A stretch of DNA of 64,000 nucleotides. It comes from Planctomycetota bacterium. GTDB lineage: Bacteria; Planctomycetota; Phycisphaerae; Phycisphaerales; SM1A02. The stretch spans positions 304,008 through 368,007 of the forward strand of contig JAIOPG010000007.1 of the NCBI GenBank assembly GCA_021414025.1. Reading direction: 5' to 3'. The notes below the pieces were generated by a model that ran no database searches, had not been told where the DNA came from, and was given only the letters and a program-made list of their open reading frames with translations. Below are positions 1-64,000 of the stretch, one piece after another (positions within the stretch are counted from its first letter, which is position 1; each line of letters opens with the position of its first letter). The position numbers and the translations under genes are program-made.

Positions 1-1
1 G

Positions 2-1576
2 CTGCTGCTGGGCCAGCTCTGCAGCGCCAGCGGCTACCAGCCCCCGATGATCTACGAAACGCTCGCGGAACTTTCCGGCGTGGCCCGCATGCTGAACCTG
101 GCCGCCGCGGCGCCGCGCATCAGCGAGGCGCGAATGAAGTCGACGGCGCAGAACGCCCTCACCGGACTGAGCGCCGACGTGGTGGTGATTGCGACCGACA
201 AGCCCCTCCCCGCCAACGATCCGGTTCCGACACCGGAGCAGGTCGAGAAGCTCGTGAAGGACAACGCCGACAAGGAGCCGGGCAAGGGTCCGCACGGCGT
301 TGGCTACCGGCAGCCCGAACAGATCCAGTTGGAATGGTTCGTCGTCCCCGCGGAACAGGTCCGCAACCAGATGATGAACGATCCGCGCCTCTCCAACGTC
401 GAACTGCGCAAGGCCTTCCTGCGGAATCCGACTTCCTTCGGCGCCCGCCTCGGCGAGGTCGACCCGAACTTCGACACCTTCAAGGAGCAAGTCCGCACCA
501 AGGTGCTCGACCAGATCACTGCTGAGCGCCTCGACGAGATGGTGAAGTTCATCGCCGATCAGGCCCAGCTCTCCACGCGGACTCTTCCCAAGGACGGCAT
601 CTACGCCAAGCTGCCCGAGGACTGGCGGAATCTTCCCGGGCTCCCGGCCCTCGCGACCGACCTGGCCAAGCAGTTCAACGTGACCGCCCCCAAGGTCGAG
701 ACTGTCGGACCGACCGTGCTCTCCGATCTCTCCAAGGTCGCCGGACTCGGCAGCGCCGCCAGCGACCGCTTCGGCGCCCAGCCCATGCCCATCGGCACCC
801 TGGTCTCGATGACCAAGGAATTGAAGCCTGCCGAGTCTCGCGCCGTCCTGCAGGTCGGCGTCATCGGTCCCCCGCTGCGAGCACCGGATCTGTCGCGCCC
901 TCCGCGCACCGACGCCAACCCCGCCTCACCCAGCCGCGAGCCGCTGACCACCGACCTCTACGCTTTCCGCGTGCTCCAGGCCTCGCCCGCGCATTCCGCG
1001 GTGAACGCCCAGGAAGCCGGCGCTAAGGCCGTCGAAGACGAGCAGAAGCTCCTCCGCTTCGCGGCGCTGGAAAGCCAGCTCGCCTCGATCGAGGCCAAGG
1101 CCAAGGAGAAGGGACTTGAGGCGCTCGCCCAGGAATACAACACCAAAGTCGAGTTCGCCCCGCAGATCCGCGGCGCCGACATGAAGTTCGTGCAGTATGG
1201 CCTGAAGATGCCGACCGCCATTCCCGGCCTGGGCGAGGACGCTTCCGTGGTGAACGAAATCGTCAGGCGCTCATTGGCCATTCCCGAGGCCCAGTTCGCC
1301 ACCACGCCGGATGCCGCGCGGACCTTCGTGGTCGCCTCCCCCGACAAGCTCGCCCTGGTTGCGGTTCACGTCCGCGATGTGCTGCCCATGTACGCCGAGG
1401 ATTTCAACAGCCTGGCGGGCAACCAGCGCTTCCGCAACGCCATGCTCAGCGAAAGCAGCCAGATCAAGGTGCCCGAGGAGTTTTCCTTCGAGGCCCTGGC
1501 CGCACGGAACAAGTTCAAGGCGACCAAGGAGCAAACCGCTCCGGTCGACCTGAGCCCGCCTGCGCCCCCCTTCTGA
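2..1576 (+). CDS. C-terminal part of a PpiD/SurA-like protein, cut by the window edge
   Basis: The frame is open from the first complete codon (base 2), so the gene begins upstream; the ATG at 47 is probably internal. What is visible is 524 residues without a membrane segment. An Ala/Lys/Glu-rich helical stretch (bases about 1010-1130) and an overall helical, Pro-rich layout recall periplasmic PpiD/SurA-type folding factors. I do not see a clear parvulin catalytic motif, so the assignment is an inference from composition and layout. The gene ends 50 bp from the convergent tRNA-binding protein gene. Confidence 0.55.
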   Translation: MLLGQLCSASGYQPPMIYETLAELSGVARMLNLAAAAPRISEARMKSTAQNALTGLSADVVVIATDKPLPANDPVPTPEQVEKLVKDNADKEPGKGPHGVGYRQPEQIQLEWFVVPAEQVRNQMMNDPRLSNVELRKAFLRNPTSFGARLGEVDPNFDTFKEQVRTKVLDQITAERLDEMVKFIADQAQLSTRTLPKDGIYAKLPEDWRNLPGLPALATDLAKQFNVTAPKVETVGPTVLSDLSKVAGLGSAASDRFGAQPMPIGTLVSMTKELKPAESRAVLQVGVIGPPLRAPDLSRPPRTDANPASPSREPLTTDLYAFRVLQASPAHSAVNAQEAGAKAVEDEQKLLRFAALESQLASIEAKAKEKGLEALAQEYNTKVEFAPQIRGADMKFVQYGLKMPTAIPGLGEDASVVNEIVRRSLAIPEAQFATTPDAARTFVVASPDKLALVAVHVRDVLPMYAEDFNSLAGNQRFRNAMLSESSQIKVPEEFSFEALAARNKFKATKEQTAPVDLSPPAPPF

Positions 1577-1599
1577 TTCGGGTTCGTGCATCGGCCGAG

Positions 1600-1626
1600 A
1601 CGGATCGTCCGTGATTTCGAGTTTCT
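1600..1626 (+). terminator. weak hairpin after the first gene
   Basis: ACGGA-TCG-TCCGT (1600-1612) is followed by a T-rich stretch up to the stop codon of the convergent gene. The stem is only 5 bp, so termination here is tentative. Confidence 0.25.
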
Positions 1627-2016
1627 TTAACTGACTTTCGAGCCCGCCTTGACGGGCTTGTCCACGCACAGCAGGACCACATCGCGCTCATCCGGCCCCG
1701 GCTTTCCATCCGCGCCGGCGGCAGGCTCGCTCTTCAGGTCGCTGGCCGCGAGGATCATTCCCGCGCTGACCTCGCCGCGGAGCATGCGCGGCTCGAGATT
1801 GGCGACGATGACCACCTGCTTGCCCACCAGGGACGCCGGGTCATACCACGCCTTCACACCGGCGCAGACCTGCCGACCCTCGGGGGTCCCATCATCCAGT
1901 CGCAGCTTGAGCAGCTTGTCCGCGTTGGGATGCGCCTCCGCCGCCAGCACGGTGGCGACGCGCAGGTCGATCTTGGAGAAGAGGTCGTAGGCGATGGCGG
2001 GCAGCGGCTCGGTCAT
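1627..2016 (-). CDS. free-standing tRNA-binding domain protein (MetG C-terminal/CsaA type)
   Basis: A 129-residue OB-fold protein of the EMAP/ARC1 tRNA-binding family, as found at the C-terminus of methionyl-tRNA synthetase. Visible hallmarks are IDLRVATVLAAEAHPNADKL near the start, then KQVVIVANLEPRMLRGEVSAGMILAA. The first possible ATG is at 2031, but GGAAGGA lies just upstream of the ATG at 2016, giving MTEPLP, so that start is preferred. The gene follows ileS by about 24 bp on the same strand and is probably the last gene of that operon. It could assist a synthetase in trans or act as a CsaA-like chaperone; the sequence does not decide between these. Confidence 0.85.
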   Translation of the reverse strand: MTEPLPAIAYDLFSKIDLRVATVLAAEAHPNADKLLKLRLDDGTPEGRQVCAGVKAWYDPASLVGKQVVIVANLEPRMLRGEVSAGMILAASDLKSEPAAGADGKPGPDERDVVLLCVDKPVKAGSKVS

Positions 2017-2040
2017 GATGGATCCTTCCATGCGGTGTCC

Positions 2041-4860
2041 TCAAACGGGGTTCAGGGTCTTGTAGGCGGTCACGGCGTCGAAATCGCGGTCGCTGAGCAT
2101 GCCGCCGTCGCTGCGCAGGGCGACGCTCTCGTCGCGGCGGCGGCTGCGCTCGCAGCGCGGCGCGTCGCGCAGATCGATCACTTCCACCGCGGCGGCCTTG
2201 GGATCGAAACGGGCGCGGGAGACGCCGCAGAGATCAGCGAAATCCGCGGCGAAGCGGCCGAGGGTTCCCTCGCGGTCGGGCACGACCAGCCCCGCGTCCA
2301 TCGCGTTCTCCACGCCGCGGGCCTTGGCCTCCTCCAGCGCCTTCAGGGCGGCGGACCGCGCCTCCATCGCCTGGCTCCAGCCGGCGTGCGCCTGGAACGA
2401 CAGGCCCAGATGGGTCTGCTCGTGCACCGTCGCGTCGCCGGGGTGCAGCGTCCGGTAGATCTCGTCCGCGGTGTGCGGCAGGATCGGCGCCAGGAGCCGG
2501 CACAACACCTCGGCGCAGGCTCGCATGACCACCTGCGAGCGGCGGCGGCGCGGCGAATCGGGCCGGTCGCAGTAGAGGCGGTCTTTCACGGCGACGCAGT
2601 AGCTGGAGGACATCGCGTCATTGCAGAAGGCGAAGAGGGCCAGATGCGCCGCGCGGAAATCGAATCGCTGATAGGCGTCGCGCACCTCGCGCTCCAGCCG
2701 CGAGGTCTCGCCCAGCGCCCAGCCGTCGATCGACTCGGGCTCGACCTGCTTCAACTGCGTCCGCCATTCCGTGTCCGCGGGCAGATCGCCCAGGTTGCTC
2801 AGCAGGAAGCGCACCGTGTTGCGGATCTTGCGGTAGGCCTCGCCCGCGGTCCGCAGGTGCTCGAGGTCCATGCGGACATCCCCCTCGTAGGCGATCCCGC
2901 TGACCCACCAGCGGCAGACATCGGCACCGAACTCCTTCACGATGGCCTCGACCTCGATGGTGTTGCCCAGGCTCTTGCTCATCTTCTTTCCATCCTTGTC
3001 AACCACGAAGCCGTGGGTCACCAGGCGGCGGAAGGGAGGCTGCCCCCGCGCGGCCAGCGCCAGCAGCAGAGAGAGCTGGAACCAGCCGCGATGCTGGTCG
3101 CTGCCCTCCAGGTAGAGCTCGGCCGGAAATCCCAGGCCGCGCTCCTCGAGGACGGAGTGCCAGCTTGAGCCCGCCTCGAACCAGACGTCAAAGATGTCGA
3201 AGAGCTTCGCAAGCGCGGCGACCTTCAACGCCTTCGGCGCCTCCGGATCCTTCGACGGGTCGTAGTGCGCGAGCAGTTCCTGCGGAGCGAGCGTGAACCA
3301 CGCGTCGGAGCCATGCTGGCGAATCGCCTTGGCCACCGCGCGGATCGAGGCGGGCGTCATGAAGAGAGATCCATCCTCAAGCTGGAACGCCGGGATCGGC
3401 AGGCCCCAGGAGCGCTGCCGGCTCAGGCACCAGTCCGGGCGCGAATCGACCATGCCGCGCAGGCGGTTGCGCCCCCACTCGGGAACGAACTCGATCTTGG
3501 ACTCCACCGCCTCGGAGGCGAGTTCGCGGATCGTGCGCCCGGAATTCTTGGCTTTGCGGTCGACGCCGATGAACCACTGCTCGGTCGCCCGGAAGATCAC
3601 CGGCGTCTTGCTGCGCCAATCGTGGGGATAGCTGTGCTTGAACATCACATGGTGAACCAGGTGACCGCTCTTGGTGAGATGTTCAAGAATGCTCTTGTTG
3701 GCTTCCCAGATCGAGACGCCGCGAAGCCACTCTGGAACCGTGTCGTCGTAGGTGCCGTTGTCGCGGACGGGGCAATAGGCATCGAGACCTTCCTTGCGGC
3801 CGGCACGCCAATCCTCCTCGCCATGGCCCGGGGCCGTGTGCACTAGGCCGGTGCCATCCTCCAGCGTCACATGGTCGGCCGCGATGACTTTTCCGGTGCG
3901 CTCGCAAAACGGATGCCGATACTCCAGGCCGACGAGCCGGTCGCCGGTGGTCTCGGCGAGGCGCTCGACATGCTCGGCGCCAATGGCCTTGGAGACTTTT
4001 TCAAGCAGGTCGCTGGCGATGATCGTCTCGCTGCCGTCGATGCGGACCAGCGCATAGTTGTAGCGGCCGCCCACGGCGATCGCGAGGTTGGCCGGAAGCG
4101 TCCAGGGCGTGGTGGTCCAGATCATCAGGCTCGGCGTGGCATCGAGCTCAATGCCGAACGCCTTGCCGACGGCCTCGCGGTCGGCGACCTCGAAGTCCAC
4201 CCAGATGCTCGGATCCTCGCGCTCCTCGTACTCCAATTCGGCCTCGGCCAGCGCGGTGCGGTTGGCGATGCTCCAGTGCACGGGCTTGCGCTCGCGAAAG
4301 ACGATCCCCTGCTCCACGAGCGAGGCGAAGAGCTCCAGCGTGGCTCCCTCGTAGGCGGGATCCATCGTGCGGTAGGGCTGCGCGTAGTCGGCGAGGGTGA
4401 GCAAGCGCTTCATGCCGTCGGCCTGGGTCTGGATGAATTTTCCCGCGTCGCCACCGCAGGCGCGGCGGATCGCCATGCGCCGCTGGTCCGCCGGCAGAGC
4501 GTCGAGCTCCTTCATCTTGCCCTTCTTGGAGAGCTCCGTCATCACGCGGTGCTCGATCGGCAGTCCGTGGCAATCCCACCCCGGCGTGTAGGGGCAGCGC
4601 ATGCCTTCCATCAACCGAGTGCGAACCACCAGATCCTTGAGCACCTTGTTCAACATGTGGCCGACGTGGATCGGGCCGTTGGCGTAGGGCGGTCCATCGT
4701 GGAAGCGGTAGATCGGGGCCGAGGCGCGGGCGGCGTCGAGCCGCTCGTAGAGGCGGGAGGCCTCATAGCGCTGCTGCGTCTTCGGCTCGGACTGCGACAG
4801 ATTCGCCTTCATCGCGAAGTCGGTGGCGGGCAACTGCAGCGTGTCTCGGTAGTCCGGCAT
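2041..4860 (-). CDS. ileS: isoleucyl-tRNA synthetase
   Basis: Class I synthetase of 939 residues that charges tRNA-Ile in the cytoplasm. It shows the HIGH motif as HVGH (residues 65-68), a CP1 editing domain with the WTTTPWTLPANLA segment, GSDQHRGWFQ, and KMSKS at 626-630. The anticodon-binding domain follows. The C-terminal zinc knuckle expected of bacterial IleRS is still recognisable by spacing (C903-ER-S906 ... S923-DR-D926), but three of the four cysteines are replaced. The gene sits in a minus-strand operon 45 bp after a 59-residue gene and just before a tRNA-binding domain gene. Confidence 0.97.
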   Translation of the reverse strand: MPDYRDTLQLPATDFAMKANLSQSEPKTQQRYEASRLYERLDAARASAPIYRFHDGPPYANGPIHVGHMLNKVLKDLVVRTRLMEGMRCPYTPGWDCHGLPIEHRVMTELSKKGKMKELDALPADQRRMAIRRACGGDAGKFIQTQADGMKRLLTLADYAQPYRTMDPAYEGATLELFASLVEQGIVFRERKPVHWSIANRTALAEAELEYEEREDPSIWVDFEVADREAVGKAFGIELDATPSLMIWTTTPWTLPANLAIAVGGRYNYALVRIDGSETIIASDLLEKVSKAIGAEHVERLAETTGDRLVGLEYRHPFCERTGKVIAADHVTLEDGTGLVHTAPGHGEEDWRAGRKEGLDAYCPVRDNGTYDDTVPEWLRGVSIWEANKSILEHLTKSGHLVHHVMFKHSYPHDWRSKTPVIFRATEQWFIGVDRKAKNSGRTIRELASEAVESKIEFVPEWGRNRLRGMVDSRPDWCLSRQRSWGLPIPAFQLEDGSLFMTPASIRAVAKAIRQHGSDAWFTLAPQELLAHYDPSKDPEAPKALKVAALAKLFDIFDVWFEAGSSWHSVLEERGLGFPAELYLEGSDQHRGWFQLSLLLALAARGQPPFRRLVTHGFVVDKDGKKMSKSLGNTIEVEAIVKEFGADVCRWWVSGIAYEGDVRMDLEHLRTAGEAYRKIRNTVRFLLSNLGDLPADTEWRTQLKQVEPESIDGWALGETSRLEREVRDAYQRFDFRAAHLALFAFCNDAMSSSYCVAVKDRLYCDRPDSPRRRRSQVVMRACAEVLCRLLAPILPHTADEIYRTLHPGDATVHEQTHLGLSFQAHAGWSQAMEARSAALKALEEAKARGVENAMDAGLVVPDREGTLGRFAADFADLCGVSRARFDPKAAAVEVIDLRDAPRCERSRRRDESVALRSDGGMLSDRDFDAVTAYKTLNPV

Positions 4861-4905
4861 GGAGGGCGAATGATAGGGATCTTCCGAAGCGTTCGGAAAC
4901 CGCGG

Positions 4906-5085
4906 TCACTCCTCCGGGCACTCGCCCGGCTTGACTGCTTCATCCAGATACTTCTGGAATTCCCCCATCTTGTAGCTCACAAAGCAGAAGGCATGGTGCA
5001 GGGCGAACCACTCCATGTCCTTGGGATTCTTCTCGAGGTCATTGCGCAGGCGATTGAGCTCGGCCAGAACTTTTTCAACTTTCAT
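4906..5085 (-). CDS. 59-residue protein coupled to the ZIP transporter gene
   Basis: Small ORF beginning MKVEKVLAELNRLRNDLEKN and ending PGECPEE. It is charged and probably helical, with two cysteines, no signal peptide and no membrane segment. Its ATG overlaps the stop codon of the upstream ZIP gene as ATGA (5082-5085), which implies translational coupling, and ileS follows after 45 bp. I do not recognise the family. The tight coupling and natural protein composition argue that it is real. Confidence 0.7.
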   Translation of the reverse strand: MKVEKVLAELNRLRNDLEKNPKDMEWFALHHAFCFVSYKMGEFQKYLDEAVKPGECPEE

Positions 5086-6011
5086 GGGGCGATCCTCGCG
5101 TATGTGTCCGATGGGTTTGTCAATGCGGAATGCGGCGCGGCCGGGGTGCCGTGATGATCCGGCGCCTCGTCGTGGGACATCGCCTCGAAGGCGCCGATGC
5201 CCCAGGCGATGGCCAGCCCCAGCACCAGGGCGAGGGAAAGCCGGACGCGGTCGTGCGAGTGAAAATGCAACTCAGGCAGCAGGTCGCTTCCGGCAATGCA
5301 GAGGAAGGAGCCTGCCGAAAAGGCCAGCGCGCAGGCGGTGAAGGCGTGATCCCCCCCGCCGGTCTTGAGCAGGAAGAGCCCGGCGCCGACCGGCACGATC
5401 AGCGCGAAGAGAAAGTTGACTAGGTGCGTCTTCCCCGCGCCCATCTTTGAGGCGCGCAGCAGCGTGGTGAGGGTCATGGCGTCGAAGGGCTTGTGCAGCA
5501 GGATGACCAGGAAAGTGCCCAGCCCGGCGAGTCCCACGCCGGGATGCAGCGTCGCGGCCACGGCGACGCTCGAGGCCAGCGCCACTCCCTCCAACACGCT
5601 GTGCAGGGAAAGGCCCAGCGCAGCGCCGGACCAGGTCAGCGGCGTCACGCCGTGGTGATGGCCATCGTGGTCGTGTCCGTGATCGCACTTGCTCTCGGAT
5701 CCGCCACCCTCCTCCACCACGTCATGCTGATGGAAGCTGGCGAAGCGCTCCAGGAAGAACATGGCCAGGAACCCCAGCGCCGCGGAAATCATCACCGGAT
5801 TGATGGTGTGGTGGTCGGCCTCGCGACCTTGGGCGTTCTCCATGATGGCGTGCGGCAGCATGTGAAAGAGCGCGACACCCAGCATGACGCCGGAGACGAA
5901 CGAGAGGGCGATCTGCATGCGCTGATGGGTGAGGCGGACCAGGGTGGGCACGATTCCGCCGAAGACGCTCGCCACCGCGATCACTCCGCACGCTGTCCAG
6001 AGCCAGGGCAT
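5082..6011 (-). CDS. ZIP-family metal transporter
   Basis: Inner-membrane protein of about 309 residues with multiple membrane segments. A histidine-rich cytoplasmic loop (HGHDHDGHHHG) is followed by the conserved helix HSVLEGVALA and by LLHKPFDAM, both matching the metal-binding helices IV and V of ZIP zinc/iron permeases. The start at 6011 (MPWLW) is chosen because a membrane helix begins at once; the frame is also open to an ATG at 6065. It is the first gene of the operon leading to ileS. Confidence 0.85.
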   Translation of the reverse strand: MPWLWTACGVIAVASVFGGIVPTLVRLTHQRMQIALSFVSGVMLGVALFHMLPHAIMENAQGREADHHTINPVMISAALGFLAMFFLERFASFHQHDVVEEGGGSESKCDHGHDHDGHHHGVTPLTWSGAALGLSLHSVLEGVALASSVAVAATLHPGVGLAGLGTFLVILLHKPFDAMTLTTLLRASKMGAGKTHLVNFLFALIVPVGAGLFLLKTGGGDHAFTACALAFSAGSFLCIAGSDLLPELHFHSHDRVRLSLALVLGLAIAWGIGAFEAMSHDEAPDHHGTPAAPHSALTNPSDTYARIAP

Positions 6012-6059
6012 GTCCACGGAAAGAGCATAACCCTTCCCCGAAGGCATGTGCAGCGGCGG

Positions 6060-6088
6060 TGGCAACGAGGCCCGGGCGCGACTACACT
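6060..6088 (+). promoter_or_regulatory. putative promoter of tRNA-Ala
   Basis: TGGCAA (6060-6065), a 17-bp spacer and TACACT (6083-6088), 11 bp before the mature tRNA 5' end. The -35 box is poor and the -10 box is good. Confidence 0.4.
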
Positions 6089-6099
6089 CTTCGCCTCGC

Positions 6100-6172
6100 G
6101 GGGTGGTAGCTCAATTGGGAGAGCGCTTGAATCGCATTCAAGAGGTTGTGAGTTCGATCCTCATCCACTCCA
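6100..6172 (+). tRNA. tRNA-Ala (anticodon CGC)
   Basis: A 73-nt cloverleaf. The acceptor stem GGGGTGG/CCACTCC contains the G3:U70 wobble pair that identifies tRNA-Ala. The anticodon loop ATCGCAT gives CGC, which reads GCG. The D-arm is GCTC/GAGC and the T-loop is TTCGATC. The CCA end is not encoded. A terminator follows immediately. Confidence 0.96.
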
Positions 6173-6178
6173 TGATCG

Positions 6179-6205
6179 GCCCCGCTTTCGAGCGGGGCTT
6201 TTTCT
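6179..6205 (+). terminator. intrinsic terminator of tRNA-Ala
   Basis: GCCCCGCT-TTCG-AGCGGGGC, an 8-bp stem with a TTCG tetraloop, followed by a T-rich tract. A strong rho-independent terminator. Confidence 0.9.
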
Positions 6206-6254
6206 TTTTCTGAATTTCACCGCGGCGGGCCGGGGATCAGCCATGCCTCTTTCG

Positions 6255-6260
6255 TATCCT
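6255..6260 (+). promoter_or_regulatory. -10 box (TATCCT) 7 nt before mutS
   Basis: TATCCT is followed by 7 nt and then the mutS ATG, a spacing that would start transcription at or next to the initiator codon (leaderless mRNA). No convincing -35 box is visible. Confidence 0.4.
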
Positions 6261-6267
6261 GCGTTCG

Positions 6268-8916
6268 ATGAGCGTCGCCACCCGAGAAACCCCCGCAATG
6301 AAGCAGTATGACCGCTTCAAGCGCGAGCATCCGGGCTGCCTTTTGTTCTTTCGAATGGGCGATTTCTACGAGCTCTTCGACGAGGACGCCATCACCGCCT
6401 CGCGCGCCTTGGGCATCACGTTGACGGAGCGCACCAAGGGAGTGCCGATGGCCGGTGTGCCCCACCACGCCGCTGAGGGTTACCTGCGCCGGCTGGTCGA
6501 GCAGGGTTTCCGCGTGGCGGTGTGCGAGCAGGTGCAGGACGCCCGGGAGGCCAAGGGCGTCGTCGAGCGCGCCGTGACGCGGGTCGTCACGCCTGGAACC
6601 TTGGTCGACGAGTCGCTGCTGGATGCGGGTGCGGCGAACCGCGTCTCAGCTCTCGCCATCAGCAGCGATGGTGCACAGGTTGGTATCGCGTCGGCCGAGC
6701 TCTCCACCGGCACTTTCGAAGTCCTCACCGTCGCAGCCAATGATTGGCTCGATGCGCTGGCAAGAGTGGAGCCCGCGGAATTGCTGCTGCCGGAGGGATT
6801 CGCCGGCAGAGAACTGGCCGCGACGCTGGTGAAATCCTGCCTGGAGCGGCCCGCCTGGGGATTCGCCCCGCGTGACGCCGCCGAATTGCTGCAAAAACAC
6901 TTCAAAGTGGCTTCGCTCAGCGGCTTCGGCCTTGAAGCGGAAGGCACCGAAACCTGCGCCGCCGGGGCGCTGCTTCGATACCTGCTGGAGACTCAAGCCT
7001 CGGCCAGCGGAGAGGCCCTGGCCCATCTTCGCCCGCCCCTGCCGGTCGCGCATTCGCAGACGCTCATCATGGATGCCGCGTCGCTTCGCTCGCTCGAGGT
7101 GGAGCGGACCATGCGAAGCCAGTCTTCGGAGGGTTCGCTGATCTCCTGCCTGGAATCGCCGCGCACCTCCATGGGCAGGCGGCTGGTCCGCGCCTGGCTG
7201 GTGCGCCCTTCATCGAACCGAACTGAAATCTCGCGACGGCATGATCGCGTGGCCTTGCTGACGGCGGATCCGCAGCGCCGCGCCGCCATCGAGAAGTCGC
7301 TCGACACCGTCCAGGACATCGCCCGCATCGCCGCGCGGCTTTCGCTGGGGCGCGCCACGCCGCGCGACCTGATGGCGCTGGGACGCAGCGTCCTCGCCGC
7401 AGAGCAGCTCGTCGAGCAGCTCCCCGCGGGCGGCGCCTTCGAACCCGATCGGGCAGGTCTCAGGAATCCAGCTCAGAAACTGCGGCCTTTGGCTGAAAAA
7501 ATCGTCGCCGCCTGCGTGGAGGATCCGCCGGCGCATCTCCGCGAGGGCGGCCTCTTTCGCGGAGGTTTCGACGCGGAACTGGATGAGTGCCACCGCCTGC
7601 AGCGCGATGCGGATGGGTGGCTCGCCGACTACCAGCGCTCGCTCGCCGAGCGCACCGGCATCCCCTCCCTGAAGGTCGGGTTCAATCGCGTCTTTGGGTA
7701 CTACATCGAGGTCACCAACGCGCAGGCCGCAAAGATTCCCGCCGACTTCACCCGCCGTCAGACGGTGAAGAACGCCGAGCGCTGCATCACGCCGGAGCTG
7801 CGCGACTTCGAGGTCAAGGTGCTCAGCGCCGAGCGGCGGGCGCTGGACCGCGAGCAGCGCCTCTTCGACGCCCTGTGCGTCGAGATCGCCTCGCACATTC
7901 CGCTCATCCAGGAGATCGCCGATCGCGTCGCGGAGATTGATGCACTGTCATCGTTCGCTTCCACGGCGCAGCGGCGCAGCCATGTGCGTCCGGTCATGGT
8001 CGACGAGCCCGTGCTGCGGATCATCGGGGGTCGGCATCCGGCGCTGGAAGTTTCGCTTGGTCGGAAGGTGATTCCCAACGACGCCACGCTTGGCTCAACG
8101 GATGAATCGACCAAGCCGACCCTGGCCCTGATCACCGGGCCGAACATGGCGGGCAAGAGCACCTACATCCGGCAGAATGCCCTAATCGTCATCCTGGCCC
8201 ATGCCGGAGCGTTCGTGCCCGCCGACCAGGCGACCATCGGTGTCACCGACCGCATTTTCACCCGCATCGGCGCCTCGGACGAGCTCCATTTGGGCCAATC
8301 CACCTTCATGATCGAGATGCTCGAAGCGGCGCGCATCCTGCACCAGGCCACGCAGCGGAGCCTGGTGGTCATGGATGAAATCGGGCGCGGCACAAGCACC
8401 CTCGACGGGCTCAGCCTGGCCTGGGCCATCGCCGAGGGGCTCGCCGCGCGCGGGTGCCGCACCTTCTTCGCCACTCACTATCACGAGATCACGTCTTTGG
8501 CGGACCGTCTGCCGCGCGTCGCCAACCTGCAGGTGACGGTGCGCGAATGGGAGGATGGCATCGTCTTCCTGCACAAGATCGCCGAGGGTCGCGCCGATCG
8601 CAGCTATGGAATTCATGTGGCCCGGCTTGCGGGGCTGCCGCTGGATGTCGTCGCGCGGGCGGAGGTCATCCTGGACTCGCTGGCGGTCGAGAGCGAACTT
8701 CGAACGCCCACTCAGGAAAAAATCCGGCGCCCCGCCAGACCGACCCGCGCCGACGCGCCTGACTTGTTCTCTCAGCTTTCGACATCGCCACCCAGGGTCA
8801 GCCCCTCCCTCAAGGAACTTCGAACAATGAATCTCGATCAACTTTCCCCGATGCAGGCCTTCGACGCACTGCGCAAACTCCAGGCGTCGGCTCAAAGCGA
8901 GACCAAGGAATCATGA
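6268..8916 (+). CDS. mutS: DNA mismatch repair protein MutS
   Basis: 882-residue cytoplasmic mismatch-recognition ATPase. The N-terminal mismatch-reading motif lies in FFRMGDFYELF (the Phe-X-Glu pair is in FYE). The core and clamp domains follow, then the ATPase with Walker A GPNMAGKST and Walker B VVMDEIGRGTSTLDG. The length is typical. No mutL is nearby. The last codons overlap the next gene as ATGA. Confidence 0.98.
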   Translation: MSVATRETPAMKQYDRFKREHPGCLLFFRMGDFYELFDEDAITASRALGITLTERTKGVPMAGVPHHAAEGYLRRLVEQGFRVAVCEQVQDAREAKGVVERAVTRVVTPGTLVDESLLDAGAANRVSALAISSDGAQVGIASAELSTGTFEVLTVAANDWLDALARVEPAELLLPEGFAGRELAATLVKSCLERPAWGFAPRDAAELLQKHFKVASLSGFGLEAEGTETCAAGALLRYLLETQASASGEALAHLRPPLPVAHSQTLIMDAASLRSLEVERTMRSQSSEGSLISCLESPRTSMGRRLVRAWLVRPSSNRTEISRRHDRVALLTADPQRRAAIEKSLDTVQDIARIAARLSLGRATPRDLMALGRSVLAAEQLVEQLPAGGAFEPDRAGLRNPAQKLRPLAEKIVAACVEDPPAHLREGGLFRGGFDAELDECHRLQRDADGWLADYQRSLAERTGIPSLKVGFNRVFGYYIEVTNAQAAKIPADFTRRQTVKNAERCITPELRDFEVKVLSAERRALDREQRLFDALCVEIASHIPLIQEIADRVAEIDALSSFASTAQRRSHVRPVMVDEPVLRIIGGRHPALEVSLGRKVIPNDATLGSTDESTKPTLALITGPNMAGKSTYIRQNALIVILAHAGAFVPADQATIGVTDRIFTRIGASDELHLGQSTFMIEMLEAARILHQATQRSLVVMDEIGRGTSTLDGLSLAWAIAEGLAARGCRTFFATHYHEITSLADRLPRVANLQVTVREWEDGIVFLHKIAEGRADRSYGIHVARLAGLPLDVVARAEVILDSLAVESELRTPTQEKIRRPARPTRADAPDLFSQLSTSPPRVSPSLKELRTMNLDQLSPMQAFDALRKLQASAQSETKES

Positions 8917-9476
8917 ACGCATCGCTCCTCAAAAGCGCCTTTGAGCAATCGCTCCCCTACGACCGCTACCTGGAGAGCGATCCGGGCCGCGCCGCGGCAT
9001 GGCGCCGCGCCGAAAAAGGCGTCCATCTCACAGAACTGCAGAAGACCCTCATCAAGTCCTTCACGCGGCAGATGCCGGTGCTGGTGGTCAGCGGCGTCTG
9101 GTGCGGCGACTGCGCCCAGCAGGGTCCGATGATTCAGGCCATCGCCCAGGCTTCCCCAATGATTGAACTGCGCTGGATCGACCGCGACACCCGTCCCGAC
9201 TTGGTCGAGCACACGCGGATCTGCGACGGCGCCCGGGTCCCGGTGGCGATCTGGATGGCCGAGGATTTCGAGTTCGTCCACATGCTGGGCGACCGCACAC
9301 TCAGCCGCTACCGGTCGATCGCGCGCTCGCAGCTCGGCCCCTCCTGCCCCATGCCCGGCGCGGCGCTTCCTGCGGACGAGGCCGCGGAGACCCTGCAGGA
9401 ATGGGTGAATGAATTCGAGCGCGTGCAGCTGCTGCTGCGCCTCTCAGCGCGGCTGCGCCAGAAACACGGGGATTGA
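8913..9476 (+). CDS. thioredoxin-fold protein with WCGDC motif
   Basis: 187 residues. A central LVVSGVWCGDCAQQGPMIQA segment is a thioredoxin-type active site (CGDC), and GARVPVAIW supplies the cis-proline region. There is no signal peptide, so it is probably a cytoplasmic thiol-disulfide or bacillithiol-type thioredoxin-family protein. It is coupled to mutS by a 4-bp ATGA overlap. The functional link to repair is unknown. Confidence 0.8.
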   Translation: MNASLLKSAFEQSLPYDRYLESDPGRAAAWRRAEKGVHLTELQKTLIKSFTRQMPVLVVSGVWCGDCAQQGPMIQAIAQASPMIELRWIDRDTRPDLVEHTRICDGARVPVAIWMAEDFEFVHMLGDRTLSRYRSIARSQLGPSCPMPGAALPADEAAETLQEWVNEFERVQLLLRLSARLRQKHGD

Positions 9477-9478
9477 CT

Positions 9479-10510
9479 TCAGACGGCTCGCCAGGGAACC
9501 GAGACATCCTGGGCCGCCAGCTTCCAGCAGGCCTCGAGCATGTCGCGCAGCCCCTCGCCGGTGGCGCCGCTGACCACCATGCGCCGCGCCGCCGGGACTC
9601 GCAGTGCGTTGCAAATTTTCATGATCTTCTTGGCCCGCTCAGCCTCGGGGATCAGGTCGATCTTGTTGAGCACCAGCAACTCCGGCTTCGCACCCAGCTC
9701 AGGGCTGAACACGGCCAGTTCATTGCGGATCATCTCGACGTTGTCCACCGGATCCGAGCCGTCGTCGGGCACCACGTCCACCAGATGCAAAATCACCCGG
9801 GTGCGCTCGATGTGGCGGAGAAAATCGTGGCCCAGCCCGGCGCCCTCGGCGGCGCCGGCGATCAATCCTGGAAGATCGGCGAACACAAGTCTGCGATCGC
9901 CCGGCAGCTCGGCGATGCCCAGCTGCGGTGAAAGCGTGGTGAAGGGATAGGCGCCGACCTTGGCTTCGGCGCGGGTCAGCGCAGAAAGCATGGTGCTCTT
10001 GCCGGCGTTGGGCAGTCCCACTAGCCCTACGTCGGCGATCAGCTTCAATTCAAATCGCAGGGTCCGCTCGATGGCCGGCTCACCCGGCGTGAACTCCGTC
10101 GGCGATTGGTGGGTGCTGGTCTTGAACCGCTCGTTGCCCAACCCGCCCTTGCCGCCCTTGGCGACCACCAGGCGCAGCCCCGGCTCCACCATGTCGCAGA
10201 GAAGCTCCTCGGTCGCCTCGTCGAAGACCAGCGTGCCGCAGGGCACCCGGACCTCCACGGACTCGCCGTTGGCTCCGTGGCAGCTCTTGGACTGTCCCTT
10301 CTCGCCGTCCTTGGCGAAGAAATGGCGCTGGTAGCGGAAGGCAAGCAGCGTGTCGAGATGGGGATCGGTCACCAGCGTGACGTCGCCGCCATCGCCGCCG
10401 TCGCCGCCGTCGGGCCCCGCCTTGGGATTGGATTTCTCTTGGCGCATGTGGCTGGCGCCATTGCCGCCCTTGCCCGATCGCACCATGATTTGCGCACGAT
10501 CAACAAGCAT
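9479..10510 (-). CDS. obgE: GTPase Obg
   Basis: 343-residue ribosome-associated GTPase. The glycine-rich Obg domain (VRSGKGGNGASHMRQEK, DGGDGGDGGDV) occupies roughly residues 1-160. The G domain follows with GLPNAGKST (G1), DLPGLI (G3) and NKID (G4). It lies 44 bp downstream of rpmA in the common rpmA-obgE arrangement; rplU is not next to them. It converges on the thioredoxin-fold gene with only 2 bp between the stops. Confidence 0.97.
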   Translation of the reverse strand: MLVDRAQIMVRSGKGGNGASHMRQEKSNPKAGPDGGDGGDGGDVTLVTDPHLDTLLAFRYQRHFFAKDGEKGQSKSCHGANGESVEVRVPCGTLVFDEATEELLCDMVEPGLRLVVAKGGKGGLGNERFKTSTHQSPTEFTPGEPAIERTLRFELKLIADVGLVGLPNAGKSTMLSALTRAEAKVGAYPFTTLSPQLGIAELPGDRRLVFADLPGLIAGAAEGAGLGHDFLRHIERTRVILHLVDVVPDDGSDPVDNVEMIRNELAVFSPELGAKPELLVLNKIDLIPEAERAKKIMKICNALRVPAARRMVVSGATGEGLRDMLEACWKLAAQDVSVPWRAV

Positions 10511-10554
10511 GATTCGTCGTCCCGACCCTGGGGGTCAAGTGCCGTCGTCGCCGG

Positions 10555-10797
10555 TCAGTTCGAGGGAACAATGTCGACGAAGCGTCCGCGGAAGGCGACC
10601 TTGCCATCGGCTCCGGCCATGATGGCGTCGTCCTTGGCGCGGAAGGTGTTCTTGCCGGGCTTCCACTTGGTGCCGCGCTGGTGCAGGATGATGCATCCGG
10701 TCCGGGCGCTTTCGCCGCCGTAGAGCTTGATGCCCAGGTACTGCGCGTTGGAGTCGCGACCATTTTCTGTTGAGCCTTGACCCTTTTTGTGTGCCAT
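10555..10797 (-). CDS. rpmA: 50S ribosomal protein L27
   Basis: 80 residues beginning [20 protein letters not shown], the invariant L27 N-terminus that reaches the peptidyl-transferase centre. There is no N-terminal cleavable extension of the Firmicutes kind. AAGGAA lies about 8 nt upstream of the ATG. It is the first gene of rpmA-obgE. Confidence 0.97.
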
Positions 10798-10841
10798 GGT
10801 GTGGTTCCTTCAATTGCCGTGCGGGAAATTCCGGGTCGGGC

Positions 10842-10870
10842 AGTCTAGCGACATTTCCCTCCCACGCCAA
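10842..10870 (-). promoter_or_regulatory. promoter of rpmA-obgE
   Basis: On the minus strand, TTGGCG (10870-10865), a 17-bp spacer and TAGACT (10847-10842), about 45 bp before the rpmA start. Spacing and both boxes are good for a housekeeping sigma factor. Confidence 0.6.
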
Positions 10871-10947
10871 GCCCTTGTCGGCCGTTCACCCGCAACCCCG
10901 GGTCCGGCGAATCATGGAAAACCGCGGAAAGAGGCTTGAAATTGCGC

Positions 10948-11598
10948 TCAGCGCATGATCCAGCGCGGATTGGGCTCGTCCCCCATGGTGGCCATGGGCA
11001 CCTCGCCGATCAGGGAGGCACGGTCGCAGGCCATCTGGTAGTCGAGCCGCCGGGTCTTCTTCAGCACGATCGGCTTCTTCGTGACCGGATCGGTGGCGGG
11101 CTTCTTGATGTTGGAGAGCCCCGTGACCAGGATCGAGAAGCGCCGCACTTCGGGGCCGACCTTCCAGATCACGAATCCGCTCTTGGCATTCTCCTCGCCG
11201 GGCATGATGTCACCGATGATGGCGGACTGGTCCTCATGCAGCGGATTGGCCAGCAGCGACTGCACCGCGCGGTAGACGCGGCGCGGCACGCCCTCGCCGG
11301 CGCTGAAGAGACGGCCCTCCTCGTCAAGGAGTTCCCATTGCGGCGCCACGCTGCGGTCGCGGCTCGTCCTGTTGACGATGGTGTAGGTGGCGTACCAGAA
11401 GGCCTCGCCGGACTCGCCATCCTTGTAGAGGCGGACGGGACCCGCCTGATATTCTAGTTCCCACTGGTCCAACGCTCGTCCTCGCGCCGAAGGCGGCCTG
11501 GCGGCGGGCGGAATCGGCGCCGCGGCGGGAGGAGTAGTTGCATCGAGGGCGAACATCAGGATCAAGGCGAATGAAAGCATCTGGGTCATGGTAACCAA
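10948..11598 (-). CDS. secreted protein of unknown function
   Basis: 216 residues with an N-terminal hydrophobic signal segment (MLSFALILMFALDATTPP), then an Ala/Pro-rich linker and a soluble domain with WELEYQAGPVRLYKDGE and a later YTIVNRTSRDRSVAPQWEL stretch, suggesting a beta-sandwich. No catalytic motif is visible. It is divergent from the GNAT gene (38 bp apart). Confidence 0.7.
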   Translation of the reverse strand: MVTMTQMLSFALILMFALDATTPPAAAPIPPAARPPSARGRALDQWELEYQAGPVRLYKDGESGEAFWYATYTIVNRTSRDRSVAPQWELLDEEGRLFSAGEGVPRRVYRAVQSLLANPLHEDQSAIIGDIMPGEENAKSGFVIWKVGPEVRRFSILVTGLSNIKKPATDPVTKKPIVLKKTRRLDYQMACDRASLIGEVPMATMGDEPNPRWIMR

Positions 11599-11623
11599 TA
11601 CGCAAGAAACTCCGCTTCGGTGC

Positions 11624-11629
11624 TACGCT
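11624..11629 (+). promoter_or_regulatory. -10 box (TACGCT) 7 nt before a GTG start
   Basis: TACGCT, 7 nt, then the GTG start of the GNAT gene: leaderless geometry. No good -35 box. Confidence 0.4.
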
Positions 11630-11636
11630 TCTTTCC

Positions 11637-12563
11637 GTGAGCTCCACTCCCTCCACGGACGACCGTTCCAAGCCCGTTTTGGACTCGGAGCGGCTGCCCG
11701 TCCTTGAGAAGTTGCTGGGAAGGCGGCGGGCCGAGAGCAGCCGGTTCCTTGCCGCGGCTACCCGCGAGGGCATATCTCTGCAGGACTTATGGAAGCGGCT
11801 GGACGACAAGGGATCGCTGGTCGCGGCGGGGCTGCTCTCTGCCAATCCCGGCCGAACCGCCACTTTGCTGCTTTCCCCCATTCAAAATCGGGGCCACGCC
11901 GGTGAAACGACCCGGCTGGTCCGTGACATGGCCCGTCACGCCTGGAGTGCGGGAAACATCGACCTGATTCAGTACCTGGGCGACCCTGACGACGCCCTGG
12001 AACTCGGCGTGCTGCAGGAGGCGGGATTCCTGCAACTCGCAGTTTTGGCTTCCATGGAGCGGGCCAACATCCGCAATGCCCGACGACCCGCGCCCGTGGC
12101 GGAAGTTGAGCTGACCTCGGAGACCCTTCCCGACGAGACGATGCTGGAGTTGCTCCAAGCCACCTACGAGGAGTCGCTTGACTGCCCGGGACTCTCCGAG
12201 TTGCGCCACGACCGCGACATTCTGGAAGGCCATCGACGAGGGGGGAATTTCGATCCGCGCCTCTGGACCGTTCTGCGCCACGGGGGCCGCAATGTCGGCG
12301 TCGCGATCCTGAACCGCACGCCCGCCGCGGATTGCATCGAGCTTGCGTACTTCGGTCTTGCGAAACACGCACGCGGCAAGGGGCTGGGCGCGCATCTGCT
12401 CGACCACGCCTTGTTTCTTGCGGCAAAACAGCCTGAACGCAGCGTGCTGCTCGCGGTGGACGAGCGAAATTCCCCCGCTTTGCGCCTCTACCACTCGCGC
12501 GGTTTCCGCGCCATCTTGCGCAGGGTCGCGATGGCTTTGTCAAGTCTGAAACGCTCCACATGA
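11637..12563 (+). CDS. GNAT-family N-acetyltransferase with an extra N-terminal domain
   Basis: 308 residues starting at GTG. The C-terminal half carries the acetyl-CoA binding segment LAKHARGKGLGAHLLDHALF (R/Q-x-x-G-x-G/A type) and ends with LYHSRGFRAILRRVAM, both typical of GNAT enzymes. The N-terminal half resembles a second, degenerate GNAT-like fold (LVRDMARHAWSAGNIDLIQ). The substrate is unknown. It lies upstream of dnaA. Confidence 0.8.
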   Translation: MSSTPSTDDRSKPVLDSERLPVLEKLLGRRRAESSRFLAAATREGISLQDLWKRLDDKGSLVAAGLLSANPGRTATLLLSPIQNRGHAGETTRLVRDMARHAWSAGNIDLIQYLGDPDDALELGVLQEAGFLQLAVLASMERANIRNARRPAPVAEVELTSETLPDETMLELLQATYEESLDCPGLSELRHDRDILEGHRRGGNFDPRLWTVLRHGGRNVGVAILNRTPAADCIELAYFGLAKHARGKGLGAHLLDHALFLAAKQPERSVLLAVDERNSPALRLYHSRGFRAILRRVAMALSSLKRST

Positions 12564-12906
12564 TGTCGACACATTCGCGCCGATACGGGTGGACAAGTTT
12601 TTTTCCGCCGCAAACTCCAACGATTGCAAGCCTTTGCGATGGGCGCGGCGCGGCGCATTGAAATCACGCTTGCAGATCGGAATTTTCGCACTACGCTGCT
12701 GACACTCCGCAGGACGCGGGGAAGTTTGCGACCCACGGGGTTGGTCGCAGCCCAGGAACGGATGACGCCAACGCAGAGGGGAACAACCGGCATGAACCGG
12801 CTGGCTGTCTCCTGCGCTGCGCGGCTTCATGTCGGATCTGGTCGGTGCGTCGGGCTTGAGTTGTGCCCGTTTTCCTGTCCGTCCTCTCACTTGGAGCCGA
12901 TTGTCC
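12564..12906. other. intergenic region upstream of dnaA
   Basis: No convincing gene. It contains one possible DnaA box (GGTGGACAA at 12588-12596, complement TTGTCCACC), followed by a short T-run, and a possible promoter. I see no cluster of boxes or long AT-rich unwinding element, so an origin cannot be claimed. An open frame from 12829 could extend dnaA upstream but has low-quality protein composition. Confidence 0.5.
12670..12697 (+). promoter_or_regulatory. putative dnaA promoter
   Basis: TTGCAG (12670-12675), 16-bp spacer, TACGCT (12692-12697). It lies about 210 bp before the preferred dnaA start. Confidence 0.35.
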
Positions 12907-14322
12907 GTGTCCCCCGAACGCACCCTGGAACTTCCAAGCCGGATCCGGAGCCTGCTCACCGAGCGTTTGGGCCATCGCCGGGCCGATCTCTGGTTCGATT
13001 CGGCCTCGACGGTCCGGGTGGAGAGCGGCAGGCTGGCGGTCGACGCCCAGAGCACCTTCGCCGCGGATTGGATCCGCAAGAATTTTGGCGGCGACCTTCG
13101 AGCCGTTTCCCAGGAGGCACTGGGACGCGATGATTTCGAACTTCGCGTCCGGGCCGCGACTGCGGAGTCGCACCCCGGCCCGAGCGAGCCGCTGTCAATC
13201 GCCCCGGCACCCTTCACCGGCACTGATGCCGCCCCCGCCCCCCGGCCGCGGTCCGGCGAGGCCTGGCGTCGCCTCGAAGACTTCGCAGTGGGCCGGACCA
13301 ACCGCATGGCCTATGAGGCGGTCCGCAATTTCGCCTCGAATCATTCCGTCGGCAACGGGCTCGTCCTGCATGGAAGCTGCGGCGTCGGCAAGACGCACCT
13401 GCTTCAGGGCCTCTGCCGCCAGCGGCGCGAGTCGCGGACGCAGCAGCGCGTCCGCTACATCACCGCTGAGCAGTTCACCAACGAGTACATCCAGTCCGTC
13501 CGCCACGGCACCATCGACGCGTTCCGGGCCCGGGTGCGGCGCGTCGACCTGCTGGCCATCGACGACGTCCATTTCCTGGCGGGCAAGACCGCGACGCAGA
13601 ATGAGTTCCTGCACACGCTCGACGCCGTGCAGCTCTCCGGTTCGCAGGTGGCAATCGTTTCCGATGAGCACCCGCACCTGGTCCGGCGCCTGAGTCAGTC
13701 GCTCATCAGCCGGATGATCGCGGGGATGGTGGTCCGCATCGACCCGCCGGATCTCGAATTGCGGCTGGCTCTGGTCCGGTCGCTGGCGCTGCGGAGGGCC
13801 ATCGACCTTTCCGAGGAGGCGGCGGAAGCGATCGCCCAACATTGTGCGGGCGGCGCCCGAGAAATCGAGGGAACCTTCGCCAGCCTCGAGGCCCTGCGCT
13901 CCAACCAGAGTGAGCCGGCCGAAATCACCCGAAGCATGGTCGATGTGCTCTTTCGCCGCGCGGAGGAGCAGCGCGGCACCAATCCCGTCCGGCTCACCGA
14001 AATCATCGACCAGGTGTGCACGGTCACGGGCGTCGAGATGCCCCAGCTTGCCGGCGCGGGCCGGCACCGGCGGATTTCGCTGGCGCGGGCGCTGATCGCC
14101 TGGCTGGCGCGGCGCCACACTTCGATGAGTTTTCCGGAAATCGCCCGTTCGCTGGGCCGGACGTCGCACTCGGCCATCCACACCGGCGCCGCGCGGATCG
14201 ACTCGCTGATCGAAGCCGGAGCGCGCGTGGACGCCGGCGCCGCGGGCGACTGCAGGATCGTCGAACTGCTCGATCGCCTGCGGCACGAGCTGCGCAACTC
14301 CCCCAAGACGCGCCGTTCGTAG
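12907..14322 (+). CDS. dnaA: DnaA-family replication initiator with divergent box-recognition motif
   Basis: About 471 residues from the GTG at 12907, preferred because the upstream in-frame residues look non-coding and a GGAG lies about 10 nt before the GTG; an ATG at 12829 is the alternative. Domain I (LLTERLGHRRADLWFD) is followed by a Pro/Ala linker. The AAA+ domain has Walker A GSCGVGKTH and Walker B LLAIDDVHFLAGK. Domain IV is a helix-turn-helix with ARALIAWLARRHTSMSFPEI. The usual GxRDHTTV signature reads LGRTSHSAIH at 14152-14181. dnaN and gyrB do not follow. Confidence 0.9.
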   Translation: MSPERTLELPSRIRSLLTERLGHRRADLWFDSASTVRVESGRLAVDAQSTFAADWIRKNFGGDLRAVSQEALGRDDFELRVRAATAESHPGPSEPLSIAPAPFTGTDAAPAPRPRSGEAWRRLEDFAVGRTNRMAYEAVRNFASNHSVGNGLVLHGSCGVGKTHLLQGLCRQRRESRTQQRVRYITAEQFTNEYIQSVRHGTIDAFRARVRRVDLLAIDDVHFLAGKTATQNEFLHTLDAVQLSGSQVAIVSDEHPHLVRRLSQSLISRMIAGMVVRIDPPDLELRLALVRSLALRRAIDLSEEAAEAIAQHCAGGAREIEGTFASLEALRSNQSEPAEITRSMVDVLFRRAEEQRGTNPVRLTEIIDQVCTVTGVEMPQLAGAGRHRRISLARALIAWLARRHTSMSFPEIARSLGRTSHSAIHTGAARIDSLIEAGARVDAGAAGDCRIVELLDRLRHELRNSPKTRRS

Positions 14323-14385
14323 GCCGATCCTTCCCGTGCGGCGGCGCTGCCGCCGCTTCCTCTGCCCGCAGCGCGGCCCGGTGGA

Positions 14386-14391
14386 TACACT
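14386..14391 (+). promoter_or_regulatory. -10 box (TACACT) 6 nt before a start codon
   Basis: TACACT, 6 nt, then the ATG at 14398: leaderless geometry. Confidence 0.45.
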
Positions 14392-14397
14392 CGGCGC

Positions 14398-15885
14398 ATG
14401 CAATTCGCGGCCGCCCTGTTCCTTGCGACTCTCCTGTTTTTCTCGACCGCGGCGAGCGCCCAATACGCCCGCGCGGATCCCTTCCAGACCTCCGTCACCC
14501 AGATCCGCAAGGCGATGTCCCCGAGTGAAAGCGGGATCCAGCACTTCCGTTGGGTGTCGCTGCGACTGCTCTCCGATCCGGCGATGAACCCCCTCTTCGA
14601 GGCGCTGGCGGCGCAGCAAAACGTGGCGCTGCGGGTCGACGGATACATGGGCATCGCCCTGGTGAGCCCCGCGAAGAGCCTCGACGCGGCACGGGTGAAC
14701 CAGCTCAAGGATCCCACGCTCCGCCGGCTCCTGATCACCGAGGCGCTGGGACTGGAGCTGCTCAAGCCCGCGGCGATCAGGGAATTTCTCGAGGCGCCGG
14801 AACTTTCCAACTACGAGCGGACTTTGCTGGTCGCGGAGCTCAATCGGCAGGGCCAGGCCTGGAACAAGTCGCTGCTGGAATCGGCTCCCGCCGACAGCGC
14901 CGCTGAGGTGGCCGGACTCGCCTCGATGCTGCTCCTGGAGCAGGGCGACACCGGCGGCTGGCAGGGACTGATTCGAAAATGCAAGGAGCTCACGCCGGAG
15001 GACCGGACGGAACTGCTGAAGCAGCTGGCCAACGCCGCGCGGCAATACCGCATCGTGTCCGCGGTCGCGCCGCTCCTGGAGGCCACCGCCGATTCCACCG
15101 GCGCCGACCGCGTCGCCGCGGTCACCGCCGCGGTCAGTCTCGCGCCGGCATCCGGCCGTGCCGCGGTCCTTGAAAAGTTGAAGTCGGACCGATCGCAATC
15201 CAATCTGGTGCAGACCGGGCTGCTCATGCTCTCCGCCAAGGAGGGATTCGACGCCGCCGATTTCGATCGGATCCGAAATGGCGATCCACTTCTCGAATCC
15301 ATGGCCAACGCCGGCGCCGCCATGCGGACCCCCTCGGCGGACACCGGTGCGGCACTCACCGCGCTGCTTGAGAATGGCAATCGATCGACCAGCGAGTTCG
15401 TTCTCGGCATCACGCCAACGCTCTCCCCTGCTCTCTCCAAGCCCTTGCTTCTGCATGTGCTCAACCGCGTGGCCGCAAGCAAGGGCATGCGCAGCGAAGA
15501 CCAGATCGTCACGCTGCTGGCCGTGCAGCAACTTCTGAAAATGCCCGACGCGCACCAGGAATTGCTCAAGACCACGCTGGACAGCGTGGACCACAACGTG
15601 GAACTGGCGGAGACGATCCTTGCGGTCGTGGCCGACTCCTCCAGCCCCGAGGCCGCGGCGTTCGCCCGTCTGGTCCGCGGAAAACTTCCCCGACGCGGCG
15701 AATCCATGGCGATGCTCGCCCTGGCCAAGTCCTCCGCGCCGCTCTCGGCGGCGGAAATCCAGGAGCTCGGCATGATCGCCTCCGGCGGCGGCAAGGTGGA
15801 CGAATCCTCCCAGATGCAGGCGGCCTGGCTCTACCTCAAGTATTCCAAGCGCGACAAGGAAGCGATCGCGCAGATCATCCGCTGA
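14398..15885 (+). CDS. secreted helical-repeat protein of unknown function
   Basis: 495 residues. A clear signal peptide (FAAALFLATLLFFSTAASAQ) with a likely cut after SAQ precedes a long, almost wholly alpha-helical body rich in Leu, Ala and Glu, with HEAT/armadillo-like spacing of helices. No enzymatic motif is visible. It stands between dnaA and the DegT-family gene without obvious functional ties. Confidence 0.75.
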   Translation: MQFAAALFLATLLFFSTAASAQYARADPFQTSVTQIRKAMSPSESGIQHFRWVSLRLLSDPAMNPLFEALAAQQNVALRVDGYMGIALVSPAKSLDAARVNQLKDPTLRRLLITEALGLELLKPAAIREFLEAPELSNYERTLLVAELNRQGQAWNKSLLESAPADSAAEVAGLASMLLLEQGDTGGWQGLIRKCKELTPEDRTELLKQLANAARQYRIVSAVAPLLEATADSTGADRVAAVTAAVSLAPASGRAAVLEKLKSDRSQSNLVQTGLLMLSAKEGFDAADFDRIRNGDPLLESMANAGAAMRTPSADTGAALTALLENGNRSTSEFVLGITPTLSPALSKPLLLHVLNRVAASKGMRSEDQIVTLLAVQQLLKMPDAHQELLKTTLDSVDHNVELAETILAVVADSSSPEAAAFARLVRGKLPRRGESMAMLALAKSSAPLSAAEIQELGMIASGGGKVDESSQMQAAWLYLKYSKRDKEAIAQIIR

Positions 15886-15940
15886 ATCCCATGAAGACCC
15901 GGACCGAGACAACGCAGTTTCACATCGCGGAGCACTCCGC

Positions 15941-17101
15941 ATGATCCCCCTCTATAAGCCAACTTTCGCGCCGGAGGACTTTGACGCGGTACAGCAGTCA
16001 ATGCGCTCGGGCTGCACGACGATGGGGCCCAAGCTCGTGGAGTTCGAGCGGCAGATGGCCCGCCAGACCCGCCGCACGCACGGCATCGGGGTGAATTCCG
16101 GATCGCTGGCGATCGAGATTTCCCTGCGCGCCCTGGGCATCGGCCCCGGCGACGAGGTGCTGGTGAGCGCTTTCGGCTACAGCGCCAACGTGAACTCGGT
16201 GCTGCACGTCGGAGCCACGCCGGTCTTCGTCGACGTCGATCCGCGCACCATGAACATGGATCCCGCGGCCGCCGAGCAGAAGAGCTCGCCCAAGACCCGC
16301 GCCATGCTGGTGGCAGAAACCTTCGGCAACCCCGCGGGTTTCACCGATCTGATCGCGCTGTGCACGCAGCTCGAGATTCCGATGATCGAGAACGGCACCG
16401 AGGGGCTCGGCGGAACCTGCGGCAAGGACAACATCGGGCGCTTCGGGCGCATCGCCTGCTTCGGCTTCTTCGCCAGCCGGCTCATCACCACGGGCGAGGG
16501 CGGCATGATCGTCACCCACGACGACCACCTCGCTGCCGCCTGCCGCGCCATCCGCCACCAGGGACGCGTCGATCGCTACTCCTTCCCCGACCAGCCCTGC
16601 GACCTGGGCATGAAAATGGAACACGCCTACGACGGCTATGACGGACGCCTTCCGGAGATGAACGCGGCCCTGGGCCTGAGTCAACTCCAACGGCTCGACG
16701 CCACGCTGGCCCAGCACGCCAAGGTGGCCCAGAGCTACACGCGGCGCCTGGGCGGCGAGCCCGACATCCTGCTGCCGAATCCGCCGCAGGAGTGCAAGAT
16801 GAGCTGGTCGAACTTCGTAATCCGCCTCTCCGACCGCTTCACCAAGGACGACCGCGACCAGATCATCGACGGCATGCACCGCCTCGACATCGGCGCCGCG
16901 GATTGGTGGCCCTGCGCCGCCCTGCTTCCGCACGTGCGCAAGAAAACCCATCACGAGCCCGGCGACTTCCCGCTCGCCGAGCGGCTGAGCCACCGCACCA
17001 TCGCGCTGCCGTTTTTTGAAAGCATTTCAGAGAGCGAAATCGACGACGTCTGCCAGACGCTCAAGACGCTCATGAGCCGCGTCGGCGCGACACGCGAGTG
17101 A
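15941..17101 (+). CDS. DegT/DnrJ/EryC1-family protein lacking the PLP lysine
   Basis: 386 residues of the sugar aminotransferase fold (type I PLP family). Recognisable segments are NSGSLAIEISLRALGIGPGDEV near residue 45, ALGIGPGDEVLVSAF, and the LITTGEGGMIVTHD strand. Two active-site positions are changed: the Schiff-base lysine expected just before the ITTGEGG motif is Arg180 (codon CGG, 16478-16480), and the Asp of the EDxA motif that holds the PLP ring nitrogen is Asn151. It is therefore probably not a normal aminotransferase. The family includes PMP-dependent dehydratases where the lysine is His, and presumed regulatory members. Confidence 0.85.
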   Translation: MIPLYKPTFAPEDFDAVQQSMRSGCTTMGPKLVEFERQMARQTRRTHGIGVNSGSLAIEISLRALGIGPGDEVLVSAFGYSANVNSVLHVGATPVFVDVDPRTMNMDPAAAEQKSSPKTRAMLVAETFGNPAGFTDLIALCTQLEIPMIENGTEGLGGTCGKDNIGRFGRIACFGFFASRLITTGEGGMIVTHDDHLAAACRAIRHQGRVDRYSFPDQPCDLGMKMEHAYDGYDGRLPEMNAALGLSQLQRLDATLAQHAKVAQSYTRRLGGEPDILLPNPPQECKMSWSNFVIRLSDRFTKDDRDQIIDGMHRLDIGAADWWPCAALLPHVRKKTHHEPGDFPLAERLSHRTIALPFFESISESEIDDVCQTLKTLMSRVGATRE

Positions 17102-17104
17102 TGC

Positions 17105-17121
17105 CGAAGCTTTGTGCTTCG
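17105..17121. terminator. hairpin between convergent genes
   Basis: CGAAGC-TTTGT-GCTTCG, a 6-bp stem without a clear T-tract, between the stop codons of the DegT and M20 genes. Possibly a weak bidirectional terminator. Confidence 0.3.
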
Positions 17122-17151
17122 TCATCTGTGGTGTGAATGCGCAGGTCTTGA

Positions 17152-18381
17152 TCAGCGAGGCTTGCGCGCGAACGCGCCCGATTCGTCCTTCGCCACCCGA
17201 CTCAGGAGAATCGCCAGCAGCGCCGCACGCTCGGTGAGGCTGTCCAGCTCGATGAACTCGTCGCTTCGATGCAAGTGGCCTCCGCGCACGCCCAGGCCGT
17301 CCAGGCATGGGACGCCGGCGGCCTGGATCAAGTTGCCGTCGCTCACGCCGCCGGTGCTGCCGGTCGAAAGCGCCAGGCCAAGGTCGCGGCCGGCGCCCTG
17401 GGCGACCGCGGCCAGGCGAGAGACTTCCGGCGTGAGCGGCTTCGCCGGCCGGTTCAGCGCCTTGTGGATGGTGACGCAGGGAAGCTTCTGGACATCGCCC
17501 GAGACCAGCCCCTCAAGGCGGGAGCCGAGCTCCTCGCCCTCGGCCGCGTCGGCGAAGCGGATGTTGCCCCAGGCACGGGCATGGTCGGCGACGATGTTGG
17601 TCGCTTCGCCTCCCTGCAACGGGCCGATGTTCACGATCCGGCGCCGCGAGAGGTCCGTCATCCGGGAGGCCTCCAGAATGGCCGCGGCGAGGGCGTTGAC
17701 GGCACTGACACCGCTGGCGAAGTCCCTTCCCGAGTGCGCCGCGCGGCCGACCACGTCGATCATGAACTGCCCGCTGCCGGGACGCTCGACCACGAGGCCG
17801 CCGTCGGACAGCGCCGGCTCCAGAATGAATCCCGCGTCGCACTCCTTGGCGATCTGGGCCAGGTGGCGCGCGGAGCGGAAGCTACCCGCCTCCTCGTCCG
17901 CATTGACGATGAAGATCCAGCGAATGCCCGGCGCATGTTTCTCAAGGGCTTCCAGTGCCGTGAGCGCCACTTCCAGACCGCCCTTCATGTCCGCCGCCCC
18001 GGGTCCCGTCGCGCGACTCGGGCTCAGTCGCTGGAGTTTCTGAAAATCCCCGGCCGGATCGTGCACGGTGTCCATATGGCCCGCCAGCAGCAGCGTGGGT
18101 CCGCTTCGGCCTTGAAGCCGCCGGGCCACCACGGTCGGGGAGCCCATCTCGCCGCGGTCATTGGGTGTGATCCACTTCGGACGCGTGTCGGCCGCCAATT
18201 CCTCCACTTCGGCGCCAAGCGATCGCAGGCGCTGGCTCAGGAGCGATCGCATGGCATCAAGGCCCGGACCAAATTCATGGCCGGTCGGGATGGCGACCAT
18301 CTCAGCGAGCCGGGCTTCCATTGGGTCCCGCGCGCCGCGGATCTGCTGCACGATCGCTTGCTCGACAGAGGTCAGCGCCAT
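17152..18381 (-). CDS. M20-family metallopeptidase (carboxypeptidase G2/DapE-like)
   Basis: 409 residues. Zinc-site motifs of the M20 clan are visible: LLLAGHMDTVHD, the bridging aspartate region GAADMKGGLEVA, and the catalytic glutamates in VNADEEAGS. A dimerisation domain interrupts the catalytic domain. There is no signal peptide. The start is 1 bp after the dapF stop codon, so it is cotranscribed with diaminopimelate epimerase. That makes a role in amino-acid or peptidoglycan-peptide processing plausible, but the exact substrate cannot be read from the sequence. Confidence 0.88.
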   Translation of the reverse strand: MALTSVEQAIVQQIRGARDPMEARLAEMVAIPTGHEFGPGLDAMRSLLSQRLRSLGAEVEELAADTRPKWITPNDRGEMGSPTVVARRLQGRSGPTLLLAGHMDTVHDPAGDFQKLQRLSPSRATGPGAADMKGGLEVALTALEALEKHAPGIRWIFIVNADEEAGSFRSARHLAQIAKECDAGFILEPALSDGGLVVERPGSGQFMIDVVGRAAHSGRDFASGVSAVNALAAAILEASRMTDLSRRRIVNIGPLQGGEATNIVADHARAWGNIRFADAAEGEELGSRLEGLVSGDVQKLPCVTIHKALNRPAKPLTPEVSRLAAVAQGAGRDLGLALSTGSTGGVSDGNLIQAAGVPCLDGLGVRGGHLHRSDEFIELDSLTERAALLAILLSRVAKDESGAFARKPR

Positions 18382-18382
18382 T

Positions 18383-19309
18383 TCAATTCGCCTTCTCCTG
18401 AAGCTCGTTCGACAGGGTTCCGCGGCACACTTCGATGGCGGGACCGGTCATGGAAACCCCATGGTCCGCGCCGGGCCACTCCACCGTGAGCGAGCCGCCC
18501 GGCAGAATCACCTCACAGGGACCCGACAGCTTTCCTTCGAGCACGCCGGCGACGACGACCGCGCAGGCGCCGGTGCCGCACGCCTGCGTGATGCCGCTGC
18601 CGCGCTCCCAGGTGCGAACACGGACGTGACTTCGGCCTTCGCATTGCGCGACATGCACATTGATGCGCTCCGGAAAAGACGGATGGTTCTCAATCGCCGG
18701 ACCGATCCGTTCCAGCGGAACGCTCGCGACATCGCGGCACCACAAGATGGCGTGTGGATTGCCCATCGAGACCAGAGTGAGTTTCCCGTCGCAGCCGCTG
18801 GCTGTCATCCATTGCGGGTTTGCGTCAAAGGCCCACCACGCAGGCGGCAGCGTCACGGCGATCGCCCGCGCCGTCGGCGAAACTCCGGCAAGTTTCGCCG
18901 GAATTTTTGAGAGTTCCAGAATGGGCTCGCCCATGTCCACCGTCGCCTCGCTCACGCCGCCGCGTGGATCGCCACGCCAGGACACGGCAAGTGTGCCGCG
19001 CCCGGTCTGGATGCGCAGCGGATTTCTTTCGGCCAGCCCCCGCTCCACCGCGAACTTGGCGACGCAGCGGATGCCATTGCCGCACATCTGCGACTCGCTT
19101 CCATCGGCGTTGAAGATGCGCATGCGCAGATCGGCCGCGGCACCTTCGTCGGCGGCCCCCACCAGGATCAGGCCGTCGCTGCCGATGCCCGAGTGACGGT
19201 CGCTGACCGCCCGCGCCAGACGGGCGGGATTGGGCACCCGTTCCCGAAAGGTGTCGATGTAGATGTAATCGTTGCGAAGCCCGTGCATCTTCGCGAACTG
19301 CATGGTCAC
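18383..19309 (-). CDS. dapF: diaminopimelate epimerase
   Basis: 308 residues; converts LL- to meso-diaminopimelate for lysine and peptidoglycan synthesis. The two catalytic cysteines are visible in SQMCGNGIRCVAKF and GITQACGTGACAV. GIGSDGLILV near the N-terminus is also conserved. The start overlaps the end of the upstream lipoprotein gene by 4 bp (ATGA), giving a three-gene operon. Confidence 0.97.
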   Translation of the reverse strand: MTMQFAKMHGLRNDYIYIDTFRERVPNPARLARAVSDRHSGIGSDGLILVGAADEGAAADLRMRIFNADGSESQMCGNGIRCVAKFAVERGLAERNPLRIQTGRGTLAVSWRGDPRGGVSEATVDMGEPILELSKIPAKLAGVSPTARAIAVTLPPAWWAFDANPQWMTASGCDGKLTLVSMGNPHAILWCRDVASVPLERIGPAIENHPSFPERINVHVAQCEGRSHVRVRTWERGSGITQACGTGACAVVVAGVLEGKLSGPCEVILPGGSLTVEWPGADHGVSMTGPAIEVCRGTLSNELQEKAN

Positions 19310-20760
19310 CCCTCCTTCCCGGGGCGGCGGATGCTGCCCAGATCGACCACCGTCGGGCCGTGACGATAGAAGTCCACGTTCAATTCGTTGCGCGAGAGGA
19401 AGGTGAACACCAGGCAGTTGGCGCGGGTGCTCTCCGCATAGGCGAAATCCCCCAAGTGCGGCCCGGCGTACATCGCGTTCTCATAGCCCTGGCAGTGCAG
19501 GTGAAAGTGGAAGAGCCCGGTGTAGGCGCTGTCGAACATCTTCTGGGAGGACTCATAGCGCAGGTCGTTGCCCTGCACGCGCGGCTTCATCTCTTCGACC
19601 GAGGGCTTGCCGTCGCCACCGATGCGGATCACACCGCCATACTCCGTGTTGCGGTCCTGCAGGTCGCGATCCGCGATGTCAAACAACTGCAGTCGGAGCT
19701 CGGGAGAGTCGAAGATTTCCATGACGATCGCCATAGCCGCCAGGTCGCCCCACGAGAGGCTGGAGCGCATCATGTACAAATTTTCGGTGTGCTCCACGCC
19801 GTAGCCCTCGAAATTCGGACTGACCACCCGCGAGCCCTTGGCCTGCCTTCGCGCCTCGACGATCTCATAAAGCTGTCCGGCATTCTGCTTGAGCAGGTCG
19901 GGCTTGAAACGGGCGACGGCCACCGCGATGGGCAGCTCGCGAATCTCAAGCTTGACGCGCACCTCCGGCGGAAGCTGCATCACCGCGGCCTTGGCCTCCG
20001 CCCAGAAGGTCAAGTTCTTGGTGGAGAGCAGCGCCTGCAGCCAGAGGATCTCCTCCTTGTTGGTCGGGACGATGCCCAGCTCGCCGGCGCAGCTGCGAAG
20101 GTTTGAGAGCAGCACATCGTCGGGTTTGACCGTCGCATCCGCCAGCAGGGCCACGAGCCGCTCGCGCTGCCCGAGCTTCTGGAGCAACTCCCAGCAACGC
20201 ATGCGCAGATTCGCCTCGGTGATCGGGTTGGAATCCAGCAGCATCTTCACCAGCAGGTCGGTCAACTGCTCCTTGCCGTTGAGCTTCTCGATGGCGATGC
20301 GCTCCGGCCGGTCCTTGTCGCTCTCCACCCACGCCCCCATGGGGATGCTCCAGGCGCGGACCAGCGTGGGGGTCAGGTCCGACCAACCCATCTTGACGAT
20401 GAGCTCACAAAGCGTGCCCCGCCAAGCAAGCATCTGCATCTTGGGCAGTTGCAATCGCAGAATTTCCTTCAGGCCCGCTTCGTCCAGCTTGACCAGGCGG
20501 TTGAAAGCCTCCATCCGGGTGGATTCCGGGAAGCCGGGCTGCCAGATCAAGCGCTTCAGGGCTGCGATGTACTCGGGGCTTGGATTGGCGTCGAGCTGCT
20601 CCATCGCCGCGACCTGCACAACCGGCAGCGATTCCGGGTTGGAGAGCGTCTTGAGCGGATCCTTGCCGCCGGAGACCGCGCAGGCCTCCAGCACGAGCAG
20701 GATGATCATCGAGGCGGATGCCCGGCGAAGCCAAGCCCGGCGACGAGGAGGCAATTCCAT
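19306..20760 (-). CDS. putative lipoprotein of unknown function
   Basis: 484 residues. An Arg-rich N-terminus, a hydrophobic stretch and a lipobox ending LEAC indicate lipid attachment at the cysteine. The body is helical and Leu-rich; a C-terminal region has LFHFHLHCQGYENAMYAGP and the segment ANCLVFTFLSRNELNVDFY, which may be a conserved functional core with several histidines. No family recognised. First gene of the operon with dapF. Confidence 0.75.
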   Translation of the reverse strand: MELPPRRRAWLRRASASMIILLVLEACAVSGGKDPLKTLSNPESLPVVQVAAMEQLDANPSPEYIAALKRLIWQPGFPESTRMEAFNRLVKLDEAGLKEILRLQLPKMQMLAWRGTLCELIVKMGWSDLTPTLVRAWSIPMGAWVESDKDRPERIAIEKLNGKEQLTDLLVKMLLDSNPITEANLRMRCWELLQKLGQRERLVALLADATVKPDDVLLSNLRSCAGELGIVPTNKEEILWLQALLSTKNLTFWAEAKAAVMQLPPEVRVKLEIRELPIAVAVARFKPDLLKQNAGQLYEIVEARRQAKGSRVVSPNFEGYGVEHTENLYMMRSSLSWGDLAAMAIVMEIFDSPELRLQLFDIADRDLQDRNTEYGGVIRIGGDGKPSVEEMKPRVQGNDLRYESSQKMFDSAYTGLFHFHLHCQGYENAMYAGPHLGDFAYAESTRANCLVFTFLSRNELNVDFYRHGPTVVDLGSIRRPGKEG

Positions 20761-20766
20761 GGAGCC

Positions 20767-20772
20767 AGTCTA
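20767..20772 (-). promoter_or_regulatory. -10 box (TAGACT) 6 nt before a start codon
   Basis: On the minus strand, TAGACT, 6 nt (GGCTCC), then the ATG at 20760. Leaderless geometry for the lipoprotein-dapF-M20 operon. Confidence 0.45.
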
Positions 20773-20842
20773 TCGGCGAACGCACGCGATCAACAGCAAG
20801 GCCTTGAAGTGCGGCCTGCGTCGGGTGAACTTCTGAAAGCGT

Positions 20843-21079
20843 CTATTGGGCTTCGCCGCCTGAAGCGGGACGAATCTGACCCGCGATCGGGTTGTCGTTC
20901 TTTTCCGAGGCGTTGATCTGGTCGGCGACCTCGCGGCGGTGCACCAGCACCTCGCGCGGAAACTCGAAGGCGATCCGGACCCGGTCCCCCTTGATCGAGG
21001 CGATGCGGACGATGCCCAGCGGCGCCGCGGGGTTGCCGATCACAACTTCTTCACCTTCGCGTCGGGTAATCACCAACAT
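20843..21079 (-). CDS. csrA: carbon storage regulator CsrA
   Basis: 78 residues starting MLVITRREGEEVVIG; the RNA-binding residues near the N-terminus (Leu4-region and Arg6) and the second RNA-contact strand PREVLVHRREV are present. CsrA binds GGA motifs in mRNA leaders and controls translation. The frame is open further upstream, but GAGG 9 nt before the ATG at 21079 and the family N-terminus fix the start. The tail after residue 60 is acidic/Asn-rich and variable. A GGA-rich structured RNA with its own terminator lies directly upstream on the same strand. Confidence 0.95.
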   Translation of the reverse strand: MLVITRREGEEVVIGNPAAPLGIVRIASIKGDRVRIAFEFPREVLVHRREVADQINASEKNDNPIAGQIRPASGGEAQ

Positions 21080-21164
21080 AGCTTTGAACCTCATTGCCAA
21101 GGCCGTCTCGCCGCAGTGCTCCAAGCCTCTGCGAATCCGTGCGATCGGGTCTGCTGATCGGGAA

Positions 21165-21183
21165 ACTCCGAGGACGGAGTCTA
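21165..21183 (-). promoter_or_regulatory. putative csrA -10 box beside a small palindrome
   Basis: On the minus strand TAGACT (21183-21178) overlaps an inverted repeat ACTCCG/CGGAGT (21165-21170 and 21175-21180). A start about 90 nt before the csrA ATG would be expected. No clear -35 box. Confidence 0.3.
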
Positions 21184-21208
21184 CCCCAAGCCCGCCCAAT
21201 CTCGGCAT

Positions 21209-21248
21209 GAAAAGAAACGCCCCCGCACCGGGTCACGGTACGGGGGCG
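21209..21248 (-). terminator. strong intrinsic terminator of the GGA RNA
   Basis: Read on the minus strand: CGCCCCCG-a-CCGT... pairs with ACGG/CGGGGGCG (21218-21248), at least 12 bp with one interior mismatch and a 5-nt loop, followed by GTTTCTTTT. It separates the RNA from csrA. Confidence 0.85.
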
Positions 21249-21475
21249 ACGACGGATAGAACCCGAAAATCGGGGTTCCAGAGTCCTGGCCGCCATCCTT
21301 GGCGGTCTCAGACCCTTCCTGCGGGCCGTCCATGGCCCGCGTGTTCTGTTCGAATGGCTCCTGCTCCGCCGTCCCTGGCTGGAGTCAGTCGTCCATTCGA
21401 TGCTCCCCTGCGCTCCGCCGTCCCTGGCGTGAGCGCAAGTCTTTGATGAAACCGTTGCGTCCTGCAACGGGGTCG
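21210..21475 (-). ncRNA. candidate CsrB/RsmZ-like CsrA-binding RNA
   Basis: Minus-strand RNA of about 265 nt between mraZ and csrA. Hairpins with A(N)GGA loops, in order of transcription: 21470-21452 (7-bp stem, loop AGGAC); 21436-21410 (6+4 bp, loop AGGGAC); 21384-21364 (4+3 bp, loop AGGGAC); 21340-21321 (7 bp, loop ATGGAC); 21305-21290 (5 bp, loop AAGGAT). A sixth stem (21289-21278) has AGGA at its loop edge. I count 13 GGA in the transcript, several in linkers. It ends in a strong terminator. This matches the known design of RNAs that titrate CsrA. The 5' end and promoter are not clear; it may be cut from the mraZ transcript. No protein-like frame fits. Confidence 0.75.
21363..21428 (-). 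repeat. 17-bp direct repeat inside the GGA RNA
   Basis: An exact 17-bp repeat occurs at 21363-21379 and 21412-21428; each copy forms the right arm and loop of a GGA hairpin. It suggests growth of the RNA by hairpin duplication. Confidence 0.8.
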
Positions 21476-21490
21476 AAAGCTTGTCTGAGA

Positions 21491-21955
21491 TCAGCTCGAA
21501 CTTCGAGTTCGAATCGTCTCCCGGGCTCGCCGCCAGATGTCCGCGGCGGCGGGCTCGTGTCGGTCACGCTCCTCTTTCCATTGGTGCAAGGTGCAAAGTT
21601 CCAGATGATCTCGCACGCCGAGAATCATCAATTTCCCCGACAATCCGTAGCGCTCGAGCATGTGGTCGGGAATGCGCAGTCGACCCGCCTTGTCCAGAGG
21701 ACAGCGCGAGGATTGACTGAACATGTAGCGCTCGAAATTCTGAACTCCCTCGTCGCCCAGCAAGGAGCCGCCGAGGGCGTTGGCCAATTCGGCGAAGGTC
21801 GGCTCCGGCCACAGCCAGAGAAATCCGTTGGTCCCCGGCGCTGAAACAAAAACTGCATCCTTGCCTTCGTCCGGAAGACAGCATCGAATTTCCGATGGAA
21901 TTGCGAGACGCTGCTTCGCATCGAGGGAATGTTCGAATTGGCCTAGGAAGAGCAT
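21491..21955 (-). CDS. mraZ: transcriptional regulator MraZ
   Basis: 154 residues, two tandem AbrB-like half-domains with the MraZ signature DxxxR in each (DAKQR near residue 11 and DKAGR near residue 89). The start MLFLGQFEHSLDAKQ at 21955 is the family N-terminus; CAGGTG lies just upstream. MraZ is a DNA-binding repressor that normally heads the division/cell-wall cluster with rsmH. Here no dcw gene is adjacent; the GGA RNA and csrA follow instead. Three phased MraZ boxes lie upstream, so autoregulation is likely. Confidence 0.95.
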   Translation of the reverse strand: MLFLGQFEHSLDAKQRLAIPSEIRCCLPDEGKDAVFVSAPGTNGFLWLWPEPTFAELANALGGSLLGDEGVQNFERYMFSQSSRCPLDKAGRLRIPDHMLERYGLSGKLMILGVRDHLELCTLHQWKEERDRHEPAAADIWRRARETIRTRSSS

Positions 21956-21984
21956 TGAGCACCTGTGGGCATGGTAATACCGAT

Positions 21985-22014
21985 TCAACACTTTGCAACA
22001 CCTTGCCCCACCTT
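21985..22014 (-). promoter_or_regulatory. MraZ operator: three contiguous decamer boxes
   Basis: On the minus strand AAGGTGGGGC-AAGGTGTTGC-AAAGTGTTGA: three head-to-tail 10-bp copies of AARGTGKKGM. This matches the known MraZ-binding design of three G-rich boxes repeated every 10 bp upstream of mraZ. They end 30 bp before the mraZ ATG and overlap the likely -35 region; TATTAC downstream may be the -10. Confidence 0.8.
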
Positions 22015-22148
22015 GGATCAAATTTCTGCATTTTTCATGCACCCGAACCCATTGGCAGCCCAATAACAGACGTCAAATTATTTATAAATACCTGCAAATA
22101 ATAGATTTAGACTAGAAATTCTATTTTTTAGGGTTACCGTGTGTGCAT

Positions 22149-22715
22149 ATGGCATCGCGATGCGATTGGACACCAATCGAGAGGTCCGGGATCAGCGATC
22201 TGCTGGATCAGATTCCAAGCGATCTTTTTTTGTTGACGGGCGCCTACGGCGAAATGCGCGGCGCCGCACTGGTGCGCTGGGTGCAGCAAGTGGCTTCAAA
22301 CCCGCCGATGTTGGTCATCGCGATTGAAAAGGGTCAGCCCCTCAGTCCCATCATCCGCGATTCACGGGGATTCGCCCTGTGCCTGATCAGCGCCAACGAT
22401 CCGATCTGCTCGCGGCTTTTTCGCCAGCTTCCTGAGCACACCCAGGATCCGCTGATCTCAATCCCCTGCTCGAAGACGCCCTCGGGGGCGCCCGTTCCCA
22501 CTCGCGCCACCGCGTGGTTTGATTGCGAAATCATGCGCCACTTCGACATTGAGGCCGATCACGAGGTCTACATCGGATGCATTCATCACGCGGGCCGCAA
22601 CGCCGAGGCGCCGATCGCCAAGCGCAAGCGCGCAGCGCCAGCGGTGAAAGCCAAGGGTTCAGGCGAGCGTCCGGGTTCGCGAAGCAAGGCCCGCTCGCTC
22701 CGCCCACGTTCGTGA
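22149..22715 (+). CDS. flavin reductase-family (FMN-binding split barrel) protein
   Basis: About 188 residues from the ATG at 22149 (a GTG at 22143 is the alternative). The pattern LLTGAYGEMRGAALVRWVQQ followed by PPMLVIAIEKGQPLSPIIRD and GFALCLISAND is that of flavin reductase-like split barrels, which bind FMN. The last 35 residues are a Lys/Arg/Ala/Ser-rich, probably disordered tail, unusual for the family. The upstream 22050-22140 stretch is notably AT-rich for this genome. Confidence 0.8.
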   Translation: MASRCDWTPIERSGISDLLDQIPSDLFLLTGAYGEMRGAALVRWVQQVASNPPMLVIAIEKGQPLSPIIRDSRGFALCLISANDPICSRLFRQLPEHTQDPLISIPCSKTPSGAPVPTRATAWFDCEIMRHFDIEADHEVYIGCIHHAGRNAEAPIAKRKRAAPAVKAKGSGERPGSRSKARSLRPRS

Positions 22716-22728
22716 GCTTCGGCCCGGC

Positions 22729-22734
22729 TACGAT
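22729..22734 (+). promoter_or_regulatory. -10 box (TACGAT) 6 nt before a GTG start
   Basis: TACGAT, 6 nt (TCCGCC), then GTG at 22741: leaderless geometry. Confidence 0.45.
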
Positions 22735-22740
22735 TCCGCC

Positions 22741-23901
22741 GTGTCCACGCCATCCAACATCTCGTCGACCCGGGCCGTGAATTCGTCGAATCGATTCGGC
22801 TGGGATTACCGAGCATTGGCGCGGCGGATGCCGAAGCTGCCCTTCGCGATCAACGATGCTCATTCCCATGTGAATGGTGCGCGGGCCTCGCGACTCTTGC
22901 GAGAGGCGATGGACCTCTACGGCATCGGCTCGATCTGGTCCATGACCTATCTCGAGCAGGTGGAGGCGGTGCGAGCCGAGCTTGGTGACCGGATTCATCT
23001 CATCGCGGTTCCGGACTTTGCGTCCAAGGACCGCAAGCACGCCCTCGGGGCTGGTTTTCTCGAGCGCATCGGCCGTTACCGCGAGCTCGGCTCGGGCATC
23101 TGCAAGATCTGGGCGGCTCCGCGCAGCATCGATCTGGCGATCGCGGCGGGCGATCCCAACATGTTCCGCCTCGACGCGCCGATCCGGGTGAGCGCGATGG
23201 AGTTGGCGACCAGCCTAGGCATGTCGCTCATGGCGCATGTCGCCGATCCCGACACCTGGTTCCAGACGCGCTACCGCGACGCCGCGATCTACGGAACAAA
23301 GCAATCGCACTACCTGCCGCTGGAGCGACTGCTGGATCGGTTCACCGTGCCGTGGCTCCTGGCGCACATGGGCGGATGGCCCGAAGATCTGAAATTCCTG
23401 ACCGGACTGCTGGAGCGGCATCCCAATCTTTTCCTGGACACCAGCGCCACCAAATGGATCGTGCGCGAAGTGTCCAAGCATCCCAAAGGCGCCGTGCCGA
23501 ATTTTCTGGAGCGATTCCGCGGCCGCATCCTGTTCGGCAGCGACATCGTCACCACCGACGAGCATTTCGTTTCCAGCGACGCCAAGAGCGAAATGGCGGC
23601 CAAAGCCAGCGGCGCCGAGGACGCGTTCGATCTCTACGCCAGTCGCTACTGGGCTCTGCGGACGCTCTGGGAAAGCGACTTTGACGGCGAAAGCCCCATC
23701 GCGGATCCGGATCTGGCGATGGTCGATCCGCAACGATTCACTCCGCAGGACGCGCCGCGCCTGTGCGGGCAGCATCTGCCGCCGGATGTGTTGAAGTCGC
23801 TCTATGTGGACGCGGCCGCGAATTTTGTGGCGGCGGGCAAGCGCGGCGCGGGCTCCGACATGGCAAAGGCCTCGGGGCAGACTCGCAGCACGCTCTCCTG
23901 A
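22741..23901 (+). CDS. amidohydrolase-family (amidohydrolase 2) protein
   Basis: 386 residues, TIM-barrel metal-dependent hydrolase fold. The N-terminal strand INDAHSHVNG carries an HxH-like metal site, LLAHMGGWPEDL supplies the later histidine, and RILFGSDIVTTDEHF carries the terminal Asp of the strand 8 site. The substrate is unknown; related proteins act on decarboxylations and amide hydrolysis. The 3' end overlaps the convergent glycosyltransferase gene by 100 bp. Confidence 0.82.
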   Translation: MSTPSNISSTRAVNSSNRFGWDYRALARRMPKLPFAINDAHSHVNGARASRLLREAMDLYGIGSIWSMTYLEQVEAVRAELGDRIHLIAVPDFASKDRKHALGAGFLERIGRYRELGSGICKIWAAPRSIDLAIAAGDPNMFRLDAPIRVSAMELATSLGMSLMAHVADPDTWFQTRYRDAAIYGTKQSHYLPLERLLDRFTVPWLLAHMGGWPEDLKFLTGLLERHPNLFLDTSATKWIVREVSKHPKGAVPNFLERFRGRILFGSDIVTTDEHFVSSDAKSEMAAKASGAEDAFDLYASRYWALRTLWESDFDGESPIADPDLAMVDPQRFTPQDAPRLCGQHLPPDVLKSLYVDAAANFVAAGKRGAGSDMAKASGQTRSTLS

Positions 23902-24965
23902 ATCGCCAAAGCGAAGCCATCGCGCACACTTTGAGGCGCATATTTCACGCGGCTCGCGGTCACCATGTCGCTGCACCGAGCCGGATTCCGTGCCGCCTGG
24001 ATCAATTCAAACGCGAAGGCGTTGATGCCCGCCTCGGAAACGATGCCGTCCACGGAAGGCTCGATCGCGGCAGCGGCCAAGCTTCCGACGGTCGCCAGGA
24101 TGGGCGAGCCCAGAGCCGCCGCGCCGGAGGGATGCAGCGCCGTTTCGTCGCGCTTCGGATCGGGCAGCGACATCCAGAGGTCGACCGCCGGGGCCAAGTT
24201 CCACGGACATCCGATCGCATCGTCGAAGTGGACCCGCTCATCGAGGCCAAGCCTCCGCGCAAAGGGACGCACCTCGTTTGCATAGCGCGTGGCGGGATCG
24301 AGCACGAGATGGGCGCCATGCCCGGCGATCGCGAACCGCCCAAACGCGTGAAAGGCGAAGAGTGAGTTGCCGAATCCCGAGGCTGTCGGAAGGACGCCGA
24401 TGACGAAGTCCGACTCCGCGGCGTTCCAGATTCTCCGGATCGAATTGCGATCCCTCGAGGGTGAAGGCTGCCAGGCCGGCATGGGCGGAAGCACCGAGCG
24501 GATTCGAATCGGAAGCCAGCCGAGGCTGCACGCCTGGTCGGCGAGAGCCTCGCCCATGCAGAGCACTTCGGCCAGTTCGGCCTGCCGCACCAGCTTGGAT
24601 TTGAAAGGTGCGTCCATCACGACCACCAGCGGCAGCTCCTCCGCCCCGCGCGAAATCAGTTGAGCCGCCCGCTCGCCCCAGGCCACCACGGCGGCGGGAG
24701 TATTTTTTTGCATGAGTCGAGTGAGCGGTCTTTCGGCAAGCCTCAGGCTTCCACAGGGAACCGGAATTCTCCACGCGGGAGAGAGACCGCATTCGCGGGC
24801 CCGCTCGAAGGCGGCCGCCGTTCCCAGCACTCCGACTTCCACCGCCCCGCTGCCCATCCGCTCCTCGAGCGCGCGGACCGCCAGTCGGCACGCGGTCAGG
24901 GTCGCCGCGCCGCCGCCCGGCCCCAGGGGATCGGTCACGCACACGACGCGCGACCCGGAACTCAC
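23802..24965 (-). CDS. glycosyltransferase-like protein
   Basis: 387 residues with a two-lobe Rossmann architecture: VCVTDPLGPGGGAATLTACRLA at the N-terminus, a second lobe with FVIGVLPTASGFGNSLFAFHAF, HLVLDPATRYANEV, and LGLDERVHFDD, arranged as in GT-B (GT1/GT4-like) enzymes. A typical EX7E motif is weak. It is the last gene of a four-gene operon and starts within an ATGA overlap with the upstream lipoprotein gene. Donor and acceptor are unknown. Confidence 0.7.
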   Translation of the reverse strand: MSSGSRVVCVTDPLGPGGGAATLTACRLAVRALEERMGSGAVEVGVLGTAAAFERARECGLSPAWRIPVPCGSLRLAERPLTRLMQKNTPAAVVAWGERAAQLISRGAEELPLVVVMDAPFKSKLVRQAELAEVLCMGEALADQACSLGWLPIRIRSVLPPMPAWQPSPSRDRNSIRRIWNAAESDFVIGVLPTASGFGNSLFAFHAFGRFAIAGHGAHLVLDPATRYANEVRPFARRLGLDERVHFDDAIGCPWNLAPAVDLWMSLPDPKRDETALHPSGAAALGSPILATVGSLAAAAIEPSVDGIVSEAGINAFAFELIQAARNPARCSDMVTASRVKYAPQSVRDGFALAIQESVLRVCPEAFAMSEPAPRLPAATKFAAAST

Positions 24966-25642
24966 TTGCGAACGCCCATGTTCTTGCCCAGTTCCTTGCG
25001 CTCGTGCTTGTAGAAAAGCTTGGCCACTTCCGTGCCGATCTCGGCGGCCAGCGTGTCCTCAATCTGCCGGCGGCCCGCCGTGCTCTGGTAGAGGTCGTCG
25101 CTGACCTCGCGCATGTCGGTCGTCACGGGCTGGCCCGTGAGCTCGCTCGGCGCGGGATAGAGCCGCGAGCGCCCGGTGACGTCGATCACCTTCACGGTCG
25201 CCAGCGCCGAAGGCTTGGCCTGCCCGCCCGGAGCGGAAAGCGAAAAGTCCTGGATCTGCACGTAGATGATCGTGTCGGCCCCGACGCGCTGGCCGATCTC
25301 GCTGATGGGAATGGGCTTGTCCACCGTCTCGTCCTTGCGCGCAATCGCGATCGCGTCGCGGCTGGCGATCGTCTCGGTGACCAGCCCCTGCTTCATCAGG
25401 TCGGTCGCGACCTTGTCGCCGATGACCGCGCGGAGCTGCGTGCGGCTGAGGATGTTGGAGCGGTCGTCCACGAAGACCACGGTCTTGCGGTCGGGCAGCG
25501 TGTACTGCGCATCGATGGAGGGCGGGCCGTCGATGATGTAGGCCGCGGGCACGATGTAGTTGCACGAGGAAAGTGCCGCTCCCAAGGTCAGCGCCGCGGC
25601 GGCGCACGTCAGGCGAAGGTTTCGGGTGAGGTTCATGTTCAT
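24962..25642 (-). CDS. lipoprotein, CsgG/TolB-like domain suspected
   Basis: 226 residues from the ATG at 25642. A signal sequence with lipobox (LGAALSSC) precedes a domain with KTVVFVDDRSNILSRTQLRA, a run of helices, and GADTIIYVQIQDFSLS, an alternation that recalls CsgG-like or LpoB-like folds. Starts in an ATGA overlap with a second lipoprotein gene and ends in one with the glycosyltransferase gene. Envelope function likely, exact role unknown. Confidence 0.75.
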   Translation of the reverse strand: MNMNLTRNLRLTCAAAALTLGAALSSCNYIVPAAYIIDGPPSIDAQYTLPDRKTVVFVDDRSNILSRTQLRAVIGDKVATDLMKQGLVTETIASRDAIAIARKDETVDKPIPISEIGQRVGADTIIYVQIQDFSLSAPGGQAKPSALATVKVIDVTGRSRLYPAPSELTGQPVTTDMREVSDDLYQSTAGRRQIEDTLAAEIGTEVAKLFYKHERKELGKNMGVRK

Positions 25643-26325
25643 TTCTTTTGATCCGGGTACTTGTCTTCGATGTGGTCGTAGAAAACCCACGCGCTGTTGC
25701 GGACGAATGTGGCGAGCAACCCGGTCTGCACCATCGCGATGTTCATGGATTCCCGAGTCACGCCCGCGTCGAGGGGAAACTGCGCCGACACGTTCCACTG
25801 GTCCACGGTCTGGTCGGAGTCGATGCCGTCGCGCTCCGCGACGCCGATGTTGGCCGCCGCCACGCCATCCCAGAGATAGCGATTGCCCGGCGGATTCAGC
25901 CGGTATTCATAGAGGTCCACGATGACCAGGCGGTCGACGTCCAGTTCCTCGGCGACCTGCCCCAGCGGCTGCGCCGACCAGTTGGGAGTCTGGTGCTGAA
26001 AGTTCATGCAGATGCGCGGGTCCAGCATCTTGATGCCCGGCACATTTTCCTGGAGCCGCTGGGCGAGATTGAAGGAGATGTTCGGCACGGCCGTCGGATG
26101 CTCGTATACCGTCCCCATGTCGGCCTTGACCAGCACGGCGACGCGCTTGTTGTCCAGTCCGGCGTATTTCGCCAGGACCTCGATCTTCTTCTCGCGCTCG
26201 ATGTTCTGCCCGATCGCGGAGGCGACGCCGAAGACCTGGCAGCTCATGACGAGGCACAAGGCGCCTGCAGCGCTGATACCGGCCATCACGCTCCACCATG
26301 CACCTGGGAAACGGGCGCACCTCAT
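25639..26325 (-). CDS. lipoprotein, likely paralogue of the downstream one
   Basis: 228 residues from the ATG at 26325. A signal segment with lipobox-like CLVMSC precedes KRVAVLVKADMGTVYEHP, NISFNLAQRLQENVPGIKML, and ELDVDRLVIVDLYEYRLNP. The order of elements matches the downstream lipoprotein (strand, helix, then a DxxIxVxxxxY strand), so the two may be diverged paralogues. Both ends are coupled by ATGA overlaps. Confidence 0.75.
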   Translation of the reverse strand: MRCARFPGAWWSVMAGISAAGALCLVMSCQVFGVASAIGQNIEREKKIEVLAKYAGLDNKRVAVLVKADMGTVYEHPTAVPNISFNLAQRLQENVPGIKMLDPRICMNFQHQTPNWSAQPLGQVAEELDVDRLVIVDLYEYRLNPPGNRYLWDGVAAANIGVAERDGIDSDQTVDQWNVSAQFPLDAGVTRESMNIAMVQTGLLATFVRNSAWVFYDHIEDKYPDQKK

Positions 26326-26765
26326 GGCAACCAACCCTTCATCCCGGCCAATTTCCAGAACCACGCCGCGAGGAAAAGGGCCACAAGCGCGATGAATCCC
26401 CAGCGGTTCAAGAGAGGATCGAAGAGGCGCTGAAACTGGTAGCCCGTCAGTGCAACACCCAGCGCGATCAGGCAACCAATCGAGGCTGCGAAGGCGAGCA
26501 CCGCGCCCATGAGCTGGGCGCTGAAGGCCTGGCCGAATTCGGCCCGCGCCGCGTGGGCGAAGGCCGTGGTCATGCCGCAGCTTGGGCAGGGAATTCCCAG
26601 CGCCATAGGCCAGGTGCACACCGGCAGTCCGAGCTGCTGGTGGGTGCCCATGCCCCGCGCGTCGGGAACCAGCCGGGCCGCGACCACCAGCGGCGTCAGG
26701 AGTGCCGCCGCCAAAAGCAGGATCCATCCTCGAGTGGATGCGTTGATCGTGGTCGCTTCAGCCAT
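26322..26765 (-). CDS. DUF2752 membrane protein
   Basis: 147 residues with three to four membrane segments and the DUF2752 hallmark CPSCGMTTAFAHAARAEF. Cys residues at CTWPMALGIPCPSCG may bind metal or form a disulfide. Function of the family is not established. First gene of the four-gene operon; its stop overlaps the next start by ATGA. Confidence 0.88.
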   Translation of the reverse strand: MAEATTINASTRGWILLLAAALLTPLVVAARLVPDARGMGTHQQLGLPVCTWPMALGIPCPSCGMTTAFAHAARAEFGQAFSAQLMGAVLAFAASIGCLIALGVALTGYQFQRLFDPLLNRWGFIALVALFLAAWFWKLAGMKGWLP

Positions 26766-26774
26766 GGACGCAAG

Positions 26775-26780
26775 AGTGTA
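26775..26780 (-). promoter_or_regulatory. -10 box (TACACT) 9 nt before a start codon
   Basis: On the minus strand TACACT, 9 nt, then the ATG of the DUF2752 gene. Very short or no leader expected. Confidence 0.4.
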
Positions 26781-26834
26781 ACTGGAGCCGCGAAGCCCTA
26801 GACACTCGGGACCCGGCCCGTGCAGAATGCCGTG

Positions 26835-27833
26835 ATGCCCAACCCCTCGACGCTCAGCCGCATCGATGGCCACCTTGACCTGGCCTATCTCGCCATGCAA
26901 GGCGTGGATCTCGAATCCGACTCCCCGGATCGGGCGAAATTCGGGGTCAATTTTCCGGCGCTTCGCGAGGGCTCTTTCAAGCTGGTTTTTGGAACGATCT
27001 TCACCGAGGTCGGTTGCGACGAGCCCTGGGGCTACGCCGACCATGCGGATGTCGAACAGGCCGCCCGCGCGGGCCGCCTGCAGTTGCGGCTCTATCAGGG
27101 CCTCGAGGCTCGCGGCGCGATCAAGATTGTCCGGACGCAGCAGGATCTCAAAAGTTGGAACGAGCCGGGGCCGCTGCGCGTGGTGATTCTGATGGAGGGC
27201 GCCGATCCGATCGAATCGCCCGAGCGCGCGAAGTGGTGGTTCGACCAAGGTGTGCGAATGGTCGGGCTGACCTGGGCCAAGGGCTCGCGCTACGCGGGCG
27301 GAAATTCTGTGCCGGGCGAATTGACCGAGGCCGGTCGAAAGTTGGTTCGAGCGCTCGATGGCGTCGGCATGATCCACGACCTCTCGCATCTCTGCGACCA
27401 GGCGTGCGCCGAAGTGATCGAGCTTGCCACGGGGCCGATCGTGGCGAGCCATTCCAATTGCCGGAGTCTTGTGCCCGGCAATGAGCGCCACCTCACCGAT
27501 GAGACGATTCGGGCGATCGCCGCGCGAAAGGGTGTGTGTGGTCTCAACCTCTATGGAAAATTCCTGGCCGGCGGCCGTGCTGCAACGCTTGACGATGCGG
27601 TGCGACACGTCAAGCACGTGCGCGAGGTCGGAGGGCCGGAACGTCTGGCCCTAGGCAGCGATTTTGACGGCGGTTTCACTCCCGAGGATTGCCCGCCCAA
27701 CGCGCAGCGCCCCGAGGATCTGCCCAAGATCGAGAGCGCCTTGGCTCAGGCCGGCATCTCCACGCAGGAACTCGACGGATTCCGAAGCGGCAATTGGCTG
27801 CGCGTGCTTCGCACTTCACTTCCACAAAAATAA
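26835..27833 (+). CDS. membrane dipeptidase family (M19) enzyme
   Basis: About 332 residues from the ATG at 26835; a GTG at 26820 is possible. Zinc-site elements of renal dipeptidase-type enzymes appear in order: RIDGHLDLAY (HxD), VILMEGADPI (bridging Glu), ATGPIVASHSNCRSL (His), RHLTDETIRAIAARKGV, and LALGSDFDGGF (Asp). It has no signal peptide, so it is presumably cytoplasmic and acts on dipeptides, possibly D-amino-acid containing. Confidence 0.92.
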   Translation: MPNPSTLSRIDGHLDLAYLAMQGVDLESDSPDRAKFGVNFPALREGSFKLVFGTIFTEVGCDEPWGYADHADVEQAARAGRLQLRLYQGLEARGAIKIVRTQQDLKSWNEPGPLRVVILMEGADPIESPERAKWWFDQGVRMVGLTWAKGSRYAGGNSVPGELTEAGRKLVRALDGVGMIHDLSHLCDQACAEVIELATGPIVASHSNCRSLVPGNERHLTDETIRAIAARKGVCGLNLYGKFLAGGRAATLDDAVRHVKHVREVGGPERLALGSDFDGGFTPEDCPPNAQRPEDLPKIESALAQAGISTQELDGFRSGNWLRVLRTSLPQK

Positions 27834-27880
27834 GACTCCCCCGCTCACTCCCTCAAAGATTTCAACTGCTGTATTTTGGC

Positions 27881-29086
27881 TCAGGGCTTGAGCGTGCGCT
27901 CATCGTTGAGCGAGACATGCACAAACTTGTCCTGGGCACGAAGCACTAGGTCCAGGCGAACGCCGCAGCGATGCCAGTCGACGGCTTGCGTCGCGTCGCT
28001 GAAGACGATGCGCTCGACAATGGGAAGCGGATCGGGAGCCAAGCCTGGGAAGCCCAGCCGGATCAGCGAGGCATTGCGCTGCGCCCACGCAGCGGCCTGG
28101 CGGACCAACGCGGCTTGCTCGACCGCCGCGATGACATGCAATCGCCCGGCGTGATCGGTGGCGAACTCGATCATGGCGTCGCCGGGGTAGCGCAGCGCGA
28201 TCGACCAGAGGCCCGAAATGATCGAGGCATAGGAGCCCGGCCGCATTTGCACTTGCAGCGGTTGCCGCGCCGTGGCGCTGGAAGATGCGAAGGATTGTTG
28301 CGCGGGGGTCTCCGCAACCGCAGGCCTTGGAGCAGCTGCTGGCGGCGCCTGGGTTCGGCGGCTTCCATCCACGGTTGCCTCGGCGACTCGTATTGCCTCG
28401 AAGAGTTCGGCGAGCGAAAACCCGCCGGGAAACGAAGCTTGCTGTGCGACATCGGTCCGCTCCAACCGCGGATAGGCGCCGGCCAATGGAACGGGCTGGC
28501 GAAGAAAGGCCTGGGCCGCCGTTGAAATCGTGGCAATTGCTTCTTGGGCGGATTCCACCGAGCAGCCCACGATCGCGATCGGCGTGAGCGGCGGAACTCG
28601 ATCGTGCTTGCGGGCGCACTCCACGATTCGGCGAACAAGCTGATAGGCGGCCACGGTCGCGGCCTCATCGCCTCCGGTGGCGATGACAGCTTCCTCGACC
28701 TCCATCGTGGCGACATCCTCGGCGCCCTGAACGGTCGCGGGCACCACGAACCAATGGCGGACGATCGCCGCCGCACGCAATAACCACGCAGCGAAATCCT
28801 GGTCGGAACTTTCGGCAGGTCCCTTGGTTCCCAACAGTGAGCACTGGATGCCGTCGGTGCTGGCTCGAAGCAGCGCCGCGGGCCCCTCGCGCAATCGGGC
28901 GGCCACATGCGTCAGCCATGGATGCGCCATGACCGGCAAATTGCCGGCCAGCAGCGGCGTGATTTGGCTTTCGCGTCGCGGAACTTGCTTGACGGGTTCG
29001 TGTGCCGTTTCGCCGGTCTCTTCCCCATGAGGCTCTCCCAGGAAGAGCGAGGTCAGCCGATCGAATCGCTCGTCGAGATTGCTCAT
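27881..29086 (-). CDS. protein of unknown function paired with ParA
   Basis: 401 residues, soluble, no signal peptide. An acidic N-terminus, a Rossmann-like middle (PIAIVGCSVESAQEAIATIS), a Pro/Ala/Gln linker near residue 255, and a C-terminal domain with YASIISGLWSIALRYPGDAMIEF and RLGFPGLAPDPLPIVERIVF. No helix-turn-helix of the ParB type is evident. Its start overlaps the parA stop by ATGA, so it is probably the ParA partner or cargo. Confidence 0.7.
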   Translation of the reverse strand: MSNLDERFDRLTSLFLGEPHGEETGETAHEPVKQVPRRESQITPLLAGNLPVMAHPWLTHVAARLREGPAALLRASTDGIQCSLLGTKGPAESSDQDFAAWLLRAAAIVRHWFVVPATVQGAEDVATMEVEEAVIATGGDEAATVAAYQLVRRIVECARKHDRVPPLTPIAIVGCSVESAQEAIATISTAAQAFLRQPVPLAGAYPRLERTDVAQQASFPGGFSLAELFEAIRVAEATVDGSRRTQAPPAAAPRPAVAETPAQQSFASSSATARQPLQVQMRPGSYASIISGLWSIALRYPGDAMIEFATDHAGRLHVIAAVEQAALVRQAAAWAQRNASLIRLGFPGLAPDPLPIVERIVFSDATQAVDWHRCGVRLDLVLRAQDKFVHVSLNDERTLKP

Positions 29087-30099
29087 CGCTCGTCTCCGGC
29101 GATGGGCGACTCGGCGACTCTGGCAGCAACGCCGGGCTGTTCAGCGGACACTGCGCTTGCATTTTCCGCGTTCACACTCTCCACACCCGCGGATTGCTGG
29201 CGGATGCGCGAAAGCAGATCAGCCATGCGCTCGCCCGGTGCCGTCGCGGGACCCGGCGCGGTTTCACCGGCGGAAAGCTCACGGCGAAACACCTTTCCAT
29301 CTCCGGGATGTTTCCTCGTGCATGGAACGGGATGAAGGTCGAGCCAATCGACCAGCAGGACAAAGTCGCGGCAGGCTTCGGAGCTGGGCGCGTACTCGGT
29401 GATGGGCTGGCCGAAGCCGGCCGCCTCGCGCAGCTCCTCGTGCTCGCGGATGGCCAGCGGCAGCGTGAGCATGCCATGGCGGCGCTCGATCGCCGCCAGC
29501 AAATCCGTGGCCAGTTTGGCGTGGGGCCGATGCAGTGTGGGCAGGATTCGCAGCGGCAGCTTCCGCTCCAGCCGCGCCGCCATGGCCTCGACGGCGGCCG
29601 CCTGGCGCTCGCTGCCCTTGAGCGAGAAGAATCCCGTCTCCACCGGAATGATGGCTTCGTCGGCGGCGCAGAGCGCGTTGAAGGTGAGCAATCCGATCGT
29701 CGGCGGGCAGTCGATCACGCACCAGTCGAAGCGGTCGGCAATGCGGTCCAGAAACTTGGCCAGTCGCGCATCGCGGTCCGGCAGATTGGCAAGACCTCCG
29801 CGGGCCGCCTCGAGCCCAGCCAGCGAGAGCGTGCTCGGGGCCAGGCGCAGATTCTTGGCGACCTCCCAAAGCATGACATCGGGATCGGCGCCGCCCGGCG
29901 GCTCGGCCAGAAGCGCCTCGGCCAGTCCCTGCTCGATCCGGTCCTCGGGCACACCAAGACCGACACCGCAATGGCCTTGTGGATCCATGTCCACCAAAAG
30001 CGTGCGGCGATTCTTGGAAGCGAGCGTGGCCGCCAGATTGATAGCGGTCGTGGTCTTGCCACATCCGCCTTTCTGATTCACGATTGCGACGCAACGCAT
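29083..30099 (-). CDS. ParA-family ATPase
   Basis: 338 residues. Deviant Walker A VNQKGGCGKTTTAINLA at the N-terminus, LLVDMDPQGHCGVGLG, and the later DWCVIDCPPTIGLLTFNAL are the three ParA/Soj/MinD-type motifs. A C-terminal tail beyond residue 270 is variable and probably disordered. No parB or parS-like site nearby. Orphan ParA proteins often position protein cargo rather than DNA; coupling to the unknown downstream gene fits that. Confidence 0.9.
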   Translation of the reverse strand: MRCVAIVNQKGGCGKTTTAINLAATLASKNRRTLLVDMDPQGHCGVGLGVPEDRIEQGLAEALLAEPPGGADPDVMLWEVAKNLRLAPSTLSLAGLEAARGGLANLPDRDARLAKFLDRIADRFDWCVIDCPPTIGLLTFNALCAADEAIIPVETGFFSLKGSERQAAAVEAMAARLERKLPLRILPTLHRPHAKLATDLLAAIERRHGMLTLPLAIREHEELREAAGFGQPITEYAPSSEACRDFVLLVDWLDLHPVPCTRKHPGDGKVFRRELSAGETAPGPATAPGERMADLLSRIRQQSAGVESVNAENASAVSAEQPGVAARVAESPIAGDER

Positions 30100-30240
30100 C
30101 CTGCTCAGGTCGCCTCAAGGAAAGTCAGCCCAGCCCAGGCCGAGGGTCGCATGCCTTCACGCCTCCGGCGCTTCGAGCATGCCCTGCTCTATCGGTCGAT
30201 TCGCCTACGGGTCTTCGGCTTTCCAAGTCGGATTTTCGAT

Positions 30241-31344
30241 TCAGGCGCCGATGGCCGCGAGCCCGGCGTCGATCACCGCGTCGCTTGCGGCCTGAAGAAC
30301 TCCAGGCTTGCCGGGACCCCTCAGCAGCACAAGGCGGATCTCGCCGGATTCCCCCTTTTTGTCGAGGTTCATGGCGGCTTTGACCTTGGCCCGGTCGATC
30401 GGCTTTGGAAGTCGAACCGGCAAGCCGAGTTGGGCCAGGCGCTGGGAAAGCTGGAAGGACTCGGCGTCCTTCCACCACCCCGCCGCTTGGCTCGCCGCCG
30501 CCATGGCGACCAGGCCGATTGAGACAGCCTCGCCGTGGTGGATCTCGTCGTGCAGGAGCGACTCGATGGCATGGGCGAAGGTGTGCCCCAGGTTCAGATG
30601 TGCTCGCTCGCCTCGCTCATGCTCGTCGCGCGAGACGATCGCGGCCTTCACCGAAGCCGAGCGCTGCACCAACTCGACCAGTCGGGCGGGATCCTTCGCC
30701 AGCAAGCCCGCCTGATGGTTCGCGAGCCAGTCCAGCATGCCTTGGTCCGCCAGTAGCCCGTGCTTCACGCACTCGGCCAGACCGCAGCGGAATTCGCGGT
30801 CCGGCAGCGTGGAGAGCGTCCGCACATCGCTGACCACCCATGCGGGGGCGGTGAAGGTTCCCGCCAGATTCTTGGCCAGCTGGCCGCCGGCCATGGGCAG
30901 GTTGACCGCCGTCTTGCCGCCGATCGCAGCGTCGACCATGGCCAGCAAGGTGGTGGGAATCATCACGGTGGAAAGGCCGCGCATGTAGGTCGCCGCGGCG
31001 AAGGCCGCCATGTCCCCCACGATGCCGCCGCCCATGGCCACCAGAACATCGCTGCGCTGCACGCGCTCCGCAAGCACAAATTTCCACAGCGATTCGACTG
31101 CGGCAATGGACTTGTTTTCTTCGCTCGCCTTCACCGCGTGGGAGGCCACGCGCAACCCTGCGGACTCGATCGACGAGGCGACCTCGCGGGCCCAGGTCTG
31201 CGCAACCGCCTGGTCTGCGACCAGCGCAACCGTCCGCGCCTTGGGAAATTGCCGAGCGATCTCGCTGCCCACGTTCTGCAGCAGCGCGTCACCGACCTGA
31301 ATGTCGTAGCTGCCGTGGAGACTTTGCACCGGAATCACATTCAT
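30241..31344 (-). CDS. aroB: 3-dehydroquinate synthase
   Basis: 367 residues; second step of the shikimate pathway, NAD- and metal-dependent. Conserved segments: LVAMGGGIVGDMAAFAAATYMRG, MVDAAIGGKTAVNLPM, and the metal-ligand histidines in HLNLGHTFAHAIE and HGEAVSIGL. It starts in a 4-bp overlap with the upstream acyltransferase gene. Confidence 0.97.
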   Translation of the reverse strand: MNVIPVQSLHGSYDIQVGDALLQNVGSEIARQFPKARTVALVADQAVAQTWAREVASSIESAGLRVASHAVKASEENKSIAAVESLWKFVLAERVQRSDVLVAMGGGIVGDMAAFAAATYMRGLSTVMIPTTLLAMVDAAIGGKTAVNLPMAGGQLAKNLAGTFTAPAWVVSDVRTLSTLPDREFRCGLAECVKHGLLADQGMLDWLANHQAGLLAKDPARLVELVQRSASVKAAIVSRDEHERGERAHLNLGHTFAHAIESLLHDEIHHGEAVSIGLVAMAAASQAAGWWKDAESFQLSQRLAQLGLPVRLPKPIDRAKVKAAMNLDKKGESGEIRLVLLRGPGKPGVLQAASDAVIDAGLAAIGA

Positions 31345-33128
31345 GTGCGCGTCCTCTCGCGATGAAACTCGCGGAATTGCTCGGCGTTCTCCTTGCCGAA
31401 GTAGTACTCCTGGACGCGGGCGGGCACCTGCCGCAGATCCGCAAACATGAGCCCATCCACCACATTGCCGAAGTCGGGATCGACATTGAAGGCGATCAGC
31501 CGAGCGTTGAGCTTTAGATACTGGCGCAGCAGCACGGGCATCGTGCGGCCGTCGGCCTCCACCTCGCGGATGAGCCGGTCCACATCACCCACATTGCGGA
31601 CCGCCGCGCGTGTGTGGGCCGGATCCCAATCCAGGAAAGGCTCGTCGGAGGGCGGGTTCCGCGGCTTCACATCCTTGGCGAAAGACTTCAGCGCGTGGTG
31701 CGTCTGCAGGAAGGCCATGATCAGCCGCTTGGACATGCTCTGGTACTCGTCCGAAATGCTCACCGGCCCCAGCAGAATGGCGTACTTGGGATGCCGGAGC
31801 ACAAATTGCGCAATTCCGCGCCACAGCATGAGCAGAGGCATCGGACGGCGTTGATGGGCGCAGGCCACCCAGCTCCTGCCCAGCTCGATGGCGGGTCCGA
31901 GGGATTTGAGCATCTTCGGCGAGTAGTCAAAGAGCGTGCTGGTGTAGAGGCCGTCGATGCCATTGGCCGCGAGAATCTCGTCGGTCAGGCCCATCCGGTA
32001 GCCGCCCATCACTTCCTGCGTCCGCGCGTTCCAGATGAAAAGTTGCCGGTAAGAGCGGTCGAAGCGGTCGATGTCGATCGCCTTGCCGGAGCCCTCGCCC
32101 ACGGCACGGAAGGCCTCCTCGCGCAGGCGGCCGATCTCAAGCATGGTCAGCGGAATTTCACCGCTGGGCGTGCACCAGACTTCGCACTCGCCGTGCTTGA
32201 GCAGCAGATGGGACTCCGGAAGGCCGGAAATTTCCGCGGCGAGTTCCTCGGGCGCATGCTGCGGTCGCTCCAGCAGCGGAGTCGTGTGCACTATCACACC
32301 GGGGCCCGTGGATTTTTCCTCCAAGCGCGCTCGCAACAGATACGTGCGCAGGCGGAAATATCCGATCAGTTCCTCGTCGCTTTCGAAGGCATCAAACTCC
32401 TTCGCGGGGATCGGCGTGCCGACCACCACCGGAATTTTCCGGTTCTGCTGGCCGGGATAGCAGTGGCCCAGCAGCGCCGTCCGCAGCAGCGGATGGAAGA
32501 GGCCGGCCAGCTGGAACCACCAGGGATTCCGGCCGGAAATAAACACCGGCAGCACGGTGGGCCGGGCGATGCGGGCCATCTTGGCAACTTGGGTCGGCCA
32601 CTGGCCGTCGACGGGGCGCCACCGGCTCCAGGTGGAGTGGCTTACCTCGCCCGATGGGAAAACGCAGAGGCAGCCGCCGTTGGAAAGCCATCGCAGGGCC
32701 TCGCGCATGGCGTTCATGTTGGCACTGACCGATGGCTTGCCGAGAATCTTCACGCCGAGCGATCGCTCGGCGACCACCGGGATCTTGCAGAGCATTTCAT
32801 TGGCGATGAACTTGACATCACTGCGAACCGACTCGATCAGCGTCGAGATCAGCTGCGTGTCGGTCGCGCCCATCGGATGGTTCGACACCACCAGCAGCGG
32901 CCCGGTCCTGGGAATGCGCTCGCGGTCGGCCGCGGAGCAATCGGCGTGGATGTGGGTGGCGCGGTTCAGCGCGTCCAGCAGGGAGCCATCGCCGCGAATC
33001 CGATGCGATCGATCGACGATTTTTTCAACGCGGCTGACTCCGGTGAGATGGCGCGAGACAGGCCAGAGCCATTGCAGCACCCTGGACTTGGGAGGCTGGA
33101 CGCGGAATGGAGATTTCTCTTCTGGCAT
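31341..33128 (-). CDS. two-domain acyltransferase (PlsC-like + OlsB-like GNAT), OlsF type
   Basis: 595 residues from the ATG at 33128; the upstream in-frame codons belong to tRNA-Glu sequence. The N-terminal PlsC-like domain has LLVVSNHPMGATDTQ (catalytic HxxxxxD), LGKPSVSANMN and CLCVFPSGEVSHST. The C-terminal domain (from about residue 300) has LLLKHGECEVWCTPSGEIPL and RSYRQLFIWNARTQEVMGGYR, as in OlsB/hemolysin-like ornithine-lipid N-acyltransferases. Such fusions are known to make ornithine-type lipids; the exact lipid is inferred. Confidence 0.85.
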   Translation of the reverse strand: MPEEKSPFRVQPPKSRVLQWLWPVSRHLTGVSRVEKIVDRSHRIRGDGSLLDALNRATHIHADCSAADRERIPRTGPLLVVSNHPMGATDTQLISTLIESVRSDVKFIANEMLCKIPVVAERSLGVKILGKPSVSANMNAMREALRWLSNGGCLCVFPSGEVSHSTWSRWRPVDGQWPTQVAKMARIARPTVLPVFISGRNPWWFQLAGLFHPLLRTALLGHCYPGQQNRKIPVVVGTPIPAKEFDAFESDEELIGYFRLRTYLLRARLEEKSTGPGVIVHTTPLLERPQHAPEELAAEISGLPESHLLLKHGECEVWCTPSGEIPLTMLEIGRLREEAFRAVGEGSGKAIDIDRFDRSYRQLFIWNARTQEVMGGYRMGLTDEILAANGIDGLYTSTLFDYSPKMLKSLGPAIELGRSWVACAHQRRPMPLLMLWRGIAQFVLRHPKYAILLGPVSISDEYQSMSKRLIMAFLQTHHALKSFAKDVKPRNPPSDEPFLDWDPAHTRAAVRNVGDVDRLIREVEADGRTMPVLLRQYLKLNARLIAFNVDPDFGNVVDGLMFADLRQVPARVQEYYFGKENAEQFREFHRERTRT

Positions 33129-33140
33129 CGAGACCGCAAA

Positions 33141-33215
33141 TGACCCCAAGGGGATTTGAACCCCTGTAGCCACCTTGAAAGGGTGGTGTCCTAAGCCAGG
33201 CTAGACGATGGGGCC
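33141..33215 (-). tRNA. tRNA-Glu (anticodon TTC)
   Basis: 75 nt. Acceptor GGCCCCA/TGGGGTC, anticodon stem CCACC/GGTGG with loop CTTTCAA (TTC), T-loop TTCAAAT. Discriminator A, CCA not encoded. Its 3' end is only 12 nt before the acyltransferase start codon, with no terminator between. Confidence 0.96.
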
Positions 33216-33227
33216 GGCGAGCCTCAG

Positions 33228-33233
33228 ACTATA
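33228..33233 (-). promoter_or_regulatory. -10 box (TATAGT) of tRNA-Glu(TTC)
   Basis: On the minus strand TATAGT is 12 bp before the mature 5' end of the tRNA. No good -35 box is visible. Confidence 0.4.
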
Positions 33234-33416
33234 AGCGATGGATGGAAGGGATATGGGCTGAAAATTGCCCGGGGCCAAGCCCCCCTTTTGGGCATAATTT
33301 CAAGATTCGGCTTGCAAAAATCGGGGTTTGGTCCACACTGACGGGGCGTCTGAACCGACCGGCAGGCTTTGCCCTGCCTATGGTCCGTGACGCACCCTTG
33401 GAGCCGAGACCCAGCA

Positions 33417-34445
33417 ATGAAAGAGACATCCGCCTTGAACGCCAAACAACCGACCTTCGCCCGATTCAAACTGCTGATGTGCGCGATCGTGGCCTGCTTC
33501 ACGCTGCAGGCGCGGGCCCAGGTGTGCTCAAGCGACCTGGATGGTTCGGGCGAAGTGGATGCCGGCGATGTCGGACTGGTGCTGCTTGATTTCGGTCCCT
33601 GCGCGGGCTGCGCCACGGACATGGATGGATCCGGTGAAGTGGATGGCGGCGATGTTGGCTTGCTGCTGTTGGACTTCGGCCCCTGCGCCGGCCCTTCATG
33701 GGCGACGGTGCTGGAGTGGTCGGCAGATCCGGCCGTCGTGGCCAGCGAGGAAATGCGGCAGAGCATTTCAGAAACTCACTTGCCATGGCGCGTCATGGAT
33801 AATGGAACGGGCATCGAGATGCTGCTGGTGCCGCCGGGAACTTTCATGATGGGCACGAGCCCGGGCGATGCCGAGGCGTTCGCCTATGAGGGCCCCTCCC
33901 ACCAAGTCACGATCACTCAGCCCTATTACCTGGCTCGCAAAGAGGTGACGCAGTCGAAGTGGGTTACGGTGATCGGCACCAATCCAAGCCTGGGCGGAAC
34001 GAATCTGACTGATCCCGTGGAGCATGTTTCGTGGAACGATGTCCAACCTTTCTGCGCGGCGACTGGCATGCGATTGCCGACGGAAGCCGAGTGGGAATAT
34101 GCATGCCGGGCAGGCAATACCGCGGCGCGATACAACCTGCTTGACCTGGTCGCCTGGTGCAACAGCAACACGAGCGCACCGAAGCTGGGCGGATTGAAAT
34201 TGCCCAACGCCATGGGTTTCTACGACATGCTCGGCAATGTCTGGGAGTGGACCGCGGACTACTGGGATTGGTACTCAGGCGACAGCCAGGTGGATCCGAC
34301 GGGTCCTGCGGCCGGCTCCTACCACATCTCGCGCGGCGGAACTTGGCTCAGCAGCGGGCAGTATTGCAGGTCCTCGATGCGCAAGGTCGAGGTGGCTGAC
34401 TTCCACTGCTACTGCACGGGGTTCCGGGTCGCTCGGAATCCGTAA
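33417..34445 (+). CDS. secreted formylglycine-generating-enzyme-like (SUMF1) protein with two dockerin-like repeats
   Basis: 342 residues from the ATG at 33417. A signal peptide (cut near ARAQ) precedes two copies of DxDGSGEVDxGDVGLxLLDFGPC (about residues 38-85), planctomycete repeats resembling dockerin calcium loops. The rest is an FGE-sulfatase domain with EMLLVPPGTFMMGTSPG, MRLPTEAEWEYACRAG and GNVWEWTADYWDW. Most secreted members of this domain family are not active sulfatase maturases, and the copper-binding cysteine pair is not obvious here. Confidence 0.88.
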   Translation: MKETSALNAKQPTFARFKLLMCAIVACFTLQARAQVCSSDLDGSGEVDAGDVGLVLLDFGPCAGCATDMDGSGEVDGGDVGLLLLDFGPCAGPSWATVLEWSADPAVVASEEMRQSISETHLPWRVMDNGTGIEMLLVPPGTFMMGTSPGDAEAFAYEGPSHQVTITQPYYLARKEVTQSKWVTVIGTNPSLGGTNLTDPVEHVSWNDVQPFCAATGMRLPTEAEWEYACRAGNTAARYNLLDLVAWCNSNTSAPKLGGLKLPNAMGFYDMLGNVWEWTADYWDWYSGDSQVDPTGPAAGSYHISRGGTWLSSGQYCRSSMRKVEVADFHCYCTGFRVARNP

Positions 34446-34476
34446 GCGGCCGTTTCAAGAAGTGATTTGCTGGATT

Positions 34477-34495
34477 GGCGGAGCGAAACTCCGCC
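34477..34495 (+). terminator. hairpin after the SUMF1 gene
   Basis: GGCGGAG-CGAAA-CTCCGCC, 7-bp stem; no T-tract follows, so termination is uncertain. Confidence 0.4.
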
Positions 34496-34685
34496 CATGT
34501 TGTTGCATGGCGACGGAGCCGCGTTGTGCCGCAAAAGTGACTCCAAGACCTTTAGGAATCGAAGCCTTTTCCCCCAAATTTGGAAACTTGGGCGTGCGAA
34601 TCCAAAAGGCCGCTTTTACAACTTGTTGAACGTCATTTTTCAATCGCTACTACTACCAGATTTTGCTCCAACCCTACAATTAGTG

Positions 34686-34713
34686 TTGACAACAGGTGTT
34701 TAATGATCAAAAT
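34686..34713 (+). promoter_or_regulatory. promoter of the AT-rich secreted protein gene
   Basis: Perfect -35 TTGACA (34686-34691), 16-bp spacer, CAAAAT (34708-34713). The gene has AAGGAGA (34751-34757) 8 nt before its ATG. Near-consensus boxes and a strong ribosome site contrast with the leaderless style of neighbouring genes. Confidence 0.6.
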
Positions 34714-34765
34714 GAAGTTACGGAGTCGACAGTGTTAGCCCAAGCAAATTAAGGAGATCACGAAC

Positions 34766-35833
34766 ATGAATTTTATGAAAATTCCATTCCTACCATTCGG
34801 CGCTAGTCTGTTTTTTTTACATGCCTGCCTTTCAGCAAATGCGGGTGTTGTAACATTTGGAACAACGACAAGCATTTTGAACTCTGAAACAACAAAACTC
34901 AACAAAGTTTGTGATATACCGTCTTCCACTTCTGAATGCCAATATCACGGGGGCGGACAAGAACTTCCGGGGACTTGCAGTTCGTCCATTGACAACGATC
35001 CCAACTCACTTGGACCATGGTATTTGCCCGTCCCCACTTACTCCAACTCTAATAATCCTGATGTTGTGATCGATGGATATAATTACGGCGCAGTAATTTC
35101 GGGTTCTTCGACGACCGTTGGAAGCAGCGAGTTAGACTTACAAACAACCTTCCAAAAGCCTTCGTGGAGTGTGCTCAAGTGCCTCATACACGTTGTGGGC
35201 GGACCTGTGGATGACTCGAGCAGTTTGGGTACAATAGCGTTTAACGGGGATCTTGAATTGGTTACGAATTTTTCTTTGTGCGATACCGCCGTTATAGACC
35301 TTTATGCTTTGCTGGCTTCAGAAAATGTATCCATCGGGGAAACCCTGGATCCGCCGGCCAATGTTCCTGAAGAATTCTTAATAACATTTAGATGCTGGAT
35401 CACTAGTGGTAGCGCAACTGTCTGGGAAGATACTTTGACTATTGATTCGGAAGATCCACTCGAAAAGCCGACAACCACAATTGGCCCGTTTTGCGGCGCA
35501 GATTACACATTCCATTGTCGAATGAAGACCAATGACACATTATTTAATGCGCAATATGTCAAAAGAACATCATGCAACTCGATTTACTTATGGTCTACTC
35601 TCGATCAAGGCTCTGTTACTCTGTTTATACATCACCCACTCGATTTGGATGGGAGCGGTCAAGTTGATTTCGGAGATATTGGCTTGGTGTTATTAAGTTT
35701 CGGTGAATGTGAGGGCTGTGCCGCTGACATTGACAAGACTGGAACTGTCGACGGTGGTGATGTGGGGCAGATATTGTTGTGTATGGACTACATTCCCTGT
35801 GAATCTTCGTCATGCGATTTATGTGGTCCATAA
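34766..35833 (+). CDS. AT-rich secreted protein with two dockerin-like repeats at the C-terminus
   Basis: 355 residues. A signal peptide (cut near SANAG) precedes a Cys-containing, Ser/Thr/Asn-rich beta-type body. Near the C-terminus are DLDGSGQVDFGDIGLVLLSFGEC and a diverged second copy with TGTVDGGDVGQILL, the same repeat family as in the SUMF1 protein. Codon usage is strikingly AT-rich compared with its neighbours, which suggests recent transfer. Function of the body is not recognised; the repeats may attach it to a surface. Confidence 0.85.
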   Translation: MNFMKIPFLPFGASLFFLHACLSANAGVVTFGTTTSILNSETTKLNKVCDIPSSTSECQYHGGGQELPGTCSSSIDNDPNSLGPWYLPVPTYSNSNNPDVVIDGYNYGAVISGSSTTVGSSELDLQTTFQKPSWSVLKCLIHVVGGPVDDSSSLGTIAFNGDLELVTNFSLCDTAVIDLYALLASENVSIGETLDPPANVPEEFLITFRCWITSGSATVWEDTLTIDSEDPLEKPTTTIGPFCGADYTFHCRMKTNDTLFNAQYVKRTSCNSIYLWSTLDQGSVTLFIHHPLDLDGSGQVDFGDIGLVLLSFGECEGCAADIDKTGTVDGGDVGQILLCMDYIPCESSSCDLCGP

Positions 35834-36199
35834 TCGCGCGATAATTGAATCTGTGCTCAGTAACAATCTCGATTTACAGAAACTTTGTACTCGTATCGCT
35901 TCACGAATTGGATCAGTTTTTATACAAAATGGTGCTGGCGACGAGAGGCGAGACGAACTAGCTGGTCTTTTTGCCTATCACCCTCACGGCTTTGGTTGAT
36001 CAAATTAGCTCCAGTTTCAGCGGGAGAAATTCTGGTCGACCGAGACCTAGTTGCTTTGGCTTTGTTAGTAAGCCAGAGGAGCGGGGTTCTGGTCTAATTT
36101 TCAACTGATATTAGATTACATTTGGCGGAAAGCCGCCATATTATGTTGATTTGTGAATCCGTACGGATCATGAACCGGCCGAAAAATCGGAGTAGTGGG
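35834..36199. other. AT-rich non-coding or decayed stretch
   Basis: No gene with protein-like composition. A hairpin TGGCGG-AAAG-CCGCCA lies at 36123-36138. From about 36195 the sequence GTGGGTCAGTTTGAATCC resembles the repeated GGTCAGTTTT-type ends of IS21-family elements, so part of this may be an insertion-sequence scar; this is from memory of such ends and is weak. Confidence 0.35.
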
Positions 36200-36544
36200 T
36201 CAGTTTGAATCCTGACGGGAAATGGGCGATTTATTTTCGGGAGTGCGTACTGACGCAAGGTCCATCCCATCAAAGGACGGGCTGTGGGACGATGTTTTAC
36301 CTAACGCAAGGCGCGAAACGCTTCGGAGTGCCCCGTCCTGGTTGGTGATCTTGGTCTTGTCGAGCCGGGCCTTTTGTTGCAGCACCGCCTGCTTCGTCGG
36401 TTCGAGCACCGCGTCCAGCCGGCGAAGGATCACCATTGGGAGAATGACATCGCGGTATTTGCCCCGGACGTAAACATCGCGGAGTACATCGTCGGCGATG
36501 CCCCAGATAAAGTTGGCGATCCAGTTGAGTTGGCCTTGGTCCAT
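36200..36544 (-). pseudogene. truncated start of a type I restriction methylase (HsdM)
   Basis: The first about 70 residues from the ATG at 36544 (MDQGQLNWIANFIWGIADD, then RDVILPMVILRRLDAVLEPT) are the N-terminal helical domain of HsdM. After DGALRSV the family similarity stops, and a stop comes after 114 residues, where about 500 would be expected. No S-adenosylmethionine or NPPF motif remains, and hsdS/hsdR are absent. It lies 28 bp after the subtilase gene. Probably a decayed or IS-interrupted remnant. Confidence 0.75.
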
Positions 36545-36572
36545 ACGGCTCCTTAAACTATCCGACGTTCCA

Positions 36573-39248
36573 TCACTCCTCGACTTCGACGGTGGCTTCA
36601 GTTTCGACTTCCTCGATCTCAGTCTGTAGCTCTTCGACTGCAACGCGGAGCGGGTCGTAGATGACAATCTCCTGCCCCTGAATCTCCAATGTCACGGCAA
36701 GGCAGTAGTGCGCCGTGGCATCGGGATCGTGATTCCAGCCTTCGTGTCCCACCACGGCGATGCAGAAGTGCTCGGGAAGCATGTTGGATTTGACGACGGC
36801 CCAGTCCTTCTGAACCGTGCCGCCATTGCGGCGGGCGCTGCGGATGAGACCATCTGACTCCTTCTCGTGAAGAGTCCAAGGCAAGACACTGCCATCCGTT
36901 GGTGTGCCCTCAAGCTCTTCCTCCTTCATCATCCGGACACGGAAGCTGTCAATTGATTCACCGAGCTTGCTGCTCTTCCAGTCCACCCATGTGGACAGAT
37001 ACCGTCGAAGTTGGCGTCGTGTACGGCGAGGCTCAGCCACATACGAGAGGGTCACGTCGATTCGCACGTCGTACTCATCAGCCGGCCCGCGAAGTTCTGC
37101 GGGAATGGGTATCTGGTAGATGTGGCACTCGCGGGCGCGGATCGGGGTAGTGCCCGCCGTTATCAGCGTGGTTCGGTGGTCAGAGTTGGTCGAAGCCCTG
37201 GCCTCGTCGGGGACGCCGAAGCCAATCCAACGGACGATCTCCCCTGCTTGATCCAAAAGTTCTTGCCGCCTCGCGGCGTTGCTTCGCGTAACAGGGTTGC
37301 GAAGCTCTGCAAGGATAGCCTCAGCCCATTCCGGCCATTGAGCTGATTGCACCACAAGAGCGCGGTAGAGCAAGGCGGGCTCATCCGGTAATACCCTCTG
37401 TGCTGCGGCCGCCGTGCGACAGACTTTGGGAGCAGCAAATGAGGTGCCCGCGGCATCGCGTGCGAATGCCGGCGATGGCGGAAACATCGTTGACCGGATC
37501 AACTCCGGGCACACACCTGGCACACGACTACCAACGATCACATCCGGCGGATGAGTGGCAGTGCGAACAGCGTCCCCGCCGTACTCGACGACTTCGGGCT
37601 TGATGACGCCCCAAATTCCGAATCCACTTCGTGAAAAGGCCGAAGGCTGACCCCTGTGTTCAGCGAACGACTTCCAACCCGAGGCGTTAAATGCGCCGTA
37701 GGCGACGGAGCCAACAGTGAGTGCTTGAAGGCTCTGCGCCGGGTTCGCGACGCGGCTGGAGTCCTCGTTCAGGTACCGTGGATACTTGCGGTCCGCGGCA
37801 AGATGTTCCTTAGCTCCAATGACTGGTGGGTTGCCCGACGTAGGAAGATTGCCCGCACTTTGAACAATCAGGACATCGTGCTGGCTGCTCAGGAGGTCGA
37901 TCTCAGCGGCCCAAGAGGACATGTACCTAGCGCGTGAGGCGCCTTTGGAGTTGATTGACTGATTGAAGATCCGGGTTTTCCTGCCATCTAGGTGGAAGTG
38001 CTCGACAACCGCTCGCGTCGCGGAGGGAGGGAACAACTCTTCGGGCATCCGGCAGTTCTCGTTCAGGACCCTGCCATTCTGAAGCCAGGCAGACAATTGC
38101 GGCGATCCATCCTGCGGTACGGACTCGCCGTAGGCGACTGCGCCGGCCACGCGGGTTCCGTGACCTCCGGGCGAGACAAAATCGCCAATCTCTGTCGTCG
38201 CTTTGCCGGGAAGAAAGCACTTGGAGTTGGAGGTGTCCATTGCCGGTGCAAGCCAGACATGGCCCTCCTGAATACCGCTGTCAATCACACACACCGTCGG
38301 GGCATCTGCGGATGGCGCCACCGGAGTGACCGCCCGAAAGGGGGCCGCACCACCGGCGTCAGCGTACTGCGGCAAGGCAATGTCATCTGGTTCTAAAGCC
38401 TCGAACACGTACGGGTAGTTGAGGATCAAGTCTTTAAACCCGATACCCTTGATCTTGAGCCGCACGTCGAAACTTCCCGGCATTACTGCCCCGGAGAGAT
38501 CATCATGCACCAAATTCAAAATGTCGGCGTCATAGGCCCGTACGAACGCAATGACTTCCGACTGACGCTCTGAGCACAAAGTGTCCCACGTGTCGTACGC
38601 CTCGGTCCGCTGCAGAGCCCATTCACTCTGCTTCTTTGCCCAGTCCGCATCAGAGTCTCGCTTGCCTCGCTCCGGCATATCCGGAATCTCCTTTGTGCCT
38701 GTGCATGCGATGCTTACATCGACGACAAAGACTTGATTGTCTTTGATCGTCGGCCATTGATTGAGCAACCTCTCGGATAGGACTCGCTTGAGTCGATCGG
38801 CTTGGTTCGGATCTTCGTAGAGCTTGTGTACCGAAGCGATTGTCGCCGAGCCATGTACCTTAACGGCAAAGGCATTGACCATCCTCGTAAACTCAGCAAG
38901 GTCGATGTCCTCCGACGCGACTAGTACGAAGCCCTCTTCCTGCTCGGCGACGATTTCGAAAGCAAACTTGTCGCGAAGCACATCTAGGTCAAGACCCGGA
39001 TCAACCTGGACCAGAAACGGTTTGCCGACCGGCAGCACCGGGAGATTCTGTTCCTGACGCTGAGCCTGCTGAGCTTCCCATCTCGTCGAAAGTGAGTGAG
39101 CGGATGCTCGAAGGGACTCGCTGTGAGCGGCTCTCGCGCTCCGATTTGCAATCGTCTGCGGAGACGTTCTGCCACCTCCACGGAGTTTGGCGCGTCCCCG
39201 GTAGCGAAGAAGTAGCGGAAGATGCTCGAACTGGTGGGCATCAGCCAT
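36573..39248 (-). CDS. subtilisin-like protease of an IetAS-type defence pair (IetS-like)
   Basis: 891 residues without signal peptide, so cytoplasmic. An N-terminal domain of about 310 residues precedes an S8 peptidase with the full triad: Asp323 in VCVIDSGIQ, His363 in GGHGTRVAG, Ser603 in AGTSFAAPK. A C-terminal beta-type domain and an acidic end (EEVETEATVEVEE) follow. It begins 3 bp after the AAA+ gene. The pairing of a cytoplasmic subtilase with a small AAA+ ATPase is that of IetAS, reported as an anti-phage system and earlier from Ti plasmid stability work. Confidence 0.88.
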   Translation of the reverse strand: MADAHQFEHLPLLLRYRGRAKLRGGGRTSPQTIANRSARAAHSESLRASAHSLSTRWEAQQAQRQEQNLPVLPVGKPFLVQVDPGLDLDVLRDKFAFEIVAEQEEGFVLVASEDIDLAEFTRMVNAFAVKVHGSATIASVHKLYEDPNQADRLKRVLSERLLNQWPTIKDNQVFVVDVSIACTGTKEIPDMPERGKRDSDADWAKKQSEWALQRTEAYDTWDTLCSERQSEVIAFVRAYDADILNLVHDDLSGAVMPGSFDVRLKIKGIGFKDLILNYPYVFEALEPDDIALPQYADAGGAAPFRAVTPVAPSADAPTVCVIDSGIQEGHVWLAPAMDTSNSKCFLPGKATTEIGDFVSPGGHGTRVAGAVAYGESVPQDGSPQLSAWLQNGRVLNENCRMPEELFPPSATRAVVEHFHLDGRKTRIFNQSINSKGASRARYMSSWAAEIDLLSSQHDVLIVQSAGNLPTSGNPPVIGAKEHLAADRKYPRYLNEDSSRVANPAQSLQALTVGSVAYGAFNASGWKSFAEHRGQPSAFSRSGFGIWGVIKPEVVEYGGDAVRTATHPPDVIVGSRVPGVCPELIRSTMFPPSPAFARDAAGTSFAAPKVCRTAAAAQRVLPDEPALLYRALVVQSAQWPEWAEAILAELRNPVTRSNAARRQELLDQAGEIVRWIGFGVPDEARASTNSDHRTTLITAGTTPIRARECHIYQIPIPAELRGPADEYDVRIDVTLSYVAEPRRTRRQLRRYLSTWVDWKSSKLGESIDSFRVRMMKEEELEGTPTDGSVLPWTLHEKESDGLIRSARRNGGTVQKDWAVVKSNMLPEHFCIAVVGHEGWNHDPDATAHYCLAVTLEIQGQEIVIYDPLRVAVEELQTEIEEVETEATVEVEE

Positions 39249-39251
39249 GAT

Positions 39252-40262
39252 TTACGTTTTGGATTCGCTTGATCTGTGCCGACGAGCTTCTGTGATTGCC
39301 TCTCGAAGGTGGGACTCGGTGACGGCCTTGCGGCCCATGAGTACGACCGCCTTTGCGGCATCACGCGCGGCCTTAACGACCATCGCGGCGGATGCCCCTG
39401 CAAGTGCATCTGTCATCGACTGCCAAGGCAAATTCTCATCCACCACGACGGAAGCCAAAGTCATTCGGAGCAGACGCGACACTTCGTTCGGACCGGGAGG
39501 TGGCACCAAGAACACATCGTCGAAGCGGCGGAACAGCGCCTCGTCAAGTGATGACTCGACGTTCGTCGTCGCGACGAGCAGACCTGGCGCGTCGTACTCC
39601 TCCATCAGTTGAAGAAGTGAGTTGACGATACGATTTGCCTCGCCGATGTCTTTGCTACTTCCGCGAGAACGAGCGATGAAGTCGCACTCGTCCAAGAGCA
39701 GCACGCACGGCCGATCCTTGGCAGCGACGAATATGCTGCGGAGATTCCACGCCGATTCCCCAAAGAAGGACGAGAGCAGTGCATCGAATCGGACCTTCAT
39801 TAGTGGCAGACCGGTGTTCCATGCGAGTCGTTTGGCACCCAGAGACTTTCCGCACCCAGGCAGGCCGTGCAAGAGAATCGTCTTACGCGGTCTGAGCCCA
39901 TAGGCACCAAGCCTCTCCCGGGCGGCGTACTCGCACTCGATGCGTGCAAAACGTGCCTCGATCGCGGGTGGAAGCACCATGTCGTGCTCTAGCTCTTCGC
40001 GAGGGATTAGCGTGGCGAGTTGCTCGCCGTTGCGTTTACTCTGTGGTAGTTCACGGAGCGATGCAGCTTTGTCCGCCGCGTGGTGACCATGCCCAGCCGT
40101 ACGGCGTCTGGATTCACTGAGAATCGATTCGAGTTGATTAGCTAGCCGACTGTGGCCGGTTTTGCGTTCGGCTTCCACAACTTTTTCGGCAAGGCGATCC
40201 AAGTCAAGCTGAGAGCCCTCTGCGATGGCACGGACGATTCTCTTGAGGATTTCTGCGTTCAT
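39252..40262 (-). CDS. AAA+ ATPase of an IetAS-type defence pair (IetA-like)
   Basis: 336 residues from the ATG at 40262 (the open frame upstream is shared with AT-rich promoter sequence). A helical N-terminal domain with GHGHH is followed by the AAA+ core: Walker A GLPGCGKS (133-140), Walker B CVLLLDEC (186-193), sensor 1 LLVATTNVESS, arginine-finger region FRRFDDVF. ATPases of this type are thought to control the partner protease. Translation of the two genes is probably coupled. Confidence 0.88.
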   Translation of the reverse strand: MNAEILKRIVRAIAEGSQLDLDRLAEKVVEAERKTGHSRLANQLESILSESRRRTAGHGHHAADKAASLRELPQSKRNGEQLATLIPREELEHDMVLPPAIEARFARIECEYAARERLGAYGLRPRKTILLHGLPGCGKSLGAKRLAWNTGLPLMKVRFDALLSSFFGESAWNLRSIFVAAKDRPCVLLLDECDFIARSRGSSKDIGEANRIVNSLLQLMEEYDAPGLLVATTNVESSLDEALFRRFDDVFLVPPPGPNEVSRLLRMTLASVVVDENLPWQSMTDALAGASAAMVVKAARDAAKAVVLMGRKAVTESHLREAITEARRHRSSESKT

Positions 40263-40440
40263 GCTGTCACCGTCTTTCGCGTCCGTTGCCGAGAACGGCT
40301 GTGCCGACCACCTGTTTAACTCGCAACTTCTCGTCCAAAAAGCGGCGCACTCAATGTCCAATATGAGGCGCAGCACCCGTCCGCACGCAATCGCACCGAT
40401 TCGCGAGATGTTTCAAAAACACCTTGTTTTACCGATGATT

Positions 40441-40480
40441 TGCGAACAAATACGAACGAGTGCGAAACTGTGCAAACAGT
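40441..40480. repeat. four helically phased decamers next to tRNA-Glu(CTC)
   Basis: TGCGAACAAA, TACGAACGAG, TGCGAAACTG and TGCAAACAGT follow one another without gap: consensus TRCGAAC with a 10-bp period. The last copy lies inside ACTGT-GCAA-ACAGT (40467-40480). The block ends 5 bp before the tRNA 3' end and 178 bp upstream of the AAA+ gene. Candidate operator or integrase arm sites. Confidence 0.6.
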
Positions 40481-40485
40481 GCCAA

Positions 40486-40560
40486 TGACCCCAAGGGGAT
40501 TCGAACCCCTGTTCCATCCGTGAGAGGGATATGTCCTAAACCGGGCTAGACGATGGGGCC
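40486..40560 (-). tRNA. tRNA-Glu (anticodon CTC)
   Basis: 75 nt. Same acceptor as the TTC isoacceptor (GGCCCCA/TGGGGTC); anticodon loop CTCTCAC gives CTC, reading GAG. T-loop TTCGAAT. CCA not encoded. The last 18 bases before and including the 3' end are identical to the other tRNA-Glu gene except where the anticodon arm begins. Confidence 0.95.
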
Positions 40561-40611
40561 AGACATGGCCAAACCAGTGACAATCGAAGTGGCCGACAAG
40601 TAGCGGGGAGG

Positions 40612-40640
40612 AGTATAGCGAGCCCGCCCGGCACGACAAA
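40612..40640 (-). promoter_or_regulatory. putative promoter of tRNA-Glu(CTC)
   Basis: On the minus strand TTTGTC (40640-40635), 17-bp spacer, TATACT (40617-40612). It would give a precursor leader of about 45 nt. Confidence 0.4.
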
Positions 40641-40665
40641 TCGCGCGTTTCCCCGTGGTCTCGGG

Positions 40666-40671
40666 TACCGT
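40666..40671 (+). promoter_or_regulatory. -10 box (TACCGT) 7 nt before a start codon
   Basis: TACCGT, 7 nt, then the ATG at 40679: leaderless geometry. Confidence 0.4.
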
Positions 40672-40678
40672 GACCGCC

Positions 40679-41332
40679 ATGCCGGCGACCATCCTTCTCT
40701 GCCCCACGAGCTTTGAAAACCGCCGAATTGAGCCGCGACTTCGGCCCCTTTTCACCGCCATCCACACCATCGGCGTCGGCGAGCATTGCACCCATGCGTT
40801 GCGGACGTTGGCGGGCCAATTTGGCCCCGGAACTACCGCAATCCTGGCCGGGGTCGCCGGCGGGCTGACCAACCAGGCTAGGGCCGGCCACGCCTATGCA
40901 ATCTCGCAAGTGACTACGCAAGATGGCCGGACCATCCCGGCTCGATGGATTCCCAACGGGGCGGAAACGCTTCCATTGTTTTCCAGCCCGGTGGTCCTGT
41001 CCGACGCGCAGGTCAAGCTTGTTGCGGCGCGGAAATTTCACAGCGACCTGGTCGACATGGAGTCGCACCATTTCGTGGACACCGCGCAGCAGGCCGGCTG
41101 GCGCTGGCTTATCGTTCGCGGCGTGAGCGACGACCATGAATCGCAACTGCCCGAAGCCGTGATGAATTTCATGGAGCCTTCCGGGCACACGCGTTCGCAC
41201 GCCGTCGCGTTTCATTTGGCGACCCGTCCATGGCACATTCCATTGATGATGCGATTGGGTCGCGCTTCGACCGCCGCCATGGGCGCGGCGAGCGCCGTCA
41301 TTGAAAAAGCCTTGCGCGAGCAGATGCCGTGA
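40679..41332 (+). CDS. nucleoside phosphorylase/MTA-SAH nucleosidase-like protein
   Basis: 217 residues from the ATG at 40679. The fold and key positions of the PNP/UDP phosphorylase superfamily are visible: ILAGVAGGLTNQ, DLVDMESHHFVDTAQQAG (the Met-Glu that binds ribose) and LIVRGVSDDHES (the catalytic Asp). It is short for the family. Substrate unknown; futalosine hydrolase or 5'-methylthioadenosine nucleosidase are possible. nadD follows 45 bp downstream. Confidence 0.75.
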   Translation: MPATILLCPTSFENRRIEPRLRPLFTAIHTIGVGEHCTHALRTLAGQFGPGTTAILAGVAGGLTNQARAGHAYAISQVTTQDGRTIPARWIPNGAETLPLFSSPVVLSDAQVKLVAARKFHSDLVDMESHHFVDTAQQAGWRWLIVRGVSDDHESQLPEAVMNFMEPSGHTRSHAVAFHLATRPWHIPLMMRLGRASTAAMGAASAVIEKALREQMP

Positions 41333-41377
41333 GGGAATCAGAACCTTGAAAATCAGTGACATGAAAGCAACGTCGCC

Positions 41378-41998
41378 ATGACCCCGCGAAAGATCCTTCT
41401 CTACGGCGGCTCCTTCAATCCGCCCCATCTGCGGCATGTCTCACTGGCACAGCAAGCCGCAAAGGCGATCGGCGCGAGCGAGATCCGCGTGATCCCCACC
41501 AACATCAATCCGCAGCGGCAGAACGAGCCCCCCGCTTCCGCTCCGCACCGCGTGGCCATGCTGGCCATCGCCTTCCGGAACGAGCCGCTTGCGTCCATCG
41601 ACACCGCCGAGATCGACCGTGGCGGCCCGAGTTTCATGGTGGACACGCTGAATCAATTTCGCCGGCAATTTCCCGATGCCCAGTTGTTCCTGCTGCTGGG
41701 CGGCGATCAGGTGCTCAACTTCTACACCTGGCGCGAGCCCGAGACGATTCTTTCCCTGGCCATGCCGGTCATCGTGCCGCGGGCGCCGCATGACGCGGCT
41801 TCACTGGTGCGGCAACTGTCCACGCAGCACGGCGAAGCGGTCGCGAACCGCTGGAAGCCCTGGATTCTTCCGCTTGAGGCGGAACCCGATTCAAGCACGG
41901 AGTTGCGGCAGGGAATTGCCGCAGGAAAGTCAGCCTCCGAATTGGACATTGACCCAGAAGTTTTGAACTACATCCAGAAACACAAGCTTTATCGTTGA
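41378..41998 (+). CDS. nadD: nicotinate-nucleotide adenylyltransferase
   Basis: 206 residues; converts nicotinate mononucleotide to deamido-NAD. N-terminal nucleotidyltransferase motif GGSFNPPHLRH (the usual H-x-G-H has Arg for Gly), FLLLGGDQVLNFYTWREPE in the middle, and DSSTELRQGIAAGKS near the C-terminus, corresponding to ISST-x-x-R. NAD synthesis fits with the preceding nucleosidase-like gene only loosely. Confidence 0.92.
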   Translation: MTPRKILLYGGSFNPPHLRHVSLAQQAAKAIGASEIRVIPTNINPQRQNEPPASAPHRVAMLAIAFRNEPLASIDTAEIDRGGPSFMVDTLNQFRRQFPDAQLFLLLGGDQVLNFYTWREPETILSLAMPVIVPRAPHDAASLVRQLSTQHGEAVANRWKPWILPLEAEPDSSTELRQGIAAGKSASELDIDPEVLNYIQKHKLYR

Positions 41999-42073
41999 GT
42001 CGAGAGCACTCGGCGACCAAGTCGCACGAAATTCAAATTCAAAATTCGATTCGGCTGAGTAACTGCGGCCGCA

Positions 42074-43051
42074 TCACGTCCAGGGATCTTCCTCGACCAG
42101 ATGCACTTCGGACTTCCTGCCCTGCATCGGCAGGTGATCCAGCGCCTCGGGTCGCTCATCGAAGGCGACGCGGTCGAGCGTGTAGAAGCTCTGCACGAGC
42201 CATCGATTATCCTTGGCCAGCCGCGCCCGCACCAGCTCCTCGACCTCCGCGGTGTTCTTCGCCGTGAGCCAAAAGGTGATGTAGCCGCCCGACGGATGGT
42301 CGGTGGAGTCGTCGCTGTTCAAGTCCAGGCAGACCGCGATGGTGTGCCAGAGCGTGCTCCCCAGCTCGCGGCCGGCCTCGTCGAGATTGGTGTCGGGATC
42401 CACATCGAGCTCGAGCCCCCAGCACTCGCGCACTTGCAGCAGAACCTCGTCCAAATCCGGGCTTTGGTCGTCTTCGATTGCCAGCACGTCGCGCACCTGC
42501 GAAGGCGGCGAGAGCACCTCGTCGAGCGAATCGGGCCAGGTCTCCTCCACTTCGCGCAGCGAATGGCGGCGCAGCATGCGCTCGACCGCTTCCTTGTTGT
42601 CCTCGGGGACATGGATCAGCAGGCCCTTCCAGGAATCCAGGAAGACCTCCACAAAGGGCTCCTCGGCGTTGGCCCCGACGCCAATGCTGGCGTCCTCCAT
42701 GATGACCGGCTCGAAGCTCTCCCAGATCTCCAGGAAGGCCTCGAAGGAAATCGGCTCGCGCCCCAGGAAGACATCCACGCTGCGGTAGGCGTCGCGGCTG
42801 CCTACCTCGATGATCGGCGTCACCTGATCCGGCAGCAGGCCGATGGCCTCGCGGACCAGACCCACCATGCGGTCGTGGCTGGTCACGACATGGAAGGACC
42901 AGGTATCCGGGTCGCCATCCTCGCCCTCGTGGAACTCAAGCGTGTAGCCCTGCGTGGGACTGGGCAGATCAATTGGCTGGATTCCAAGCGGCAGCGCGAA
43001 GCCGTCAATGACGGCCCGCTCGAGATCGCTTCGAAGTTTGTACTCACGCAT
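42074..43051 (-). CDS. acidic protein of unknown function
   Basis: 325 residues, strongly acidic, no signal or membrane segment. Regular beta-alpha texture with FHVVTSHDRMVGLVREAIGLL, SVDVFLGREPISFEAFLEIWE, and GYITFWLTAKNTAEVEELVRARL. Possibly a two-domain immunity or adaptor-like fold. No family recognised. It is upstream of, and on the same strand as, livF but separated by 75 bp and by direction order, so not part of the liv operon. Confidence 0.75.
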   Translation of the reverse strand: MREYKLRSDLERAVIDGFALPLGIQPIDLPSPTQGYTLEFHEGEDGDPDTWSFHVVTSHDRMVGLVREAIGLLPDQVTPIIEVGSRDAYRSVDVFLGREPISFEAFLEIWESFEPVIMEDASIGVGANAEEPFVEVFLDSWKGLLIHVPEDNKEAVERMLRRHSLREVEETWPDSLDEVLSPPSQVRDVLAIEDDQSPDLDEVLLQVRECWGLELDVDPDTNLDEAGRELGSTLWHTIAVCLDLNSDDSTDHPSGGYITFWLTAKNTAEVEELVRARLAKDNRWLVQSFYTLDRVAFDERPEALDHLPMQGRKSEVHLVEEDPWT

Positions 43052-43126
43052 GGACTGAATTTTTCTCCATGGGGGATGGTAGCTCCCTTGTCCCCTCGAT
43101 CAAAGCAGGCCTTTGCCGCGGGGTTT

Positions 43127-43851
<725 letters not shown>

Positions 43852-43855
<4 letters not shown>

Positions 43856-44898
43856 CCCAGTTCCTCCTTGCCCAGATAGGCCTCGATGCAGGCGGGATCG
43901 CTGCGGATCTGCTCGGGCGTGCCTTGAGCGATCTGCTTGCCGAAGTTCAGCACGCAGATCCGGTCGCTCACCCCCATCACCACCCGCATGTGATGCTCGA
44001 TCAGCAGCACGGTCACGCCGGAGTCGCGGATGCGGCGGATCAAGTCCATCAGCGTGCTGGTCTCGGTGGGATTCATGCCCGCGGCCGGCTCGTCCAGCAG
44101 CAGGATCCGCGGCTCCCCCGCCAGGGCGCGGGCAATTTCAAGGCGCCGTTGCAATCCATAGGGCAGGTTGCGGGCCGCGTCGTTGGCCCGATCCTGCAGG
44201 CCGACGAAGCGCAGCAGCTCGGCGGCCTTCTTCTGGGCCATCACATTCTCGCGGAAGTAGCGCGGCAGGCGCAGCATGTTGGCAACGAATCCGCAGTGCA
44301 ACTTGGCGTGCATGCCCACCAGCACATTTTCCAGCACGCTCAATTCGCCGAAGAGCCGGATGTTCTGGAAGGTGCGCCCCATGCCCGCGCGGGCGATCAG
44401 ATCGGGCGTGCGCCGGGCCCGCGACCAGAGAACGAAATAGCCGCTGGCCCCAAGGGCGAAACCGATCAGCGCCGGAATCGCCAGACCCAGGAAGCCCATG
44501 TTCCAGAGGCTGGTACCCACCGACTTCACTGCCTTCGCCAGCGGAAAATGCTCCCCGTAGGTGTAATTGGCCACGATCACGTCCTTCCAGAGAGTGGTGG
44601 CCCGCAGGGCGATGGTGACGCTGATGGCCAGCAACAGGCCGTTGATCACGCACCGCGAGAGGATGATAGCGTTCCATGGGCGGCGCAGCTCGTGGCCTTC
44701 GAAACGCACGCGGCCCTCGGTGGGGTGATGCACGCCGGTGATCGCGTTGAAGAGTGTGGACTTGCCGGCTCCGTTGGGTCCGATCAGCGCGAAGACCTCG
44801 CCCTTTGTCACCTTGAAGGAGACCTTGTCGTTGGCGACCAGTCCGCCGAAGCGCATGGTGACCGCGTCCACTTCCAGGATGGGAGCCGCCGCGCTCAC
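43852..44898 (-). CDS. livG: LivG-type ABC ATPase with a 90-residue hydrophobic insert
   Basis: 348 residues from the GTG at 44898; usual LivG is about 255. Walker A GPNGAGKS (40-47) and the later GRTFQNIRLF, LPYGLQRRLEIARAL and ILLLDEPAAGMNP (264-276) are normal. Between EGHELRR (about 66-73) and RRTPDLIARAGMGRTF (162-177) an extra block carries two hydrophobic segments (about 78-98 and 135-158) joined by a 36-residue polar loop, as two membrane helices would. The start forms a GTGA overlap with livM. The insert falls where LivG normally has a short surface loop between strands. Confidence 0.92.
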
Positions 44899-45986
44899 CG
44901 CGGAGCCCCCGCGAGGCGCTTCTTCTTTTTCGCGTTCTGGATCGAGAGCTTCGCCGGCAACAGGCCCTCGGGGCGGAAGCGCATCATCACCACCAAGACC
45001 AGGCCGAAGACGAGGTATTTCCAGTTGTTCGGGCTGCCAAAGACGCTGCCGGCGGAAACCCATCCCGCGCTCTGCATGGCGCCGGCCAGCTTCGGAAGCG
45101 CGATGTTGGCCACGCCCAGCATGGCGATCGCCCCCACCAGCACGCCGTTGATCGAGCCCATGCCGCCCACGATGACAATGCACAGCGTCAGGATGCTGAC
45201 CTGGAAGTCGTAGTTGCCCGGCTCGCCGGTGCTGGAGTACATGCTCACCCAGAGGCCGCCCGCGACTGCGGCCAGCGCGGCGCCAGTGGCGAATGCGATC
45301 ATCTTGACCGGCACGAGTGCGATGCCCATGCACTGCGCCGCAAGTTCGTCCTCGCGCACCGCCAGCCAGGAGCGGCCGGTGCGGCTGCGCTCCAGATTGC
45401 GGCAGACGATGACGGCGACCACCAGGAACCCCAGGAAGAGCCAGTACCAGGGCAGCTCCTTCTCGCTGGAGAATTCAAGGATGCCGAAGCCGGATTCCGT
45501 CCACCATGGCACATGCGGCGCCGGCAGCGGATTGATGCCTTGCGTTCCCTTGGTGATGACATCGAGGTTCTTCAGCACATCCTGGGTGATCTCGCCGAAG
45601 CCCAGCGTGACGATGGCGAGATAGTCGCCGCGCAGGCCCAGCGTCGGTGCGCCCAGCAGCACTCCCGCGAGCGCGCCCACGACCGCGGTAAAAATGATCG
45701 CCGACCAGAAGCCCAGCTGGAAGGGATAGATGTCGCAACTGCTGATGGCGAAGGCGTAGGCGCCGATCGCCATGAAGGCCGCCATGCCCAGATGCAGCAG
45801 GCCGGTGAAGCCGGTCACGATGTTCAAGCCCAAGGCCAGGATGGCAAAGACCATCACGCCGCGCATCGGGTCGACCATGTCCAGCTGGAAGCGGCGATCG
45901 ACCAAAGGCAAAACACACGCGACAAGCAGCAGCATGAGATCGACGCGAAGCAGTCGCCTCCAACCGGTCGCGGTCGCGGCGCTCAT
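44895..45986 (-). CDS. livM: branched-chain amino acid-type permease LivM
   Basis: 363 residues, about nine to ten membrane segments. LNIVTGFTGLLHLGMAAFMAIGAYA and GLRGDYLAIVTLGFGEI are the LivM hallmark segments; IVGGMGSINGVLVGA follows. A Lys-rich end (NAKKKKRLAG). It starts in a TGATG-type overlap with the livH stop. Confidence 0.95.
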   Translation of the reverse strand: MSAATATGWRRLLRVDLMLLLVACVLPLVDRRFQLDMVDPMRGVMVFAILALGLNIVTGFTGLLHLGMAAFMAIGAYAFAISSCDIYPFQLGFWSAIIFTAVVGALAGVLLGAPTLGLRGDYLAIVTLGFGEITQDVLKNLDVITKGTQGINPLPAPHVPWWTESGFGILEFSSEKELPWYWLFLGFLVVAVIVCRNLERSRTGRSWLAVREDELAAQCMGIALVPVKMIAFATGAALAAVAGGLWVSMYSSTGEPGNYDFQVSILTLCIVIVGGMGSINGVLVGAIAMLGVANIALPKLAGAMQSAGWVSAGSVFGSPNNWKYLVFGLVLVVMMRFRPEGLLPAKLSIQNAKKKKRLAGAPR

Positions 45987-47011
45987 CAGACTTTCTCCCG
46001 CAGCTTGGCGCCCAGAATTCCGCTCGGGCGAAACACCAGGGTGAGAATCAGAATGCCGAAGACCACCGAGTTGGTCCAGCGCGCCTCGATGTAGCCGTCG
46101 CTCAGGGCACGCACCAGGCCGATGACGATGCCGCCGACCACGGCTCCGGGCAGGCTGCCGATGCCGCCGAGCACTGCGGCGGTGAAGGCATCCATGCCGG
46201 TGCGGTAGCCCATCTGAAAGGAGATCGTGTTGTTGTAGAGGGCGTAGATCACGCTGGCGAAACCGCCCAGAGCCCCACCGATCATGAAAGTCGAGCCGAT
46301 GACGCGATTGACGTCGATTCCCATTAAGGCCGCGGCCGTGGGATTCTGCGCCACCGCGCGCATGGCCTTGCCCAGCCGCGTGGACCGCACCAGCCAAGTC
46401 AGGCCGATCATCAGCGGCAGCGTGACGATGACCACGAAGAGGTCGCGCCAGGTGACGGTGATCGCCGCAGTCGCGCCGAGCAGGTTTTCATTGGAGATGA
46501 GCGAAGGAAAATCCTTGGGCGCCGCTGCTTGGTTGCCGCCACCGAAGACCTGCATTGGCAGGCCGCCCCAAAAGAGCGCCACGTTCACCAGGATGAACGA
46601 ACAGCCAATCGCGCTCACCAACAAAGCCAGCTTGGGCGCGCCGCGCAGCGGCCGGTAGGCGATCCGGTCGATCGACCAGTTGAGAGCCCCGCAGAAAATC
46701 GCCGAAGCGAGCAAAATGGCAATCACGCCACCCGTCGGGCCGAATCCGCTCCAGGCCTCCATGCCCAGCGCCCCCACCAGGGTCAGCGCCAGAAAAGATC
46801 CAAGCGTGCACAAATCGCCGTGGGCGAAATTGATCAGCTCGATGATGCCGTAGACCATCGTGTAGCCGATGGCGATCAGCGCGATGATCATGCCGTTGGA
46901 GACACCGGTGATGAGCTGCTGCGAAAGGACGTCGATCCATCCCATCGCCACGTTGTCCCCGCTCGCGGCGAGCGTGACGGAAAGAAAAGCGCCGCCCAGA
47001 GAATCATGCAT
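45986..47011 (-). CDS. livH: branched-chain amino acid-type permease LivH
   Basis: 341 residues from the ATG at 47011 (a TTG at 47023 is possible). Hydrophobic throughout; YTMVYGIIELINFAHGDLCTLG and AAVLGGIGSLPGAVVGG are the family signatures. Works with LivM to form the membrane channel fed by the periplasmic binding protein. Confidence 0.95.
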   Translation of the reverse strand: MHDSLGGAFLSVTLAASGDNVAMGWIDVLSQQLITGVSNGMIIALIAIGYTMVYGIIELINFAHGDLCTLGSFLALTLVGALGMEAWSGFGPTGGVIAILLASAIFCGALNWSIDRIAYRPLRGAPKLALLVSAIGCSFILVNVALFWGGLPMQVFGGGNQAAAPKDFPSLISNENLLGATAAITVTWRDLFVVIVTLPLMIGLTWLVRSTRLGKAMRAVAQNPTAAALMGIDVNRVIGSTFMIGGALGGFASVIYALYNNTISFQMGYRTGMDAFTAAVLGGIGSLPGAVVGGIVIGLVRALSDGYIEARWTNSVVFGILILTLVFRPSGILGAKLREKV

Positions 47012-47044
47012 GGCCGGAATCAACGTTGGGAAAGCCTTGAGGGC

Positions 47045-48244
47045 CTATTGGCCCAGCACCTTCACGAATTTGAACTCGCCGTTCTCCACGGTGTTGCCGC
47101 TCATGGTCTTGTTGGTGGTGTCGCCGTTGGCGTCGAAGCTCCAGATGCCCAGCGCCCCATTGAAATCCCTGGTCTCCGAGACCGCCTGCAGGATGCCGGC
47201 GCGGTCCTTGGTCTTGGCCCGCTGCATCGCGTCCAGCAGCACCTTGCACGCCTCGTAGCCATAGACGGCGTAGCCCTCGGGCTCCTCCTCCGGCTTCAAG
47301 TTGAACTTCTTCTTGTAGTTGGCGCGGAACTCGGCGCCACGGCCGGTGAGCTTGTCCGCGGGCAGTCCGCCGAAAGTGATGTAGGCGCTGCCGTTGACAT
47401 TGTCGGCGCCGGCGGCCTCGATGAAGGCCTTCTCGTAGCAACCGTCGGGCACCATGAACTTCTTGGTGGCGTTGGCGGTGTGCAGATCCTTGGCAATCTG
47501 GCCCGCGTTGTTCTGAGTGGTGCCGCCGAAATACACCAGGTCGGGCGCGGCGGCCTTGATCTTGGTGACCAGGGCCTTGTAGTTGGCGGCCTTGGGATCG
47601 ATTCCCTCGCGGCCCAAAACTTCGATGCCGATCTCCTTGGCGCGCTTCTCGAAGACATCGGCGATGCCCTTTCCATAGAGCTCGCGATCGTCGAGGATGT
47701 AGACCTTCTTCACGCCCATGTCCTTGGCCCAGTCGGCGGCGACCACGCCCTGCAGATCATCCGTGGGCACCACGCGAAAATAATTCAGCTTGCCCGTGGG
47801 CCGGTAGATCTTGGGCTCATTGGCCTCGCCGGTGCCGGGCTTGGTCAGACCGGGATAGGTGTTGGCGGGGCTGATCATCACCAGGCCCGCCTTGTTCAGA
47901 ACGGGCATGCTGATCTTGCTGGCGCCGGAGTTGAAGGTGCCGATGTAGCCGACCACGCTCTCATCGCGGGCCGCCTTGTTGGCGTTCTGGGCCTCGACCG
48001 CGGGATCCCAATTGCCGCGCTGCGGGCTGGCGTCGTCCATGTCCTCGTAGACGATCGTGTAGTCGCCGATTTTCCCATTCGCCTCTTCGATGGCCATGCG
48101 GATGCCGTTGACCATGGTCGAAGTCTGCGCGTTGGCGCTGCCGGTGCGGGGCAAGCTGGAGATGATCTTGAGGGTCTTCTCCTGCGCCGAGGCAGTGGTG
48201 GCGGAAAGGGCGAGAAGAAGGACGGCGACGGTGGTCTTGAGCAT
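47045..48244 (-). CDS. livJ: periplasmic branched-chain amino acid-type binding protein
   Basis: 399 residues from the ATG at 48244, chosen because AGGAG is 7 nt upstream and the signal peptide begins there (cut near ASAQ). Type I periplasmic binding fold: IISSLPRTGSANAQTSTMVNG at the N-terminus, VVGYIGTFNSGASKISMPVL, and VKKVYILDDRELYGKGIADVF. Ligand could be branched-chain amino acids, other amino acids or urea; not decided by sequence. Confidence 0.92.
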   Translation of the reverse strand: MLKTTVAVLLLALSATTASAQEKTLKIISSLPRTGSANAQTSTMVNGIRMAIEEANGKIGDYTIVYEDMDDASPQRGNWDPAVEAQNANKAARDESVVGYIGTFNSGASKISMPVLNKAGLVMISPANTYPGLTKPGTGEANEPKIYRPTGKLNYFRVVPTDDLQGVVAADWAKDMGVKKVYILDDRELYGKGIADVFEKRAKEIGIEVLGREGIDPKAANYKALVTKIKAAAPDLVYFGGTTQNNAGQIAKDLHTANATKKFMVPDGCYEKAFIEAAGADNVNGSAYITFGGLPADKLTGRGAEFRANYKKKFNLKPEEEPEGYAVYGYEACKVLLDAMQRAKTKDRAGILQAVSETRDFNGALGIWSFDANGDTTNKTMSGNTVENGEFKFVKVLGQ

Positions 48245-48303
48245 GGAGGTCTCCTGTTCGCGATTCAGTGGCGAAGTTTCATAATAGTCAAAGTTGAACC
48301 ACC

Positions 48304-49518
48304 TCAACGCAGGGCGGCTTGCCTCGTTCGAACGGACCCGTCAACCAGCGGACTCCGCCCCGTCGCCAAGGCAAGGATCGCCTCCGCGGCCTCGACATCC
48401 GGCCTTTTGCCCTGGAATGCCGGCAGCAAGGCGCGCAGATCGTTGGCGGTTTCGCGCATCCGGGACTGGTCGGCCAGCAGCTCTTCCATGGCGGCGGTGA
48501 TGGGACCCGATCGGCCGATGCAGGGCACGAACTCGGGAACCACGCGCTTGCCCGCGAGGATGTTGGGCAGCAGGCGGTTGGGCATCGAGAGCATCACGGT
48601 GCCGCCGATCACAGACAAGAGTCCCGTGCGATAGATGCCGACCATCGGCTTGGCCTGCCGCAGCAGGTCCATGCTCACGGTGCCGCTGACGCACAGCGCA
48701 ATGTCGCTCCAGACGATCGCAGCGTCGAGCTTGCCGGAGATCAGCAGCACGCTCGAGGGCAAGGTCGGCACGCGCTCGCGCACCAGTCGGGCCAGTGCGT
48801 CGTTGGCAGTGACGATCAGCGCGATCGCGCGGCGGTGGTTGTGCTGGATGTCGGAAAAAACTTTCAGCAGCAGTGGCAGGTTGCGCTTCACTTCGCTGCT
48901 GCGGCTGCCAGGCAGCAGCAGAATCTTGGGCGATCCGGCGGGCAGTTCCTTGAACTGCTGCTCGATCTCGGTCTGGTCCAGCACGCGGTTGATCACCGGA
49001 TGACCGATGAACTTCGCCGGGATCTGCCGCTTGCGGAACCACTCCTCCTCGAAAGGCAGCAGACAGAGGACTAGGTCCGTGCAACGGCGCAATTTCTTCA
49101 GGCGCCACGGCCCCCACGCCCAAAGCTGCGGCGCCACCAGGTGGCAGACGCGCACGCCGCGGGATTTCATGAACTTGGCGATGGCGAAGTTGGCCGCCGG
49201 GGAATCCACCGGCACATGCACATTGACCTTGCGGGCAATCGCCCAGAGGCGGACCGCGGCCTGGGTTTTCTTGACCGCAGATATTTTTGAGAGGGCTGAA
49301 AGCCCCATGGCTCCATCGTCGGCGGTGCGCTCGATCATCGTGGCCCCCGCCATTTCCATCTTGGGGCCGCCGCAGGCGACGATCTCGATCTGCGGCGCCA
49401 TCTTCTTCAAGGCGGCGATCACCGGAGCGGCGTGCGCGTCGCCGGAGGGCTCGAACGCCGTGAAGAGCACGGTGGCCTGCGGAATGGGTTGCGCCGGGTT
49501 GGATTTCGATGCGCCCAC
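48304..49518 (-). CDS. lpxB: lipid-A-disaccharide synthase
   Basis: 404 residues from GTG. Joins UDP-diacylglucosamine and lipid X at the inner membrane in lipid A synthesis. N-terminal EPSGDAHAAPVIAAL and CGGPKMEMAG, middle YPF-like CLLPFEEEWF and the KILLLPGSRSSEVKRNLPLL segment are all typical. Implies an outer membrane with lipid A. TATGGT lies 6 nt before the start. Divergent from aspS. Confidence 0.95.
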   Translation of the reverse strand: MGASKSNPAQPIPQATVLFTAFEPSGDAHAAPVIAALKKMAPQIEIVACGGPKMEMAGATMIERTADDGAMGLSALSKISAVKKTQAAVRLWAIARKVNVHVPVDSPAANFAIAKFMKSRGVRVCHLVAPQLWAWGPWRLKKLRRCTDLVLCLLPFEEEWFRKRQIPAKFIGHPVINRVLDQTEIEQQFKELPAGSPKILLLPGSRSSEVKRNLPLLLKVFSDIQHNHRRAIALIVTANDALARLVRERVPTLPSSVLLISGKLDAAIVWSDIALCVSGTVSMDLLRQAKPMVGIYRTGLLSVIGGTVMLSMPNRLLPNILAGKRVVPEFVPCIGRSGPITAAMEELLADQSRMRETANDLRALLPAFQGKRPDVEAAEAILALATGRSPLVDGSVRTRQAALR

Positions 49519-49524
49519 GCCAAA

Positions 49525-49530
49525 ACCATA
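49525..49530 (-). promoter_or_regulatory. -10 box (TATGGT) 6 nt before a GTG start
   Basis: On the minus strand TATGGT, TTTGGC, then the lpxB GTG: leaderless geometry. Confidence 0.45.
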
Positions 49531-49579
49531 CCCGATTCACCATCTCGGGTATCCTTCGCCACCCCTCGCGGAACCACCC

Positions 49580-51382
49580 ATGCTCAAAAGAACCCACACT
49601 TGCGGAGAACCTCGCGCCACGCTCGCCGGCAGCACCATCACGCTTTGCGGCTGGGTGAACACCTACCGCGACCAGGGCAAGGGCCTGGTGTTTCTGGATC
49701 TGCGCGACCGCGATGGACTCTGCCAGGTCGTCTGCGACCTCGAGGACGCGCCGCCCCATGTCGTCGCCGCCGCCCGCAACTTGCGCCGCGAGGATTGCAT
49801 CGGCGTGCGCGGGCTGCTGCGCCTGCGCGGGGGCGAGCCCAACCGCAAGCTCGCCACCGGCGAGGTCGAGCTCCTGGCCGCCGAGATCGAGGTCTTCAAC
49901 AAGGCGCAGGATCTGCCGATCCTGCCCGACGACCACGACGCGCCCAAGATCAACGAGGAGATCCGCCTCAAGTACCGCTATCTCGATCTGCGCCGCCCCT
50001 CGATGCAGAAGATCATCCGCCAGCGCCACCGCGTGCTGCAGTACACGCGGCAGTTCTTCGCCGGCCAGGGCTTCACCGAAATCGACACGCCGCTGCTGAT
50101 CAAGAGCACGCCGGAAGGCGCCCGCGACTTTCTGGTGCCCTCGCGCATGCACGAGGGAGCCTGGTACGCGCTGCCGCAGAGCCCTCAGCTTTTCAAGCAG
50201 ATCCTGATGGTCGCCGGATGCGACAAGTACATGCAGATCTGCCGCTGCCTGCGCGACGAGGATCCGCGCGCCGACCGCCAGGCGGAGTTCAGCCAGATCG
50301 ATCTTGAGATGAGCTTCGTCGACCGCACCGATGTCATGGAAGTGATGGGCCGCTTCACCCAGGGTCTCTGGAAGGAGATGATGGGCGTGGATGTTCCGCC
50401 GATCACCAGCATGACCTACCTGGAGGCGATGAACCGCTACGGCAGCGACAAACCCGACACGCGCTTCGGCCTGGAGCTAATCGACATCGGGGCCGTGGCC
50501 GCCAAGTGCGGCTTCAAGGTCTTCGACGAGGCGCTGGCCAAGATGCGCCTGGGCCGACAGGGGTGCGTCAAGGCGATCGTGGTGCCCGCTTCGATGGGCC
50601 AGCTCACGCGCAAGTTGACCGACGGCTACGCGGAGTTCGTCAAGGGCTACAAGGCCGGCGGCGTGGCCGTGACCAAGGTCGCCGCCAACGGATCCTTCGA
50701 GACCGGCATCTCCAAGTTCGTCGAGCCCGTCGCCGCCGAGTTCAAGGCGGCGATCAACGCGCAGCCGGGCGACACCATTTTGATGGTCGCCGACCACTGG
50801 GACATCGCCACCAAGGCCGCGGGCGAGCTGCGCCTGAAGGTCGCCGCCGATCTCAAGGCGGTGCCTGAGGGCAAGTGGAATTTCCTGTGGGTGGTCGACT
50901 TCCCCATGTTTGACTGGGACGAGGAAGGCCAGCGCTGGGTCGCCATGCATCACCCCTTCACCAGCCCGAATCCCGATCAATTCGAGATGCTCGAGAGCGA
51001 TCCCGGAGCCTGCGTCAGCGCCGGCTACGACCTGGTGCTCAACGGCAGCGAAATCGCCGGCGGCTCGATCCGCATCCACCGCACCGATGTGCAGGAGAAG
51101 GTCTTCAAGCTCATCGGCCTGACGCCGGAGGACGCTGATCGCAAGTTCGGCTTCCTGCTCAGCGCGCTGCGCCATGGAGCGCCGCCCCATGGCGGCATGG
51201 CGTACGGCCTCGATCGTCTGGTCATGCATATGTGCGGCACCGACAACATCCGCGATGTGATTGCCTTCCCCAAGACGCAGTCCGGCGCCGACCTGATGAT
51301 CGACGCGCCCGGTCCCGTCGACGACGAGCAGCTCAAGGAGCTGCACGTGCGCCGCGCCGCGAATCTCAAGCCGGTCAGTTGA
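49580..51382 (+). CDS. aspS: aspartyl-tRNA synthetase
   Basis: 600 residues from the ATG at 49580 (MLKRTHTCGE); longer open frame upstream is antisense to lpxB. OB-fold anticodon domain (LCGWVNTYRDQGKGLVFLDLR), class II motif 2 (CRCLRDEDPRADRQAEFSQ), the bacterial GAD insertion domain, and motif 3 (GGMAYGLDRLVM). Bacterial-type with normal length. Confidence 0.97.
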   Translation: MLKRTHTCGEPRATLAGSTITLCGWVNTYRDQGKGLVFLDLRDRDGLCQVVCDLEDAPPHVVAAARNLRREDCIGVRGLLRLRGGEPNRKLATGEVELLAAEIEVFNKAQDLPILPDDHDAPKINEEIRLKYRYLDLRRPSMQKIIRQRHRVLQYTRQFFAGQGFTEIDTPLLIKSTPEGARDFLVPSRMHEGAWYALPQSPQLFKQILMVAGCDKYMQICRCLRDEDPRADRQAEFSQIDLEMSFVDRTDVMEVMGRFTQGLWKEMMGVDVPPITSMTYLEAMNRYGSDKPDTRFGLELIDIGAVAAKCGFKVFDEALAKMRLGRQGCVKAIVVPASMGQLTRKLTDGYAEFVKGYKAGGVAVTKVAANGSFETGISKFVEPVAAEFKAAINAQPGDTILMVADHWDIATKAAGELRLKVAADLKAVPEGKWNFLWVVDFPMFDWDEEGQRWVAMHHPFTSPNPDQFEMLESDPGACVSAGYDLVLNGSEIAGGSIRIHRTDVQEKVFKLIGLTPEDADRKFGFLLSALRHGAPPHGGMAYGLDRLVMHMCGTDNIRDVIAFPKTQSGADLMIDAPGPVDDEQLKELHVRRAANLKPVS

Positions 51383-51433
51383 TCAAGTTCGATTCGTGCC
51401 CTGGATGCCGCGATCCGGCTCCATGCGCAGAAT

Positions 51434-52414
51434 TCAGTGCACGCCCTGGGAGGCGAGCCATCGCTCGCAGTCCAGCGCCGCGGCGCAGCCCATGCCCGCG
51501 GCGGTGATCGCCTGGCGGTAGTGCGGATCGGCGACGTCGCCCGCGGCGAAGACCCCCTCCACATTGGTGCGGCTGTCGCGATTGCGCAGCTTCACGTAGC
51601 CCAATTCGTCGAGCTCGACCGGGCTCCCCTGCAGGAACTTGGTGGCCGGCGAGTGGCCGATGGCCAGGAACAATCCCTTCACCGGCAAGGTCCGCTGCTT
51701 CTTGGTCCGCACATCTTCCAGCAGCACGGCCTCGATCTTCTCATCGCCCAGCACATCGGCGACCACGGTGAACCAGTGCATGGTGACCTTGGGACTGCCC
51801 AGCAGCCGCGCCTGCATCGCCTTGCTCGCCCGCAGCGAGTCGCGGCGCACGATCATGTGCACGTGTTTGGCGAACTTCAGCAGATAGCTCGCCTCCTCCA
51901 TGGCGCTGTCCCCGCCGCCCACGACCGCCAGCTCCTGGTTGCGGTAGGCCGGCAGCGCGCCGTCGCACACCGCGCAGGCGCTCACGCCGCCGCCGCTGGT
52001 GGCCAGGCGCAGCTCGTTCTTGAGTCCGATCCAGTTGGCCGTGGCGCCGGTGGAAAGGATCACGCTGCTGGCCTTGATCGGCGCTCCTTCGCTCAACTCC
52101 AGCGTGAAGGGCCGCTTGGAAAAATCGCACTTGACCACGTCGGCCTCGGTCACCTTGGCGCCGAAGCGCTCCGCCTGCTTGCGGAACTTCTCCATCATCT
52201 CGGGTCCCTGGATTCCCTCGGGGAAGCCGGGGTAGTTCTCCACCTCGGTGGTCAGCATGAGCTGGCCGCCCGGAAGCACGGGCGCCGGATCGCTGCGCGG
52301 CACCCCGATGATGCAGCGCGGCGCCAGGTTGGCGCGGGCGGCGTAGATCGCGGCGGTCCAGCCGGCGGGGCCGCTGCCGATGATCGCCACATTGTCGACG
52401 TTGGACTCGCTCAT
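51434..52414 (-). CDS. trxB: thioredoxin reductase
   Basis: 326 residues. FAD motif IIGSGPAGWTAAIYAARA, redox centre SACAVCDGA, NADPH motif VVGGGDSAMEEA, and C-terminal GVFAAGDVAD. Standard low-molecular-weight class. Reduces thioredoxin using NADPH. Confidence 0.97.
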   Translation of the reverse strand: MSESNVDNVAIIGSGPAGWTAAIYAARANLAPRCIIGVPRSDPAPVLPGGQLMLTTEVENYPGFPEGIQGPEMMEKFRKQAERFGAKVTEADVVKCDFSKRPFTLELSEGAPIKASSVILSTGATANWIGLKNELRLATSGGGVSACAVCDGALPAYRNQELAVVGGGDSAMEEASYLLKFAKHVHMIVRRDSLRASKAMQARLLGSPKVTMHWFTVVADVLGDEKIEAVLLEDVRTKKQRTLPVKGLFLAIGHSPATKFLQGSPVELDELGYVKLRNRDSRTNVEGVFAAGDVADPHYRQAITAAGMGCAAALDCERWLASQGVH

Positions 52415-52425
52415 CGAATTGATCT

Positions 52426-54000
52426 TTACTTCAGCACGCCGGCGCTGCGGGCCAGGAAACGTGGCGGCGGCCAGAGCACCACATCGCCGGTGCCGTCGGC
52501 GGGATCGTGCTGTTCGAAGCCGTCGTCTTCGTGATCAGGACCAACCGACCAGAGCACCGCGCCGCTGACCTGGACCTGGCCCCAAGGCGTGCCCAGCGGC
52601 TGATCCTTCTCCAGCACGCGATAGTTCAACCTTTCATAATCCTTCGAATAGGGGTCGAAGTTCATGCGCCGCATTCCGTAAATGGGAAACGCGTTGGCGA
52701 GGATCGACGGATACTGCTTGGAGCTGTCCAGGTAGAAGCCGCAGAGCGCCGCGCTCATGGCGGTGCCGTCGATCTCCGCAATCAGGCGCAAGCGCGCGTC
52801 GAAGACCTGCTGCAGATTCTCCACGAAGAGCGTGACCAGGGCGTACTTGCTTTGGTTGAGCTTGGAGAACTGCGTCGGCACGTCCAGGATCGGGTCGTAG
52901 AAGCGCATCCTCCAGCGCCGCCACCAATCGTCGTAGATCCCCGCCAGTTTTTCCATGCTCGCCTCGAGGCTGCCATGCACCTTGCCCAGCTCGCGCCATC
53001 TCGCCGAGGCCCCGAAGCGCGTCAGCGGCGAATTGATCGACTGCACGGCGCCGAACTTGTCCGCAAAGTACTGGTCATCCGGTTGCCCCGACGCGTTGAA
53101 GGCCTTGGGCATCGACTCGGTGAGAATGATCCGGTCGCCCTCGGGCAGCTCCAGACGCTTCAACCGCTCGTTGTCCCCCGGCTTGATGTAGGGATAGCCC
53201 TTGATCGCCATGCGCTGAAGCGTGGCCACCGGCAGCTGCTCCAGATTCGCCGCCATGTAGACGCGATTCGCCTCAAGGAGCCGCGACATGAGGTTCATGC
53301 CGGCCATTTTCTCCGCTTCCATCCGCTGCTCGCTCACCTGCCGCAGCACGCGCAGCATCGCCAGCGAAAGGTCGAAGGCCGGGTCAAACTTCTTGGCCTC
53401 CGCGTCCACATACATGGAGACCGCGGTGTAGGCCGTCAAGCCGCGCATCGCGTTGAGATAGGGCAGCGCCGCCTCGCCGGGCGCGGAGCCGGGCAGCGCC
53501 GCGATGCCTTTCGCCTTCCATTTCGGATCCAGGCCCTCTTCGCCATAGGGAATGCCCAGCACGAAGCAATTCTGCGCCTTCATGATCGCGTCGCGCAGGG
53601 CGGGATTGGCCGCGACCCATTTCTTCCACTCCGCGAAACCTTCCATGCCGGGCCAGATGTCCTCCGGTGACGGTGCAGTGGCGGAGGGCATGGGCGTGGC
53701 GGCGATCCACGCAGGGAAGAGAACATTGGCGCTGCGATTCTTCTCGCTCACACCTTTCCAGAACACGTTGAGTTCGTTCAGTGCGACGACGCCCTTGCTG
53801 GCCTCGAGCGCGCTCTTGGCCTTGGGAGCCGGTGCGGACTTCTCCTCAACGGGAGCTTCAGGGGGAGTCTTGGCGTCGGGCGGTGCCGGCTTCTCGGCGG
53901 GCGCGTCGGGCGGACTCTTGGCCGGATTGGCCGGCGTACTTTGGGCCAGGACCGGTGCATTCAACGAAAGTGCCAGAAGAAGTGCGATTCGAATGTGCAT
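52426..54000 (-). CDS. secreted helical protein of unknown function
   Basis: 524 residues from the ATG at 54000. Signal peptide (cut near VLAQ), then a Pro/Ala/Glu/Lys-rich linker to about residue 70, then a long soluble domain with FWKGVSEKNRSANVLFPAW and GYPYIKPGDNERLKRLELPEG, NAFPIYGMRRMNFDPYSKD near the end. No motif recognised; 11 bp after trxB's start on the opposite side, same strand. Upstream TATGAT may be its -10. Confidence 0.75.
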   Translation of the reverse strand: MHIRIALLLALSLNAPVLAQSTPANPAKSPPDAPAEKPAPPDAKTPPEAPVEEKSAPAPKAKSALEASKGVVALNELNVFWKGVSEKNRSANVLFPAWIAATPMPSATAPSPEDIWPGMEGFAEWKKWVAANPALRDAIMKAQNCFVLGIPYGEEGLDPKWKAKGIAALPGSAPGEAALPYLNAMRGLTAYTAVSMYVDAEAKKFDPAFDLSLAMLRVLRQVSEQRMEAEKMAGMNLMSRLLEANRVYMAANLEQLPVATLQRMAIKGYPYIKPGDNERLKRLELPEGDRIILTESMPKAFNASGQPDDQYFADKFGAVQSINSPLTRFGASARWRELGKVHGSLEASMEKLAGIYDDWWRRWRMRFYDPILDVPTQFSKLNQSKYALVTLFVENLQQVFDARLRLIAEIDGTAMSAALCGFYLDSSKQYPSILANAFPIYGMRRMNFDPYSKDYERLNYRVLEKDQPLGTPWGQVQVSGAVLWSVGPDHEDDGFEQHDPADGTGDVVLWPPPRFLARSAGVLK

Positions 54001-54152
54001 GGGGTGGTCTCGAATGGGAAGAGCGGAAATCATAGCCAACTGCTGGCGGTCAGGCCGCTGGTCGCTAAACTTGCCGCCCTTGGCTTTGTTGCGGATGGGC
54101 GGCATTCATGTGGGTGCCCCGTCGTGCGGCGGCCGGGAACGAGGAGCGCGTC

Positions 54153-55259
54153 ATGATCGTCGGAGTCCCATCTGAAGTGAAGCCTGATGAGTATCGAGTC
54201 GGCATGCGCCCGGTGGGCGCCGAGGTTCTGGTCCGCGAGGGACACACCGTGTTCGTGCAGGCGGGGGCGGGCCTGGGCAGCGGCTTCTCCGACGACCTCT
54301 ATGTCAGCGCCGGGGCCACCATCTGCAAGACCGCCGAGGATGTCTGGGCCAAGTCCGATCTGATCGTCAAGGTGAAGGAGCCGCAGCCCGCGGAGATCGC
54401 CAGGATCAAGCCGGGACAGACGCTCTTCACCTATTTCCACTTCGCCGCTGACCGCAACCTCACCATCGGCTGCCTCGAGCGCAAATGCGTCGCCTGCGCC
54501 TACGAGACGTTGACCAACGACCAGGACAAGCTTCCGCTGCTGACTCCGATGAGCGAGATCGCCGGCAAGCTCTCGATTCAGGAAGGCGCCAAGTATCTGG
54601 AGCGCCCCTTCGGCGGGCGCGGCGTGCTGCTGGGCGGCGTCCCCGGCGTGGAGCCCGGACGCGTGCTCATCATCGGCGCCGGTGACGTCGGCACTTGCGC
54701 AGCGCGAATGGCCGCAGGACTGGGCGCCAACGTCGCGCTGCTGGACATCAACATCGACCGCCTGCGCTATCTGGACGAGGTGCTGCCGGAAAATGTGCAG
54801 ACCATCTACAGCGATCCGCAGGCGATCCGCGAGCGCATCGCGTGGGCAGATCTGATCATCGGCGCCGTCCTGGTGCCGGGAGCCAAGGCGCCGCACCTGA
54901 TCCGCCGCGAAGATCTCAAGCACATCCGGCCGGGCTCGGTGATCGTGGATGTCGCCATCGACCAGGGCGGCTGCGTGGAGACCGCCCGCGTGACCACCCA
55001 CCGCAATCCCACCTATGAGATCGACGGCGTCGTGCATTACTGCGTCGGCAACATGCCCGGCGCGGTCGCCCGCACCAGCACCATCGCTCTGACCAATGTC
55101 ACGCTGCCCTGGGTTCAGAAGCTGGCCAAGCATGGCGCGCATCAGTTGGCGAAGATGGACCACCACTTCTCCAACTGCATCAACATGGACAATGGCAAGC
55201 TGACCAACCGTCCGGTCGCCGAGGCCCACCAACTTGATTTCGCCGGTGCCGCAGCGTGA
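54153..55259 (+). CDS. ald: alanine dehydrogenase
   Basis: 368 residues from the ATG at 54153, with GAGGAG six bases upstream; the frame opens earlier but without family similarity. MIVGVPSEVKPDEYRVGMRP at the N-terminus, the Rossmann motif IIGAGDVGTCAARMAAGLGA, and the catalytic-region segment NMPGAVARTSTIALTN. Interconverts L-alanine and pyruvate with NAD. Confidence 0.95.
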   Translation: MIVGVPSEVKPDEYRVGMRPVGAEVLVREGHTVFVQAGAGLGSGFSDDLYVSAGATICKTAEDVWAKSDLIVKVKEPQPAEIARIKPGQTLFTYFHFAADRNLTIGCLERKCVACAYETLTNDQDKLPLLTPMSEIAGKLSIQEGAKYLERPFGGRGVLLGGVPGVEPGRVLIIGAGDVGTCAARMAAGLGANVALLDINIDRLRYLDEVLPENVQTIYSDPQAIRERIAWADLIIGAVLVPGAKAPHLIRREDLKHIRPGSVIVDVAIDQGGCVETARVTTHRNPTYEIDGVVHYCVGNMPGAVARTSTIALTNVTLPWVQKLAKHGAHQLAKMDHHFSNCINMDNGKLTNRPVAEAHQLDFAGAAA

Positions 55260-55308
55260 GCCCGGACGCCGCTGATCGGCGCGGAGCCACTTCACCCGAA
55301 GCGCGCCG

Positions 55309-56679
55309 ATGAAAAAAACGAGCGCCCATCCGCTGCCCTGTCCCGCCAAGTGCAACGTCTTCATCGCCGGATCGGGCGGACGCGAGCACGCCCTGGCGTG
55401 GAAGCTGAAGCAGAGTCCGCGCTTGGGGAAATTATGGGTGGACCCCAAGGCCAACGCCGGATTGCGCCAGCTCGGCGAGGTCTGTCCGCAGAGCCTGGAT
55501 CCGAAGAACAAGTTTCACTTCCGCCGCTTCCTTGAGAAGGAATCCATCCACCTTGTGGTGGTCGGCCCCGAGGCTCTGCTCGCTGCAGGCTTCGCCGACG
55601 AATACCACGATCCGCCCAACCGCCTGGTCTTCGGCCCCACCAAGGCCGCCTCCAAGTTGGAGTGGGACAAGGCGTGGTGCAAGCAGGTGCTGCGCTCCGC
55701 CGGCGTGGTGATGGCGGAGGGCAAATCATTCACGCAGCTCGATGCAGCGCTGAACTACATCCGCAGCCGCGAGGATCCCGTGGTGGTGAAGGCGACGGGC
55801 CTCTGCGCCGGCAAGGGAGTCACCGTCTGCAACAACAAGGATGAGGCCATCGCCGCGGCGACCGCGGCGCTCGAGTCAAAGGTCCACGGAGAGGCCGGCG
55901 CCACCATCGTCATTGAAGAGCGCCTGCACGGACAGGAGATCAGTGTGCTGGCGCTGGTGGATGGAAAAACCATCTGGATGCTCGACGCCTGCCAGGACCA
56001 CAAGCAAGTCGGCGAGGGCGACCTCGGCCCCAACACCGGCGGCATGGGCGCCTACTCGCCCACTCCACTGGCCACCGACGCCGTGCTGCGCACGCTGGAG
56101 CGCGACGTCTTCGTGCCCACGCTCGACGCGCTGCGCCGCGAGGAGATCGAGTTCCGCGGAGTGCTCTTCGCGGGCATCATCCTGACCCACGCCGGACCAA
56201 AGGTGCTTGAGTTCAATTGCCGCTTCGGCGATCCCGAAACGCAATCCCTGATGGCGCGATGGCGCGGCGACCTGCTCGAGGCGCTCTGGCTCACGTCGTC
56301 GGGTCAGCTGGACCAGGCGGACATCTCCTTCGAGCGCGGATCAAGCTGCTGCGTGGTGGTCTGCGCCGAGGGCTATCCGGGCAAGCCGCGCACCGGCGAC
56401 CCGATTGCCGGCATCGACGAGGCCGAGCAGATGGGTTCCGCCGATCAGAAAGTCGTCTGCTTCCATGCCTCGACGGCGCCGGGAAACTCAGGCATGCCGA
56501 TGACCTCGGGCGGCCGCGTGATCGGCGTGACCGCGGTGGCCGCCGATCTGGTCCAGGCAAGCCGGCTGGCCACGCAAGCCGCGGCCCGCATTCGCTTTGA
56601 GGGAGCCTTTTTCCGCCGCGACATCGGCGGCCGGGTCCTCGAGCCCTCCTCCAGGCCCGTCGGCAAGCCCGTTCCGTGA
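55309..56679 (+). CDS. purD: phosphoribosylamine-glycine ligase
   Basis: 456 residues. Second step of purine synthesis. N-terminal FIAGSGGREHALAWKL, ATP-grasp core with VKATGLCAGKGVTVCNNKD and GPNTGGMGAYSP, and LEFNCRFGDPETQ. A little longer than usual (about 425) with an extra C-terminal tail. Confidence 0.96.
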   Translation: MKKTSAHPLPCPAKCNVFIAGSGGREHALAWKLKQSPRLGKLWVDPKANAGLRQLGEVCPQSLDPKNKFHFRRFLEKESIHLVVVGPEALLAAGFADEYHDPPNRLVFGPTKAASKLEWDKAWCKQVLRSAGVVMAEGKSFTQLDAALNYIRSREDPVVVKATGLCAGKGVTVCNNKDEAIAAATAALESKVHGEAGATIVIEERLHGQEISVLALVDGKTIWMLDACQDHKQVGEGDLGPNTGGMGAYSPTPLATDAVLRTLERDVFVPTLDALRREEIEFRGVLFAGIILTHAGPKVLEFNCRFGDPETQSLMARWRGDLLEALWLTSSGQLDQADISFERGSSCCVVVCAEGYPGKPRTGDPIAGIDEAEQMGSADQKVVCFHASTAPGNSGMPMTSGGRVIGVTAVAADLVQASRLATQAAARIRFEGAFFRRDIGGRVLEPSSRPVGKPVP

Positions 56680-56738
56680 GCCGCGCTTCGGCCTGCGAAT
56701 CGCCTCCCAAATCTCAATATGGCCCGCCGGATGTTGAA

Positions 56739-56772
56739 ATTCCTTGAGGAATCCGGAACTCCCGGCTAATCT
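56739..56772 (+). promoter_or_regulatory. promoter with inverted repeat, upstream of the subtilase-like gene
   Basis: TTGAGG (56744-56749), 17-bp spacer, TAATCT (56767-56772). An inverted repeat ATTCC-TTGA-GGAAT (56739-56752) lies across the -35 box and may be an operator. Confidence 0.5.
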
Positions 56773-56856
56773 CGGACGGATCATTGACCGTTGATCGGTG
56801 TGCCCGCGTTGTTTTGACCGCAAGATGTTGTAGACCCTCTCGGAGACCCTCTTAAA

Positions 56857-59800
56857 ATGTTCCGTCTGTCAAGTTCATTCGCCGTCTTCGTGCTGGTCGT
56901 TCTCTTCGCAGTCTCATCGCAGCAAGCCTCGGGCATCGGCGCGTCGGCCTCGACGACGACCGTGTCGAAGAGCCCGACTACAAGTTCAACAACGAGTTCC
57001 AGCAAGGGCATCGACCTGGTGAGCCCCGCCGACCAGGCTTCGAAGCGTCCTTCGATCGGAACGACCTCAGATCAATCCTCGACGGAAACCGACTCCGACC
57101 TGAAGCCGCGCGTGCTGGCCGACAAGAGCCGGACCACCGGGCCGAATTCCATGGATGCGGTTCTTTCACAGGGCGGACCCAACCGCGGCATCCGCTCCGG
57201 CCGCATCGTGGTCAAGTTCCTCGATGAGCTCAAGGTCCGATGCAATCCCAATTCCGCCGGCGGCAAGCTCACCACAGCTTCGATGCGCGCGCCAAAGAAA
57301 CCAAATGGTGTCATCGGCCAGGAAACTCAGATCTCCGAGGCTCTCGCGCTCGTCGATCGATTCGGTGGAAAAGTCGAGCAGGCCATCCACAAGACCACCG
57401 CGCAGCTCAGCGCGCTGGAGCAGCGCGCCGCCGCACGCACCGGCACCAAGCAGCCTGATCTGGCGGGATACATCTTCCTTACCGTCGATCCCTCGGCGCT
57501 GACTGCGGCCGCCGAAGCCTTCAATGACCTCGACTGCGTTGAATTCGCCCAGGTCGATTACCTGCCCATTCCCGCGCAGAGCGGCTGCCCCGACAAGGAT
57601 CTGAGCCTGCAAAAGGGAATCTCCAGCGAAGGCGCGGACATCGGCATCAATTGCCAGACCATCACCGATTCCGGAGGCGCCACCATCGCCTGCACTCCTC
57701 CCGGACCGATCTTCGTCTTCGGCGACGCCACCGTTTTCCCACCCGTCGCTTTGAGTTTCATCGCCTTCAGCGCCTCCGGCGGTGCTGGCGCCATCTCCTG
57801 CAACCGTCCTTCGCGATGGGCAGGCTACAACCCGGTGATCCTTTCCGATCCGGCTTGCACCTCGTACACGCCTGCGGCTTCCACTCCGCTCACCTGGGAC
57901 TGCACGCCCAACTGCAACCTGGGCAGCGGCACCGCGGGTCGCTGCGTGAATCCGCCCACCGGATTCACCTCGACCTCGGACTGTCAGTACGGCTGCCGTG
58001 ACAACGCCTGCGCGACCTATCTCACGACCACGCTTGGATTCACGCTCTGCGCCGATCAGACCCAGGCCAACGGCTGGGACGCCACTTGCGCAACGCTGGC
58101 CAACATCTACTGCCCGCAGCTCAATGCCTCCACCCCGTACAACGGCATCACCGTGGGCCCCGGCATGCAGCAGACCGATCTGGCGAGCATGTTCTGCTTT
58201 GTCACCAATCCCGCCCTGCCGCCCTCAAGTTCCACCTATGCCTTCGACGACTCCGTGAGCTACGACGCTTGCTTCACGCTCCGCGGCCCTGCGGCCCCGG
58301 GATTCGTCGGCACCGCCGGCATCCTGAAGTACACCGACATCGGCACGGGCGACGGCATCCGACCCTGGGGCTTTTCCGGTGCGGCGTCGCTCTTCCCCTA
58401 CCCCTTCCTGACGGTGGGCGCGCCGGCCGTGGCCTATCCCACGCCATCCTGCGACGCGATCTCGGCTGCAACCGCCACCCAGTTCATGGAAGGCGGCGTC
58501 ATCAATCCGCTGAATCCTGGTGACTCAGCCAACGCTGCACTTGCCGAATACGACAATGCCTTCAAATCGGCGCCCTTCACCTTCTCGCACGACTGCTTCA
58601 CGGTCGCCGACTCGATTCCCGGCTGCTACACCACTCCATGCTGCGTCTTCGTCTGCGTGAACGATCCCTCCTGCTGCGCCTTTGGCTGGGATGCCTCCTG
58701 CGTGGCGACGGCAAACACCAATCCAGCGCTGTGCCAATCAGGAGCGATCAACACCCTGGCCTGGGCACCTCCGCCACCGGCTCCGGGCGTTCCGAGCTTC
58801 GATGCGGTCCCCGTCGGTGCCGGTCCGGTCTTCTTCCGGGCCCGCAACCTAGGACTCTTCCGCACCAGGCTTCCCAACGTGGTCACCACGTCGGAATATG
58901 TCGGACAGATCCAAGCGATCGCGACCGCCTCGCTAACCACCGCCACTCCGGGCATCGTGCCGCTTTCGGCGATCACCGCGCAATCCAACGCCGCGTCGAT
59001 TCCGCTGGGACTGGACGAGACCTACGCCTTCATCAACAGCGGATTCTCCGGCGGCGGCATCGATGTCCAGGGCATGGTGGACTTCTCCACCGGCATTGGC
59101 TTCGGCGGCACCAGCGTGCTGGGCAACCTGACTCAAGTCGGAGTGATCGACTACTCGGCGATCGTCGACCATGTGGATCTGCTTGGCCAGGTCACCGTTG
59201 AACCCGGCCAGACCATCGTTGTGCCCGCAGCGGGAACCTCCTCGCTCATCGATCCCGACCACGGCACCGCCATTCTTGGAATTCTGGTCGCGGCCGACAA
59301 CGGCTTTGGCATCACCGGACTGCTGCCGCTCTCGCAGGCGATCTTCTTCCCTGCCGTCACCCTGGCCCAGGGCGGCCGCGTGGCGACCGCGATGGTCTCT
59401 GCAGGCGAGACCCTGGTGGACGGCGATGTGCTCTGCATTCCGCTTGAGTACGGCGCGGGTTTCACTCTCGCCAGCGATACCTTCATCAGCCAGCTCTTCG
59501 GCGTCGTCGACGGGCTTGGCACCACCATCGTGATTCCGGCCGGCAATGGCGGCTTCTCCGTGCAGACCCCCACCACCCCACCGATCGCGATCACGGTCGG
59601 TTCCTGCTGGCCGGGTCTGCAGACACCGGTTCCCTACGGCGCCAACAACAACCTTCTCACCCCCAACTCCGTCCCCTATCCCGGCAATGGCTACTGCCGA
59701 TACCGCTCGAGCAATTGGTCGGAGAACATCGGCAACGGCGGCGTCGACTGCGCCGGATGGGGCGTGGGCATCTGCACCCTGGGTGCGGGCACACTTTTCA

Positions 59801-60744
59801 ACGACGGCACCCGCCTGCAGACCTATCAGGCGAACTTTGGCGCGACCAGCGGCGCCTGCGCCATGATCGCGGGCCTGATCGGCGCGTTGAACGGATTCTC
59901 CGAAGAGGCCTTCGGCGGCAGCATCGGCACGCCGCGCATCCGTAACATCCTCAACAACGTCGCCACCGACAGCCAGGGCAATCCCACCGGCGGATTCCTT
60001 GGAAGCGTGAACACGCAGTGCCTTTACCCGCAGGGACAAGACCTGCCTTCGACAATCGTCGACATCCCTGCAGTTGTCGCCAATGGCGACATCCTGCCGG
60101 CCGGACAGGGCACCAACCACAATGTGGGCGGCTTCCCCAAGGCGCAGACCTGCCTCTCCCTGGTGCTCGCCAACGAGTCCTATCCGGGCGGAACGCCCTA
60201 CGCCATCGAGGTGATCACCGGAACCAACGTCATCGGCAACAAGTTCTCGGTGGGAACGCTCAACAACAAATTCCTGCAGATCCAGGCCCAGCAAAAGGGC
60301 CGCGGCTCGCGCGGGTCGGGCTACGGACCGCCGGTCCAGTATGTCTCCATGGGACTGGCCACCGACGTCCAGGTGCGCTCCGTGCTGCAGGTCGCCTCGA
60401 ACGACCTGGTCAACGATGTCCTCTTCCAGGGCTACGGCATGGTGACCGGCGGCGGTGCGAGCCAGGCGCTCGGCATTGTCTACGCCTACAACCGCCAGGC
60501 GAATCGCTGGGTCTATCTCAACTTCGGATTCCTCAACGGAGCCGTGCCGGCGCAGGGAGCGCCCAACGTCTCCGGAGCTCTTTCGGCCACCGGCTACAAC
60601 GCGCAGGATTTCATTGTGACCCAGGGCGCGGAGCGCGTCGTCTACGCCCGCTTCCTCACCTTCGGCTTCGGCGTGGTCGGCCCCTACAAGGCCTTCTGGG
60701 ATCAGCTGTTCATTCAGATGAATCCACCGATCATCTTCCCCTGA
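56857..60744 (+). CDS. large secreted subtilisin-like (S8) protein with Cys-rich insert
   Basis: 1295 residues. Signal peptide (cut near ASG), then a Ser/Thr-rich low-complexity stretch. Residues about 105-230 look like an I9-type propeptide (GRIVVKFLDELKV ... FLTVDPSALTAAAEAF). A 500-residue Cys-rich region with CCVFVCVNDPSCCAFGWDASCV, a planctomycete motif, follows. The catalytic triad is plausible: Asp765 in VGVIDYS, His802 in DHGTAILG, Ser998 in GATSGACA, with the oxyanion Asn in IPAGNGG. An all-beta C-terminal domain of about 230 residues ends the protein. A surface or extracellular protease is inferred. Confidence 0.85.
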   Translation: MFRLSSSFAVFVLVVLFAVSSQQASGIGASASTTTVSKSPTTSSTTSSSKGIDLVSPADQASKRPSIGTTSDQSSTETDSDLKPRVLADKSRTTGPNSMDAVLSQGGPNRGIRSGRIVVKFLDELKVRCNPNSAGGKLTTASMRAPKKPNGVIGQETQISEALALVDRFGGKVEQAIHKTTAQLSALEQRAAARTGTKQPDLAGYIFLTVDPSALTAAAEAFNDLDCVEFAQVDYLPIPAQSGCPDKDLSLQKGISSEGADIGINCQTITDSGGATIACTPPGPIFVFGDATVFPPVALSFIAFSASGGAGAISCNRPSRWAGYNPVILSDPACTSYTPAASTPLTWDCTPNCNLGSGTAGRCVNPPTGFTSTSDCQYGCRDNACATYLTTTLGFTLCADQTQANGWDATCATLANIYCPQLNASTPYNGITVGPGMQQTDLASMFCFVTNPALPPSSSTYAFDDSVSYDACFTLRGPAAPGFVGTAGILKYTDIGTGDGIRPWGFSGAASLFPYPFLTVGAPAVAYPTPSCDAISAATATQFMEGGVINPLNPGDSANAALAEYDNAFKSAPFTFSHDCFTVADSIPGCYTTPCCVFVCVNDPSCCAFGWDASCVATANTNPALCQSGAINTLAWAPPPPAPGVPSFDAVPVGAGPVFFRARNLGLFRTRLPNVVTTSEYVGQIQAIATASLTTATPGIVPLSAITAQSNAASIPLGLDETYAFINSGFSGGGIDVQGMVDFSTGIGFGGTSVLGNLTQVGVIDYSAIVDHVDLLGQVTVEPGQTIVVPAAGTSSLIDPDHGTAILGILVAADNGFGITGLLPLSQAIFFPAVTLAQGGRVATAMVSAGETLVDGDVLCIPLEYGAGFTLASDTFISQLFGVVDGLGTTIVIPAGNGGFSVQTPTTPPIAITVGSCWPGLQTPVPYGANNNLLTPNSVPYPGNGYCRYRSSNWSENIGNGGVDCAGWGVGICTLGAGTLFNDGTRLQTYQANFGATSGACAMIAGLIGALNGFSEEAFGGSIGTPRIRNILNNVATDSQGNPTGGFLGSVNTQCLYPQGQDLPSTIVDIPAVVANGDILPAGQGTNHNVGGFPKAQTCLSLVLANESYPGGTPYAIEVITGTNVIGNKFSVGTLNNKFLQIQAQQKGRGSRGSGYGPPVQYVSMGLATDVQVRSVLQVASNDLVNDVLFQGYGMVTGGGASQALGIVYAYNRQANRWVYLNFGFLNGAVPAQGAPNVSGALSATGYNAQDFIVTQGAERVVYARFLTFGFGVVGPYKAFWDQLFIQMNPPIIFP

Positions 60745-60760
60745 CCGGCGCGAACTCGAA

Positions 60761-60851
60761 AGGACAGAGCGGGATTCGAACCCGCGGTACAAGAATTACC
60801 CTGTACACCGGTTTAGCAAACCAGCGCCTTCAGCCACTCGGCCATCTGTCC
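60761..60851 (-). tRNA. tRNA-Ser (anticodon GCT)
   Basis: 91 nt with a long variable arm (TGTACAGGG/CTTGTAC type). Acceptor GGACAGA/TCTGTCC, anticodon loop TTGCTAA giving GCT (reads AGC/AGT). The discriminator base is T (complement of A60761), where bacterial tRNA-Ser usually has G. CCA not encoded. Confidence 0.95.
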
Positions 60852-60957
60852 AAGGCACTCAATCGTGAGGCAGCAGTGTAGCGAGGTTCCACACCTGCGG
60901 ACCGAGTTTCCAATGGGCCCAAGTGGCTCGCTCCGCTTGGCCCGCGGGCAAATGCGA

Positions 60958-60963
60958 TAGGCT
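60958..60963 (+). promoter_or_regulatory. -10 box (TAGGCT) 9 nt before dedA
   Basis: TAGGCT, 9 nt, then the ATG at 60973. Very short leader expected. Confidence 0.35.
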
Positions 60964-60972
60964 TCCACGCCA

Positions 60973-61686
60973 ATGACCTCCCAACTGGTTCTCTGCCTGG
61001 CGGACGCGGCGATGCATGAAAGTACCTGGGACTGGATCCTGAGGGAGTTTCCGCGGCTCTTCACACAACTCGATGTTTTCCTGACCGATCTGGTCCGGGA
61101 TTTCGGCGTCTGGACCTACCTGATCCTCTTCCTCATCATCTTCTGCGAGACCGGGCTGGTGGTGATGCCATTCCTTCCCGGCGACTCGCTGCTCTTTGCC
61201 GCCGGAGCCGTCTGCGCCGTTGAGCACTCCCCCGTGCAGGCGGGCTGGATGGCGCTGGTCCTGTTTTGCGCGGCCGTTCTGGGCGACTCGGTCAACTACG
61301 GGGTTGGCCGCCTCGTCGGTCCCGCGGCCTTCGATCGGAAGATCCGCTTCCTCAATCCGAAGAACCTGGAGCGGACCCGGGAATTTTTCCGCCGTCACGG
61401 CGGCAAGGCCATCATTCTGGCCCGCTTCGCGCCGATCATCCGCACCTGCACTCCCTTCGTCGCCGGCGTGGGCAGCATGAACTACCGGCGCTTCCTGGCC
61501 ATGAGCGTGCTGGGCAGCGTGCTTTGGATCGGGCTCTTCGTCTTCGCCGGGTGGGGCTTCGGCAATCTCCCTTTCATCAAGGCCAACTTCAGCAAAGTGG
61601 TGCTGACGATCATCCTGATCAGCCTGCTGCCGATCGCGCTGGAGTGGTGGAAGATCCGGCGCACGAAGGCGGTGCGCAAAACATGA
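60973..61686 (+). CDS. DedA-family membrane protein
   Basis: 237 residues. Family hallmarks are FCETGLVVMPFLPGDSLLFAAG, GDSVNYGVGRLVG and FFRRHGGKAIILARFAPIIR...FVAGVGSM. Four to five membrane or re-entrant segments. DedA proteins are flippase-type lipid carriers (undecaprenyl phosphate, phosphatidylethanolamine). Its stop overlaps the terC start as ATGA. Confidence 0.94.
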   Translation: MTSQLVLCLADAAMHESTWDWILREFPRLFTQLDVFLTDLVRDFGVWTYLILFLIIFCETGLVVMPFLPGDSLLFAAGAVCAVEHSPVQAGWMALVLFCAAVLGDSVNYGVGRLVGPAAFDRKIRFLNPKNLERTREFFRRHGGKAIILARFAPIIRTCTPFVAGVGSMNYRRFLAMSVLGSVLWIGLFVFAGWGFGNLPFIKANFSKVVLTIILISLLPIALEWWKIRRTKAVRKT

Positions 61687-62750
61687 TTCTGGCGAACCAC
61701 GAACATGTCTTTCCGATCGCGAACTATTCGGGTTTCATGTCCTTGTTTTTCCTGGGCATCGCCGCGCTGCTGACGCTCGACTTGGGAATTCTTCACCGCT
61801 CGACCAAGGTGATCCACTGGAAGTCCGCGCTCAAAAGCGTGATTGGCTGGACCGTCCTCGCGCTGCTGTTCAATGTGTTTTTCTGGTGGCTCTGCAAGGG
61901 ATGGCTCGCAGCCGACCCCTCGGTGCTGGCCGGCAGCGAGTACGCCGCCAAAGACGGATCCTATTCCGCCGCCGGCGCAGCCAATCAAATCGGACTGCAG
62001 TGGCTGGCCAGCTACATCATCGAACTCTCGCTGAGCGTCGACAATCTTTTCGTCTTCGTCATCATCTTCCGCCACTTCACCGTCCCGGCCGGGCTGCAAT
62101 ACCGCGTCCTTTTCTGGGGCATTCTCGGGGCGGTCGCCCTGCGCATTTTGTTCATCACCGCCGGCATCGAACTGATCCATCGCTTCGAATGGCTGGCATC
62201 CATCTTGGGTGCCTTCCTGATGCTCACCGGCGTGAAGTTGATCGTGAAGTCTTCACAGGAAGACCACACCGATCCATCGAAAAGCGTCGGGTACAAATTG
62301 CTGCGCCGGATGATGCCGCTGACCAACGAGTTTCATGGATCCTTGTTTTTCATCCGAAGAAACCGCCGCTGGGTCGCCACGCCGCTCTTCGCGGCGCTGG
62401 TGGTCATCGACATCACCGACATCATCTTTGCGGTGGACAGCGTGCCGGCGGTGCTGGCCATCACCAAGGAGCCGATCATCGCCATTACTTCGAACATCGC
62501 GGCCATCCTCGGGCTCCGGGCCATGTATTTCCTGCTGGCCAACGCGGTCGATCGCTTCCATCTCTTGAAACCCGCCTTGGGATTGGTGCTTGCGTTCGTC
62601 GGCCTGAAGATGGTCTGGTCGTGGTGGTTCGCCACCTCGCTCCTGGCCATCCACTGGAGCCTGGCGATCGTGCTTGGAATCATTGTCCTTGGCGCGGTCG
62701 GCAGCCTCGCCTTTCCGCCGAAAATCAAGGACGCCGCGCCGCCGCTCTAG
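61683..62750 (+). CDS. TerC-family membrane protein
   Basis: 355 residues from the ATG at 61683 (ATGA overlap with dedA). Nine or so membrane segments; the family core SLSVDNLFVFVIIFRHF and DITDIIFAVDSVPAVLAIT contains the acidic residues that are thought to bind metal. TerC proteins export manganese and help secreted metalloproteins. Coupling to a DedA gene suggests an envelope role. Confidence 0.93.
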   Translation: MILANHEHVFPIANYSGFMSLFFLGIAALLTLDLGILHRSTKVIHWKSALKSVIGWTVLALLFNVFFWWLCKGWLAADPSVLAGSEYAAKDGSYSAAGAANQIGLQWLASYIIELSLSVDNLFVFVIIFRHFTVPAGLQYRVLFWGILGAVALRILFITAGIELIHRFEWLASILGAFLMLTGVKLIVKSSQEDHTDPSKSVGYKLLRRMMPLTNEFHGSLFFIRRNRRWVATPLFAALVVIDITDIIFAVDSVPAVLAITKEPIIAITSNIAAILGLRAMYFLLANAVDRFHLLKPALGLVLAFVGLKMVWSWWFATSLLAIHWSLAIVLGIIVLGAVGSLAFPPKIKDAAPPL

Positions 62751-62767
62751 CCCGCGCTTTGCCTCGT

Positions 62768-62773
62768 TACACT
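62768..62773 (+). promoter_or_regulatory. -10 box (TACACT) 7 nt before sucC
   Basis: TACACT, 7 nt, then the ATG at 62781: leaderless geometry. Confidence 0.45.
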
Positions 62774-62780
62774 CGGATCC

Positions 62781-63977
<1,197 letters not shown>

Positions 63978-63993
63978 GCCGCAGGAGCCGCCC

Positions 63994-64000
63994 GTGCTTG
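63994..64000 (+). CDS. sucD: possible start of sucD, cut by the window edge
   Basis: GTG at 63994 is preceded by AGGAG six bases upstream and lies 16 bp after the sucC stop, where the alpha subunit gene is usually found. Only two codons are visible, so this rests on context. Confidence 0.35.

Follow-up and report, generated by a model that had tools for sequence, protein, structure and literature searches.

CsrB-family sponge RNAs have been described as widespread among gammaproteobacteria (PMC7652899), and high-affinity sites for RsmE are reported to follow a rule: an ANGGAX hexaloop that sits immediately on top of a stem (PMC4005645). Other described cases derive from mRNAs. RsmU of Xanthomonas is an RsmA-binding RNA processed from an mRNA 3′ UTR, and replacement of its four GGA motifs did not do away with binding or effect (PMC7694677). 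In Campylobacter jejuni, a segment of the flaA leader antagonizes CsrA together with FliW; the same paper mentions fimAICDHF of Salmonella, with a CsrA-titrating mRNA leader (PMC4894983). The TwoAYGGAY motif is listed for the human gut, gammaproteobacteria and Clostridiales (PMC2864571).

For planctomycetes it has been proposed that FliW may serve instead (PMC4682653). According to a 2020 review, joint action of FliW and an sRNA in any species remains to be determined (PMC7652899). In the open-licence literature on CsrA, planctomycetes, mraZ and 3′-UTR sponges we found no report of a CsrA sponge RNA in planctomycetes, and the planctomycete and CsrA passages of PMC12316311, PMC9029176, PMC10729762 and PMC11607428 contain no such RNA.

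Here we describe a chain of hairpins after mraZ in a 64 kb window (the whole stretch of DNA analysed) from a planctomycete genome of 2.8 Mb. On comparative sequence grounds, we consider it likely to be a CsrA-sequestering RNA that derives from the 3′ portion of the mraZ transcript.

The hairpin chain and its probable transcription unit

On the minus strand of the window, mraZ (21955-21491) is followed by 280 nt of hairpins (21490-21211) and then by csrA (21079-20843). The features are:

21987..22011, minus: three 10-bp-spaced GTGKK repeats, MraZ-box-like, upstream of mraZ (pattern search)
21491..21955, minus: mraZ, the gene accompanying the RNA (Pfam PF02381, E 1.4e-14)
21211..21490, minus: whole RNA element, model R2, spanning mraZ stop to terminator tail (conserved alignment A2, covariation)
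21452..21470, minus: hairpin 1, loop AGGAC (conserved stem; GGA loop absent in seven near relatives)
21407..21439, minus: hairpin 2, loop AGGGAC, bulged stem (fold, strict scan, alignment)
21351..21399, minus: hairpin 3, loop AGGGAC, long interrupted stem (fold and alignment)
21321..21340, minus: hairpin 4, loop ATGGAC (strict scan and alignment)
21290..21305, minus: hairpin 5, loop AAGGAT (strict scan and alignment)
21259..21278, minus: hairpin 6, without a GGA loop (fold and alignment)
21209..21248, minus: intrinsic terminator, 13-bp stem and T-rich tail (double-sided changes, stem kept)
20843..21079, minus: csrA, second (mraZ-linked) paralogue and probable partner (Pfam PF02599, E 6.4e-14)

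A sequence-only reading of this DNA had claimed five A(N)GGA loops, 13 GGA in about 265 nt and an intrinsic terminator. All five loops (AGGAC, AGGGAC, AGGGAC, ATGGAC and AAGGAT) are present on the minus strand; in 21210-21475 we likewise counted 13 GGA on that strand, versus 2 on the plus strand; and the terminator stem comprises 13 bp at 21248-21218, with TTTCTTTTCA after it. The stems of 5-10 bp that it gave are right for hairpins 1, 4 and 5 (5-7 bp) and not for hairpins 2 and 3, which are longer and interrupted, and its extent of 21210-21475 has to be redrawn, the feature starting at the mraZ stop (21490) and reaching about 21211.

The window averages 5.0 GGA per 266 nt, and at least 13 occur in 0.34% of 266-nt windows taken in 10-nt steps on both strands, the element site included. 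The segment 21190-21495 folds with a minimum free energy of -159.1 kcal/mol, versus -120.8 ± 5.6 in 100 shuffles (z -6.83), and 0/100 shuffles were as stable as this 306-nt segment around the element. A strict scan, requiring an uninterrupted stem of at least 4 bp and a loop of the form A(N)GGAN, and overlooking hairpin 3 with its interrupted stem, returned 5 hairpins on the plus and 12 on the minus strand of the 64 kb; the sole 300-nt stretch with at least 3 was the element site, which had 4. A looser scan also gave 4 hairpins at the element, and found four GGA-loop hairpins in 53801-54100 on the plus strand, where the strict scan gave no cluster. No second copy of the element was found elsewhere in the genome, so the RNA would have to be made in large amounts.

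The repeats upstream of mraZ resemble what we take to be the MraZ box consensus, and their pattern occurs once in the window. With patterns derived from these very sites, the loose form was found before mraZ in 71 of the 76 loci whose upstream stretch was long enough (shuffled mean 0.38, largest 2; reverse strand 0), and the tight form in 63 of the 76 (shuffled 0). A flavin-reductase-like gene lies beyond, at 22143-22715 on the plus strand, divergent from mraZ.

Only 20 nt separate the mraZ stop codon from the first hairpin, and a search for sigma-70-like sites found none at the 3′ end of mraZ. Given this short distance and the lack of a clear promoter, the chain more likely arises from the mraZ transcript than from a gene of its own. 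Third-base diversity in mraZ is 0.26 at codons 131-140 and 0.27 at codons 151-154, with 0.38 between them; elsewhere it is 0.28-0.46, and 0.20 at codons 1-10. We set aside an independent promoter within mraZ as less likely, there being no sigma-70-like site and only a slight dip in diversity, though the slightly low value at codons 131-140 would be compatible with one. Sigma-54 promoters of csrA are mentioned in a planctomycete (PMC12316311). The simplest reading would be one transcription unit comprising mraZ and the chain.

Conservation of stems and loops in relatives

Relatives were gathered with a CsrA protein query, which yielded 80 csrA loci. Four were left out, three with no mraZ on the contig (L032, L053 and L065) and L091, in which the gene order is different. 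This gave 77 mraZ-csrA gap loci (the window plus 76), 43 tandem and 34 convergent; many are near duplicates (e.g., L027-L029, L058-L060, L045 and L050), and the counts that follow are not independent.

The strict scan detected 213 hairpins on the mraZ strand of the 77 gaps (37,479 nt, 5.68 per kb), versus 1 on the opposite strand (0.03 per kb), and 0.17 per kb in flanking DNA. Seven alternative three-base cores in the same loop form gave 0-12 hairpins, versus 213. With the 19 hairpins that lie 60 nt or less from a csrA start omitted, tandem loci had 109 sense and 1 antisense hairpins, and convergent loci 85 and 0; after that omission, at least one sense hairpin was left in 76/77 loci and at least two in 68/77. 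The loops themselves are uniform: 23 of the 213 have five bases and 190 are six-base ANGGAN loops, which agree with the published high-affinity form for RsmE (PMC4005645). The loop-closing pair is C-G in 200/213, and successive loops less than 150 nt apart have a median spacing of 43 nt (115 spacings).

Closer relatives could be aligned (A2, 13 near sequences including the window, 304 columns). The A2 structure comprises 67 pairs, which were placed from folds and whose brackets were corrected once from the alignment; it replaced an earlier version (R1), in which the register of hairpin 6 and of the terminator was off, and which had given 80.6% paired and 16 double-changed pairs. In this structure, which is thus fitted to these sequences, 95.0% of pair cells are kept. 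Changes on both sides affect 26/67 pairs, versus 16.6 in shuffles, and 83 cells, versus 28.2, values reached by 0/500 shuffles in either case. When the 3′ partner was slid by 1-3 columns, pairing fell to 33-46%. Further pair types were not above chance (44 versus 46.4 in shuffles, reached by 458/500). Invariant columns concentrate in the GCCANGGANGGC parts.

The loop of hairpin 1, which had been described as a GGA loop, is one in the window and in five near relatives (L031, L033, L034, L037 and L039); in seven others (L027-L030, L035, L036 and L047) the GGA is absent and the stem is kept. A convergent clade of seven loci, aligned and folded separately (A3), has double-sided changes in 16/115 predicted pairs, a count that has no shuffle control, and a terminator-like hairpin on the mraZ strand.

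A covariance model of the element (R2), which was built from the window and hence leaves it uncounted, matched 42 of 65 other sources among the collected loci at E <0.01 and on the expected strand, while 23 fell short. Its opposite-strand matches at that threshold (in the window, L043 and L048) span the palindromic terminator only. A whole-genome R2 search, which scored only nine candidates per genome with stricter filters, matched 4/198 genomes of the class; counts of hairpins after mraZ served instead for the broader survey. A DNA search with 301 bases found a match in 18/101 relatives, which indicates that DNA similarity fades fast outside the genus.

The expectation that homologous loci would keep both stems and GGA loops, with compensatory change in the stems, was therefore borne out by the strict scan of the 77 loci and by the covariation in A2 (26/67 pairs). 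A(N)GGA loops stay while the stems change on both sides, and they do so on one strand only. The CsrB-like layout stands, and conservation strongly supports the element as a candidate CsrA sponge of CsrB-like type.

Association with mraZ and possible functions

In 76 genomes of the class, A(N)GGA loops were counted from folds of the 350 nt that follow mraZ (the random seed of the shuffles differs between runs). L194, L214 and L133 (no mraZ match) and L132 (too short) were excluded, as were L198 and L234, which are fillers. At least two loops follow mraZ in 44/76 genomes, and none in 20; the candidate is thus present in the planctomycete for which it had been proposed, and is not limited to it. 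The sense mean is at least 1.4 in f1 (11 genomes), f2 (8), f4 (2), f5 (3), f6 (5), f11 (4), f15 (7), f19 (1), f20 (5), f22 (3) and f25 (1), and low or mixed (0.5-1.0) in f8, f10, f12, f13, f18 and f23; no loops were found after mraZ in f7 (2 genomes), f16 (3), f24 (4) and f26 (1). Family means are 0-0.38 for antisense and 0.05-0.55 for shuffled counts. Outside the class, family f49 has 1-4 loops in 6/6 genomes, several of them larger than the strict form, and among 30 further loci one loop occurs in 3 and two in none. Two f49 genomes, G364 and G347, both from another planctomycete class, show nine csrA matches apiece, no fliW match, and GGA-loop hairpins after mraZ.

The RNA belongs to mraZ, not to csrA. 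This is because the chain stays on the mraZ strand where csrA is convergent (34/77 loci); because L091 (2501-3640) has the order csrA, mraZ, RNA on one strand, unique among the 77/80 loci with mraZ on the contig; and because rsmH comes next after the chain in six loci (L116, L188, L191, L197, L212 and L162, from families f11, f15, f19 and f25). These six were the RsmH-like cases among 14 loci whose downstream frames were inspected, and all six are of the MraW family (Pfam PF01795). The same observations do not support the position upstream of csrA as the defining arrangement. In the window itself, rsmH is not adjacent to mraZ.

What the chain does is a separate matter. It might be a CsrA target in cis: CsrA, bound to the 3′-terminal part of the mraZ mRNA or to the stretch between mraZ and rsmH, would alter the stability or translation of that mRNA, with no titration in trans. 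The chain begins right after the mraZ stop, as a cis site could, and in the six loci of f11, f15, f19 and f25 it is followed by rsmH with no terminator found between; in two of them (L116:2053-2389 and L188, both f15) more A(N)GGA hairpins lie inside the rsmH coding sequence. A home-made terminator scan of the 650 nt after mraZ, covering 31 loci, had no terminator in 11/12 loci of these four families, that of L188 being inside rsmH, and a cis element is suited to these families because the terminator is mostly not found there. The scan also found none within 650 nt in f6 (0/3 loci), f5 (0/1) and f20 (0/2), and did find one in 6/8 f1, 3/3 f2 and 2/2 f49 loci. In the window's genus, however, the terminator precedes csrA and leaves that transcript with no further reading frame; several sites of high-affinity type would also surpass what a cis site needs, and the chain stays where the neighbour genes vary. 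We regard action in cis as the main rival of a sponge and as unlikely; one reading could hold in some families and the other in others.

A structured RNA with another partner, be it a different GGA-loop protein or an RNA target, and unrelated to CsrA, appears improbable. The distribution of csrA offers this idea some room: csrA is nearly as common in chain-negative genomes (28/32) as in chain-positive ones (43/44), and since it is found in 71/76 genomes of the class, its co-occurrence with the chain is weak evidence. Families f7, f24 and f26 have csrA and no loop after mraZ, and G210 (82% complete) has six loops and no csrA match. In favour of CsrA as partner, the other four of the five genomes without a csrA match also lack a loop, three of them being f16, in which neither was found in 3/3 genomes; loop and closing pair also closely fit the published CsrA/RsmE rule, and csrA adjoins the chain in 77/77 gap loci of the window's family, loci that were found via csrA.

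The window's genome has two csrA genes, one beside fliW (C2) and one linked to mraZ. Aligned with solved CsrA structures, the mraZ-linked CsrA shows four inserted residues; R6, R7 and the EVxVHR stretch, positions that we take to be RNA contacts, are retained. A fliW gene is present in 31/44 chain-positive and 14/32 chain-negative genomes, and the 31 that have both make the question of joint FliW and sRNA action directly testable. Also in favour of a sponge, two chain-bearing genomes, G056 and G020 (95 and 96% complete), show a single csrA, which is mraZ-linked, and no fliW match.

That the chain is a 5′ leader through which csrA regulates itself is very improbable. It does lie upstream of csrA on the same strand in the window and in 42 other loci, but this reading fails because of the terminator between chain and csrA and because of the 34 loci with convergent csrA, where the chain occupies the opposite strand; in L091 it lies beyond mraZ. 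Moreover, csrA has GGA hairpins of its own near its start (19 strict hairpins within 60 nt in the 43 tandem loci), which look like CsrA autoregulation; in the window, the csrA leader (about 21110-21150, minus) carries its own conserved GGA hairpin.

Chance, a repeat element or palindromic DNA with no RNA function can be dismissed as scarcely credible: plus-strand matches to the palindromic stems (Atu_C3, 32.5/100 bits; Ysr224, 17.7/70) were rejected as far below their cut-offs, no other copy was found in the genome, and the GGA loops are strand-asymmetric on stems that show double-sided changes in relatives.

If the element is a CsrA-sequestering RNA from the mraZ transcript, transcription would start at the mraZ promoter bearing the MraZ-box-like repeats, run through mraZ and the hairpin chain and end at the intrinsic terminator. 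The chain could then act while still part of the full transcript or after being processed into a separate 3′ fragment. Each of the several stem-borne ANGGAN loops would be one CsrA site, so that the chain would hold several CsrA dimers and free CsrA-repressed mRNAs. The amount of sponge would track MraZ-controlled transcription, and cell-division control would thus be tied to CsrA.

The gene mraZ is usually the first of the division cluster, and if the proposal is true, a direct link would run between division-gene control and CsrA, through a CsrA-antagonist RNA outside the proteobacterial Gac/Uvr circuit. To our knowledge, a sponge supply tied to mraZ is a control logic found in no other Csr RNA. 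More tentatively, the chain could represent an ancient class of post-mraZ RNA, spread over much of what we take to be the class Phycisphaerae and perhaps shared with f49, that lets MraZ determine how much CsrA sponge is available in cells where FliW is also at work.

Comparison with known CsrA-binding RNAs

With CsrB/CsrC and RsmX/Y/Z/W (Rfam clan CL00106) the element has in common several A(N)GGA stem-loops and an intrinsic terminator, and its hairpin 2 resembles the RsmW hairpin (15.8 bits). It differs in being linked to mraZ and in that its genome also has fliW. In a gathering search of the window with Rfam, nothing but four tRNAs reached the cut-off (ARAGORN places a tRNA-Gly at 52455-52531, plus strand, that is absent from the Rfam gathering results); with E up to 10, the CL00106 models stayed below their gathering scores (RsmW 15.8/52 bits, RsmY 14.1/57). 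A scan of the window with what we presume to be the GacA/UvrY box consensus gave 8 matches within 3 mismatches, versus 4.0 by chance, and none near the element, that is, between 19538 and 33299. Because of the results with the Rfam models and the GacA box, we do not place the element in the CsrB clan: it is CsrB-like in design, outside that clan as defined by Rfam.

The TwoAYGGAY motif, judged by its name, has two AYGGAY loops and is like the element in this respect. Presumably it is among the Rfam models; the Rfam results for the window, with E up to 10, held no match to it. The decay-derived RNAs reported within E. coli mraZ (PMC6156199) are a different thing from the element.

The nearest case of an mRNA acting together with FliW is flaA. 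There the antagonist is a 5′ leader with two GGA motifs that probably binds one dimer (PMC4894983), whereas the element is multi-hairpin and lies after mraZ.

The nearest case of a 3′-UTR sponge is RsmU. Like RsmU, the element would be an RNA with GGA motifs that stems from the 3′ region of an mRNA; it lies directly 3′ of an open reading frame, shares the strand of that frame and has a terminator at its end. RsmU binds a CsrA homologue, which we count as a further likeness, CsrA binding being predicted for the element. Unlike the element, RsmU is described from Xanthomonas only, has three or four GGA motifs and derives from a ComEA-like host gene (PMC7694677).
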